A stretch of DNA of 45,906 nt, taken from positions 1-45,906 of the forward strand of contig VMSU01000223.1 of NCBI GenBank assembly GCA_013792005.1, read 5' to 3'. Position numbers and translations under genes: made by a program. The DNA is from Desulfobulbaceae bacterium (GTDB lineage Bacteria > Desulfobacterota > Desulfobulbia > Desulfobulbales > VMSU01). Shown here piece after piece: positions 1 through 45,906 of the stretch. The notes below the pieces were generated by a model. It had not been told where the DNA came from. It saw nothing but the letters and a program-made list of their open reading frames with translations, and searched no databases. Positions within the stretch are counted from its first letter, which is position 1. The number at the start of each line of letters is the position of its first letter.

Positions 1-3000
1 CAGTAAACATCGACAAGACCTCAACCATGGCCATCTTGACGTCAAAATCCTCCCTGAGCTTGTCCGGACGAAAAAAGTCGCGAAAATCATCCACGGTCTT
101 CGACATAAATCGAAGCTGATGCATGACATCCTCCACCGACTCCTGAAGATATTCGCGGTCGAGGTTATCTACAATAAAGGCGCCCTTAATGTCCTGAACA
201 ATCCCGGCAACAGCGTTAAGCGGCTGCCGCCACTGATGGGCAATGGCGCCAATCATCTCTCCCATAGCCGCCATCTTAGACTGCTGGATAAGCATCCGCT
301 CGTTCTTCAACCGAGCGTTGGTCTCCTCCTTCACCCACGAATCCAGAGTACGATTCAACTCGGACAAGGACTCCTGAGCCTGCCAGCGGTCAGTGATATC
401 AATGTCCACCCCTCGAAGTCCGCAGACCTTCCCCTCGGCATCAAAGAACGGGGTGCCACTCGATTCAAGCACTCTCCACGATCCGCCCTGATGACGCCAG
501 CGAAATACCCTATGGCGCCAAGACTCTTTTTCGGTCAAGGCTCGCAGGATAACCTCCCGAAGTTTTTGATGATCATCCGGGTGAACCAGCTCAAAAATAC
601 TCATCTCCAGGAAGTCGTCAAGAGAATACCCTAAAATCTCCACAATCTGAGCGTTCGAATAGGTGTGAAGGAGAGTGGCATCGGTCTCCCAGATCCATAC
701 CGATGAGTACTCCACCAGGTTACGGTAACGTTCTTCGCTCTCCCGCAGGACACTGTCCATCTTCTTTCGGTCTGTGACATCAATGGAAAAACCGGCCAGC
801 AAGGGGCTCCGCCCAGAGCGATAAATCGGGAATTTGATTGTGGTATACACCCGATCATCAAACGTCTCTTCAAGCTCGACGATCTCCCCCTCCTCAATCA
901 CCGCTATATCGTCGGCCGTAATCTTAAGGGCAGCATCAGCCGGGAACAACTCGGCCATACTCTTACCAATCATAGCTCCAACCGGCCGGCCCAACATCAA
1001 CTCATAGTTATCGCTGAGCGCAAGGTGCCGACTTACCCCATTGGCGACCTCCTTAACAAAGGTGTAAACCGGCGAATAATGCATCAACAGGGCAAACAAC
1101 TCCCGACTCTCCTGTAACTCCTCCTCTGCCCGCTTACGAGCGGTTATATCCCGATGAATACCCAAAATAAGATTACGTCCATACTCATGAAAGGCCTTGA
1201 CCGTAACCTGGACATGACGGATCTCGCCGTCCTTTCTCCGATGCTTGGTCTCGAATTCATCACTCCCCGTTTCTATCACATGCCTAATGTGAGCCGCAGT
1301 CTCTGCCGGACTTTCCAGCGCTTCGTAATCAGACACGTCCAGACAGGCAAACTCCTCACGGCTATAGCCAAGCTGCAGACAGGCGGTTTCGTTATATTCG
1401 ATGGCCCGGCCAAGGGTGAGAGGATCAAAGATCAACATACCATCCGGCGACTGATTAAAAATAGTTTGAAAACGAAACTCTACTAATTTACGCTCTTCAT
1501 CCGTCCTGACCAATTCAGAAATATCCTGCACCGTTCCTCTAGTCAATAACGGTTTTCCTTCCTGGTCATATACAGTTTCTCCCTGTTCGTAAACATACTT
1601 AATCCTGCCGTCAGACATCAAAATCCGATGCCTGAATTCATAAAATGTTCCCGTAGCCAAAGATGCTGCAAAAACTTGTTCGACATTGGCCCGATCCTCG
1701 GGATGAACTAGGACAAGAAAGGAGTTGAACGTTACTTCGAAACGCTCGGGGTCAACTTCGAAAATTCGATAGATCTCTTCCGACCAAACAAGTTTATCAC
1801 TCTGCAGAGCAAATTCCCAGCTGCCAAGGTGAGCGATCCGCTGAGAGGCCATCAGCCGATGATTAACAATATCCAATTCTGCAGTCCGCAGTTGCACCAG
1901 CTCGTCAAGATGCCGGTTAAGATGTTCCATGCCATGAATACGAGCGTGGAGACCATCGGCCATCTGTCGGAGATTCCGGGTCAGGGCATCCACTTCCTGA
2001 ATCGGGCTGGAGGGCCAGGAAGACACCACTATCTTTGGATCTCTGGCAACTTGGGCCGTCAATTTTTGCAGAGTAACCAAAGACTCGATATGGTAACGGC
2101 TGATGAGAAATGACACGCCGTACATAACGACAATAAGAACGGCCATCAAAACGAAAACTATAGTGGCATAATCCGAAATCTGGGTGACGGCAGGAAGCAG
2201 CGGCGCCTTCATCCTCAAAGTCCAACCGATCTCCGGAGACAACCGAACCTCGCTATAATAGAAGGAGTGATGCCACCGGAAGAATGGACTGCGACCAGGG
2301 GCCTGGCTCGGCTGCCACAGAAATACCTCACTATCCTGAGAGCGGACATCCCCCTTGGCTTGCCTCCATGGGGCCATCACTTTAGACGATGGATCAGTGC
2401 TGGCAACAACGACCCCATTACGATCTATCAATATCAGATTGCCCCCTTTAGGGCCAACAAGACCATCCAGTAAAGCCTGCAAAGCGCCAAGATCAACTAC
2501 TCCTCGACAGAAGCCAATGTTTTTGGAACCAGAAAATATCGGCGCCAGAAGTGGTAATTCCATGGATTCCGGCTCGATCTGTCCCCTCTGAATATCTCCC
2601 ACATAGGGCATGGAAAGATTCTGAATAATGACACGATCGGGCCCGTTCGAAAAATCAAGTCCCCGGGTCGACTTCCCCAAAGAATCAAAGGCTGGCGCAT
2701 AGGCCGTGGAGATAGCGTCCCGGGTCATTACTCCAATCTGTTTTAATAAGGCATCATTCCACAGATATTCTTCCGCCAGACGTTGCATCTCAACCTCTGG
2801 CATCAACTCCGGATTTACCGCTGCAGCAAGACCCTTGATGGTTTGAAGTTCTTTCGACAGCCAATAGTCGACTGTTGCCCGAGACAACTTAGCGATACTA
2901 CGGGTCCTCTCAATAGCCTCGTCATGGCAGCGGAACTGAAAACCACGGATGCCGACAACACTATAGATCAGCGCCGGGAACAGAGTAACCACCAACATGA

Positions 3001-3505
3001 TGGTAGGAATAAAAAGACGGTAACTGGGAAGCCCAGCTCCCCACTTTGGAACAAGAGAGATAACGATATACCCGCACAAGGCAAACAGAAGGTTTACAAT
3101 GGAGTTGACAGCCTGCTTAATGATGAGGAAACGCGCAACATCACCCGGAAGATCCATTATGAGGTAATAAAAAAGCCAGCCTAAGGCTGGCGCAATCAAT
3201 AACCAAAAGAGGATCTCTGCACTCAACAAGTCGGCCTGCCGACGGCGATGGAGGTAGGCAACAAAAACTACTTCCAGTGAGAATATGAGAATGTTCCATG
3301 GATGATGCCAAAGCAAGAAAGTAGCAAGCGAGGCAATGATGCCGGCCATAATACCGGACACGGCGCCGAACCGAAGCAGGCAAAACATGACAAAGACCGA
3401 GCCGAACAAGAAATGAACATCTTGAAAAAGCTCATAATTGAACCAGTTCCCGGCAAAACCAAGGAGACCAAAAACAAGACCCGTCATGAAAGTCGCAAAC
3501 GTCAT
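1..3505 (-). CDS. Membrane PAS sensor histidine kinase, 3' end beyond window
   Basis: This is a membrane-bound sensor kinase; 1168 codons are visible and the frame stays open to the left edge, so the ATPase domain is outside the window. Visible order: a polytopic N-terminal membrane domain (about residues 1-150, resembling the MASE/5TMR-type modules of PAS and GGDEF proteins), a Cache-like extracytoplasmic region (about 180-430), another membrane helix (about 438-465), a HAMP-like linker, four PAS domains (about 556-670, 680-790, 800-905, 925-1040) and a HisKA helix with the H-box AHQWRQPLN (His near residue 1090). The start at 3505 is an ATG preceded by GAGGG. It begins at about the expected edge of the membrane domain, and an in-frame TGA lies nine codons upstream. 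The ligand is unknown. No dedicated response regulator is visible next to it. Confidence 0.88.
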   Translation of the reverse strand, partial: MTFATFMTGLVFGLLGFAGNWFNYELFQDVHFLFGSVFVMFCLLRFGAVSGIMAGIIASLATFLLWHHPWNILIFSLEVVFVAYLHRRRQADLLSAEILFWLLIAPALGWLFYYLIMDLPGDVARFLIIKQAVNSIVNLLFALCGYIVISLVPKWGAGLPSYRLFIPTIMLVVTLFPALIYSVVGIRGFQFRCHDEAIERTRSIAKLSRATVDYWLSKELQTIKGLAAAVNPELMPEVEMQRLAEEYLWNDALLKQIGVMTRDAISTAYAPAFDSLGKSTRGLDFSNGPDRVIIQNLSMPYVGDIQRGQIEPESMELPLLAPIFSGSKNIGFCRGVVDLGALQALLDGLVGPKGGNLILIDRNGVVVASTDPSSKVMAPWRQAKGDVRSQDSEVFLWQPSQAPGRSPFFRWHHSFYYSEVRLSPEIGWTLRMKAPLLPAVTQISDYATIVFVLMAVLIVVMYGVSFLISRYHIESLVTLQKLTAQVARDPKIVVSSWPSSPIQEVDALTRNLRQMADGLHARIHGMEHLNRHLDELVQLRTAELDIVNHRLMASQRIAHLGSWEFALQSDKLVWSEEIYRIFEVDPERFEVTFNSFLVLVHPEDRANVEQVFAASLATGTFYEFRHRILMSDGRIKYVYEQGETVYDQEGKPLLTRGTVQDISELVRTDEERKLVEFRFQTIFNQSPDGMLIFDPLTLGRAIEYNETACLQLGYSREEFACLDVSDYEALESPAETAAHIRHVIETGSDEFETKHRRKDGEIRHVQVTVKAFHEYGRNLILGIHRDITARKRAEEELQESRELFALLMHYSPVYTFVKEVANGVSRHLALSDNYELMLGRPVGAMIGKSMAELFPADAALKITADDIAVIEEGEIVELEETFDDRVYTTIKFPIYRSGRSPLLAGFSIDVTDRKKMDSVLRESEERYRNLVEYSSVWIWETDATLLHTYSNAQIVEILGYSLDDFLEMSIFELVHPDDHQKLREVILRALTEKESWRHRVFRWRHQGGSWRVLESSGTPFFDAEGKVCGLRGVDIDITDRWQAQESLSELNRTLDSWVKEETNARLKNERMLIQQSKMAAMGEMIGAIAHQWRQPLNAVAGIVQDIKGAFIVDNLDREYLQESVEDVMHQLRFMSKTVDDFRDFFRPDKLREDFDVKMAMVEVLSMFT

Positions 3506-3685
3506 GTACCCTCGAGAGAAAGAAATGAGTCACATCTGGTGGCTAAATTGGCAGAAACTAGCCGAAAAAACGACAATGAAAAGCAGCAATCGTTGCTCTC
3601 TGGAGTGAACCAACTGCAAAATATTAGCACAGCTCTCATCATTCCACGGTTACGCCAGAGAAGATTCCCACCATACTACCCATGA

Positions 3686-3715
3686 ATCATAGGGTAAATC
3701 CCCCACAAAAAGCAA
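3686..3715 (-). promoter_or_regulatory. Candidate sigma-70-type promoter for the PAS kinase
   Basis: On the minus strand TTGCTT (3715-3710) and TATGAT (3691-3686) are separated by 18 bases, close to the -35/-10 consensus. It would give a 5' leader of roughly 175 nt before the ATG at 3505. This is judged by eye only. The rest of the 3506-3974 gap holds no convincing gene. A short inverted repeat (CGAAAG/CTTTCG, 3781-3794) lies in it, and a lone TTGACA at 3880-3885 on the plus strand lacks a good -10 partner. Confidence 0.35.
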
Positions 3716-3974
3716 CTTTTTTCGCCACATACACGACTCACTCCCGTCCACCTCCGCTGCTCAAAAAAACATACGAAAGACGAAAGTCCTTTCGAACTAT
3801 TCTACCGTAGAAAGAAATTAAATGCTCTGCTACAATAAAAATCTGTTCGCTCAGCCTCATGACTCAAAGATGAACCGGCTTGACAACAGAGCTTGGAATC
3901 AACACGCTTAATTCCGATGTCAATCGTGTTAGCGAATTCGCCGATTCATAATCACCTCAAACGGACCCCCTGAT

Positions 3975-6086
3975 ATGCAAAGCACCACTCTTGCCCTGGC
4001 GCTTATTCTCGGAGCTGGTTTCGCCGCCGCCAAAATCGGTCAGATATTTCGGTTACCGTCGGTAACAGGCTACATTGTCGCCGGGCTGCTCCTCGGACCT
4101 TCCTGCTTTGGTCTTATCACCCATGGCGCTATTACCAGCCACCTTGACCACTTCACCCAAATCGCCTTAATGCTCATTGCCTTTGGCATCGGCGAACACC
4201 TTGAATTAAAACGACTGCGACATGCAGCGTGGAAACTGGCAGCTATCAGCAGCGGCGAGACACTGGCCTGCTTTGCCCTGGTCTGCTACGGCTCCTTACT
4301 GGTCGCCAGATGGACAGGAATCGGGCCGGCATCGTGGACCGGCAATGATCTGCTGATGCTCTCCATGCTCTTGGGCGCTGTCTCCATTGCCACTGCCCCG
4401 GACTCTACACTGCACGTCATCAGGGAGGAAAAAGCAGCCGGCCCCCTGACCACCACTCTCATGCAAGTGGTCGCGTTAAACAACGGCCTGGCCTTCATCG
4501 CCTTCGGAATCATGGTTACTATTACGCGGCAGCTCTCCGGCGACAACAACTCGCCCATGCTCGGCTCATTGGCCGACAGTTTCCGCTACATCACCTTTTC
4601 TCTTCTAATCGGCATCGCCACCGGCCTGCTCATGGACCTAATCATCCATCGACTAAAAAGCCGCGGCGAAATGCTGACCGCAGGACTGGCCCTTCTCTTG
4701 ATTTGCGGCGAGAGCGCTCGCCTGCTCGACCTCTCACCTCTGCTTGCAGGAATGGCCGCCGGATTCACCATTGTCAACCGGGATCATCGCGACGTCCGCC
4801 TCTTCCGGGAAATCAACGCCTTTGAACCTCCGATTTACGTCCTATTTTTCACCCTGGCCGGGGCCCATCTCGTTCTCTCTGCGCTGTTACTGGCAGGGTG
4901 GCTCGGTTTTTCCTATTTTCTCCTGCGTGCTGCCGGAAAATATCTGGGAGCACGAGTAGGCGCTATTGCTAGCAGCGCCAGTACCCAGGAACGCCAATTC
5001 CTCGGCCTGGCGCTGATGCCCCATGCCGGCGTTGCCATCGGCCTGGTTTTTCTCTTACAAGGAGAGGAGAGCCTGAAGCTCTATGCGGAGATCATGACCC
5101 CAGTAGTGCTGACCGGGGTGTTGTTGTCTGAAATTTTCGGCCCGATTGCCACAAGAATAGCCCTCGACAGGGCCGGTGAAACCGCAGCAGCAATGACCCA
5201 GCAACGTAGCGCCGTGACAGCACACGAAGAACGGGGAATCGAATTGCCGCCATGGACAGAGGGAAAACTGATCCCACCAAAAAATCCTCACGGGACGGTG
5301 CTCTTTGGCGCCTCCCACTCAAAAACCGTAGCCGGTCTGGCCAGGATCTCCACCCTGCTGGCCCACTTTTACAAGGCCAGGCCCTTGGCTGTGCGGATCG
5401 TCCCCCCAGACACAGAGCACAACAAAAACAGCCATGACCTGGGCCGAGAACTGTTTCACATTGAGGAAGAGGAGACCAGAAGGATGGGCTATGAACTAAA
5501 CACTGCGGTGATCAAGGGAAAGGACATCTCAGCGTCACTGGTGGACACAGCGAGGCAATCTGATGCCATGACCATCGTCCTGGGACACCCCATCAATATC
5601 AGCGCCCAAGAGATGCTCAAGGTGGTGGAACTGGTTGCCAGAACCGCTTCCTGCCAGGTGATAGTCGCCCGTTTCTCCGGACTACTCCACAGCGAGCGCA
5701 TTCTCGTCCCATTAATCAACTCATGGGAACTTACAGTCATTCACGACATCCTGGCGGCCTTGGCCGCAGTCGGTCGGCACCGCATCACTCTGCTCAAACT
5801 GATGTCATCTTACGTTGATGATGATGGGATTGAACTGGCAGAACACATGATGGAGAACTGGACCTTTGACAGCGGCCTCTCTCCGTATGTTTTTTGTAAG
5901 GCGGTCGCCACCGACAGCAGACTGGAAACCGTAATCAACGAAGCCAGGCATCACGACCTGCTGATCATGGCCGCCAACCCCCCGAAGGGGATTCACCGTT
6001 TGTTCTTCGGTTCACTGGCCGCAGATGTAGCTCAACACTGCGCTAAACCCATGCTGATGGTCCATCGACCAGTCGATGAAGGCTGA
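3975..6086 (+). CDS. CPA2-family cation:proton antiporter with C-terminal universal stress domains
   Basis: This 703-residue inner-membrane protein has two parts. Residues about 1-405 form the many-helix Na+/H+ exchanger fold of the CPA2 group (Kef/NapA-like), beginning with a hydrophobic helix and the conserved RLPSVTGYIVAGLLLGP segment. Residues about 435-700 are soluble and look like two tandem universal-stress-protein domains; the end matches the Usp pattern (HDLLIMAAN, GSLAADVAQHCAKPMLMVHRP). It probably exchanges K+ or Na+ for protons, with the Usp part sensing nucleotides or stress. The ion cannot be read from the sequence. The Shine-Dalgarno region is weak. The gene converges on the minus-strand signalling operon with only 17 bases between the stops, and no terminator hairpin is apparent there. 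Confidence 0.85.
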   Translation: MQSTTLALALILGAGFAAAKIGQIFRLPSVTGYIVAGLLLGPSCFGLITHGAITSHLDHFTQIALMLIAFGIGEHLELKRLRHAAWKLAAISSGETLACFALVCYGSLLVARWTGIGPASWTGNDLLMLSMLLGAVSIATAPDSTLHVIREEKAAGPLTTTLMQVVALNNGLAFIAFGIMVTITRQLSGDNNSPMLGSLADSFRYITFSLLIGIATGLLMDLIIHRLKSRGEMLTAGLALLLICGESARLLDLSPLLAGMAAGFTIVNRDHRDVRLFREINAFEPPIYVLFFTLAGAHLVLSALLLAGWLGFSYFLLRAAGKYLGARVGAIASSASTQERQFLGLALMPHAGVAIGLVFLLQGEESLKLYAEIMTPVVLTGVLLSEIFGPIATRIALDRAGETAAAMTQQRSAVTAHEERGIELPPWTEGKLIPPKNPHGTVLFGASHSKTVAGLARISTLLAHFYKARPLAVRIVPPDTEHNKNSHDLGRELFHIEEEETRRMGYELNTAVIKGKDISASLVDTARQSDAMTIVLGHPINISAQEMLKVVELVARTASCQVIVARFSGLLHSERILVPLINSWELTVIHDILAALAAVGRHRITLLKLMSSYVDDDGIELAEHMMENWTFDSGLSPYVFCKAVATDSRLETVINEARHHDLLIMAANPPKGIHRLFFGSLAADVAQHCAKPMLMVHRPVDEG

Positions 6087-6103
6087 CGACAACCAAACCT
6101 CCA

Positions 6104-7252
6104 TCAAGGAAGGACAAAATAAAAAGCCACCCCGTCTTCCCTGCCCGGAAACGGTGAAATGATGTTGATAAAACCGCCGTGCAAGTTGATAATCTTCTGG
6201 CAGAAGCAAAGCCCCAGACCTACCCCCACAGTTAATACAGAGTTTTCTCGGTCTTGTTTCACGTTGCTCCCCATGGTGAATGGCAGAAAGATTGTCTGCT
6301 GAATCTCTTTCGGGATGGCCGCCGCCTGATTAATAATCACAAAGGCAACTCGACCCTGCTTGGCAATAGGCAAAGGGCACTCTTCAGGTGATCCGCTCCA
6401 GATTTCCACCCCAGATCGTTTGTCGCCATATTTGATTGCATTCATAATGAGATTGGCAACGACCCGTGCTATGAGGCGTTTGTCCGCGGAGACTGACAGG
6501 CCGGCATCCAATCCCTGGCAGTGGAAATTCCAACTCTCCATCGTCATCACCCCCTGCTGAAAGCTGACCTGTTCCTGGACGCAGGCACCAAAGTCAAAGG
6601 GCTCCTTACAGAGAACTAGACTACCGTTCCTGGCCGCAACTGTCGTGAGCAGATCCTGGATCATATCCATTTGTGTTTTTAGGCACATCTGGGCAAGGTT
6701 GATATAGAAACGTTGATTCTCGGTGGTATCCGGATCCAAGCCGAGCATGTTGACCGCCCCGATGGCCCCGTTCATGGGGTTGCGAATATCATGGACCAGC
6801 ATCCTAGCCCCCCACTCCGTCGATTCCATCTCCTTTGTTTGATCTTGACACTTGCTCTGCCAATGATTCAGATCTCGTTTACGATCCAGCAGCAACCGCA
6901 GCTTTTTGCTCATCAACTGGGGGTCGATAGGCCTTATCAGATAGTCATCAGCCCCGGCCTCGATCCCGATAAGCGCATCCCGTTCATTAAGGCACTTTGC
7001 CGAAATCAGGACTATCGGCAGATGGACCAGCGTAGGATTACTCCGCAAGCAGCGGCACAAATCATATCCGGAGAGGCCAGGCATCATCACATCAGACAAA
7101 ACAAGATCGACCTCGCCTTGCTCCTCCTGCAGGAGTTCAAGGGCGGATGTGCCGTCCATCATGGGAATAACCTGATATCCTTCATGTTCCAAAGTGGCCT
7201 GGAGAACCAGTAAGTTATCCGGCATATCCTCGACAATCATAATACGTTCCAT
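6104..7252 (-). CDS. Receiver domain-histidine kinase protein
   Basis: This soluble 382-residue protein has an N-terminal receiver domain (about 1-120; MIVEDMPDN acidic pocket, phosphoacceptor Asp in LVLSDVMMPG) followed by a kinase core. The H-box is VHDIRNPMNG, the N-box is LIMNAIKYGD and a late glycine motif is GVGLGLCF. It has no membrane segment, so it is probably switched by phosphotransfer from another kinase. I start it at the ATG at 7252 because GGAGG lies eight bases upstream. A GTG at 7279 would add nine residues and overlap the upstream gene by 11 bases. It is the last gene of the five-gene signalling run, directly after a stand-alone response regulator that could be its partner. 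Confidence 0.85.
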   Translation of the reverse strand: MERIMIVEDMPDNLLVLQATLEHEGYQVIPMMDGTSALELLQEEQGEVDLVLSDVMMPGLSGYDLCRCLRSNPTLVHLPIVLISAKCLNERDALIGIEAGADDYLIRPIDPQLMSKKLRLLLDRKRDLNHWQSKCQDQTKEMESTEWGARMLVHDIRNPMNGAIGAVNMLGLDPDTTENQRFYINLAQMCLKTQMDMIQDLLTTVAARNGSLVLCKEPFDFGACVQEQVSFQQGVMTMESWNFHCQGLDAGLSVSADKRLIARVVANLIMNAIKYGDKRSGVEIWSGSPEECPLPIAKQGRVAFVIINQAAAIPKEIQQTIFLPFTMGSNVKQDRENSVLTVGVGLGLCFCQKIINLHGGFINIISPFPGREDGVAFYFVLP

Positions 7253-7268
7253 TTCACCTGCCTCCACA

Positions 7269-7907
7269 CTATCTCCCACTCCCTTTATTAATTAAGCTGC
7301 CTGCTAAAGGCTGATTCGGCCTCGAACAGTTTCCGGTTATAGTTTCATTGACGAACGCTAACTGAGTTCGAGCTTCCTTAGCAATTTCAGTGATTGACAA
7401 CATGCCGTCCGATCCACCTTGACAGAAGCTCAACATCTTGGTGCAGCAGGATGCCAGACGTTGCTGGAGTTGGGAGTGCTGAGCACGAAGATTGCCTTGA
7501 GTATCCTGCAGACTAGCAAGTTGATCTCGCAATTCCTTGATTTGCAGGATCGCCTTGACCCTGGTCACCATCTCCAAGTCATCCACCGGATGCACCATAA
7601 AATCATCCGCCCCCAGATCCAGCCCCTTGATTCTGCTACGCAAATCATTATAAGTGGCTGAGAGAAAAATAATCGGTATTAAGGCAGTCCCGGGCGAGGA
7701 CTTAAGAAGTCGGCAGACCTCAAACCCGTCAATACCCGGCATTCGGATATCCAGCAAAATAAGATCAGGTGGCTCGGCAAGGATTGCCTCAAGACCGTCC
7801 TGGCCGCTCGTGGCGATACGGGTCGTTCCACCGATAGCGGCCCGAATTTTTTCCTGCAGCATGAACGCAATGTCAAGATTATCGTCCACGATCAATATAT
7901 TTGCCAC
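7269..7907 (-). CDS. Response regulator with a C-terminal helical region
   Basis: This 212-residue protein starts with a receiver domain (about 1-120): ILIVDDN acidic residues, phosphoacceptor Asp in LILLDIRMPG, and a conserved Thr/Ser near FLSAT. The remaining 90 residues have a likely coiled coil rich in Gln and Leu (IKELRDQLASLQ onward) and no recognised DNA-binding or enzymatic output domain. It may act by protein-protein contact, for example with the kinases on either side. It starts with GTG, preceded by GGAGGAG at suitable spacing, and lies one base after the stop of the hybrid kinase, so translation is probably coupled. Confidence 0.83.
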   Translation of the reverse strand: MANILIVDDNLDIAFMLQEKIRAAIGGTTRIATSGQDGLEAILAEPPDLILLDIRMPGIDGFEVCRLLKSSPGTALIPIIFLSATYNDLRSRIKGLDLGADDFMVHPVDDLEMVTRVKAILQIKELRDQLASLQDTQGNLRAQHSQLQQRLASCCTKMLSFCQGGSDGMLSITEIAKEARTQLAFVNETITGNCSRPNQPLAGSLINKGSGR

Positions 7908-7908
7908 C

Positions 7909-10707
7909 TTAATACTCCTCCCCCAGCCAAGTGTTCAATACGGCCATCAAGACGACAGGATCGACCGGTTTAGCAACATAATCGTCGCATCCGGTTGCCA
8001 TAAATTCTTCCCGGTCACCCTTCATGGCCCTGGCAGTCAACGCCACAATCGGGATATGCCGAAGTTCAGGCAGTTGCCGAATATTATTGATGGCATCCAG
8101 CCCACTCATATCCGGCATCTGGATGTCCATGAGAATAAGATCAGGATTCATACGAGCAGCCATATCGATAGCCTCCTGGCCGTTACAAGCCTTAATCATC
8201 TCATAGTTACCAATTTTCAATATTTCCTCGATAAGAAATAAATTATCATGATTGTCTTCGGCCACCAGAATTCGGCGCCCACCAGGATTTGGCCTACCCT
8301 TAACTTGAGGGATCATTGGGACACAGCCCTGCACCCCGGTCTCGCGGGGATGAGGAGTAATCGCTGCCAACGACAGGCCAACAACATCCCTGATGGTATC
8401 GAGAAGTTGATTTTCCCGGATATTCCCCTTAATCAATACCCCCTTAACATTGGCCGGCAGGCGGCTGGTCTGCTCGGCATCAAGATCCATTCCGCTCAAG
8501 ATCAGCACCGGAATCCGAGCCAGGTCCGGCTTGCTGTTCATTTCCTTAAGGAAGGCAAACCCATCCATAATCGGCATCACAAGATCGAGAACGACCAGGT
8601 CCGGTTTTTCTTTTTCGAGAAGCTGCAGCCCGATGCTCCCATCGAGGCTAAAGGATATACGGTAGCCGGCCTCGCGCAAATGGACCCCCAGTTCCCGGAC
8701 GGAGATCATATCGTCCTCGACCAGGAGGATATGGATACCGGTGTTATATTTTCCAAGTCGATCATCGTGATGCTGAGCCAGCATCACTCCAGGCGCTGGG
8801 AAAACCGTCTGTTGCTCAGGCTCGGCAGCTCCCCCTTGAAACATCCACCTGAGTTTTTCCTGCCAGGCATGATCAGGAAGGCGGTTTTTTCTCCGGCGAT
8901 CAACCGGGACAATAACAGTAAAAGTCGAACCCCGATCAAGCTCGGAAACCACCTTGACCTCCCCTCCGAGTAACACGACAAGCTTCTTGCAAATATTTAA
9001 GCCCAAGCCGGAGCCCTTATATTTGCGGCTGGCCGAACCATCAATCTGGAAAAATGGTTCAAAAATCTGCTCTAACTGATCCTGGGGAATACCGATCCCA
9101 GTATCCTGGACAGTGAAATGGATGAAGCCTCTCCCCTTTCTCTCCTGAATCTGAACGGAGAGGGTGATGGCGCCCTTTGAGGTAAATTTAATGGCATTGC
9201 CGAGGAGGTTGGTGAGGATCTGCCCGAGTTTCCGCTCGTCGCTAACAATCATGGAGATCTCAGGGACAATCTGGAGCACGAATTCAAGACCATGACGCTC
9301 AGCCATTGATTTGATGCTGGCAGTAAGCGCTTCCAGAAAACCACGCACCTGGATCTGATCAAACCGCACCTCTTCCCGGCCGGTCTCGATCCGGGCCAGA
9401 TCCAGGATATCGTTGATCAAGTCCAAAAGATTCCCGGCATTACGCATCACCACTTCCAGATACTGGTCCTGCTGTGCGTTGGTCTGGCCAGCGACACCGT
9501 CCCCCATCAGGCGAGTCAAGCCGAGAATAGCATTCAATGGCGTGCGCAGTTCATGTGACATGTTGGACAAGAAGATCGATTTCATCCTATTGGCCTCATC
9601 CGCCTCCACTGTCTTGCGCTCCAAGGCATCTCTCTGGGCAATGAGTTCCTCAGCCTGGGATTGAATCTCCTCACTCTGAGCGATGAGTTCCTCGCTCTGG
9701 GCTCTCAGTTCGTCATTCTGGGCCTCAAGGACTCTATTGCTGGCCTGCACTTCAACGGCCAAATCTTCCGTATGTTTCCTCCTGATGGCGTTCTGCATGG
9801 CAATACCCAGCTGGAGGGCGACATCCTCAAGAAACGACCGCTCATCGGTAAAAGGCTGGAATGCGGCAAGTTCCATCACCCCCAGAAACCCTTCTGCCAC
9901 CTGAATGGGGAGACAGGCGATATGGGGCGGTTGTGCCACCCCAGTGCCAGAACGAAAGGCCAGGAAGCTTTCCGGCAGATTCGAGACAAAAATTGCCTCC
10001 TTCCTCAGGGCGACTTCACCCGGCACCCCTTGCCCCAAGATAAACTCGGGGGCAGGACAGGACAGAGCTTGGGTTGCCAGCGGAACCAACCGCTGGTCCG
10101 TTTCGGAAAAAAAATAGATAACCCCGGTGACCACAGAGGTGTACCGAGGTATGAGACGGAGAATATTAGTCGCGAGGTCTTCAAGACGGGTTTCCCGATT
10201 CAAGACTTTGATAATTTCATTCTGTCCACTGGCCAGCCGAAGAAGTCGCTCCAACTCCTGGTTTTTCTGCTCGATGGCATGGTTAATCTCCATCAAGTGG
10301 GTTTCATCCCGGATTAATTGCAGAGAACCGGCCAATTTGTAATTCTCATCATAAAAAGGAGTAGCCAATACCCAGGCGGGAAACCCGCTCCCATCCCACA
10401 GTTCACAATGATAAGTTTGCTCGACACTTGCCTTACCAGACATAATCTGAACATGGGGGCACAGATCGGTATGACAAAACTCCCGCGACCGCGCCACGTC
10501 GAAACATTTTTTTCCAACAGCCAAAGACATCGGCTGCTTCACGACCTTATCCATCGCCGGATTCTGAATGACAATAATAAAATCTCGATCAAGAACCCGC
10601 ATGGCGCTTAAGGTTTGTTTATGCATCTGCACCATGGTGTCGTGCTTCAGAATCCCACTTTCGTCAAAAATATTTTGTAAAGGACCCTGATACATATTCC
10701 AAGACAT
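7909..10707 (-). CDS. Hybrid histidine kinase: PAS-GAF-HisKA-HATPase-REC-REC
   Basis: This 932-residue protein has no clear membrane helix and is predicted cytoplasmic. Domain order: a PAS-type sensor domain (about 25-140) containing the Cys-rich stretch CHTDLCPH, a GAF domain (about 180-325), a coiled coil (about 330-375) made of repeated AQSEELIAQ-like heptads, HisKA with SNMSHELRTPLNA (about 385), an HATPase domain (about 490-610; NLLGNAIKF, DTGIGIP, GSGLGL), then two receivers (about 660-780 with VVLDLVMP, and 808-925 with ILMDIQMP). The ATG at 10707 overlaps the CheR stop as TGATG and has AGGAG eight bases upstream; a GTG one codon earlier is possible. Two receivers on one kinase suggest a branched phosphorelay. 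The PAS cysteines could bind a metal or respond to redox, which is not shown. Confidence 0.88.
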   Translation of the reverse strand: MSWNMYQGPLQNIFDESGILKHDTMVQMHKQTLSAMRVLDRDFIIVIQNPAMDKVVKQPMSLAVGKKCFDVARSREFCHTDLCPHVQIMSGKASVEQTYHCELWDGSGFPAWVLATPFYDENYKLAGSLQLIRDETHLMEINHAIEQKNQELERLLRLASGQNEIIKVLNRETRLEDLATNILRLIPRYTSVVTGVIYFFSETDQRLVPLATQALSCPAPEFILGQGVPGEVALRKEAIFVSNLPESFLAFRSGTGVAQPPHIACLPIQVAEGFLGVMELAAFQPFTDERSFLEDVALQLGIAMQNAIRRKHTEDLAVEVQASNRVLEAQNDELRAQSEELIAQSEEIQSQAEELIAQRDALERKTVEADEANRMKSIFLSNMSHELRTPLNAILGLTRLMGDGVAGQTNAQQDQYLEVVMRNAGNLLDLINDILDLARIETGREEVRFDQIQVRGFLEALTASIKSMAERHGLEFVLQIVPEISMIVSDERKLGQILTNLLGNAIKFTSKGAITLSVQIQERKGRGFIHFTVQDTGIGIPQDQLEQIFEPFFQIDGSASRKYKGSGLGLNICKKLVVLLGGEVKVVSELDRGSTFTVIVPVDRRRKNRLPDHAWQEKLRWMFQGGAAEPEQQTVFPAPGVMLAQHHDDRLGKYNTGIHILLVEDDMISVRELGVHLREAGYRISFSLDGSIGLQLLEKEKPDLVVLDLVMPIMDGFAFLKEMNSKPDLARIPVLILSGMDLDAEQTSRLPANVKGVLIKGNIRENQLLDTIRDVVGLSLAAITPHPRETGVQGCVPMIPQVKGRPNPGGRRILVAEDNHDNLFLIEEILKIGNYEMIKACNGQEAIDMAARMNPDLILMDIQMPDMSGLDAINNIRQLPELRHIPIVALTARAMKGDREEFMATGCDDYVAKPVDPVVLMAVLNTWLGEEY

Positions 10708-11573
10708 CACAACATCTCCTTTTTTAAGTAAATTTTCAGGCGAGAATCAACCGGGCAAAAATGCCCCTGATAGCTCTGAGGGAGGGACTCGGACCTACCA
10801 AGGGCCAAATACCCGTCAGCACATAGGCATAAGTAAAAACGACGAAGTATATCAACCTTAAGTGAATGCTGGCAATAAATAAGCATATTTCTGCACAAAA
10901 TAAAATCGTACTCCGAAAAAATACCGCTCGGGGGAGATAATCGGGACGGATTAGTCAAGTCGAACGAAACAAAGCTCACCATCCGCCGCAGCTCAGGCGT
11001 TACCTGCCAATAATGACACGACAGGGAATCCGGTTGTCTAAAATAACGGTTACGAATTGACTCTGGGACGTGCCGCAGGCTCTCCTCGTGATAAATTCCC
11101 TCTGCCGCAAAGGCCAGGCTGTCGCAATCAAGATCAGTGGCAAGGATGGTTACCTCCTGGTGAGGCGCAGCTTGTTGGTCCAACAATTCCGCAATCAGAA
11201 TAGCCAGAGAATACGCCTCCTCACCAGAGGCGCAGGCAGAACTCCAGATCCGCACCGCAGCCCGCCTGGAGGTGGTCGTTCTCTCCATAATTTTCGGCAA
11301 AATCAGTCGTTCGATAAGCGTAAACACCTCGGGATCGCGAAAAAAATGACTCACCTTGATGGTCATCGCCGAGATCAGTTTCCGATATTCGGACGGATGA
11401 TTCTCAAGAAAAACAAGGTAATCACCTACTGATTGGCATCGAACATCAATCATTCGCCGCTCCACGCGCCGACGCAAGGTAGACGAATTATAGCGAGTAA
11501 AATTACATCCCGACCACTGCTGGGCCAAGGTTATTACCCGGCAGAGCACTGCTTCCTCGTGTTCACTGAACAT
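10707..11573 (-). CDS. cheR: CheR-type protein-glutamate methyltransferase
   Basis: This 288-residue protein matches CheR, which transfers a methyl group from S-adenosylmethionine to receptor glutamates. Visible features are the N-terminal helical domain (about 1-75, with the RRRVERRM basic helix that contacts receptors), the FFRDPEVF segment, the SAM-binding motif WSSACASGEEAYSLA, the ATDLD acidic loop and the FILCRNMLIY segment. Length is normal for the family. It overlaps the CheD-HDOD gene by 11 bases and the hybrid kinase by the TGATG junction, so it belongs to the operon. No chemoreceptor, CheA, CheW or CheB is present, so its methylation target is not obvious and may lie elsewhere in the genome. 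Confidence 0.9.
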   Translation of the reverse strand: MFSEHEEAVLCRVITLAQQWSGCNFTRYNSSTLRRRVERRMIDVRCQSVGDYLVFLENHPSEYRKLISAMTIKVSHFFRDPEVFTLIERLILPKIMERTTTSRRAAVRIWSSACASGEEAYSLAILIAELLDQQAAPHQEVTILATDLDCDSLAFAAEGIYHEESLRHVPESIRNRYFRQPDSLSCHYWQVTPELRRMVSFVSFDLTNPSRLSPPSGIFSEYDFILCRNMLIYCQHSLKVDILRRFYLCLCADGYLALGRSESLPQSYQGHFCPVDSRLKIYLKKEML

Positions 11574-12885
11574 GAATACCTATAAGCGCCGGAGCGGCTG
11601 CTAAAATAGCGTCAACTTCCTGGTCATTCAGACCCAATTCCCTGAAGGCCCAAGGGTCGGCGCCATTGGCCATGGTGTCCGAAGACAAACCCACGCCCAA
11701 GAGGCAGCATAATATATTTGCCACATGGACCGCACAGACCAGCAGGCCAGACTGACTGGCCTGCCTGGGATGGTGGTGCAAGGCAATTGCCTCCCCCAAA
11801 CCAGTCGGCAGGTTCCACAACTCCGCCACCTGACGACCGACTTCCGAATGATTAATGCCCAACACTTGTTGTTCCGCTTGATGGAACTCGACCCCTTGAA
11901 ACAAAACCATATCCATAATCTTCGGAAACCACTGACCGGCACAGCGTTCAAGCACCACCTTGCCAATATCGTGTATCAGCCCGGCCAGATACGCCTTTTC
12001 CTGCTGCTCAGGTGCCTTGGCGCCGACCAGCAACTCAGCAATTTTAGCACAGGCCACCGAGTGATGAAAAAGTGCTCCGGTCTCCATAGAGTAAGCATAC
12101 AATTTCCGCGCGAAATGATGATGGACCATAAGCTGCATCACCAACTTCCGAAAGGCCTTCAAACCTAACAGGGTCAGGCATTGAGAAATTGTACTGACCG
12201 GATAGGGCATATTATAATAAGCGGAATTGACCAACCGGAGCATACTTGCAGAAAGGACCTGATCCTGAAGAATGAGTCGCTCGATCTGTCGAAAACTGCT
12301 ATTTTGATCCTGAGCCAAGACCAATGCCTGCATGGCAGCATCGGAAACCGGCTTCAATTCGGCAATCGCCTTGGACACTAACTCAGGGCCAATGGTCGAT
12401 GCGGCAGAGCGAGATTGAGCGTGCCCGGAACAGGCAGAACGGACGGCAACTCGTCCATCACTAAGATCAAAAGACATATAACGGCCACAATCACCGCCCA
12501 CTTCCTCGTGGATAATCGGGATATTCAGAGAGCTGAATATCCCTCTAAGGGCGAGAAGATTCCGCTGCCCAATTTGCAGGTTTGGTCCGCTGCCCAAAGT
12601 CCGAATATGGGCGCCTCCCGCCAAGACCACCTGCAAATGATCCTTACGGCAACCAGCCTCGATAAGTTTTTCCAGTATGAAAGGCACCCCACTTCGAGCG
12701 TAAGAGACAGGGTGTTGTTCTTCTTTCTCTTCAGAACCGAGGGGAAGGATAATATGAAGCAGTCCGCCGAGTTGGCGGCGTGGGTCATAGATGGCAACTC
12801 CGACACAGGAGCCAAGAAAGGTTTCCAAGATGTCAGGTGCCTTGCTGTAACAATATTCACCGGCAGTTATAACCAGCCGACTCAT
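11563..12885 (-). CDS. CheD-HDOD fusion protein
   Basis: This 440-residue protein joins two signalling domains. Residues about 1-160 are CheD, the receptor glutamine deamidase. The catalytic Cys27 (GSCVGVAIYD) and His44 (GLLHIILP) are in place, with Thr22 near the position of the third catalytic residue. Residues about 170-400 are an HDOD domain, still carrying a canonical-looking LIHDIGK motif. Classical CheD is about 160 residues and stands alone. The fusion suggests deamidation or CheD docking coupled to an HDOD output, used in other bacteria for c-di-GMP-linked or motility regulation. It is the first gene of the signalling run. The ATG at 12885 has no strong Shine-Dalgarno sequence. Confidence 0.88.
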   Translation of the reverse strand: MSRLVITAGEYCYSKAPDILETFLGSCVGVAIYDPRRQLGGLLHIILPLGSEEKEEQHPVSYARSGVPFILEKLIEAGCRKDHLQVVLAGGAHIRTLGSGPNLQIGQRNLLALRGIFSSLNIPIIHEEVGGDCGRYMSFDLSDGRVAVRSACSGHAQSRSAASTIGPELVSKAIAELKPVSDAAMQALVLAQDQNSSFRQIERLILQDQVLSASMLRLVNSAYYNMPYPVSTISQCLTLLGLKAFRKLVMQLMVHHHFARKLYAYSMETGALFHHSVACAKIAELLVGAKAPEQQEKAYLAGLIHDIGKVVLERCAGQWFPKIMDMVLFQGVEFHQAEQQVLGINHSEVGRQVAELWNLPTGLGEAIALHHHPRQASQSGLLVCAVHVANILCCLLGVGLSSDTMANGADPWAFRELGLNDQEVDAILAAAPALIGIHVQ

Positions 12886-13235
12886 TGCGAGACAGATTGA
12901 GAGCTTAGCGCTTTCAGCTTAATCATGATACTACTGGGAGTAAAAATAGGGGGAGACAAGAGATCATTTCCAGGAAGATCTTGGCAAAGCCAAGAATCAC
13001 CTCCTAATCCAAAAAAATTCATATTTTCGCCACCAGGAAGGCATGAAGGAAGACCACTGACAATGTTCAGGAAAAGCAGAAATCCAGTCTTAGCACGCCG
13101 CACCTAGCCCCTACTCAACGGCTAAGGAGAACAGGAATTCTCAACTATTAGCCGAAAAGATCCGATGAATCAATCTCTTTCCGCTCATCGTGACTCCAAG
13201 ATACGCAAGCATGCTGACAAAAATAGACAGAAATC

Positions 13236-13267
13236 TATTAGGTAAAATGAGAATTGTCTACCTAATA
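13236..13267. repeat. Perfect 9-bp inverted repeat, operator-like
   Basis: TATTAGGTA (13236-13244) and TACCTAATA (13259-13267) form a perfect inverted repeat with a 14-base spacer. It abuts the candidate promoter of the signalling operon, in the position expected for an operator or a small leader hairpin. The AT-rich arms argue against a strong rho-independent terminator. The binding protein is unknown. Confidence 0.45.
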
Positions 13268-13296
13268 AAATACACAAGTGATTATTCTTTTTTCAA
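13267..13296 (-). promoter_or_regulatory. Candidate promoter for the CheD-CheR signalling operon
   Basis: On the minus strand TTGAAA (13296-13291) and TATTTT (13272-13267) lie 18 bases apart, a fair match to a sigma-70 promoter. Transcription would start next to the perfect palindrome at 13236-13267, leaving a leader of about 370 nt before the CheD-HDOD start. This is pattern-matching by eye, with no experimental support. Confidence 0.3.
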
Positions 13297-13385
13297 TAAA
13301 TCTTCCCGCCCTGACGAAGAAGATTTCGCCAGGATGAACTCATAGATTCTGCGCCAAGCAGCAATGCTCCCACCGACTATACCAT

Positions 13386-14180
13386 TCAGCCTAGGGTATA
13401 ATCGATTGGCACGATGAGGGTAGCCTGAACTGGCGGGTTCGGGAAAGGGGCGGACTGCTTGATAATGGAAACGGAATTTTTATCTAGAAGCGCAAAACCG
13501 GAGCTTTTCTCGATCCGGATATCTTTAACCTGCCCATCCTGGCAGATCACGAAAGATACCAGCACCCTGCCCTGCCAGCCGTTCTTGCGAGCTATGACCG
13601 GGTAGGTCATATTCTTGCGGATTGCCTCCTTGATGAAATCAAAATGTTCCTGACGCCAACGTTCCTCGGCGGTTTGCGCCGTGCCGGTTCCACCCGATGC
13701 GACTGCGACAGGCGAATCCTGAGCCTGAGCAGACGCCACTCCCTCACTCCTCGCCATAGTCGACTGCGCAGGAGGTGAGGGGGTAGAGGTCAACGCCTGC
13801 GGTTCCGGCGTTTCGCTGACTATTGGCGCACTTGGCTCCTCCACCTCTACCGCTGCCACCTGAACCGGGGCGGGGATTTTCACCGCTTCCGGGATGGGCC
13901 TAACTAACCTCTTCACTACCTTTTTTTGTTTCCGGGGAGGGATAACTTCCTGTTTCACCACCTCCGGCGCCACCGGCAGCGTTGGAACAACACGTGCCAC
14001 TGGTTCGGGAGGAGCTGCCACAGCGGGAGACGGGGCCGATTTTGGACCGGCCAGGATGGAGAGATCAATGACCTTTGGCGCTGGCGCCTCCGGCACCCCC
14101 GTAGCCAGAGAAAACAGCAACAATCCGAAGAGCCCATGCACTAAGAGTGAGGTAGAAAAACCAAAAGTCTGCACCCTCAT
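13386..14180 (-). CDS. tonB: TonB energy-transducing protein
   Basis: This 264-residue protein has the classic TonB layout: a single N-terminal membrane anchor (about 8-28), a long Pro/Ala/Val-rich periplasmic spacer (about 35-165) and a TonB C-terminal domain (about 185-264; YPVIARKNGWQGRVLVSFVI, with the final strands around VPIDYTL). It carries energy from the ExbB-ExbD motor to outer-membrane receptors. Its ATG overlaps the exbD stop as ATGA. It is the last of nine contiguous genes that also include a TonB-dependent receptor, so it is probably a dedicated TonB for that receptor. Confidence 0.92.
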   Translation of the reverse strand: MRVQTFGFSTSLLVHGLFGLLLFSLATGVPEAPAPKVIDLSILAGPKSAPSPAVAAPPEPVARVVPTLPVAPEVVKQEVIPPRKQKKVVKRLVRPIPEAVKIPAPVQVAAVEVEEPSAPIVSETPEPQALTSTPSPPAQSTMARSEGVASAQAQDSPVAVASGGTGTAQTAEERWRQEHFDFIKEAIRKNMTYPVIARKNGWQGRVLVSFVICQDGQVKDIRIEKSSGFALLDKNSVSIIKQSAPFPNPPVQATLIVPIDYTLG

Positions 14181-14557
14181 GGCAATACCTCCGTCTGTAG
14201 GCTCACGGTAGTGAAACCTAAGTTCTTGACCCGATCAAGGACATCGACAAACCCCTGCAGCTCGATCTGACGATCAGCCCGGATGAGGATCGGTGTCTCC
14301 TTGGCGGCTGCGGCCAATACCATGCCGAGGGCTTCGAGCGTAGTCGGCTCTTCAGCCAGAAAAATCGTCCCCGCCCGATCAATTGTTACCGTTAACGGCT
14401 TCTGCACTTGACTCGCCTCAGCCATGGCCTGCGGCAATTCGACCTTAATCGCGCCCACGGCGATAAAGGTCGAGGTGGTGAGAACGATAGTTAAGAGCAC
14501 GAGCATCACGTCTACCAGAGGGATAACGTTCATGCTTTCAAAGCCCCTCTCATCCAT
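14177..14557 (-). CDS. exbD: ExbD-family biopolymer transport protein
   Basis: This 126-residue inner-membrane protein has one N-terminal helix starting with MNVIPLVDVMLVLL, which holds the Asp used in proton movement by ExbD/TolR proteins. A periplasmic domain of about 85 residues follows (ELPQA segment, PILIRADR strand). I start at the ATG at 14557, with GGGA eight bases upstream; it overlaps the exbB stop by eight bases. A TTG six codons upstream is possible but less attractive. It works with the adjacent ExbB and TonB. Confidence 0.92.
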   Translation of the reverse strand: MDERGFESMNVIPLVDVMLVLLTIVLTTSTFIAVGAIKVELPQAMAEASQVQKPLTVTIDRAGTIFLAEEPTTLEALGMVLAAAAKETPILIRADRQIELQGFVDVLDRVKNLGFTTVSLQTEVLP

Positions 14558-14972
14558 GATAAATATCCCATTCAAGGAGCAGCACCTTCACCCGACGCAA
14601 CAACAAATTATAGCAAACCACCGCCGGGATGGCGACGAGCAGACCAACAGCCGTGACTTTGAGAGCCAAAGCCAACCCCACCATAATCTTATTGGCATCG
14701 GTCATACCTTCCCGGCCCATGGTATAAAAAGTGAGCATAATACCCATAACAGTACCCAAGAGACCGATATACGGGGCATTACTGCCGATGGTTGCAATAA
14801 GATGCAATTTATGGGTTAGGGCCAGTTCAAGACTTTTCCGGTTAGCAAAATTCTCAACCCGTACTTGGCGGTAAACCAAGAAACGTTCAACAGCAAGCCC
14901 CATCCCCACCACACTCATAATCACGAGCAGACCGATCACCCCGTAATCGATCGACACCTTTAACCATTCCAT
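14550..14972 (-). CDS. exbB: ExbB-family MotA/TolQ/ExbB proton channel protein
   Basis: This 140-residue protein has three predicted membrane helices (about 10-30, 65-85 and 105-125). The conserved TolQ/ExbB signature is visible: APYIGLLGTVMGIMLTF, then GLALALKVTAVGLLVAIPAV. It is shorter than E. coli ExbB, as in many compact ExbB/TolQ proteins. It forms the proton-driven motor with ExbD that powers TonB. The start has GGAGGT upstream and lies one base after the preceding gene's stop. Confidence 0.92.
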   Translation of the reverse strand: MEWLKVSIDYGVIGLLVIMSVVGMGLAVERFLVYRQVRVENFANRKSLELALTHKLHLIATIGSNAPYIGLLGTVMGIMLTFYTMGREGMTDANKIMVGLALALKVTAVGLLVAIPAVVCYNLLLRRVKVLLLEWDIYHG

Positions 14973-14973
14973 C

Positions 14974-15591
14974 CTATGACACCTCCAATAACAATCGCAC
15001 TCCCATGCTGATCAGCATCAACATGGCAAACCCTTGAAAAATTCTCTGCATCCCCCCCACCTCCAGCCGCAGGCGACCGGCGAGCATCCCTAAGCCCCCT
15101 CCTGCAATAAGCAGCGGCGAACAGACAATACCGACCCCGAAAGATGCGCCACTTGTCGCCCCGAGAACTACTGACCCTGAACCGGCAGCGACAGCGAGAA
15201 GTCCAAGCAGGGATGGGCAGGGCAAAAGGCTGGTGGCTGCGCCCAAGGTAAAAAGTGTCCCCCGATTCCCGATGGCACCAAGCTTTTGCGGGCACTTCCG
15301 GCGATTAAAAACCGGTAGCAAGATCCCTGCTACAACCAAGAAGAGACCCGCCCACCGCTCACCATGCAGCTCCTGACCAAGGAGAGCAGCGCCAACCCCA
15401 CCGGCAAGCCCGCCCCACATGGCGTAGACCCACAGCTTGCCCACGAGAAAACTTAGTGTTGAGTAAAATCCCTCACGAAAACCATCCGCGGAGCCGAGGA
15501 GATACGGCCCTAATTGGGGGAGACAGCCCAGACTGCATACCGTCGCCCCGGAGACGAGTCCAAGCAAAAAAAGAGCAACGAAATCAGGCAC
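14974..15591 (-). CDS. CcdA/DsbD-like (sulfite exporter-type) membrane protein
   Basis: This protein of about 205 residues has six or so hydrophobic segments and two Cys/Pro motifs, VCSLGCLPQLGPYL near the N-terminus and SLLPCPSLLG in the middle. That pattern is typical of the DsbD-transmembrane-like families (CcdA, DsbD_2, and proteins named TauE/SafE or UreH-like). Such proteins move reducing equivalents or substrates across the inner membrane. Here it could pass thiol reductant to the periplasm or help a metal step, but the substrate is unknown. I chose the GTG at 15591, which overlaps the activase stop by eight bases. A TTG at 15603 would add four residues. Confidence 0.75.
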   Translation of the reverse strand: MPDFVALFLLGLVSGATVCSLGCLPQLGPYLLGSADGFREGFYSTLSFLVGKLWVYAMWGGLAGGVGAALLGQELHGERWAGLFLVVAGILLPVFNRRKCPQKLGAIGNRGTLFTLGAATSLLPCPSLLGLLAVAAGSGSVVLGATSGASFGVGIVCSPLLIAGGGLGMLAGRLRLEVGGMQRIFQGFAMLMLISMGVRLLLEVS

Positions 15592-16393
15592 AACAGCGTT
15601 CAACCTCGGTGTCTACATATTCACCTGCCAGCAGTGCAGCGCCATAGGCCGTGGTGAGCTGCGGCAGCTCCGGCACCACCACCTCCCGCATCAGTTCATC
15701 CTCAAGGGCAATGACGAGTCCACGGTTCACTGCCGGGCCACCGTCGAAAAGCACCGTATCCTCAACCCCAAGTCGCCGGGCCAGACGCGCAACCCGCCGG
15801 GCAATGGCATAATGGATCCCGGCCACCAAATCCTCCTTGGCGTGACCAGCTGCCAACAGACTAATGATCTCGCTCTCAGCAAAGACCGTACAGGTGGAGT
15901 TGATCACCACTGGCACGCCCCGCGAATTTTCATGATAGCTGCCCAGTTCATCCACCTCGATCTCAAGGTTACGGGCTGTCATCTCCAGAAAGCGGCCGGT
16001 ACCGGCAGCACACTTGTCGTTCATCGCAAAATCACTGACATGACCGTCATTATCAAGACGGATAACCTTCAGATCTTGGCCGCCGATATTGATGATCGTC
16101 CGCACAGCCGAGTGACCGAGATTGGCGGCGCCGACACCGTTTGCGGTGATCTCACTCACCGAAAGATCGGCCTCCTTGAATAATTTACGTCCATAACCAG
16201 TAGAGACAATGGCCCCGATCTCTTCACGACCGATCCCTGCCTCATGCAGGAGGCTCTCGAAGGCAGCAACGGTATTTTTGTGAAAAAGACTCCCGGTCGG
16301 GGTTATCCGGTGGGCGACAAGTGTGCCTTCTTCGTCAGTGATGGCGATCTTAATTGAGGTTGAACCAATGTCGATCCCTGCAAATTTCTTCAC
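15584..16393 (-). CDS. ATP-dependent activase of the double-cubane reductase (BadF/HgdC family)
   Basis: This 269-residue protein belongs to the ASKHA-fold BadF/BadG/BcrA/HgdC group. It starts with the ATP-binding loop GIDIGSTSIKIAI. A homodimer of this family holds one [4Fe-4S] cluster through two cysteines per subunit, matched by Cys128 (MNDKCAAGTGRFLE) and Cys168 (NSTCTVFAESE). ATP hydrolysis drives very low-potential electrons into the partner enzyme, here the adjacent double-cubane protein. It starts with GTG, overlapping that gene's stop as GTGA, with AGGGAG upstream. A single activase paired with a single-chain partner suggests the double-cubane class rather than a heterodimeric 2-hydroxyacyl-CoA dehydratase. 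Confidence 0.9.
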   Translation of the reverse strand: MKKFAGIDIGSTSIKIAITDEEGTLVAHRITPTGSLFHKNTVAAFESLLHEAGIGREEIGAIVSTGYGRKLFKEADLSVSEITANGVGAANLGHSAVRTIINIGGQDLKVIRLDNDGHVSDFAMNDKCAAGTGRFLEMTARNLEIEVDELGSYHENSRGVPVVINSTCTVFAESEIISLLAAGHAKEDLVAGIHYAIARRVARLARRLGVEDTVLFDGGPAVNRGLVIALEDELMREVVVPELPQLTTAYGAALLAGEYVDTEVERCCA

Positions 16394-17664
16394 TTTTTCA
16401 CTCCCTTATGATACTTACGTGTCCGAATCGACTCCAGAAATGCCTCAACCCGAGTAGAGAGCTGACCCATATCCTCAGGGCTGTAATCGGTCTCCACGTA
16501 AAGCATAGGTACCCCCTTTTGGGCCAACCCGGCTCCAATTTGCCGCTGTTCAAGTTCATAGGGGAGGCACCCGGAAAAGGCCTGATAGATGACGCCGTCC
16601 ACCTGATAATCATCGGCAAGGGTAAGGAGGCGACGCTCCCGGTCACGGTTATCAGCCAGACACGGACAGGTGCAGGGTTTAAGTGCACGATCGGCAAGAG
16701 CCGGGATCATGTCGGCAAGCGTGCCCTCGCCAATAATCGCCTGATCGTGCAGGAGCCGGGCCGAGGAGCAAAGTTCATCGGCAACAATCACCGCCCCTGC
16801 CTCTTCCACCAGCACCGGCACCTTGAGGTTAGGAAAAATCGGCGGCGAGCCGGTAAAGAGGATGCGAGGCGCCTGCCGTGCGCCTGCCCCTTGACCGCGT
16901 GCAACCCTGGCCTCAAGTTCCATACAAAGCGTTGCCACAGCCTGACGCCAGCAATTGATATCATCAAAAAAATAACTGTTGGCAACAAGCAGCAGATCCT
17001 TGCCAGCCAAGGGTGCGGGCTGGCTGCACTGCAAGGCATACAGCTGCTGGAATACCCGGCTGGCCTGAGAACGTTCGAGAATTGCGGCCTGGACTGATTT
17101 ACGGTTAAGCCGAACGCCTGTCCATTTCTCAAGGGTAAGAGCCAATTCCTTTACCGACTCCTGCCAGTAGAAACGCGCCCCTTCCGAGTCCTTCACCGGC
17201 GGCATCTCAAGGAGATGGACGGGATACCCGTGACTGGCGAGCAGAGAGGCCATCTTCCGCTTTTGATCACAGGTGGTTGGCACCACAATACCGCAAAGGT
17301 CTTCGAGCTGACCTCCTGACTCAAGCATCCCGAGGGTGGCCTTGACCAAGGGGCAGGATTTGGCCGGCATAATCTCAGCGCCCACCGACTCGTGGGCCTG
17401 AGCGCCGCTACAAAGACGCACCGGACGGGCGCCACAAGCACGGATCAGCTCCTCGGGCACCTGCACGCAGAGGGTACCAACCGCCTTTCCTTTTCCTGAC
17501 GGCCGGCTCTCACCTTTTCCCCGGGAGCGGAAAAGATCATAAAAATATCCCATGGCCACCGGATTGTCAGGAAACCCCTCGATCCTGCGCAACATCTCCT
17601 CACTCTCCATGGCAAGGTGGAGGGCAGCTGTGCGACTGACCCGCGCTTTTCGATCAGTGCTCAT
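16390..17664 (-). CDS. Double-cubane-cluster reductase-type protein (HgdB/BcrB/YjiM family)
   Basis: This 424-residue single-chain protein is homologous to the D component of 2-hydroxyacyl-CoA dehydratases. It fits the double-cubane-cluster ([8Fe-9S]) subgroup, in which one polypeptide replaces the two dehydratase subunits. Visible family motifs are CVQVPEELIRACGARPVRLC (Cys66, 77, 85), SCPLVKATLG (Cys104), VVPTTCDQKRKM (Cys132), ILFTGSPPIFPN, VADELCSSAR, CTCPC, AFSGCLPYE and YVETDYSPEDMGQ. Known members reduce small molecules such as acetylene in vitro; physiological substrates are unknown. The ATG at 17664 has GGAGAGGG just upstream and overlaps the preceding stop by 11 bases. Genes for uptake and electron transfer on both sides suggest its substrate is imported. 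Confidence 0.87.
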   Translation of the reverse strand: MSTDRKARVSRTAALHLAMESEEMLRRIEGFPDNPVAMGYFYDLFRSRGKGESRPSGKGKAVGTLCVQVPEELIRACGARPVRLCSGAQAHESVGAEIMPAKSCPLVKATLGMLESGGQLEDLCGIVVPTTCDQKRKMASLLASHGYPVHLLEMPPVKDSEGARFYWQESVKELALTLEKWTGVRLNRKSVQAAILERSQASRVFQQLYALQCSQPAPLAGKDLLLVANSYFFDDINCWRQAVATLCMELEARVARGQGAGARQAPRILFTGSPPIFPNLKVPVLVEEAGAVIVADELCSSARLLHDQAIIGEGTLADMIPALADRALKPCTCPCLADNRDRERRLLTLADDYQVDGVIYQAFSGCLPYELEQRQIGAGLAQKGVPMLYVETDYSPEDMGQLSTRVEAFLESIRTRKYHKGVKK

Positions 17665-18643
17665 GACCCTCTCCATCCTGTCTGCGAAAAAAACCTGTGG
17701 CAGTGGAGGTATAGACCGGCGCCCCGAGGAAGCGCACCTGCAGGCAGCGATCCTCAGGACAGACTTCAACACACTTAAAACACATCATACAGTCATCCTT
17801 TACAATATTGCGGCTTACAACATCATCGGCAATGGCATGGATACCAACATCGCAGGCCCGGAAACAGTTGCCGCAACGGGTGCATCTGCCTCCATCCTTA
17901 ACCAGCCGCAGAAGTCCCAATTTGGTGAAAATGTAGTGAAAGGCGCTCATCGGGCAGAAAAGGCAGAAGAAACGGCGTTTCACAAAGGAACCAACAAAAA
18001 AGAGTCCGGTCACCACCATCCCGAGGGCAGTCAACACCAGTTTAGTCTTCGAACTGAAATCAATCACCAACTGCGACAAGTCGCCGGTAAAAAGCGGCAA
18101 CACTGTCCGACCTGGACAGATCATACAGAAGGGAACTTCAAAATCGTGGTTGAGCTTCGGTAGACCGGCTATCGAGTTACCCATGGCCATGGGCAGCATG
18201 ATAAGCAGGGCAAGCAGCAGATACTTGATCTTCTTAAGACGAGTGAAGACGGACGGGGCAAAGGCACCATAGCGGATACCCATTTTTTTCCTTAGAATGG
18301 TGAGCCAGTCCTGCAGAGTCCCAAGCGGACAGGCAAAGCCGCACCACGCCTTATTCAAGATGAGGAAAAACCCGACAAAGGTGGCAAGCCCTACCAATAC
18401 GCCAATCCCACGCCCTGAGAAGAGCTGAGCATAGGGCAACGCCATTTGATGCTGAAACCCCATGAGATAGCACGAGCCCCCTCGTTCTTGATCGAAGACG
18501 CAGGCGAAGGTAGGCAGCTGGTTGCCGAGGTTGATTGCCACCATGCCCCCAAACACAAGAAGCAGGAAAAATACGATCTGAACCCACCGCCGAAGCCATG
18601 AGACGCTGCCGTTATCCAGCCGTTGACAAATACTACTCTTCAT
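17654..18643 (-). CDS. NapH/CcoG-like membrane polyferredoxin
   Basis: This 329-residue protein has about four membrane helices (19-39, 79-98, 139-156, 199-222), two cytoplasmic-type Cys motifs (WCGFACPLG near 101 and FCLFCPMS near 227) and two C-terminal [4Fe-4S] ferredoxin motifs (Cys254/257/260/264 and Cys285/288/291/295). The pattern is that of NapH/MauN/NosR-type proteins, which pass electrons between the quinone pool and other carriers. It lies between the periplasmic His-rich protein and the double-cubane reductase, so it may carry electrons for this system. The direction is unknown. The ATG at 18643 overlaps the upstream stop by 11 bases; an upstream in-frame start adding 26 residues looks spurious. 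Confidence 0.85.
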   Translation of the reverse strand: MKSSICQRLDNGSVSWLRRWVQIVFFLLLVFGGMVAINLGNQLPTFACVFDQERGGSCYLMGFQHQMALPYAQLFSGRGIGVLVGLATFVGFFLILNKAWCGFACPLGTLQDWLTILRKKMGIRYGAFAPSVFTRLKKIKYLLLALLIMLPMAMGNSIAGLPKLNHDFEVPFCMICPGRTVLPLFTGDLSQLVIDFSSKTKLVLTALGMVVTGLFFVGSFVKRRFFCLFCPMSAFHYIFTKLGLLRLVKDGGRCTRCGNCFRACDVGIHAIADDVVSRNIVKDDCMMCFKCVEVCPEDRCLQVRFLGAPVYTSTATGFFRRQDGEGHEH

Positions 18644-19736
18644 CAAAGACGATCTCTCGCCGCGGCCGCCGCCGGCGTTCTCGGTGGATATAGATCCCAA
18701 GACCGGACACGGCCATGGCAACGGTTACGATCAGCAACCCGTAGACTAACGAGGTGTACTCACGACGGGCAGGATTATAGCGCCAGGGAAAGGTAGAAAC
18801 CATCTCGACGCGGCGATAATCCAGCCCATTGAAGGACCCGACCTGGTCAACCGCGTAACGGGCCTCGATCCGCACCTCGCCGAGCTGATTACGCTCAAAG
18901 AGAGACCAAGAAGCAGGGTAATAGTCGCGAATCAGCTGTACCGCAGCATGACCATCAGCATCAGTGGTCACCTCACGGCTCCACCCCTTCTCCGAGGTCA
19001 CCCTGACCGTTGCGAAAGGAGCGGGCTTGCCTTGATAGAGGACGTCAAGTGCAAGCATATCGCCCGACATGAGTCGCGAATGAAAATTACCATCCCAAAG
19101 GTCCCGGACCACTATCTCGAAGGGCACCACAAGGCAACTGCGGGGGGCAATACGCTCAGAATCAAATTTATGATCATGCCCCCACCCACAGTTATGGTGC
19201 AAGGTACACCATTTGGCAGTGCGCAGGACCAAGATATCTCCTTTCACCTGGCTCTCCACGACATAAACGTTGTTCGGTCCGTGCATCGGCCCTTCCCCCA
19301 TCGAGGCAGGAAAACTAATCTTCACATTTCCCGCCTCTTGGGCGGGCTCGACCGGCATCACCGATCCGTCTGCCTTCTGAACCAGAGCGTTTACCGTCGC
19401 ACCACTTCCCAACGGCGATTTGAGATAGTAGGTGCGCACCGGCAAGGGCCGATGTCCTGACTCAAACCGCTCCGGTTTTCCACCAGCGCCGTGCCAGTGT
19501 CCACCGGAAGCACTCTTGGCCTTACCGGCGGACTCACCCTTGACTTCTGTCTCCCGAGACGGCTTCTGCTCTTCTTTCTTTCCCCCTTTCGCTATCGGGG
19601 AGCCTGCCGCCTTGCCGCCATTCGGAGCAAGGCCCAACCACAGAGGCTGAACTGCCGCAACGGCACTCCCGGAGCAACAAAGAGCACTCGCTGTGACCGC
19701 CACAAGGAATAATCTCGTAACCAATCGAAATTGCAT
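18633..19736 (-). CDS. His-rich, membrane-anchored periplasmic protein of unknown function
   Basis: This 367-residue protein has a clear signal peptide (MQFRLVTRLFLVAVTASALC, cleavage near residue 27), a low-complexity Lys/Gly/Glu linker (about 40-78), a periplasmic domain, and one C-terminal membrane helix (about 325-350) followed by a very basic tail. Candidate metal ligands are HWHGAGG (80-86) and LHHNCGWGHDH (179-189). The middle part (DMLALDVLYQGKPAPFATVR, then TDADGHAAVQLI) resembles the beta-sandwich of DUF4198/NikM-like proteins linked to nickel or cobalt uptake, though that similarity is weak. It sits right after the receptor, as expected for a periplasmic binding or hand-over partner. 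The ATG at 19736 gives the best signal peptide; a GTG at 19763 is possible. Confidence 0.72.
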   Translation of the reverse strand: MQFRLVTRLFLVAVTASALCCSGSAVAAVQPLWLGLAPNGGKAAGSPIAKGGKKEEQKPSRETEVKGESAGKAKSASGGHWHGAGGKPERFESGHRPLPVRTYYLKSPLGSGATVNALVQKADGSVMPVEPAQEAGNVKISFPASMGEGPMHGPNNVYVVESQVKGDILVLRTAKWCTLHHNCGWGHDHKFDSERIAPRSCLVVPFEIVVRDLWDGNFHSRLMSGDMLALDVLYQGKPAPFATVRVTSEKGWSREVTTDADGHAAVQLIRDYYPASWSLFERNQLGEVRIEARYAVDQVGSFNGLDYRRVEMVSTFPWRYNPARREYTSLVYGLLIVTVAMAVSGLGIYIHRERRRRPRREIVFDEE

Positions 19737-19766
19737 GATTAAGTCATCCACCACCCCTGCCACCGG

Positions 19767-21872
19767 TTAGAACCGGTAGACCACGCGAGCCATGAGAGAG
19801 CGTGGGGCTGCAGGTCGATACAACACTTTGCCTGCGGTGTCCTTAGTTGTTTCCACCGAATAGAGATCATCAAAGACATTGTCGACATTGACCGTAAAAT
19901 CCCATCCCCCTGTTTCAAATCCAAGCATCAGACCGGTTACGAAATCGTAGCCCGCGTATTTTTCGGTATTGGCATTATCCATGTAATACTCGCCCCAGCT
20001 CTGAGACTGAACTTTGGCCTTGAAGCCACAGGCATGATGATAACCAAGGGAAAGAGAGTACTGATTGGTGGGGATGTACGGCAAGGTGTTCCCGGTACGG
20101 TCGACATCAATAACCTTAGCCCCGATCCGGACAGGTTCAGAAAACTCATCAAAGGTATAATCGGTGTAGGAGTAGTTGGCTCCAAGATCAAAGCCACGTG
20201 GAAGTGTGAATGTGGCGGCAGCCTCGAATCCTTTCTTCTCGGTCTTTCCGGCGTTGACATAGCTCGTATTGTTATTTTCCCCCACCACCTTTACCACCTC
20301 GTCCGTCACCGGCGAAAAGTAGACCGAGGTATCAATCGCTAAGATGCCGCGCTTGGCCTTCAGGCCCAGTTCATAGCTCTGCACCTTGACCAACGATAGG
20401 TCGGGATTGTCGGTGAGTTCACTATCGGTCGGAGTCTGAATGCCGGTAGAGGCATTGGTGAAAAGATTGGTGTCGGGCGCCACTTCCCAGGAGACGCCGA
20501 TCCGGGGCGAGATTGCCTCGTAGGTCTTTTCGACGGAGAGGTTCGTGCCCAGGGCGTTGTAGGCTGTGTAGCTCCCCTTAGCATAATCATACTCACTCCA
20601 GATGGTCCCTTCGGTGTCGAAGTCCACCTTGTCATAGCGCACACCAACGTCAACCAGCCATTTCTCGGCCGGCCGCAACGATTCCTGAATATAGGCGCCC
20701 CAGAGCAAGGTCTGTCTAGTATTCTTCTCGGACAGAACACCCTTCCTGTCAGAAAGCACCGCAGCGATCCGGGTGGTAGGAAAAATTGTAGTATAATCTG
20801 CGTACTGGAAGTAGTCGGTATCGGAATCGTCAAAACGGACAGTTACCCCACCGGTTGCCACCCCCTCACGACTGAACATCGTATGTTTGTAGTTGAGCTG
20901 AAGGTCAGTGCCGATGCTGTTGGTATCCGAATCATTGATACGGCCTGTCACTGGGTGGTTATGGGTCCAATGGTTGAAGAAAAGGATCGGGACGATCTCG
21001 AAATCGCCAAACTCCTTGTTCACTTTACTGCTCACAAAAACCGAGTCGGAATAACGCCCTGAGTACTGCCACGGCCCGTCGTCTTCCATTGCCTCGCCAG
21101 TTTGAAGATAGCTCTCATACTGCTGTTGGTTGAGCGCGCTCGGCAATTGTAAGTTCGCGTCGGAATAGCTGATCCGTGTTGACCATGAGGCGCCGTCCTC
21201 AAGGACCATGGTTGGACTTAAAGAAAACTGGGTAGTATCAAACTCATTCCGCCGTCGCCACGAGTTCTCCGACTCCCGCCGACTGCCACTTGCCGAATAG
21301 AACCACTTGTCCCCCACAGCGCCGTTATAAGAGAGATGAAAATTTTCAGTATCCTCGGTCCCAAAGCCAACCTTGGCAATCCCTCCCTGTTCCTTGAGCG
21401 GATCTTTAGAGATGATATTGATCACCCCCCCTGCTGCGTTGGCGCCCCAGAGAGTGGAGTTGGGGCCCTTGACGACCTCGATTCGGTCGATCAGTTGGGT
21501 ATCAATGAAATCAAGGCGGGTAAAGCTGTCCGGGTCGGTAATCGGCACCCCGTCCAAGAGCACCATGATCTCACGGATACCGTAACTGGCCTTAAGGCCG
21601 GCGCCACGAATCATCAATCGCGAGTCATACCCCTGGTTTTTGGTGTCGATCAAGACCCCAGGAGTACCCGTGAGGGCATCTTTCAAGTTGAACATCTTTG
21701 AATCCTTGATCTCATCCTGCCCGACCACAGTAATAGAAGCCGGCACCTCGGCACTCTCTCTCTCAAGCCGAGTAGCTGTCACACTGATTGCATCCAGCTG
21801 CTGCGTCACCTCAGCAGCGGAGGCAGGAGCTGCGAACAGTGCTGCAGCCCCAATAATTCCGACAATCTTCAC
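19767..21872 (-). CDS. TonB-dependent outer-membrane receptor
   Basis: This 701-residue protein has a signal peptide (cleavage near residue 20), a TonB-box-like stretch (ISVTATRLE, about 29-37), a plug domain (about 40-150; LTGTPGVLID, IMVLLDGVPITD, IEVVKGPNSTLWGANAAGGVINI) and a beta-barrel ending in the terminal Phe of outer-membrane proteins (ARVVYRF). There is no N-terminal signalling extension, so it is not a FecA-type transducer. The ligand cannot be read from sequence; iron chelates, corrinoids, nickel/cobalt complexes or other compounds are all possible. It starts with GTG with GAGGAG seven bases upstream, and is the first gene of the nine-gene cluster. Confidence 0.93.
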   Translation of the reverse strand: MKIVGIIGAAALFAAPASAAEVTQQLDAISVTATRLERESAEVPASITVVGQDEIKDSKMFNLKDALTGTPGVLIDTKNQGYDSRLMIRGAGLKASYGIREIMVLLDGVPITDPDSFTRLDFIDTQLIDRIEVVKGPNSTLWGANAAGGVINIISKDPLKEQGGIAKVGFGTEDTENFHLSYNGAVGDKWFYSASGSRRESENSWRRRNEFDTTQFSLSPTMVLEDGASWSTRISYSDANLQLPSALNQQQYESYLQTGEAMEDDGPWQYSGRYSDSVFVSSKVNKEFGDFEIVPILFFNHWTHNHPVTGRINDSDTNSIGTDLQLNYKHTMFSREGVATGGVTVRFDDSDTDYFQYADYTTIFPTTRIAAVLSDRKGVLSEKNTRQTLLWGAYIQESLRPAEKWLVDVGVRYDKVDFDTEGTIWSEYDYAKGSYTAYNALGTNLSVEKTYEAISPRIGVSWEVAPDTNLFTNASTGIQTPTDSELTDNPDLSLVKVQSYELGLKAKRGILAIDTSVYFSPVTDEVVKVVGENNNTSYVNAGKTEKKGFEAAATFTLPRGFDLGANYSYTDYTFDEFSEPVRIGAKVIDVDRTGNTLPYIPTNQYSLSLGYHHACGFKAKVQSQSWGEYYMDNANTEKYAGYDFVTGLMLGFETGGWDFTVNVDNVFDDLYSVETTKDTAGKVLYRPAAPRSLMARVVYRF

Positions 21873-21927
21873 ATTTCTCTCCTCAGTTTAACTCTGCTCC
21901 ACAATTAAAGCTGCCCACGACATTTTC

Positions 21928-21975
21928 GTAAGATGGACATTATCCTTTACCACATAGTAAGATGGTTGTTACCAC
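21928..21975. repeat. Tandem GTAAGATGG...TTACCAC motifs in the receptor leader
   Basis: On the plus strand GTAAGATGG occurs at 21928-21936 and 21957-21965, and TTACCAC at 21947-21953 and 21969-21975. This makes two copies of a unit whose ends are GTAA and TTAC. In the minus-strand transcript each copy could fold into a small hairpin, and the second also contains the nested GGA/TCC pairing around TAATG. The motifs lie 56-103 bases upstream of the receptor start, inside the predicted leader. They could be regulator sites or part of a leader RNA. I do not recognise a known riboswitch. Confidence 0.5.
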
Positions 21976-22106
21976 GGACTATCCTTCTTGAAAACGTGGC
22001 ATATTGTCGCAAGCGCTTTACGATCAGAGGAGAAAAGTGAAGCTGATACCCCCATTTAAAGATATTCGCTGCTGGAGAAATGATCTTTTACGAGCGCCGA
22101 TATCAA

Positions 22107-22136
22107 ATTAAAAAACAGCCGCTCGAAGAGTGTCAA
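22107..22136 (-). promoter_or_regulatory. Candidate promoter of the nine-gene TonB/double-cubane cluster
   Basis: On the minus strand a perfect TTGACA (22136-22131) and TTTAAT (22112-22107, five of six matches to TATAAT) are 18 bases apart. Transcription from here would start near 22100 and leave a leader of about 230 nt before the receptor GTG at 21872. The leader contains the tandem motifs at 21928-21975 and a CCACG/CGTGG stem. No other equally good promoter was seen between this gene and the plus-strand gene at 22467. Confidence 0.5.
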
Positions 22137-22227
22137 CCGGTCCAAGCCCCTATAATGAAGACCCTGGACACCCTCCCCTGCTTTTACGATTGAAAGATTA
22201 TCGAACCTTGAACAGCGTAGTCGCACA

Positions 22228-22272
22228 TTGCAAGATTGCACTCATGCAATCCTCTTAATTGCAGAATTGCAA
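22228..22272. promoter_or_regulatory. Cluster of five TGCA-centred motifs, operator-like
   Basis: Within 45 bases there are five TGCA cores at 22229, 22237, 22245, 22260 and 22268. They include the perfect inverted repeat GATTGCA-CTCA-TGCAATC (22234-22251) and two flanking TTGCAA hexamers. Regular repetition of a short palindromic core suggests a multi-site operator. It lies upstream of the candidate receptor promoter (minus strand) and about 195 bases upstream of the gene at 22467 (plus strand), so it could serve either. No regulator gene is adjacent. Confidence 0.4.
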
Positions 22273-22466
22273 CAACCAACAAGATGATGACGCTTGGCTT
22301 GCCAGCGTCTAAAGCTTAGTTTCGCCACCAAACCCCCTGCCAGCATTGATCATTTCCTGTTTTGTGATTCATGGCACCATCCTTGCTATTACCTGAAGTC
22401 AACGGAACAGAGAGAGATTAAGAGACGCATTTACGAATAGACAACACATAAACCAGGAGGTGTGCC

Positions 22467-22928
22467 ATGAACAAGAACGAAACCACCCAAACAATGTCTG
22501 CAGAGAAAAAAACGGCCATATGTATCGTGATGTCAATGTTCTATTTCGCTATGCTGGCCTATCCTTTTGGTGTGGCCATGGAAGGATTTGTCTGGCAGAA
22601 GGCGATGATTGCCGGTGTTATTTTCTTCGCCATCTCTATCCCGGCGTGGATTGTCAATTTGAAACGTGAATTTTATGATCATGCGCTCGTCCAAGACACT
22701 GTTAAAGATACGAATGAGAGCTTTGCCACTACCTCAAGCATGAACTTTAACAACATTGCGCAAATGGCCCAGAGGAGAAACTGGCTGACTGCTGAGGAAA
22801 TCAACCAGATCCGCTTTTGCCTGGAAGGTGAGCAGGATAGTACCTTCGATCAAGTTGCGATTAAGCGGAATTACCTTTCCAAACAACAGGTTGAAACCTT
22901 ATTGGCCACTCAATCCGCCAATGTCTGA
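22467..22928 (+). CDS. Two-helix membrane protein of unknown function
   Basis: This 153-residue protein is not recognised. It has a hydrophilic N-terminus, two membrane helices (about 18-38 and 46-65), a short linker and a C-terminal helical region (about 95-150). That last region (RRNWLTAEEINQIRFCLEG followed by YLSKQQVETLLATQ) resembles the short paired-helix repeats at the N-termini of GspE/PilB-type ATPases, but this is a loose impression. The start is well supported by AGGAGGT six bases upstream. It is a single-gene unit: the upstream neighbour is divergent, and a strong hairpin follows the stop. Confidence 0.7.
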   Translation: MNKNETTQTMSAEKKTAICIVMSMFYFAMLAYPFGVAMEGFVWQKAMIAGVIFFAISIPAWIVNLKREFYDHALVQDTVKDTNESFATTSSMNFNNIAQMAQRRNWLTAEEINQIRFCLEGEQDSTFDQVAIKRNYLSKQQVETLLATQSANV

Positions 22929-22973
22929 GTAAGAGACCGTTTATCGACACCTAACGAACATACATAAGAAATA

Positions 22974-23014
22974 AGAATGGGGCAGGACAATGTATAATTG
23001 TCCTGCCCCATTCT
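22974..23014. terminator. Strong hairpin terminator between convergent genes
   Basis: An 18-bp perfect inverted repeat (AGAATGGGGCAGGACAAT, 22974-22991, and its complement 22997-23014) with a five-base loop lies 45 bases after the stop at 22928. On the minus strand it is followed by a T-rich stretch (TTATTTCTTATG) and on the plus strand by a short one, so it could stop transcription from both sides. Confidence 0.75.
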
Positions 23015-23068
23015 ATTGGTGACGCCATCAAGAGGATGGCCTACAATGGAACCTCCATTTCAGATGCA

Positions 23069-23130
23069 ATAAAAAAAATTGCCCAACCAGACGCCTGGGA
23101 GTGAATGCGGTGAACTTTTGCAGAGTTCAC
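23069..23130 (-). terminator. Candidate terminator after the carboxylase alpha gene
   Basis: Downstream of the stop at 23157 on the minus strand there is a GTGAACT/AGTTCAC stem (23110-23130). It is followed by a small CCAG/CTGG hairpin and then an eight-base T run (complement of 23071-23078). This would end the long propionate gene run ahead of the stronger hairpin at 22974-23014. Confidence 0.45.
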
Positions 23131-23156
23131 GCGAACAACTCCTTAGCCGCACCCTC

Positions 23157-25187
23157 TCATCTCTCTGTCTCAGGTCCAACCTCACCAAAAGAGATCAACA
23201 GATCTCCAGTGTTGACGGCAGTGCCGATCCGGCAGCAAACTTCCTCTATAATGGCATCCCTGGGGCTGGGCACCCCACTCTCCATCTTCATCGACTCGAT
23301 CACCAGAAGATCCTGCCCCCGATAGACTCGCTCCCCCTGCTTGGCCAGGATTCCTACCACCATGCCGGGCAACGGCGAGAGCAGACTCTTCTTGCCGATG
23401 GTCTTCTTTTCGGTGGGCATGTACTGGGCCAATTCCCACTCCCGAGGGCTGTAGACCTCAAAGATCCTCGATAACCCGCAGAAGGCGGCCCAGATAAAAT
23501 TCTCCCGGTACTGCAGACGAAAATACTCGACCTGACCGTTAATCTCGACCCTGAGCCTACGGCGGTAGAACTCAAAGTCCGGCACCACAACCTGATACGG
23601 GGTGTCATTGACCGTGAACTGCCACTCCGGTTTCCCCAACTGTCCACACAACGCGACCTTAAAGGTGTTAGCCTCCCCTTTCACCACATAGCGCTGCCAG
23701 TTGGCCTGACGGCGAGCCGAGCCTACCTTGGCGGCGACAGACCGCAACGACTCGCGCATCAAATTCTTGCGATTGTGATAGACTAAGGTAGAGGCAATGG
23801 CCATAGCTTCGAGATGGTGCATGGGCGGATCTATTTTGGCCATGCCGCCCTCGAAATGCTCGTCAATGAAGCTGGTCGAAAACTTGCCCTCGATGAAAGC
23901 GGGATGATTAAGAATGGAGTTAACAAAATCGATGTTGGTTGTCACCCCCTCAAGATGATAACGGTTCAGCGCCTGAACCAGAGAACGCCGAGCCTCCTCG
24001 CGACTGGGACCGTGGCAGACAACCTTGGACAGAAGGGAATCATAGTAGACCGTGGCCTGGCTGCCGGCCTCAATGCCGCTATCAAGCCTCAGGTCCCGCC
24101 CCCGCAAGACTGAATAACGGGTAACCATCCCTGTGGCGGGAAGAAAATTCCGGATCGGGTCTTCAGCACAGATTCGGGCCTCGATAGCCGAGCCCGAGAT
24201 CACCACCTCCTCCTGGCGAATAGGTAGCAGTTCGTTATTTGCCACCCTAAGTTGCAGCTCCACCAAGTCGAGGCCAGTCACCATCTCGGTCACCGGGTGC
24301 TCCACCTGCAGCCGGGTGTTCATCTCCATGAAAAAGAACTCCCCGCTTTGATCGAGGATAAACTCGACAGTCCCGGCGTTGGCGTAACCCGCCTCACGGG
24401 CCAGAGCGCAGGCCAGATCTCCCATCTCTTGCCGCAGCTCAGGGCTGATGGCTGGCGATGGCGCCTCTTCGATCACCTTCTGGTGACGACGTTGAATCGA
24501 ACACTCACGCTCGCCGAGGGAGACCACGTTACCGTGCTGGTCGGCAATGATCTGAATCTCGATATGGCGTGGCGAGGTAATATAACGTTCAAGAAAAATA
24601 CGATCATCGCCAAATGCCTTTTTAGTCTCGCTCTTGGCTAGGCCCAGAGAAGTGGCCAGTTCCGAAGAAGCAGTAACCACCCGCATCCCCCGACCGCCGC
24701 CGCCCGCTGCCGGCTTAAAGATAATGGGATAACCGATAGCAGCGACAATGGTCTCAATCTCTTCCAAGTCCGACACCGCCTCATTGTGACCGGGGACCAC
24801 AGGGATACCGGCTTTAATCGCCAGGCGTTTGGCTTCGATCTTGTCGCCCATGGCAGCAATTACGCTCGCCTTGGGACCAATGAAGGCGATCCCCGCCTTG
24901 GTCACAGCTTCGGCAAACCCGGCATTTTCAGACAGGAAGCCATAGCCGGGATGAATGGCCTGACACCCATGCTCAAGGGCTGCGCCCACGATCTTATCAA
25001 TAACCAGATAGGATGAAGTGGCCGGGGCCGGCCCGATATGGACGGCCTCATCAGCCTCACGGACATGGAGCGAACGGGCATCAACATCGGAATAGACGGC
25101 AACGGTGGCAATACCGAGACGCTTGCAGGTCTTGATGATCCGGATGGCTATTTCGCCACGGTTGGCTATCAAAATTTTCGTAAACAT
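23157..25187 (-). CDS. pccA: Acyl-CoA (propionyl-CoA) carboxylase alpha subunit: biotin carboxylase plus biotin carrier
   Basis: This 676-residue protein carboxylates its own biotin with ATP and bicarbonate. Residues about 1-450 are a biotin carboxylase (KILIANRGEIA start, PAAGGGGRGMR ATP-grasp loop, FFMEMNTRLQVEHPVTE). A linker region of about 120 residues follows, then a C-terminal biotinyl domain with the acceptor lysine at about 634 in ESMKMES. The length and carrier fusion match propionyl-CoA carboxylase alpha chains rather than separate AccC/AccB. With the beta subunit upstream it would make (S)-methylmalonyl-CoA. I start at the ATG at 25187; an ATG three codons earlier is also possible, and neither has a strong Shine-Dalgarno sequence. 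Confidence 0.9.
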   Translation of the reverse strand: MFTKILIANRGEIAIRIIKTCKRLGIATVAVYSDVDARSLHVREADEAVHIGPAPATSSYLVIDKIVGAALEHGCQAIHPGYGFLSENAGFAEAVTKAGIAFIGPKASVIAAMGDKIEAKRLAIKAGIPVVPGHNEAVSDLEEIETIVAAIGYPIIFKPAAGGGGRGMRVVTASSELATSLGLAKSETKKAFGDDRIFLERYITSPRHIEIQIIADQHGNVVSLGERECSIQRRHQKVIEEAPSPAISPELRQEMGDLACALAREAGYANAGTVEFILDQSGEFFFMEMNTRLQVEHPVTEMVTGLDLVELQLRVANNELLPIRQEEVVISGSAIEARICAEDPIRNFLPATGMVTRYSVLRGRDLRLDSGIEAGSQATVYYDSLLSKVVCHGPSREEARRSLVQALNRYHLEGVTTNIDFVNSILNHPAFIEGKFSTSFIDEHFEGGMAKIDPPMHHLEAMAIASTLVYHNRKNLMRESLRSVAAKVGSARRQANWQRYVVKGEANTFKVALCGQLGKPEWQFTVNDTPYQVVVPDFEFYRRRLRVEINGQVEYFRLQYRENFIWAAFCGLSRIFEVYSPREWELAQYMPTEKKTIGKKSLLSPLPGMVVGILAKQGERVYRGQDLLVIESMKMESGVPSPRDAIIEEVCCRIGTAVNTGDLLISFGEVGPETER

Positions 25188-25235
25188 GGTCAACATCTCA
25201 TAGTGTGAAGGTGTGCTCGGTTCGCCTCAAGAAAC

Positions 25236-25306
25236 CTCTCCCCCTTCGGCTCCGCTCAGCAACGATCTCTTGGTAACCGTTGCTGAGCGGAGCCGAAGGG
25301 GGAGAG
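25236..25306. repeat. 29-bp perfect palindromic repeat (CCCTTCGGCTCCGCTCAG family)
   Basis: Two perfect 29-base arms (25236-25264 and 25278-25306) flank a 13-base spacer in the gap between the carboxylase beta and alpha genes. The core CCCTTCGGCTCCGCTCAG recurs at 39423-39440 in a second palindrome. It is a dispersed REP/MITE-like element. In the transcript it would form a very stable hairpin inside the operon and could act as a partial terminator or RNA-stability element. It has no clear U-tract. Confidence 0.85.
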
Positions 25307-25312
25307 TCTCCA

Positions 25313-26857
25313 TCAAAGCGGGATATTGCCGTGCTTACGGAACGGTCCGGTGGTCTGCTTACCCTCCAGAAACTGTAGACTGCGGATCAGGCGATGCCTG
25401 GTCTCACGGGGTGGAATTACGTCGTCAATAAAACCACGCTTGGCCGCCATGAAAGGGTTGGCGTAAAACTCCCGATACTCATCGGTCTTTTGGGCCAGCA
25501 TGGCGTCAGGGTCCTCTGCCTCACCGATCTCCTTGCGATAAATGATCTGGGCCGCTCCTTTAGGACCAAGGACTGCGATTTCCGCCGTCGGCCACGCAAA
25601 GTTGATATCGCAACGGATATGCTTGGAGTTCATCACCACATACGCTCCACCGTAAGCCTTGCGAATAATCACCGTAAGCCGAGGCACGGTGGCCTCAACA
25701 AAGGCATAGAGGAGCTTGGCGCCATGACGAATAATACCACCGTGTTCCTGCTCCGGCCCCGGCAAGAAACCGGGCACATCGACCAGACATACCAAGGGAA
25801 TATTAAAGGCATCACAGAAACGAACGAAGCGGGCCGCCTTGACCGAGGCATGAATATCGAGCACGCCGGCCAACACCGCCGGTTGATTGGCGATAAGCCC
25901 GATAGTCTGTCCGCCCAAGCGGCCAAAACCGACAATGATATTCTTGGCAAAATGGGCCTGAATCTCCATGAATTCAGCCCCATCGAGGATACTGGTGATC
26001 AGGATCTTCATGTCGTACGTCTGGTTCGGATTGGCCGGCACCAGAAAGTCAAGGGCAGGGTCAATCCTGTCTACCGGATCACGTAGATCGATGATAGGCT
26101 CCTGCTGGCGGTTGTTGGACGGCAGGTAATTGATCAACCGCCGCACCTCCCGCAGACAAAGAACATCATTGGGCAGCACGATATGATTGACTCCGCTCTT
26201 CTCACTGTGAACCTGAGCGCCGCCTAAGTCGTCAGCGGAGATATCCTGATGGGTCACGGTCTTGACCACATTAGGTCCGGTAACAAACATATAGGAGGTG
26301 TGGTCGACCATGAAGGTAAAATCGGTCATGGCCGGACTATAGACAGCGCCTCCGGCGCAAGGCCCCATGATACAGGAGATCTGCGGCACTACCCCACTGG
26401 CCAATACGTTACGACTGAAGATCTCGCCATAGGCGGCCAAGGACTCGACCCCTTCCTGAATCCGCGCGCCGCCAGAGTCGTTAAGCCCGATAATCGGAGC
26501 GCCCACCCGGACGGCATGGTCCATGACCTTGCAGATCTTCTGGGAATGAGCCTCGCCCAACGCGCCACCCATGATGGTAAAGTCCTGACTATAGACAAAT
26601 ACCTCACGGCCATCGATGGTCCCATGACCGGTAATGACGCCGTCACCAGGAATTTCACAGCCACCGGTGAGCGAACGTCCAGTCATCAACTGATCAAACT
26701 CATCAAACGAACCCTCGTCAAGCAACAGCTCAATCCGCTCCCGAGCCGTCAATTTACCCTTGCCGTGCTGGGCCTTGATCCGTTCGCTGCCGCCACCAAG
26801 CAAAGCCTCCTGCCGCATGACCTCGAGTTTACGTAAATTATCATGACCGTGATGCAT
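25313..26857 (-). CDS. pccB: Acyl-CoA (propionyl-CoA) carboxylase beta subunit
   Basis: This 514-residue carboxyltransferase moves CO2 from biotin to propionyl-CoA, giving methylmalonyl-CoA. Both crotonase-like halves are present: the N-terminal half with [34 protein letters not shown] and [12 protein letters not shown], and the C-terminal half with [28 protein letters not shown] and [17 protein letters not shown]. Length is normal for the family. The ATG has AAGGAG upstream. It follows the epimerase after a 152-base gap and precedes the alpha subunit across the palindrome at 25236-25306. A sodium-pumping decarboxylase role is less likely because no membrane beta subunit is nearby. Confidence 0.92.
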
Positions 26858-27009
26858 GGTCGTTTCTCCTTAGAATAAAAAATTGATCGTGTCGCAACAG
26901 CCCGACCTACTGCGTTGCTACACATTATAACGTAGCTGTCCTGGTTAGCTTGTTACGAGCCAGTCAAATTTTTGGTGTCCACAACATCGTAAATCCTTCC
27001 TTCTGCCGG

Positions 27010-27411
27010 TCACCCCTTCGCCGCCAACTCAGTAAGGACCCCAAAGGTACTCTTGGGGTGGAGGAAGGCGATCTCCTTGCCACCTGCACCGGCTATCGGC
27101 GTCTCATGAATCAATCGACAACCCTCTTCACTGACATGGACAAGCTCTTTTCGAAGATCATCAACCTCATAGGCAATGTGATGAATGCCCTCACCGCGGG
27201 TCTCGATAAATTTGGCAATGGGGCTATCGCTTGATGTCGGCTCCAGAAGTTCGATGTGGACCTCGCCCACAGTAAAAAAAGCGATGCGAACCTTCTGGCT
27301 CAGAACCTCCTCCACCTTATCGCAGGTGAGCCCCAAAACCTCCTCATAAAAACGGCGAGCCTCAGTCAACGAACGAACCGCCATACCGATATGATCAATT
27401 TTCTTTACCAT
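27010..27411 (-). CDS. mce: Methylmalonyl-CoA epimerase
   Basis: This 133-residue VOC-fold enzyme interconverts the (S)- and (R)-forms of methylmalonyl-CoA, joining the carboxylase and the mutase. Family motifs are DHIGMAV (metal-binding His7), VHIELLEP, GEGIHHIAYEVDDL and the C-terminal GVLTELA with its metal-ligand Glu. Length is normal. It starts six bases after the mutase catalytic subunit gene, with GAGGG upstream. Confidence 0.93.
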   Translation of the reverse strand: MVKKIDHIGMAVRSLTEARRFYEEVLGLTCDKVEEVLSQKVRIAFFTVGEVHIELLEPTSSDSPIAKFIETRGEGIHHIAYEVDDLRKELVHVSEEGCRLIHETPIAGAGGKEIAFLHPKSTFGVLTELAAKG

Positions 27412-27417
27412 TATCTG

Positions 27418-29067
27418 TTACCCTCTGTCACGATACTCTCCAAATATTTCTCGCAACACCTGACAGATCTCACCTAAAGTGGCATACGCCGTGACAGCCT
27501 CAAGGATCGGAGGCATCAGGTTGTCGCTGCCCCGGGCCGCACGGCCTAAATGCTCCAAAGCCTCTGTCACCCGTGCCTGATCCCGCTCTTGTTTAAGCCT
27601 CTCCAGCCACGTAACCTGGGCCTCTTCCAGGGCAGGATCGACACGGGCCACCGGCGGCCTCGGCCCCTCATCAACCTGAAATTTATTGACTCCAACCACG
27701 ATCCGTTCACCACGTTCAATAGCCTGCTGATACTCATAGGCGCTGTTTTCAATCTGACGCTGAATAAAACCGGCCTCAATGGCAGCCACCACGCCCCCCA
27801 GCTGATCAATCGTCCCGATCAACTCCCGGGCCTGATCCTCAATCCGATCAGTAAGCCCCTCAATAAAATAGGAACCGGCCAAGGGGTCGATAGTACTGGT
27901 AACCCCGGATTCATGGGCAATGACCTGTTGCGTCCGCAGGGCAATCCGCACGGAGTCCTCAGTCGGCAGGGACAAGGCCTCGTCCCGGCTGTTGGTGTGC
28001 AGCGACTGGGTGCCCCCCATAACTGAGGCCAGGGCCTGAATGGTGACCCGCACCACGTTGTTGTCAATCTGCTGGGCAGTCAGGGTATTGCCTGCGGTCT
28101 GAGTGTGGAAGCGCAGCATCATGCTGGATGGCTTTTGAGCCCCGAACCGCTCCTTCATGATCTTGGCCCACAGCCTGCGGGCCGCCCTGAACTTAGCCAC
28201 CTCCTCGAAAAAATCGGACGAGGCGTTGAAAAAGAAAGAGAGCCGCCCGGCAAAAGCGTCCAGTTCAAGTCCGGCGTCAAGGGCAGCCTGAACATAGGTA
28301 ATGCCGTCAGCCAAGGTGAAAGCCACCTCCTGAACGGCGGTGGAACCGGCCTCGCGAATATGATAACCCGAAATGGAGATGGTGTTGAAATTCGGCGCCT
28401 CAGTTTGGCACCAGCGAAAGATATCGGTAATCAACCGCAGGCTGGGCCGAGGCGGGAAGATATAGGTCCCGCGGGCCACATACTCTTTCAAGATATCATT
28501 TTGAATGGTGCCTGCGATCTTTGCAGGATCAACACCCTGCCTGCGGGCTACCGCCACATACATGGCGAGCAGTATCGCGGCTGGGGCATTGATGGTCATT
28601 GAGGTAGAGACTCGGTCCAGGGGAATCTGGTCGAACAGAACCTCCATATCGGCCAGAGAGTCAATTGCCACCCCAACCTTGCCGACCTCACCAATTGCCA
28701 TAGAGTGATCAGAGTCGTAGCCGATCTGGGTCGGCAGATCGAAGGCGATGGAGAGCCCGGTGGTGCCCTGATCAAGGAGGTAGCGAAACCGCCGATTTGA
28801 TTCGGCGGCAGTGGAAGAACCGGCGTACTGGCGCATAGTCCACAACCGGCCCCGATACATGGTGGCCTGCACCCCCCTGGTAAAGGGGTAACGGCCAGGA
28901 AAACCGCACTCATCCAGATAACGCTGGTCAGGGTGATCGGGCAGGCCGAGCCGCACCACCTCCTCACCGCCGTGGTGGGTAAACGGGATTTGTCTTTCAG
29001 GAAAACGACCAAGACTTGCGGCCAATTCCTTCTCCTCCCAATCACGAATATTGGGGTCGTTGCTCAT
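27418..29067 (-). CDS. Methylmalonyl-CoA mutase, catalytic large subunit
   Basis: This protein of about 549 residues is the TIM-barrel substrate-binding part of the adenosylcobalamin-dependent mutase that turns (R)-methylmalonyl-CoA into succinyl-CoA. Conserved stretches include [66 protein letters not shown] and [13 protein letters not shown]. It has no C-terminal cobalamin-binding domain; that is encoded separately at 30216-30662, so this is a split, two-subunit mutase. I prefer the ATG at 29067 (GGTGG close upstream); an ATG at 29094 would add nine residues. A repeat element lies just upstream, between it and meaB. Confidence 0.93.
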
Positions 29068-29120
29068 GGCGCCACCAGGTTGAAAGATGCGCATATCATC
29101 ATGCGCACCGAATTATAATA

Positions 29121-29297
29121 ATTAATCGTAACTGCTTAGGTTGTCGGTTTACGGTTGACAGTTGACGACGAGTGATCCTATCAAGCGCTGTGATGACACA
29201 CTAATATCAAATATAATACGATGAATTATGGCTACCCAAGATTTGTTAACCGTAAACCGGCAACTGAACACCGCCAACCTAGGTAGCTACAATTAAT
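29121..29297. repeat. MITE-like element between meaB and the mutase catalytic gene
   Basis: Imperfect 27-base terminal inverted repeats (29121-29147 and 29271-29297, 22 of 27 matching) enclose about 120 bases. A second inverted pair lies inside, containing CGGTTTACGGTT and AACCGTAAACCG. It has no coding capacity. The right end contains the meaB stop codon (29293-29295), so the insertion may have set that gene's present end. Confidence 0.65.
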
Positions 29298-30225
29298 CAA
29301 TAAAACCCATACGCAGCAATAACTCTCGGGCTCGTTGCCTGGGGTCCCCGAAGGACAAATCCTCTCCGGCTTGCACTGCTTTGGCCAAACGGGGACGCAG
29401 GAGTTCAAGAGCCCAATCAACAACCTCTGTCTGCATGGCAGAGCGCCGCCTTTTTTCCTGTTCTCCACTCTGGCAGAGGCCTTGAGCCTTATGACCAATG
29501 GCCTCACCAAGTTCTGCTATCCCCTGATTTTCGGTAGCCGAGATAGCGATAACGACACTACTCCGGCGGCCCACACCGCGCGTCCGTGCCGCCATCTCAA
29601 GATCAAGAGCCAATGCTTCAGCCCCAGGAAGATCCATCTTATTGACCACCAGGATATCTGCCACTTCCAAGAGTCCGGCCTTCATCGCCTGGATATCGTC
29701 ACCCAGACCTGGGGCCAGAACCAAGAGGGTAAGGTCTGCCAAGCTGACGATATCCATCTCAGCCTGCCCAACTCCGACAGTCTCGATAATCACCAAGCGA
29801 CAACCGGCAGCAGCCATCACCCTGGCCACTCCGCCGGTGGCGCTGCACAAACCGCCAAGCCTGCCGCGAGTGGCCATGGAGCGCACAATAACCTTGGGGT
29901 TGACGGCGTGCTCCATCATCCGGATCCGGTCGCCAAGAAGAGCGCCACCCGAGATGGACGAGGTCGGATCAACAGCAATGACCCCTATGCGCTCCCCCCG
30001 ACCTAAAAAATGACTGATCAACCGGTTGGTGAGCGTTGACTTGCCCGCGCCCGGAGGCCCGGTGATGCCCAGCACCAGTACCTGATCAAGGGCAGCAGAA
30101 TCAAGACCTGCCAAGATGGCATCGGCTTGAGGAGCGTGGTTTTCAATCAAGGAAATCGCCCGGGCAATGCTTCTCTGGTCTCCCTGAGCGATCCCGTCAA
30201 GGAGCGTATCCGGCGTTACGAGCAC
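29293..30225 (-). CDS. meaB: MeaB/ArgK-type GTPase chaperone of methylmalonyl-CoA mutase
   Basis: This 310-residue G3E-family P-loop GTPase loads and protects adenosylcobalamin in methylmalonyl-CoA mutase. Visible motifs are the Walker A loop [12 protein letters not shown], the [15 protein letters not shown] segment, [13 protein letters not shown]-like switch residues, ETVGVGQAE and the base-specificity NKMD. Its position between the two mutase subunit genes fits the role. It starts with GTG, overlapping the B12-subunit stop by ten bases, with GGTGAGG upstream. Its C-terminus runs into the repeat element at 29121-29297. Confidence 0.93.
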
Positions 30226-30662
30226 AGATCCTCACCTTCGCACCTCTGACAGTGCCTGGCACAAGCCTCACGAAAAGCGGAAATGATAGTCTCGAGCGGA
30301 CTGCCAGAGGTAAAGATCCCGGCAATGCCAGCCTCTTGAAGCACCACAAAGTCCTCTTCCGGGATGACTCCGCCGGCCAGAACCGGAATATCAGCGGCGC
30401 CAATGGTGCGCAAGGCGTCAATCACCGCCGGAAAAAGACGCAAATGGGCTCCCGACAAGGACGAAAGGCCGATTGCCGCCACATCCTCTTGCACCGCCGC
30501 CACGGCAATCTCCTCCGGTGTCCGACGAATGCCGGTATAGATCACCTCAAATCCGTGATCCCTCAATGCCCTGGCAATGAACTTAGCACCCCGATCATGT
30601 CCGTCAAGACCGACCTTGGCAATCAAGACGCGATAGCGTACCTGATCCGATATGTGACTCAT
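30216..30662 (-). CDS. Methylmalonyl-CoA mutase, small cobalamin-binding subunit
   Basis: This 148-residue protein is a stand-alone B12-binding domain. It has the DxHxxG motif as DGHDRG, which supplies the lower cobalt ligand, plus the downstream SLSGAH and LAGGVIP loops. It pairs with the catalytic subunit at 27418-29067. The ATG at 30662 follows GGAAGGAG; a TTG five codons earlier is weaker. A 114-base gap separates it from sucD upstream, so it may start a sub-operon. Confidence 0.93.
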
Positions 30663-30776
30663 ACGTTCTCCTTCCAAGATTACTTCAGCATGAAGTTATC
30701 ATCCGCACCGTAATGTGGATTCAATTCAATCTGCATGCGCAACAAAAAACAAATTGCCCGCCCTGCTCTCTTTTCT

Positions 30777-31664
30777 TCAGCCACTCAAACACTCCGCAAA
30801 GGCCGCGGCGCAGAAGAGGCCAAAGCGGGTGAGATCCTCCGCCACATGGATGCCGTGGCTGCGAAGAGTATTGATCTTGACCAGGGCAGAGCCTGAATTA
30901 CCGCTGACAATAGCGCCGGCATGGCCCATCCGGCGGCCCGGCGGGGCGGTGCGGCCGGCAATAAAGGCGACCACCGGCTTGGTCATCTGCTGTTGAATAA
31001 ACAGGGCAGCCTCCTCCTCGGCGCTGCCGCCGATCTCTCCGACCATCACCACCCCCTTGGTGGCCGGATCAGCCTCGAAGGCGCCCAGGCAATCGATAAA
31101 GCTAGTACCATTTACCGGATCACCGCCAATCCCAAGGCAGGTAGTCTGGCCAATGTCCTGCTGAGTCAACTGATGAACCACCTCATAGGTCAACGTCCCG
31201 GAACGGGAAATGACGCCAATCGGCCCACCGGGGAGGTGGATGGAACCGGGCATGATCCCGGCCTTACATTCACCAGGAGTAATGATCCCGGGACAATTGG
31301 GACCGATAAGGCGCGAGGGCCTGTGAGCCAGATAGGCTTTAACCCGCAACATATCATGAATCGGGATGCCCTCGGTGATGGCAATGATCAGCGGCAGACC
31401 GGCGGCAGCCGCCTCCATGATGGCATCAGCGGCAAAGGGGGGCGGCACAAAAATCAAACTGCAATTGGCTCCTGTAGCCTGAACGGCGGCACGAACGGTG
31501 TTGAATACCGGCACCCCGTCCATCTCCTGACCACCCTTACCCGGGGTGACACCGGCCACCACCTTGGTGCCGTATGCCAGGCACTGCCGAGCATGAAACT
31601 GCCCTTCCCTACCGGTAATGCCCTGAACCAAAACTCTGGTCTCCGCATTGACAAAGATACTCAT
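30777..31664 (-). CDS. sucD: Succinyl-CoA synthetase (ADP/GDP-forming) alpha subunit
   Basis: This 295-residue protein has the CoA-binding Rossmann domain ([16 protein letters not shown]) and the ligase domain with the phosphohistidine loop [10 protein letters not shown]. With SucC it turns succinyl-CoA into succinate, making ATP or GTP. In this context it recovers energy from propionate oxidation. Its ATG overlaps the sucC stop as ATGA, with AGGAGG upstream. Confidence 0.95.
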
Positions 31665-32833
31665 GACCGGCCTCCTACGGCAATACCAGCGATAGCGGCA
31701 GCCGCTTGTTCGAGGCCACTGACGGTCACCAGGTTGAGCCCCGACTCGATCAGTATCCTGCGGCCCTCATCAACATTAGTACCCTCCATCCGAACGATAA
31801 CCGGCACGGCAATGGCAGTGCGCCGAGCCGCCTCCACCACCCCTCGGGCCAGGACGTCACAACGCAAAATGCCACCAAAGATGTTGACCAGAATAGCCTT
31901 GACCTTGGGCTCCCTGAGGATAAGCCGAAAACCCTGCTCCACCATCTCGGCGCTGGCACCGCCGCCAACATCGAGAAAATTGGCAGGCTCGGCGCCAGCC
32001 TGCTTGATCATGTCCATGGTGGCCATGGCAAGTCCCGCACCATTAACCATATTGCCGATATCACCAGCCATGCCGATATAATTAAGGCCTGCGGAACGAG
32101 CCTCCCGCTCAAGCTCCGGCTCTTCATCCGGATCGCGCAGCTCCAGGAGTTCAGAGTGCCGAAAAAGAGCGTTATCGTCAAACTCCACCTTGGCATCAAG
32201 AGCGGCAAAACAACCACCCTTGGTCACTGCTAGAGGGTTGATCTCCAACATCAGACACTCGTAGGTGGTAAAAAACCGATAAAGCCCTTGACAGAGGGCA
32301 TTAAATCCCCGATGAAGGGAAGGATCAAGCCCGAGGCCAAAGGCCAACTGCCGCAGATGATGACTTGAGAGTCCGATGAGCGGATCGATGGTCACCGAAA
32401 CCATCAGCTCGGGCGAGCGCGCAGCCACCTCTTCAATATCCATCCCGCCAGAGGCACAAGCCAGGAACGTAAAGGCCGCCGCAGCCCGATCGACCACCAG
32501 GCTCAGATAGAGTTCACGGCTGATGTCAATCCCATCCTCAATCAGCACCTTATGCACTGTCTTGCCCTCAGGCCCGGTCTGCGGGGTAACAAGGCTCATG
32601 CCCAGGATGGCTTTCGCCGCATCGACCGCCTCATCAAAGTCGCGAGCCACCTGAACACCACCGCCCTTGCCGCGCCCCCCGGCATGGACTTGAGCCTTGA
32701 CCACCAAAGGGAATGAGGCACGACGGGCAACAATCGCCCGAACGGCGTCGACGGTTTCGGCAACCTCGCCGCCAGGGGCAAAGACCCCAAATTGGCGAAG
32801 AAGTTCCTTGGTTTGATATTCATGGATCTTCAC
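31661..32833 (-). CDS. sucC: Succinyl-CoA synthetase (ADP/GDP-forming) beta subunit
   Basis: This 390-residue protein has the ATP-grasp domain ([11 protein letters not shown] start, [27 protein letters not shown]) and the C-terminal domain contacting SucD ([22 protein letters not shown]). Length is normal. It starts with GTG, overlapping the prpE stop as GTGA, so it is probably translated by coupling; no strong Shine-Dalgarno sequence is visible. Confidence 0.95.
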
Positions 32834-34725
32834 TTTTTAGGATACCCCATACCGTGCAGAGTCTCGGTGATCTCGTCAAGAATAACCGGATCGTCGATGG
32901 TCGAGGGCATCCGATACTCCTTACCATTGACAATGGCCCTCATGGTACCCCGGAGAATTTTGCCGGAACGGGTCTTGGGCAACCGGTTGACCACCGCGGT
33001 CTCCTTGTAGCAGGCAATGGGTCCAATCTGTTCCCGCATCATCTTGGCCAGGGATTTCTTCAACTCCTCACAATCGGGGTTGACTCCATCTTTTAAAACC
33101 ACCAGACCCACCGGCAGCTGACCCTTGAGGGTGTCGTCGGCGCCAAAGACCGCGCACTCGGCCACGGCAGGATGAGTGGCGATAACCTCCTCCATAGCGC
33201 CAGTGGAAAGCCTATGGCCGGCGATATTGATAACATCGTCCACCCTACCCATAACATAGAGATAGCCATCTTCGTCCTTATACCCGCTGTCACTGGTTTC
33301 ATAATACCCTGGGAACCGACCCATATAGGCGCTGATAAACTTCTCATCGGCCTGATACAAGGTGGGCAGGGTACCGGGAGGCAAGGGCAATTTAATGACC
33401 ACATACCCTTCGTCGTGAGGACCCATCTCCTTGCCCTGATCATTGAGGATACGGACGTCGTATCCCGGCACGGCCACGGTCGGTGAGCCCGGCTTGATCG
33501 GCAACTGCTCGATGCCCATACAGTTAGCGGCGATTGGCCAGCCCGTTTCCGTCTGCCACCAATGGTCCACCACCGGCCTTTTGAGGATCTTTCTCGCCCA
33601 GTGATAGGTATCAGGGTCGAGCCGTTCCCCTGCCAGGAAGAGGTACTTAAGATCAGACAGATCGTACTCCTTAGTGTACTCCCCGTCCGGGTCCTCCTTC
33701 TTGATCGCCCGGATAGCCGTCGGCGCCGTAAACAGCACACGAACTCCGTGTTGCGAGATGACCCGCCAGAAGGCGCCAGGGTCCGGGGTGCCGATGGGCT
33801 TTCCCTCATAAAGGACAGTGGTACAGCCACGGAATAGAGGAGCATAGATGATATAGGAATGCCCCACTACCCAACCAACATCAGAGGCAGCCCAGAAGAC
33901 ATCGCCGGCCCTCACGTCATAGATATTCTCCATGCTCCAGTGGAGGGCCACCGCATGTCCGCCATTATCACGGACCACCCCCTTAGGCTGGCCAGTGGTG
34001 CCCGAGGTGTAGAGGATATACAGTGGATCGGTGGCCAGAACCGGCACACAGTCAGCAGGTGTCGCCTTAGCGCAAATATCGTCCCAACCGAAATCACGGC
34101 CCTCCAGCAACGGGGCCTTCACTTGGGGCCGCTGATAGATCACCACCTTCTCCGGCTTATGATCGGCAAGAGTGATCGCCTTGTCCAGGAGCGGTTTATA
34201 CTCAAGCAGCTTCTTACCTTCAATCGCCCCCGAGGCAGAGACGATGACCTTAGGTTTGGAGTGATCGATACGAAGGGCAAGTTCATGGGGAGCAAAACCG
34301 CCAAAGACCACCGAATGAACGGCGCCGATCCTGGCACAGGCGAGCATGGCGATGGCCGCTTGAGGGATCATCGGCATATAAATGATCACGGTGTCACCCT
34401 TCACGATGCCAAAATCACGGAGCGCACCGGCAAAGGTGGCCACCAGATCCCGCAACTCCCGATAGGTGTATTTTTCGATGGTTCTGGTTACCGGGCTATC
34501 ATAAATCAAAGCGACCTGATCGGCGCGGCCCCTGGCCACGTGCCGATCCACGGCATTGTAGCAGGTATTGAGTTCTCCTCCGGCAAACCAGCGATAAAAC
34601 GGGGGCCGGGCATCGTCTAAGACCTTATCCCAGGACTTGTGCCAGTCAATGCCCTCTGCTGCTTTGGCCCAAAATGCCTCCGGATCCTCAATACTTTTAG
34701 TAATGATCTCTTGATACCTGCCCAT
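32830..34725 (-). CDS. prpE: Propionyl-CoA (acyl-CoA) synthetase, AMP-forming
   Basis: This 631-residue acyl-adenylate-forming enzyme activates propionate (or acetate) with ATP and CoA. Motifs include YTSGTTGQPKGVVRDNGG, WWQTETGWPI, YKDEDGYLYVMGR and the C-terminal catalytic lysine in TRSGKILRGTM. The GVVRDNGGHAVAL stretch resembles PrpE more than Acs. As first gene of the propionate run it fits a propionate-activating role. The ATG follows GGAGGG. It is divergent from sdhC across a 383-base gap. Confidence 0.9.
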   Translation of the reverse strand: MGRYQEIITKSIEDPEAFWAKAAEGIDWHKSWDKVLDDARPPFYRWFAGGELNTCYNAVDRHVARGRADQVALIYDSPVTRTIEKYTYRELRDLVATFAGALRDFGIVKGDTVIIYMPMIPQAAIAMLACARIGAVHSVVFGGFAPHELALRIDHSKPKVIVSASGAIEGKKLLEYKPLLDKAITLADHKPEKVVIYQRPQVKAPLLEGRDFGWDDICAKATPADCVPVLATDPLYILYTSGTTGQPKGVVRDNGGHAVALHWSMENIYDVRAGDVFWAASDVGWVVGHSYIIYAPLFRGCTTVLYEGKPIGTPDPGAFWRVISQHGVRVLFTAPTAIRAIKKEDPDGEYTKEYDLSDLKYLFLAGERLDPDTYHWARKILKRPVVDHWWQTETGWPIAANCMGIEQLPIKPGSPTVAVPGYDVRILNDQGKEMGPHDEGYVVIKLPLPPGTLPTLYQADEKFISAYMGRFPGYYETSDSGYKDEDGYLYVMGRVDDVINIAGHRLSTGAMEEVIATHPAVAECAVFGADDTLKGQLPVGLVVLKDGVNPDCEELKKSLAKMMREQIGPIACYKETAVVNRLPKTRSGKILRGTMRAIVNGKEYRMPSTIDDPVILDEITETLHGMGYPKK

Positions 34726-35108
34726 CCCTTGCCCTCCGCCAGCGATCCATTAAAATCATCCGTATCCGTGCCAAAACCACGCATCTTTGGCTTAAATACC
34801 ATCTCACCGACACCGCCTCTCGACCAGCCAGATCCCACATGGTATCACTACGGGTTTATACCTATATCCTCTCCGAATTACTCTACCCCGAGAAAGATGT
34901 CAAGACTGCGAAACAGAATAAAAATTTATTCCTCAGCAGCACTCATTTCTGTTTATTTCCAAAGGAGCTTTGCGTATAGTCAAGGCTTTATGATGTCATG
35001 GAGTTAGTTGCCAGCCCGTCATGTTGGGGAATAGTTCACCCCGTTAGGGCAACGATGGCGGCACAATAGCATCCTACATCGTCACATCAACAACCAAAAC
35101 AGCAAACC
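34726..35108. other. Divergent control region between the propionate genes and sdhCAB
   Basis: This 383-base gap probably holds promoters for both directions. A perfect TTGACA lies on the minus strand (34903-34898) but its best -10 at 17 bases (TAATTC) is poor. On the plus strand TATAGT (34975-34980) has only a weak -35. No gene, hairpin terminator or recognised riboswitch was found. Confidence 0.35.
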
Positions 35109-35756
35109 ATGTCATTGCCCCTGTCACTCATCCAAACCTCGCTTGGCAAAAAGTACCTCTCTGCCGGCACCGGTTTCCTGCTCGGCCTCTTCCTCGTCGT
35201 CCATCTGATCGGCAATGCCACTGCATTCTTCGGTCGTGACGCCTATAACGCCTATGCCTCCCACCTCCACACCTTAGGTCCATTCCTTAAGGTTCCAGAG
35301 ACCATCCTCGCTCTGATCTTTTGCATCCACGTCTTAACCGCCGTGCTCCTGTTCATTGAAAACCGCAAAGCCAGGCCCTGTCGTTACGCGGTCAGCGCAA
35401 CAACAACTACCAGATTACCGTCAACCACCATGCCCTACTCCGGGGTTGTTATCCTGATCTTCATCCTGGCACACCTCTTTCAATTCCACTTCACAAAACA
35501 CACGACACCCATCGCAGAACTGGTCAGAAGAGCCCTTTCCCAACCGGCAATCGGCCTATTTTATCTCCTCGCACTCACTGCCTTGGGGCTCCACCTGAGC
35601 CACGGCTTCTGGAGCCTGTTACAATCTTTCGGAATCAACCATCCTCGATACAACAACTTTTTTGTTCTTTCCGGCCTGGGGAGCGGCATCCTCATCAGCA
35701 CAGTCTTCATGCTGATTGTCATTCTCTGCCTCTTTTCCGACTCATTCCTGCTCTAA
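35109..35756 (+). CDS. sdhC: Succinate dehydrogenase/fumarate reductase di-haem cytochrome b subunit
   Basis: This 215-residue membrane protein has five helices and several His residues suited to binding two b haems (VVHLIGNATAFF, CIHVLTAVLLF, LAHLFQFHFTKH, LHLSHGFWS). It is the single large anchor typical of type B enzymes, found in Bacteroidota, Campylobacterota and propionate-oxidising Desulfobacterota. Such anchors can use the proton gradient to drive the uphill electron transfer from succinate to menaquinone. It is followed 18 bases later by the flavoprotein gene. Confidence 0.9.
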   Translation: MSLPLSLIQTSLGKKYLSAGTGFLLGLFLVVHLIGNATAFFGRDAYNAYASHLHTLGPFLKVPETILALIFCIHVLTAVLLFIENRKARPCRYAVSATTTTRLPSTTMPYSGVVILIFILAHLFQFHFTKHTTPIAELVRRALSQPAIGLFYLLALTALGLHLSHGFWSLLQSFGINHPRYNNFFVLSGLGSGILISTVFMLIVILCLFSDSFLL

Positions 35757-35774
35757 CCAACAAGGACCACCGCT

Positions 35775-37687
<1,913 letters not shown>

Positions 37688-37691
<4 letters not shown>

Positions 37692-38449
37692 AATCAATCT
37701 CCCTAACTCTCAAGATCTGGCGGCAAGCAGGGGCCGATGCGCCCGGCGCCTTCCAGACCTTGGAGACCGGACAACTCTCTACCGACATGTCCTTTCTTGA
37801 GATGCTCGACGTGATCAACGAACGTCTCATTACCACCAACCAGGCCCCAGTGGCCTTTGACCATGATTGCCGTGAAGGGATCTGCGGCATGTGCGGGTCT
37901 GTGGTCAACGGAGAGCCCCACGGACCCGAGAAACGAACAACCCTCTGCCAACTCCACCTGCGCCATTTTACCGACGGATCAACACTGGTAATTGAGCCTT
38001 TCCGGGCCAGATCGTTTCCGGTAATCAAGGACCTGATCGTCAACCGCAGCGCCTTTGACAACATCATTGCCGAGGGCGGCTATGTCTCGGTCAACACCGG
38101 CAGCGCCCCGGACGCCAATGCCACGCCAGTCTCAACAAGCCGGGCAGAGCAGGCCCTGGATGCAGCGGAGTGCATTGGCTGCGGGGCGTGTGTGGCGGCC
38201 TGCCCTAACGCCGCAGCCATGCTCTTTGTCGGGGCCAAAATCTCCCATTTGGCCCTGCTTCCCCAAGGCGATCCCGAACGTAACCGCCGGGTCATCGCCA
38301 TGGTGCGCAAGATGGACCAACTGGGGTTTGGTAACTGCTCGAATGAACGCCGCTGTGAAGACGTCTGCCCCAAAGGGGTTGCCATCAGCAACATCGCCCG
38401 GATGAATCGCGAGTTTTTACGGGCCATTACTTTGACAGACAAGGGGTGA
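37688..38449 (+). CDS. sdhB: Succinate dehydrogenase/fumarate reductase iron-sulfur subunit
   Basis: This 253-residue protein holds three clusters: [2Fe-2S] through [10 protein letters not shown] and the later TLCQLHL cysteine, [4Fe-4S] through [12 protein letters not shown], and [3Fe-4S] through [12 protein letters not shown]. It passes electrons from SdhA to the cytochrome b subunit. It overlaps sdhA by four bases. Confidence 0.95.
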
Positions 38450-38492
38450 GAAAAAATTACGATTTACTCATGATCAATTGAGGAGAGGAAAA

Positions 38493-39347
38493 ATGAAGAG
38501 TTTACAAGTCGGAACATACGAAATTTTCTGGTTAAACGGCGGGGCCTTTGAGCTGGATGGCGGGACCATGTTCGGGCCGGTTCCCAAGATCATCTGGTCA
38601 AAGCGGTACCCGGTTGACCAGGAAAACTATATCCGACTGGTTGCCACCCCCCTACTGATCAAGGGACCAGGGGTTACGATTCTGATAGAAAGCGGCATCG
38701 GCAACAAGCTCACTGACAAGCAACGCAAGATCTTTCGAATCCAGCAAGAATGGGATCTCCCCGCCGAATTATCATCCTTGGGCATCGACAGACAAGACAT
38801 CGATACCGTGATCCTGACCCACGGTGACTGGGATCATGCCAGCGGCATTGTGATGCACAACCAGGAAGAAAAACCAGAACTGACCTTTGCCAATGCTCGC
38901 CACTACCTGCAGCGTAGCGAGTGGGACGATATCCGCCGGCCGAACACTCGAGCCGCCAGCAGTTACTGGCCACACAACTTCGACCTGCTGGCCGAGAGTG
39001 ACAATCTCATTTTAGTGGATGACGAGGTCATCGTTGCCCCCGGCATTACCCTCTGCCGCACCGGTGGTCATACCAGGGGGCACCAGGCCATAAAAATCGA
39101 CTCCGAAGGCCAACGCGCAATCCATATGGGCGACCTGATGCCAACCCATGCCCACCTCAACCCCTTATGGGTGATGGCCTACGACAACTACCCACTTGAG
39201 GTGATCGATCGCAAGCGGGAACTCACCAAATGGGCAGTGAATGCTGAAGCCTGGGTTTTATTTTACCACAACCCCTTTCTTTCTGCCTGCTGCTTCTCCC
39301 CAGAGGGCACGATTACCAAACAATGGCCCCCTGCTGCCGATACGTAA
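38493..39347 (+). CDS. Metallo-beta-lactamase-fold hydrolase
   Basis: This 284-residue MBL-fold protein has the metal-binding motif as THGDWDHASG, in which Asp replaces the second His of the usual HxHxDH, then GGHTRGHQA and HMGDLMPTHAH as later ligand regions. The variant is also seen in some lactonase-like and organophosphate-hydrolase-like members, so the substrate cannot be named. The ATG at 38493 has GAGGAG upstream. It lies 43 bases after sdhB on the same strand and may be cotranscribed, with no obvious link to succinate oxidation. Confidence 0.82.
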   Translation: MKSLQVGTYEIFWLNGGAFELDGGTMFGPVPKIIWSKRYPVDQENYIRLVATPLLIKGPGVTILIESGIGNKLTDKQRKIFRIQQEWDLPAELSSLGIDRQDIDTVILTHGDWDHASGIVMHNQEEKPELTFANARHYLQRSEWDDIRRPNTRAASSYWPHNFDLLAESDNLILVDDEVIVAPGITLCRTGGHTRGHQAIKIDSEGQRAIHMGDLMPTHAHLNPLWVMAYDNYPLEVIDRKRELTKWAVNAEAWVLFYHNPFLSACCFSPEGTITKQWPPAADT

Positions 39348-39416
39348 GATCGTGGCTCTTAACTATTTTCAGCTAACTCTTCCGAAGGAAAGGAACAAGA
39401 ACTCATTTTCAATGCC

Positions 39417-39481
39417 ATGTTCCCTTCGGCTCCGCTCAGGGAACGGTCCCGCGATAATCGTTCCAGAGCAGAAGGGAACAT
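39417..39481. repeat. Second CCCTTCGGCTCCGCTCAG palindrome
   Basis: An imperfect palindrome with arms at 39417-39445 and 39459-39481 shares the 18-base core CCCTTCGGCTCCGCTCAG with the element at 25236-25306. The outer bases differ between the two copies (ATGTT here, CTCTCC there), yet each copy is self-complementary at its ends. It lies between two convergent genes and could work as a transcription stop. The rest of the 39348-39613 gap shows nothing notable. Confidence 0.75.
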
Positions 39482-39613
39482 GATAAAAAAAGCCGTGGTA
39501 CGGTTGCCAACAAAAAATCTGGGAATAGTCTAGAGCCACATTTAAGATTCACAGCGCCATGACTCGATCACGCCAGAGAAATTCAAGACAGGACACTCAG
39601 GACAGCTCAGACA

Positions 39614-40504
39614 TTACGAAGAGAGCTGGTCCGAGTCACTGACCCCCAGCGCCTCATAAATTTTTAGTATTTCTGATGAATTATTAAGCGTATAGAAGTG
39701 AATTCCGCGCACCCCGTGATCCAACAAATCGCGTACCTGCTCGGTTGCCCAATGGACACCGACCTTAGCCACCTGCTCGTCACTCCCGGCCCGTTCCACC
39801 GCCTTCAACAGCTTGGCAGGAATCCTTGACCCTGCTGCCAATTCAGCCATCCTGACCATCCCCTGCCGACTGGTAATCGGCATGATGCCTGCGATAATCG
39901 GCACCGTGATTCCGGCCAACTCACACCGCCCGCAAAAATCATAGAAATCACGATTATCAAAAAAAAGCTGGGCGACAATATAATCAGCCCCGGCATCGAC
40001 CTTAGCCTTCAAGTACTCAATTTCACGTAAGCGGTTGGGGGTGCCAGGGTGACCTTCAGGAAATCCCGCCACCCCAACGCACATATTCGGGAAATTCTCC
40101 TTAATAAACGCCACCAGTTCAGCAGCATAGAGAAAGCCATCTTTAGGCTGCACAGAATCCTCCTGGCCCTTAGGAGGATCACCACGCAAGGCCAGAATAT
40201 TTTCCACCCCACTCTGCTGAAAACGATCCAGAATCGATCGCATCTCACCTTGAGAGTGTCCAACACAGGTAAGATGCGAAACCACGGTAATATTGGTCTC
40301 CCTCTGAATTCTCCCCACCAGATTATGGGTATGCTCCCTGGTCGTCCCTCCCGCCCCATAAGTCACACTCAGATATGCAGGCTTTAAAGGTATCAGCTCA
40401 GCTATGCTCATAAACAAACGCTCCCAACCATCATCGGTCTTGGGCGGGAAAAATTCCAAACTCATCGTCGGCTGTCGCCGAGCAATAATATCCTTGACCA
40501 ACAT
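39614..40504 (-). CDS. metF: Methylenetetrahydrofolate reductase
   Basis: This 296-residue FAD-dependent TIM-barrel enzyme reduces 5,10-methylene- to 5-methyl-tetrahydrofolate for methionine synthesis or one-carbon metabolism. Motifs include MSLEFFPPK, AYLSVTYGAGG, SHLTCVGHS, ILALRGDPPKG, ADYIVAQLFFD and GIMPITS. The ATG at 40504 follows GGGGAG with good spacing; an in-frame start 24 codons upstream gives an unlikely Trp/Phe-rich extension. No zinc-finger MetV partner is adjacent. Confidence 0.93.
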   Translation of the reverse strand: MLVKDIIARRQPTMSLEFFPPKTDDGWERLFMSIAELIPLKPAYLSVTYGAGGTTREHTHNLVGRIQRETNITVVSHLTCVGHSQGEMRSILDRFQQSGVENILALRGDPPKGQEDSVQPKDGFLYAAELVAFIKENFPNMCVGVAGFPEGHPGTPNRLREIEYLKAKVDAGADYIVAQLFFDNRDFYDFCGRCELAGITVPIIAGIMPITSRQGMVRMAELAAGSRIPAKLLKAVERAGSDEQVAKVGVHWATEQVRDLLDHGVRGIHFYTLNNSSEILKIYEALGVSDSDQLSS

Positions 40505-40582
40505 CGTATCATCTCCCCAAAGTACGCTCATCATCCTGACCCAAAAACAGAACAGGCCAAGCTCAAACCATTCCACCCATCC

Positions 40583-40606
40583 GCCATCAAACTCTTTGTT
40601 GATGGC
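40583..40606. repeat. Small hairpin upstream of metF
   Basis: GCCATCAA (40583-40590) and TTGATGGC (40599-40606) form an eight-base inverted repeat with an eight-base loop, about 80 bases upstream of the metF start. It has no U-tract. It could be a leader hairpin or an operator. It does not match a SAM riboswitch that I recognise. Confidence 0.3.
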
Positions 40607-40708
40607 TCACGAATTCAATCGTTCATGTTTATGGGGTTAATAACGCGACCGCTCACGATAAGTCAAGTTTTTGCAACCCAATACCACCTCGGGCAAAGTA
40701 AAAAACAG

Positions 40709-40767
40709 CGTAACTGTCCAGCAGTGCCGCCGATGCCTAGCATCTGCGGCACTGCTGGACAGTTACG
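40709..40767. repeat. Long palindrome in the gene-poor region near the IS remnant
   Basis: Arms CGTAACTGTCCAGCAGTGCC... (40709-40730) and its complement (40746-40767) are perfect over 22 bases. The pairing continues through GATGC/GCATC with one mismatch around a three-base centre. Just downstream are a CCACCTT/AAGGTGG hairpin (40781-40804) and a further inverted copy of the end (GGATAGTTAC, 40803-40812). The nested inverted ends look like insertion-sequence termini or a MITE. Confidence 0.7.
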
Positions 40768-40987
40768 GTTCTGGGCTTCGCCACCTTTCTGGATCAGAAG
40801 GTGGATAGTTACAAAACAGCTTTGAAAGCTCCTGTTGATGAAAATAATGCAAAATACCTCTTCGACGTTTTCTCTGGTATCTACGCTAGTTACGAATGCA
40901 TTTACAAGACTTTATTGATGCTGTCGAGTAGACCAGATTCTCCGACAAAACAATACATACTCGCCTAGTCTCTTATTGACGCCTGCC

Positions 40988-41069
40988 GCACGTGACAACT
41001 ACGTGCCTGCAATTTTTGTCTTGTCAGACCGTTGTCTCCCGCCCCTCACAGGTCTGATCAAGCACAGGC
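40988..41069. other. Hairpin-rich stretch of unknown nature
   Basis: GCACGT/ACGTGC (40988-41006) is followed by a longer imperfect stem. GCCTG (41005-41009) pairs with CAGGC (41065-41069), and CTTGTCAGACC (41020-41030) pairs with GGTCTGATCAAG (41051-41062) with a single bulge. It could be a structured RNA or an insertion-sequence end. No known RNA family is recognised. The remaining sequence of 40577-41114 holds no gene I can support. Confidence 0.35.
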
Positions 41070-41114
41070 GCGTTGCATTCGGCCTTTGATGAGGTTATAC
41101 TTTTTTTACCTTGA

Positions 41115-41420
41115 TTGCTCCTGTATAGTGATTGAGGACGTCAGTACGCATCAGAACTTTACCAAATCTCGATCCTAAAATCTGGCTTTGCCTGTAGCAT
41201 GAGTTGCAAAGAAAATTGCTGGGATAATGCCCCATCTGAAGGTTTTCTCCATCCACTTTTTACCGAATTGACCCATCACGAACGCTATGAGACCAGGGCC
41301 GAGGCGAAAAGTAATGTTTTCGAATACATTAAGGTCTTTTACAATCGCCAGAGGCGTCACGCAGCTACAAGGTATTTAAGTCCAGCTGTCCATGAGGCGG
41401 CTTATCAAAATGCTGCGTAA
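41115..41420 (+). pseudogene. Decayed IS3-family transposase, C-terminal part
   Basis: The frame reads LLLYSD, a TGA stop, then GRQYASELYQ, continuing through CSMSCKENCWDNAPSEGF and FYNRQRRHAA. This matches the integrase core of IS3-type transposases from the SDRGxQYAS Asp motif to the catalytic Glu region (normally CWDNAPMESF). The TGA at 41133 replaces the expected Arg of SDRG, and the N-terminal half and OrfA are missing. A further in-frame TGA lies at 41112. It is a dead remnant, 52 bases upstream of the haem-motif kinase. Confidence 0.85.
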
Positions 41421-41472
41421 TTATTTGTCCGGAAAAGTCTTAACAGATCATGCGACAGGAGATTGGAACGTG

Positions 41473-43017
41473 ATGAGAATATGGACCTCCATCCTTGGCA
41501 AATATACCTGTATCGCCGCGACCATTCTGCTGCTGCTCAGCAGCATGGTCATCTCCACTTTTTATCTGACCGAAGAGATTCAGGGCGAGGCAATGCGCAT
41601 TAACCTGGCAGGCCGCCAGCGCATGCATGTCTTTCACCTGGCCCTCCATGCCCATTTCCTGTTGAACAGTGACGACGTGATGCTGGGATCACTTCATCGC
41701 GCGGGATTAAAAAAGGCGCTTGGTGAATACGAACAAACGTTGCTTGGCCTGAGGACGGGAAGCCCCGAGTGTGATGTCACCCCGTCTTGTAAAGCATCAA
41801 CACATGATGTACTGAATAGACAGCTGGACAGTCTGATCACCCTGTGGAACGAGAAACAAAAGCCCCAGTTGCTGCAAATCATTGCTGATCCGATTCAAGT
41901 CTGGGAAGAGGGCGAAAAACGCTGTCACGGCTGTCATGACGCATTTATACCTCATTTTAAGAAGGTAGACGATTTTGTCTTTGCCCTGAGCACACACAAT
42001 GAGCAGGTGATACAACGATTCAATGTGCTGCGCTTCGGCATCTTGGTGGTATCAGCGCTTGCAGCGATTGCGATGGCTATTTTTATCAAGCAACAGATGA
42101 TTCTGCCAGTGCAAGAATTGTATGAGGCAACGGTTCGTTTGGAAAATGGAGATTTTTCCTGCGCGCTGGCGCCAAGGACCAATGACGAAATCGGCACCCT
42201 GGCCCTGGCCTTTAACCGGATGTCCACAACTCTTGCCCAAAGTTTCACTGAAAAAGAGGCCCTGGTCCAGCAGCGCACGGCGGAACTGCAAACTGCCAAT
42301 GAAGATTTAAGGACTTTTGCTTACACGGTTTCTCATGACCTGCGAGCGCCCTTACGCGCGATACAGGGGTTTGCAGAGGCCATCCGCGAGGATGGGCAAA
42401 GCCTTGATCTCCGGATCACTGAGCACCTAACTAACATCACCGCCGCCGCTGAGTTCATGGACAAGTTGATCCTCGATCTCCTGTCATACAGCCGAATATC
42501 CTACAAGGATATCCACATTGACCAGGTCGATACCGGTCAGCTATTCAAGGAGGTCGTGCAGGACTTGTCTTTTGAGATACAAAAAGTCGAAGGACAAGTA
42601 ACCATTGAAGGATGCCTGCCAGTGGTCATGGCCAATCATGGCATCCTGACCCAGATCACCATGAATCTACTCAGTAATGCCATCAAGTATGTCAAGGCTG
42701 GGACACCTCCCAGGATACAGGTATGGGCTCAGCACAATGGCGACAAGGTACGCCTGTTTGTCAAGGATAACGGAATTGGCATTGCCCCAGAAGACCAACA
42801 CCGGATTTTCGATGTCTTTGTCCGGCTGCACGGGATGGACAGTTATCCGGGAACAGGGATTGGACTAGCTACCGTCCACAGGGGAATTGAACGGCTGGGC
42901 GGCAGTTGCGGGGTAGAATCAATTCCAAGTCAGGGCAGCACGTTCTGGCTGGAGTTGTCTCCTGTTGATCCAGCTTGGCTGTCTATGGCGAATGATTCGC
43001 TTTGCACAGAACATTAA
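41473..43017 (+). CDS. Membrane sensor histidine kinase with a periplasmic CxxCH haem motif
   Basis: This 514-residue kinase has two membrane helices (about 13-33 and 187-206) around a periplasmic helical domain. That domain begins like NarX/PilJ-type sensors (MRINLAGRQRMHVFH) and contains CHGCH at 151-155, the attachment motif for c-type haem. Cytoplasmic parts are HAMP (about 207-260), a coiled coil, HisKA with VSHDLRAPL (His288) and HATPase (about 390-510; NLLSNAIKY, DNGIGIAPED, GTGIGLA). It probably senses redox or a haem ligand. AGGAG lies upstream; a GTG at 41470 is an alternative start with better spacing. The receiver-hybrid kinase begins 12 bases after it. Confidence 0.87.
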   Translation: MRIWTSILGKYTCIAATILLLLSSMVISTFYLTEEIQGEAMRINLAGRQRMHVFHLALHAHFLLNSDDVMLGSLHRAGLKKALGEYEQTLLGLRTGSPECDVTPSCKASTHDVLNRQLDSLITLWNEKQKPQLLQIIADPIQVWEEGEKRCHGCHDAFIPHFKKVDDFVFALSTHNEQVIQRFNVLRFGILVVSALAAIAMAIFIKQQMILPVQELYEATVRLENGDFSCALAPRTNDEIGTLALAFNRMSTTLAQSFTEKEALVQQRTAELQTANEDLRTFAYTVSHDLRAPLRAIQGFAEAIREDGQSLDLRITEHLTNITAAAEFMDKLILDLLSYSRISYKDIHIDQVDTGQLFKEVVQDLSFEIQKVEGQVTIEGCLPVVMANHGILTQITMNLLSNAIKYVKAGTPPRIQVWAQHNGDKVRLFVKDNGIGIAPEDQHRIFDVFVRLHGMDSYPGTGIGLATVHRGIERLGGSCGVESIPSQGSTFWLELSPVDPAWLSMANDSLCTEH

Positions 43018-43029
43018 GGAGGTAGTGGG

Positions 43030-45717
43030 ATGAAGATACTTCTGATTGATGATAATCGTTTCGATCGTGCCCTGGTGGTGCGGGAAATACACAAGGAGTT
43101 TCCCGAAGTGTCCGTCGATGAAGTCCTGAATGCAGTCGATCTGGAAGCGGCCCTGACCGCCGCTGACTTTGATTTAGTCATCACCGACTACCAACTACAA
43201 TGGACCACCGGCATGCACGTGTTACATTCGGTAAAGAACAAGTTCCCGGAACTCCCTGTGATCATGTTCACTGGCACCGGCAATGAAGTCATTGCCGTAG
43301 AGTCCATGAAGGCTGGGCTGGATGATTATGTCATCAAATCAGCAAAACATTTTGTCCGCTTGCCTTTTAGCATTGCGCAGGCGCTGGAAAGAGGCCGGCT
43401 TCGTCTGGCCGAAAAGAAATCTGCTGCCACCATAGCCCGCCTGCATACCCACCGTGAACTAATTCTCGATTCAGTTGCGGATGGCATCCTGGGAGTAGAC
43501 CAGCAAGGTCGCCACAGTTTTGCCAATCCAGCAGCCCAGCGGATGCTCGGTTACGCCCTGGATGAACTCCTCGGACAGGAAAGCCATGCTCTCTGGCATC
43601 ATACCAATAAGGATGGATCACCAAACCCCATCGATACCTGTGTCGTCCATAGCTCAATACGGGAAGAACAACCCTTTTCAGGAAAAGATTTGTTCTGGCG
43701 TAAAGATGGCACAGACTTTCTGGCGGAATATACCAGCGCCCCAATTTACGAAAATGACAGGTGCACGGGTGCAGTAATAATCTTCCGTGACATTACTGAA
43801 CGAGAAAAAGCCCAGGAAGAGCTACGCAGGTATCGACAAATCGTCTCGGCCTCGGAGGAGCACATGGCCTTTATAGGATCAGATTGTGTCTTCCATGCCG
43901 TCAATGACGCCTATCTTAGGGCCTATAACTGGACTCGTGACACAGTTATTAACCGCCCTGTTGCCGATCTGTATGCCAACAACAGGAAATTTGCAACAAT
44001 GACAGCAAATCTCAATCAGGCGATGCAAGGGACTCCGGTCCGTTATCGAGACTGGTTTGATTTCCCCAGCCAGAGTAGGCGTTACATGGATGTTGCGTAT
44101 TATCCCTACAAGACTGATAACGGCATGATTTCCGGTGTGGTGGTCAATTCACGGGACATAACCGATCTCAAAGGACAGGAGGATGCCTTGCGCTTGGCGG
44201 AACAGGAGTGGAAGCATACCTTTGACTCCATTTCCGATCTTGTTTCAGTCCATGACGCCAATTATAGGTTTTTGAAAGTCAACAAGACCCTTGCCGATTT
44301 TGTGGGGAAACCAGCCGAGGAATTGATCGGCAAGCACTGCTATGAAGTCTTTCATGCCCTCTCCTACCCATGGCCGGAGTGTCCACACCAGAGGGCCCTG
44401 AACAAGGGGTGCCCTGCAACCATCGAGATTGACGACCCGCATATTGGTCATCCAATGCTGGTCACCGTCTCCCCGATTATCGATGTGCAAGGACGTGTGG
44501 TGGCAACGGTCCATATCGCCAAAGACATCACCGAACTCAAAAAGGCTGAGCAGGAACGCCTTGACTTGCAAACTCAACTTTCTCAGGCCCAGAAAATGGA
44601 GTGTATCGGCCAGTTGGTTGGCGGAGTGGTCCATGACTTTAACAATTTTTTGAGCGCTATTATCGGGTTCAGTGAATTGATTCTCATGAAACATCCCGGC
44701 CCATCAGAACTCCACGAGAACATCACCCAAATAAAGAGTGCAGGATTAAAATCAGCGGCATTAGTGCGGCAACTCCTTGCCTTCAGCCGTAAGCAGGTAT
44801 CTGAAATGGCGCCTGTCCGGCTGGACTCCCTACTGGAAAATCTTGGGAAAATGCTTCACCGTCTTCTTGGAGAGGAAATTATCCTCGATTTCGACCTGAA
44901 CTCTGGAGATAGCGTTATTGTTGCTGATTCTGTTCAGATCGAACAGGTCATCATGAATCTTGTGGTCAACGCCCGTGATGCAATGCCTGCCGGGGGGCGT
45001 ATCCACATTGGGACGACATCTCTTATCGTTGGCAGAGAAGAAGCTGCACCGCTTCCGGGTCCAGGTGAAGGAAAATATGTGCAGCTCACCGTTACCGACA
45101 CCGGCAATGGCATAAAACCAGAAGACAGACCGCGACTTTTTGAACCGTTCTTCACGACCAAAGGAATCGGTAAAGGAACTGGTATGGGGTTGGCAACGGT
45201 TTACAACATTGTTTCCCAGCATAAAGGATGGGTCGACTTCGAAAGTGAAGTCGGAGTAGGAACCGTTTTCCGAATACTTCTGCCCAGGGATAGCCAACAG
45301 CAACAGAATATTGACGAGCAAAGAACTGAAATGGCATTGCCTAGCGGCAATGAGACAATTTTGTTAGTGGATGATGAACCGACAATCAGAACAGTTATCC
45401 GTAAATCCTTGAATTCTTTAGGGTATCAGGTCCTGGAAGCCGGAAGCGTCAGGGAAGCGCTCAATATTTTCGATCAGCATCTTGAGGCAATCGATCTCTT
45501 GATTACAGATGTAATTATGCCGGCACAACGAGGGACTGTACTTGCTGAACTCGTCAAGAACCGTTCGCAGCGGATCAAAGTCCTTTTTGTTTCAGGATAT
45601 TCAGATGAGAGTATTGACCCGGATGGCATATTGCAACCGGGGGTTAATTTTTTAAAAAAACCGATCACCATAAAAAAGTTGAGTGAAATGGTTCGTCACC
45701 TGCTCGACATCGACTAA
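43030..45717 (+). CDS. Hybrid kinase: REC-PAS-PAS-PAS-HisKA-HATPase-REC
   Basis: This soluble 895-residue protein has an N-terminal receiver (about 1-125, Asp53 in LVITDYQ), three PAS domains (about 145-260, 265-385, 390-505; the third with the Cys-rich PWPECPHQRALNKGC stretch), HisKA with VVHDFNNFLSAIIGF (about 535), HATPase (about 640-755; NLVVNARDAMPAGG, GTGMGLATVY) and a C-terminal receiver (about 775-890, LLITDVIMPAQRG). AAGGAGGT precedes the ATG. The gene follows the haem-motif kinase by 12 bases, so its N-terminal receiver is the likely phosphorylation target of that kinase. There is no DNA-binding output domain. Confidence 0.9.
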   Translation: MKILLIDDNRFDRALVVREIHKEFPEVSVDEVLNAVDLEAALTAADFDLVITDYQLQWTTGMHVLHSVKNKFPELPVIMFTGTGNEVIAVESMKAGLDDYVIKSAKHFVRLPFSIAQALERGRLRLAEKKSAATIARLHTHRELILDSVADGILGVDQQGRHSFANPAAQRMLGYALDELLGQESHALWHHTNKDGSPNPIDTCVVHSSIREEQPFSGKDLFWRKDGTDFLAEYTSAPIYENDRCTGAVIIFRDITEREKAQEELRRYRQIVSASEEHMAFIGSDCVFHAVNDAYLRAYNWTRDTVINRPVADLYANNRKFATMTANLNQAMQGTPVRYRDWFDFPSQSRRYMDVAYYPYKTDNGMISGVVVNSRDITDLKGQEDALRLAEQEWKHTFDSISDLVSVHDANYRFLKVNKTLADFVGKPAEELIGKHCYEVFHALSYPWPECPHQRALNKGCPATIEIDDPHIGHPMLVTVSPIIDVQGRVVATVHIAKDITELKKAEQERLDLQTQLSQAQKMECIGQLVGGVVHDFNNFLSAIIGFSELILMKHPGPSELHENITQIKSAGLKSAALVRQLLAFSRKQVSEMAPVRLDSLLENLGKMLHRLLGEEIILDFDLNSGDSVIVADSVQIEQVIMNLVVNARDAMPAGGRIHIGTTSLIVGREEAAPLPGPGEGKYVQLTVTDTGNGIKPEDRPRLFEPFFTTKGIGKGTGMGLATVYNIVSQHKGWVDFESEVGVGTVFRILLPRDSQQQQNIDEQRTEMALPSGNETILLVDDEPTIRTVIRKSLNSLGYQVLEAGSVREALNIFDQHLEAIDLLITDVIMPAQRGTVLAELVKNRSQRIKVLFVSGYSDESIDPDGILQPGVNFLKKPITIKKLSEMVRHLLDID

Positions 45718-45718
45718 A

Positions 45719-45906
45719 TTTGATGGCGTCGCAAAAAGTGCGCTCTACTGCGTCCCCGTCCAACACCAGCGGGGATTGAACTGAATTGCGTGGCGGTTTT
45801 GCTCGTTCGGCATACCATATGTATGGCCTCACTCACAAAGCACACCCCGCGCCTTGTATATCGCACCTTTTGCTTAGCCACCCCGGACTTTTTGTGAGAT
45901 TGTCAA
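45719..45906. repeat. Imperfect inverted-repeat element at the right edge
   Basis: TTGATGGCGTCGCAAAAAGT begins at 45720, and its imperfect complement (ACTTTTTGTGAGATTGTCAA) ends at 45906. Sixteen of 23 positions match, including an eight-base CAAAAAGT block. A small CATAC/GTATG palindrome lies inside. There is no coding capacity. It resembles a MITE-like intergenic repeat and may continue past the window edge; it also follows the hybrid kinase stop closely. Confidence 0.45.

Follow-up and report, generated by a model that had tools for sequence, protein, structure and literature searches.

A putative haem c site in a NarX/PilJ-type sensor kinase points to a possible new type of haem sensor for redox state or a gas

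Haem c sensors have so far been described in PAS/Cache folds and in a PHY-like protein. Those named in excerpts of PMC8199190, PMC3831638 and PMC8396549 have PAS-like folds, except for the PHY-like MsmS; the same parts of PMC8396549 describe DcrA and MsmS (MA4561) as haem c sensors of the PAS and PHY-like kinds and give His144 and Met60 as the haem ligands of GSU0935. In the sCache_heme domains, according to sections of PMC12889525, the motif lies in an insertion within a Cache (alpha/beta) fold, an inserted cytochrome fragment has been proposed as its origin, and the signalling members bind NO in a slowly reversible manner. Four-helix bundles are likewise widespread as periplasmic sensors, and NarQ is a well-studied model of how they signal. 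Designed haem-C-binding maquettes are reported in excerpts of PMC6227378 and other designed four-helix haem proteins also exist, which suggests, by analogy, that this fold can hold haem. In the open-access literature (most subscription papers lie outside this scope), no haem c in a NarX/PilJ-type or other natural four-helix sensor was among the matches listed.

The locus studied here lies in a 45,906-nucleotide stretch of DNA from a Desulfobulbaceae bacterium (contig VMSU01000223.1), referred to below as the window, and its features are collected in Table 1. The start codon of the kinase, ATG 41473, is preceded by AGGAG, and an in-frame ATG at 41392 is an alternative start that makes the ORF 27 residues longer. 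Residues 31-132 match PilJ (PF13675) with 29.8 bits against a cut-off of 26.6, and 16 of the 19 CxxCH-containing relatives scanned also match PilJ at E up to 0.001; HisKA is matched by 17 of these 19 proteins and an HD domain by one. The short stretch INLAGRQRM resembles a P-box. Two more cysteines, residues 100 and 106 (window 41770-41772 and 41788-41790), lie in the loop between helices 2 and 3 and may form a disulfide; a cysteine at column 100 occurs in only 3 of the 21 CxxCH rows of the family alignment, namely the window kinase's own small group. Upstream, window 41151-41419 (+) holds an integrase-core fragment (PF13333 rve_2, 41.6 bits), presumably IS3-like. Only some 50 bases separate its end from the start of the kinase, which thus adjoins a mobile-element remnant.

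Table 1. Features of the kinase locus and of the paralogue in the same genome (window positions unless a locus is named)
Feature	Position	Strand	Description or basis
Sensor histidine kinase, 514 aa	41473..43017	+	PilJ/NarX-type sensor, HAMP, HisKA, HATPase_c
First membrane helix, residues 14-32	41512..41568	+	Hydropathy; helix 7-65 in AlphaFold2 model
P-box-like stretch INLAGRQRM with Arg50, residues 43-51	41599..41625	+	Sequence
His61, proposed distal haem ligand	41653..41655	+	Conservation in alignment
CHGCH, residues 151-155: proposed haem c attachment (Cys151, Cys154) and proximal ligand (His155)	41923..41937	+	Sequence, conservation
Second membrane helix, residues 185-203	42025..42081	+	Hydropathy; helix 149-224 in AlphaFold2 model
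HAMP domain, residues 208-255	42094..42237	+	Pfam
HisKA domain, residues 279-343	42307..42501	+	Pfam
HATPase_c domain, residues 392-496	42646..42960	+	Pfam
Hybrid kinase, proposed partner	43030..45717	+	895 residues; receiver, three PAS, HisKA, HATPase_c, receiver
Paralogue in the window's genome, CxxCH kinase with CAACH	L136:8679-12434	-	

Counted from ATG 41473, the letters TGTCACGGCTGTCAT at window 41923-41937 encode CHGCH as residues 151-155. The motif is bracketed by the two hydropathy peaks at residues 14-32 and 185-203, and the predicted topology places it in the periplasm; sequence and hydropathy thus agree with the original prediction, which had put a haem c motif between two membrane helices. 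From the kinase's own composition (9 Cys, 19 His), about 0.006 CxxCH motifs would be expected by chance. Conservation is the stronger evidence against a chance motif, which it rules out.

To place the motif in its family, a sensor-region query was run against 58 genomes of the window's order. It found close matches in G002 (61% identity), G044 (34%) and G016 (35%), besides a single paralogue within the genome of the window itself (32%). These four all carry CxxCH, which is absent from the weaker PilJ-type matches inspected. Scanning genome contigs recovered 10 loci, seven with CxxCH (three of them the G002, G016 and G044 copies) and three without (L030-L032). Alignment A2, which included HAMP, matched 339 of the phylum's 395 sampled genomes; beyond the best rows these matches came mostly from its HAMP end, and the 30 loci among the matches listed entered the pool. 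Alignment A3, without HAMP, was used afterwards. The pooled loci form 98 distinct rows, of which 86 span the motif, CxxCH being present in 21 and absent from 65; two pieces of L072, which has an internal stop codon, and 10 rows not covering the motif, including L103 with Met at column 61, were dropped.

The family is patchy in the window's order, where 4 of 257 genomes have a match at E up to 1e-20, and within the window's genus it is present in G000 and G002 and absent from G001 and G003. In the phylum of L028 (Nitrospiraceae), 52 of the 395 sampled genomes have a match at the same threshold, 13 of them with a CxxCH copy. One more, G624, has CxxCH after a stop codon: its locus L072 (G624:C62:62897-63496) contains a TAA inside the sensor, just before the motif, and is either a broken gene or an assembly error. 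The acidobacterial sample gave one match, 63 residues long, in 199 genomes, and none of 299 genomes from the phylum of L032 (Proteobacteria) matched. The family is therefore now seen mainly in Nitrospirota, plus a few Desulfobulbales-like genomes. A Kiritimatiellae contig, L024 (JAQULY010000629.1, 3136 bases), shares its sample name with L023 and clusters on the tree with the window kinase and its congener; it may be wrongly binned.

Residues C151, C154, H155 and A157 are invariant in all 21 CxxCH rows of the 86-row alignment, with pairwise identities among these rows as low as 0.25 (median 0.37). On a rapidly built LG+G4 tree that left the motif columns blank, the same rows fall on one side of a branch with SH-aLRT 94. 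The sensor regions with the motif hold on average 2.43 cysteines, compared with 0.23 in those without. The genome also contains four PF01578 cytochrome c assembly matches, all over the cut-off. The conservation of both cysteines, which the original prediction had named as a point to check, is thus seen throughout the CxxCH rows, and judged from this conservation the domain very probably binds haem c.

The same check extended to the distal ligand, for which residue 61 is a plausible candidate. When columns 30-189 were scanned, column 61 showed the strongest His/Met excess after H155: 16 of the 21 CxxCH rows have His (12) or Met (4) there and five have another residue, whereas 6 of the 65 rows without CxxCH have His. 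Around the window kinase, every one of the 11 rows in its part of the clade carries His61 (W, the window kinase itself, with L010, L024, L011, L012, L019, L063, L027, L073, L077 and L078), and the other 10 have Met (4), Lys (2), or His, Tyr, Arg and Ala (one each). Since all CxxCH rows share one origin, the association of column 61 with the motif counts as one contrast, and a paired test has no power. The second-strongest excess is at column 75, at the start of helix 2 (10/21 CxxCH rows against 1/65), and its histidine could be the distal ligand in some rows; as a general stand-in for column 61 it fails, because the five rows lacking His or Met at 61 also lack His at 75. From this pattern it seems fairly likely that His61 ligates the haem iron, and ligation by the His155/His61 pair is probable. 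One arrangement, a haem c ligated by His155 together with His61 (the latter at least in the window's group), accounts for all of the following: the three invariant residues, the exchange of His for Met, the periplasmic place and the assembly genes.

Predicted structures gave a view of how these residues may be arranged. The AlphaFold2 model of the window kinase sensor has a mean pLDDT of 84.9, lower (63) in residues 141-150, and is all-helical except for single-residue bridges, with helices at 7-65, 69-95, 111-138 and 149-224. H61 lies near the end of helix 1, and CxxCH occupies the first turns of helix 4. In the model of L027 (pLDDT 88.1), helix 1 again spans 7-65, and the motif (146-150) sits in a helix at 138-154 that is followed by a kink and a further helix at 157-219. 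The six best Foldseek matches are all NarQ (E 4.5e-5 to 1.4e-4), and NarQ is also the top match in VIA, with Z 16.5 over 222 residues; MCP2201, also a four-helix sensor, comes within 1 of this, at 15.8 over 144. A sequence search of the PDB with the sensor alone gave no match at E up to 10. Together with the PilJ match, this NarQ-like predicted fold bears out the assignment of the periplasmic region to the NarX/PilJ type. Where a bundle runs up and down in this way, helix 1 would finish and helix 4 begin at one and the same pole, the one far from the membrane.

These observations suggest that the protein, with its putative haem, is a sensor of redox state or of a gas, and that haem sensors of this type have not been described before. 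In the mechanism that we propose, a NarQ-like periplasmic four-helix bundle would carry one haem c on Cys151 and Cys154, with His155 as the proximal ligand and His61 on helix 1 as the distal one, so that the haem would tie helix 1 to helix 4 at the membrane-distal end. This tie would be loosened when the iron is reduced, or when His61 gives way to a ligand such as NO. The two membrane helices and then HAMP would relay the resulting shift between helices 1 and 4, and the kinase would respond by phosphorylating the receiver of the adjacent hybrid. Here the haem attachment, the ligation by His61, the ligation switch and the partner are all inferred, and we regard the explanation as a whole as somewhat favoured. 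As for the partner, the original prediction had joined the kinase and the downstream hybrid into a redox- or gas-responsive pair. The hybrid starts 12 bases after the kinase stop, and the kinase-hybrid order is kept in L023, from one other genome of the genus; these two points, adjacency and shared order, support the putative pairing. No DNA-binding domain is among the hybrid's Pfam matches, so it would be only one step of a longer relay.

Of the alternatives, the one that survives best holds that the protein is a redox sensor only, in which a six-coordinate His/His haem c (His/Met in some relatives) reports the redox state of periplasmic electron carriers and binds no gas. If H61 ligates, protein ligands on both sides would leave no free site, and electron-transfer genes lie beside three relatives: L141 (the same place as L026) is preceded by genes for a tetrahaem cytochrome, an FeS protein and NrfD, followed by a sigma-54 regulator; L148 lies downstream of genes for a molybdopterin oxidoreductase, an FeS protein and a nitrate-reductase-delta-type chaperone; and L150 has an octahaem cytochrome and a DUF6448 protein upstream. 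Among other relatives, L140 has DsbB, DsbA and thioredoxin-like genes upstream, L149 lies near an NADH:quinone oxidoreductase-type subunit, L139 near pyruvate:ferredoxin oxidoreductase, and L143 is followed by genes for ferrochelatase and a flavin amine-oxidase-type protein; next to the kinases of the remaining CxxCH neighbourhoods, as next to the window kinase, no redox genes were recognised by eye. Redox or haem genes near several relatives also speak for the haem c reading as a whole, and their apparent lack beside the window kinase speaks against it. The 19 control neighbourhoods were compared for five query proteins and CxxCH-rich ORFs only, and an octahaem ORF occurs in two of them (L156, L160), so redox neighbours are not special to CxxCH rows. 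Moreover, a six-coordinate haem can still bind NO through loss of a ligand, and the paralogue in the window's genome adjoins a RIC-type gene and lies near a flavodiiron NO reductase, both of which count against a purely redox role. We therefore consider this reading quite possible, yet somewhat short of even.

The paralogue's surroundings bring in the second alternative, an NO sensor in which NO displaces the distal ligand. This paralogue is preceded on the same strand by a DUF6448 gene and an adjoining gene of the RIC type for iron-sulfur repair, and the same 18 kb also encodes a NorV-type flavodiiron protein and a multihaem cytochrome. The RIC protein matches ScdA_N over the Pfam cut-off and TIGR03652 with 140.5 bits, under the cut-off of 204.7; the flavodiiron protein scores 722 bits against NF008887 (cut-off 635). 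The displacement would be as proposed for the signalling haem-c Cache domains, whose slow, reversible NO binding in the sections of PMC12889525 cited above favours the idea. Against it, phmmer found neither RIC nor flavodiiron proteins in 18 CxxCH neighbourhoods (one of them L144, whose sensor has a stop codon) and 19 control neighbourhoods, and none was seen beside the window kinase; as a rule for the family, these neighbours are rejected by their absence from all 37 neighbourhoods searched. NO is thus one candidate signal, raised by the paralogue context, and a dedicated NO sensor appears rather unlikely.

Two side observations concern the neighbourhoods. DUF6448 (PF20046) lies upstream of CxxCH-sensor genes at three places, L136:13563-14279 (-), L024:2-301 (+) and L150:7329-7940 (+), and our search of the open-access literature found no paper on it. 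In two of these proteins a signal-peptide-like stretch has HCDT close to its end, a sequence that may resemble the nickel hook of Ni-superoxide dismutase. Near the L151 kinase, a protoglobin-PsiE protein (PF11563 and PF06146) is encoded two ORFs downstream, at L151:3425-4330 (-), and is possibly a second gas sensor.

A haem-free protein, whose cysteines and histidines instead make up a thiol switch or a site for a metal such as zinc, is improbable. The three motif residues and a second His could build such a site; but a thiol switch needs no invariant H155, the Met found at column 61 in four rows fits haem, as Met is a ligand suited to haem and not to zinc, and the genome encodes cytochrome c assembly proteins. 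Most improbable is a chiefly nitrate or nitrite sensor that has retained the NarX/NarQ site and carries the haem as an extra: NarQ heads the Foldseek matches and 19 of the 21 CxxCH rows conserve Arg50, but Arg50 is as common without CxxCH (58/65) and is replaced by His in 2 of the 21, the NarX model score is far too low (given below), and no nitrate genes were recognised by eye beside the window kinase.

Returning to the haem c reading, we compared rows with and without the motif to see how it arose. The segment corresponding to residues 150-183 is 34 residues long in 20 of the 21 CxxCH rows, the remaining one (L083) ending at a contig end, and in 48 of the 65 rows without CxxCH; over the shorter stretch 150-160, 59 of these 65 have equal length. 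At columns 151, 154 and 155, rows without the motif most often have L-Y-D (9) or L-Y-N (7), and the three nearest to the CxxCH rows (L081, L082, L085) have Ser, Leu and Leu at column 61. The equal lengths indicate that the motif, as far as the alignment tells, seems to have arisen through exchange in place and not through insertion. We may be looking at a second, independent origin of extracytoplasmic haem-c sensors, an idea that we think has rather more for it than against it: in a NarX/PilJ bundle, three residues at the start of helix 4 would have been exchanged (typically L-x-x-Y-D/N to C-x-x-C-H) and a ligand gained on helix 1, with no insert, and the haem would act as a redox- or NO-opened staple joining both of the helices that carry the transmembrane signal. 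If this is true, a haem sensor would be shown to arise from a few residue exchanges alone; and, should haem link helices 1 and 4, this fold would offer signalling that could be triggered through the potential and monitored spectroscopically.

Compared with known systems, the window kinase is most similar to the NarX/NarQ and PilJ-type (PF13675) sensors, with which it shares the PilJ match, the nearest predicted fold (NarQ), Arg50, two membrane helices and HAMP, and from which it differs in CxxCH, His61 and the HisKA core. It was rejected as a NarX nitrate sensor kinase equivalog, since it scores 92.7 bits against NF007896, far under the cut-off of 578. Cytochrome c' (PF01322) offers another likeness, as a four-helix bundle whose last helix bears CxxCH and whose first bears the distal residue, but it is a soluble protein and not a sensor kinase domain. 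The kinase does not match PF01322 at E up to 1, nor do any of the 19 relatives scanned, and cytochrome c' is not among the best 50 rows of either fold list (Foldseek, VIA), an absence that excludes nothing. DcrA and MsmS (MA4561) resemble the window kinase in having haem c in signalling proteins and are set apart by their descriptions. The sCache_heme/Tll0287-like/DUF3365 proteins (PF11845; GSU0582, GSU0935) likewise have a periplasmic CxxCH domain before HAMP and signalling modules. Membership in PF11845 was rejected, with no match at E up to 1 in the kinase and none among the families listed for the 19 relatives. In contrast to sCache_heme, the window sensor is predicted to be an all-helical bundle, whose motif appears to have come through exchange in place.
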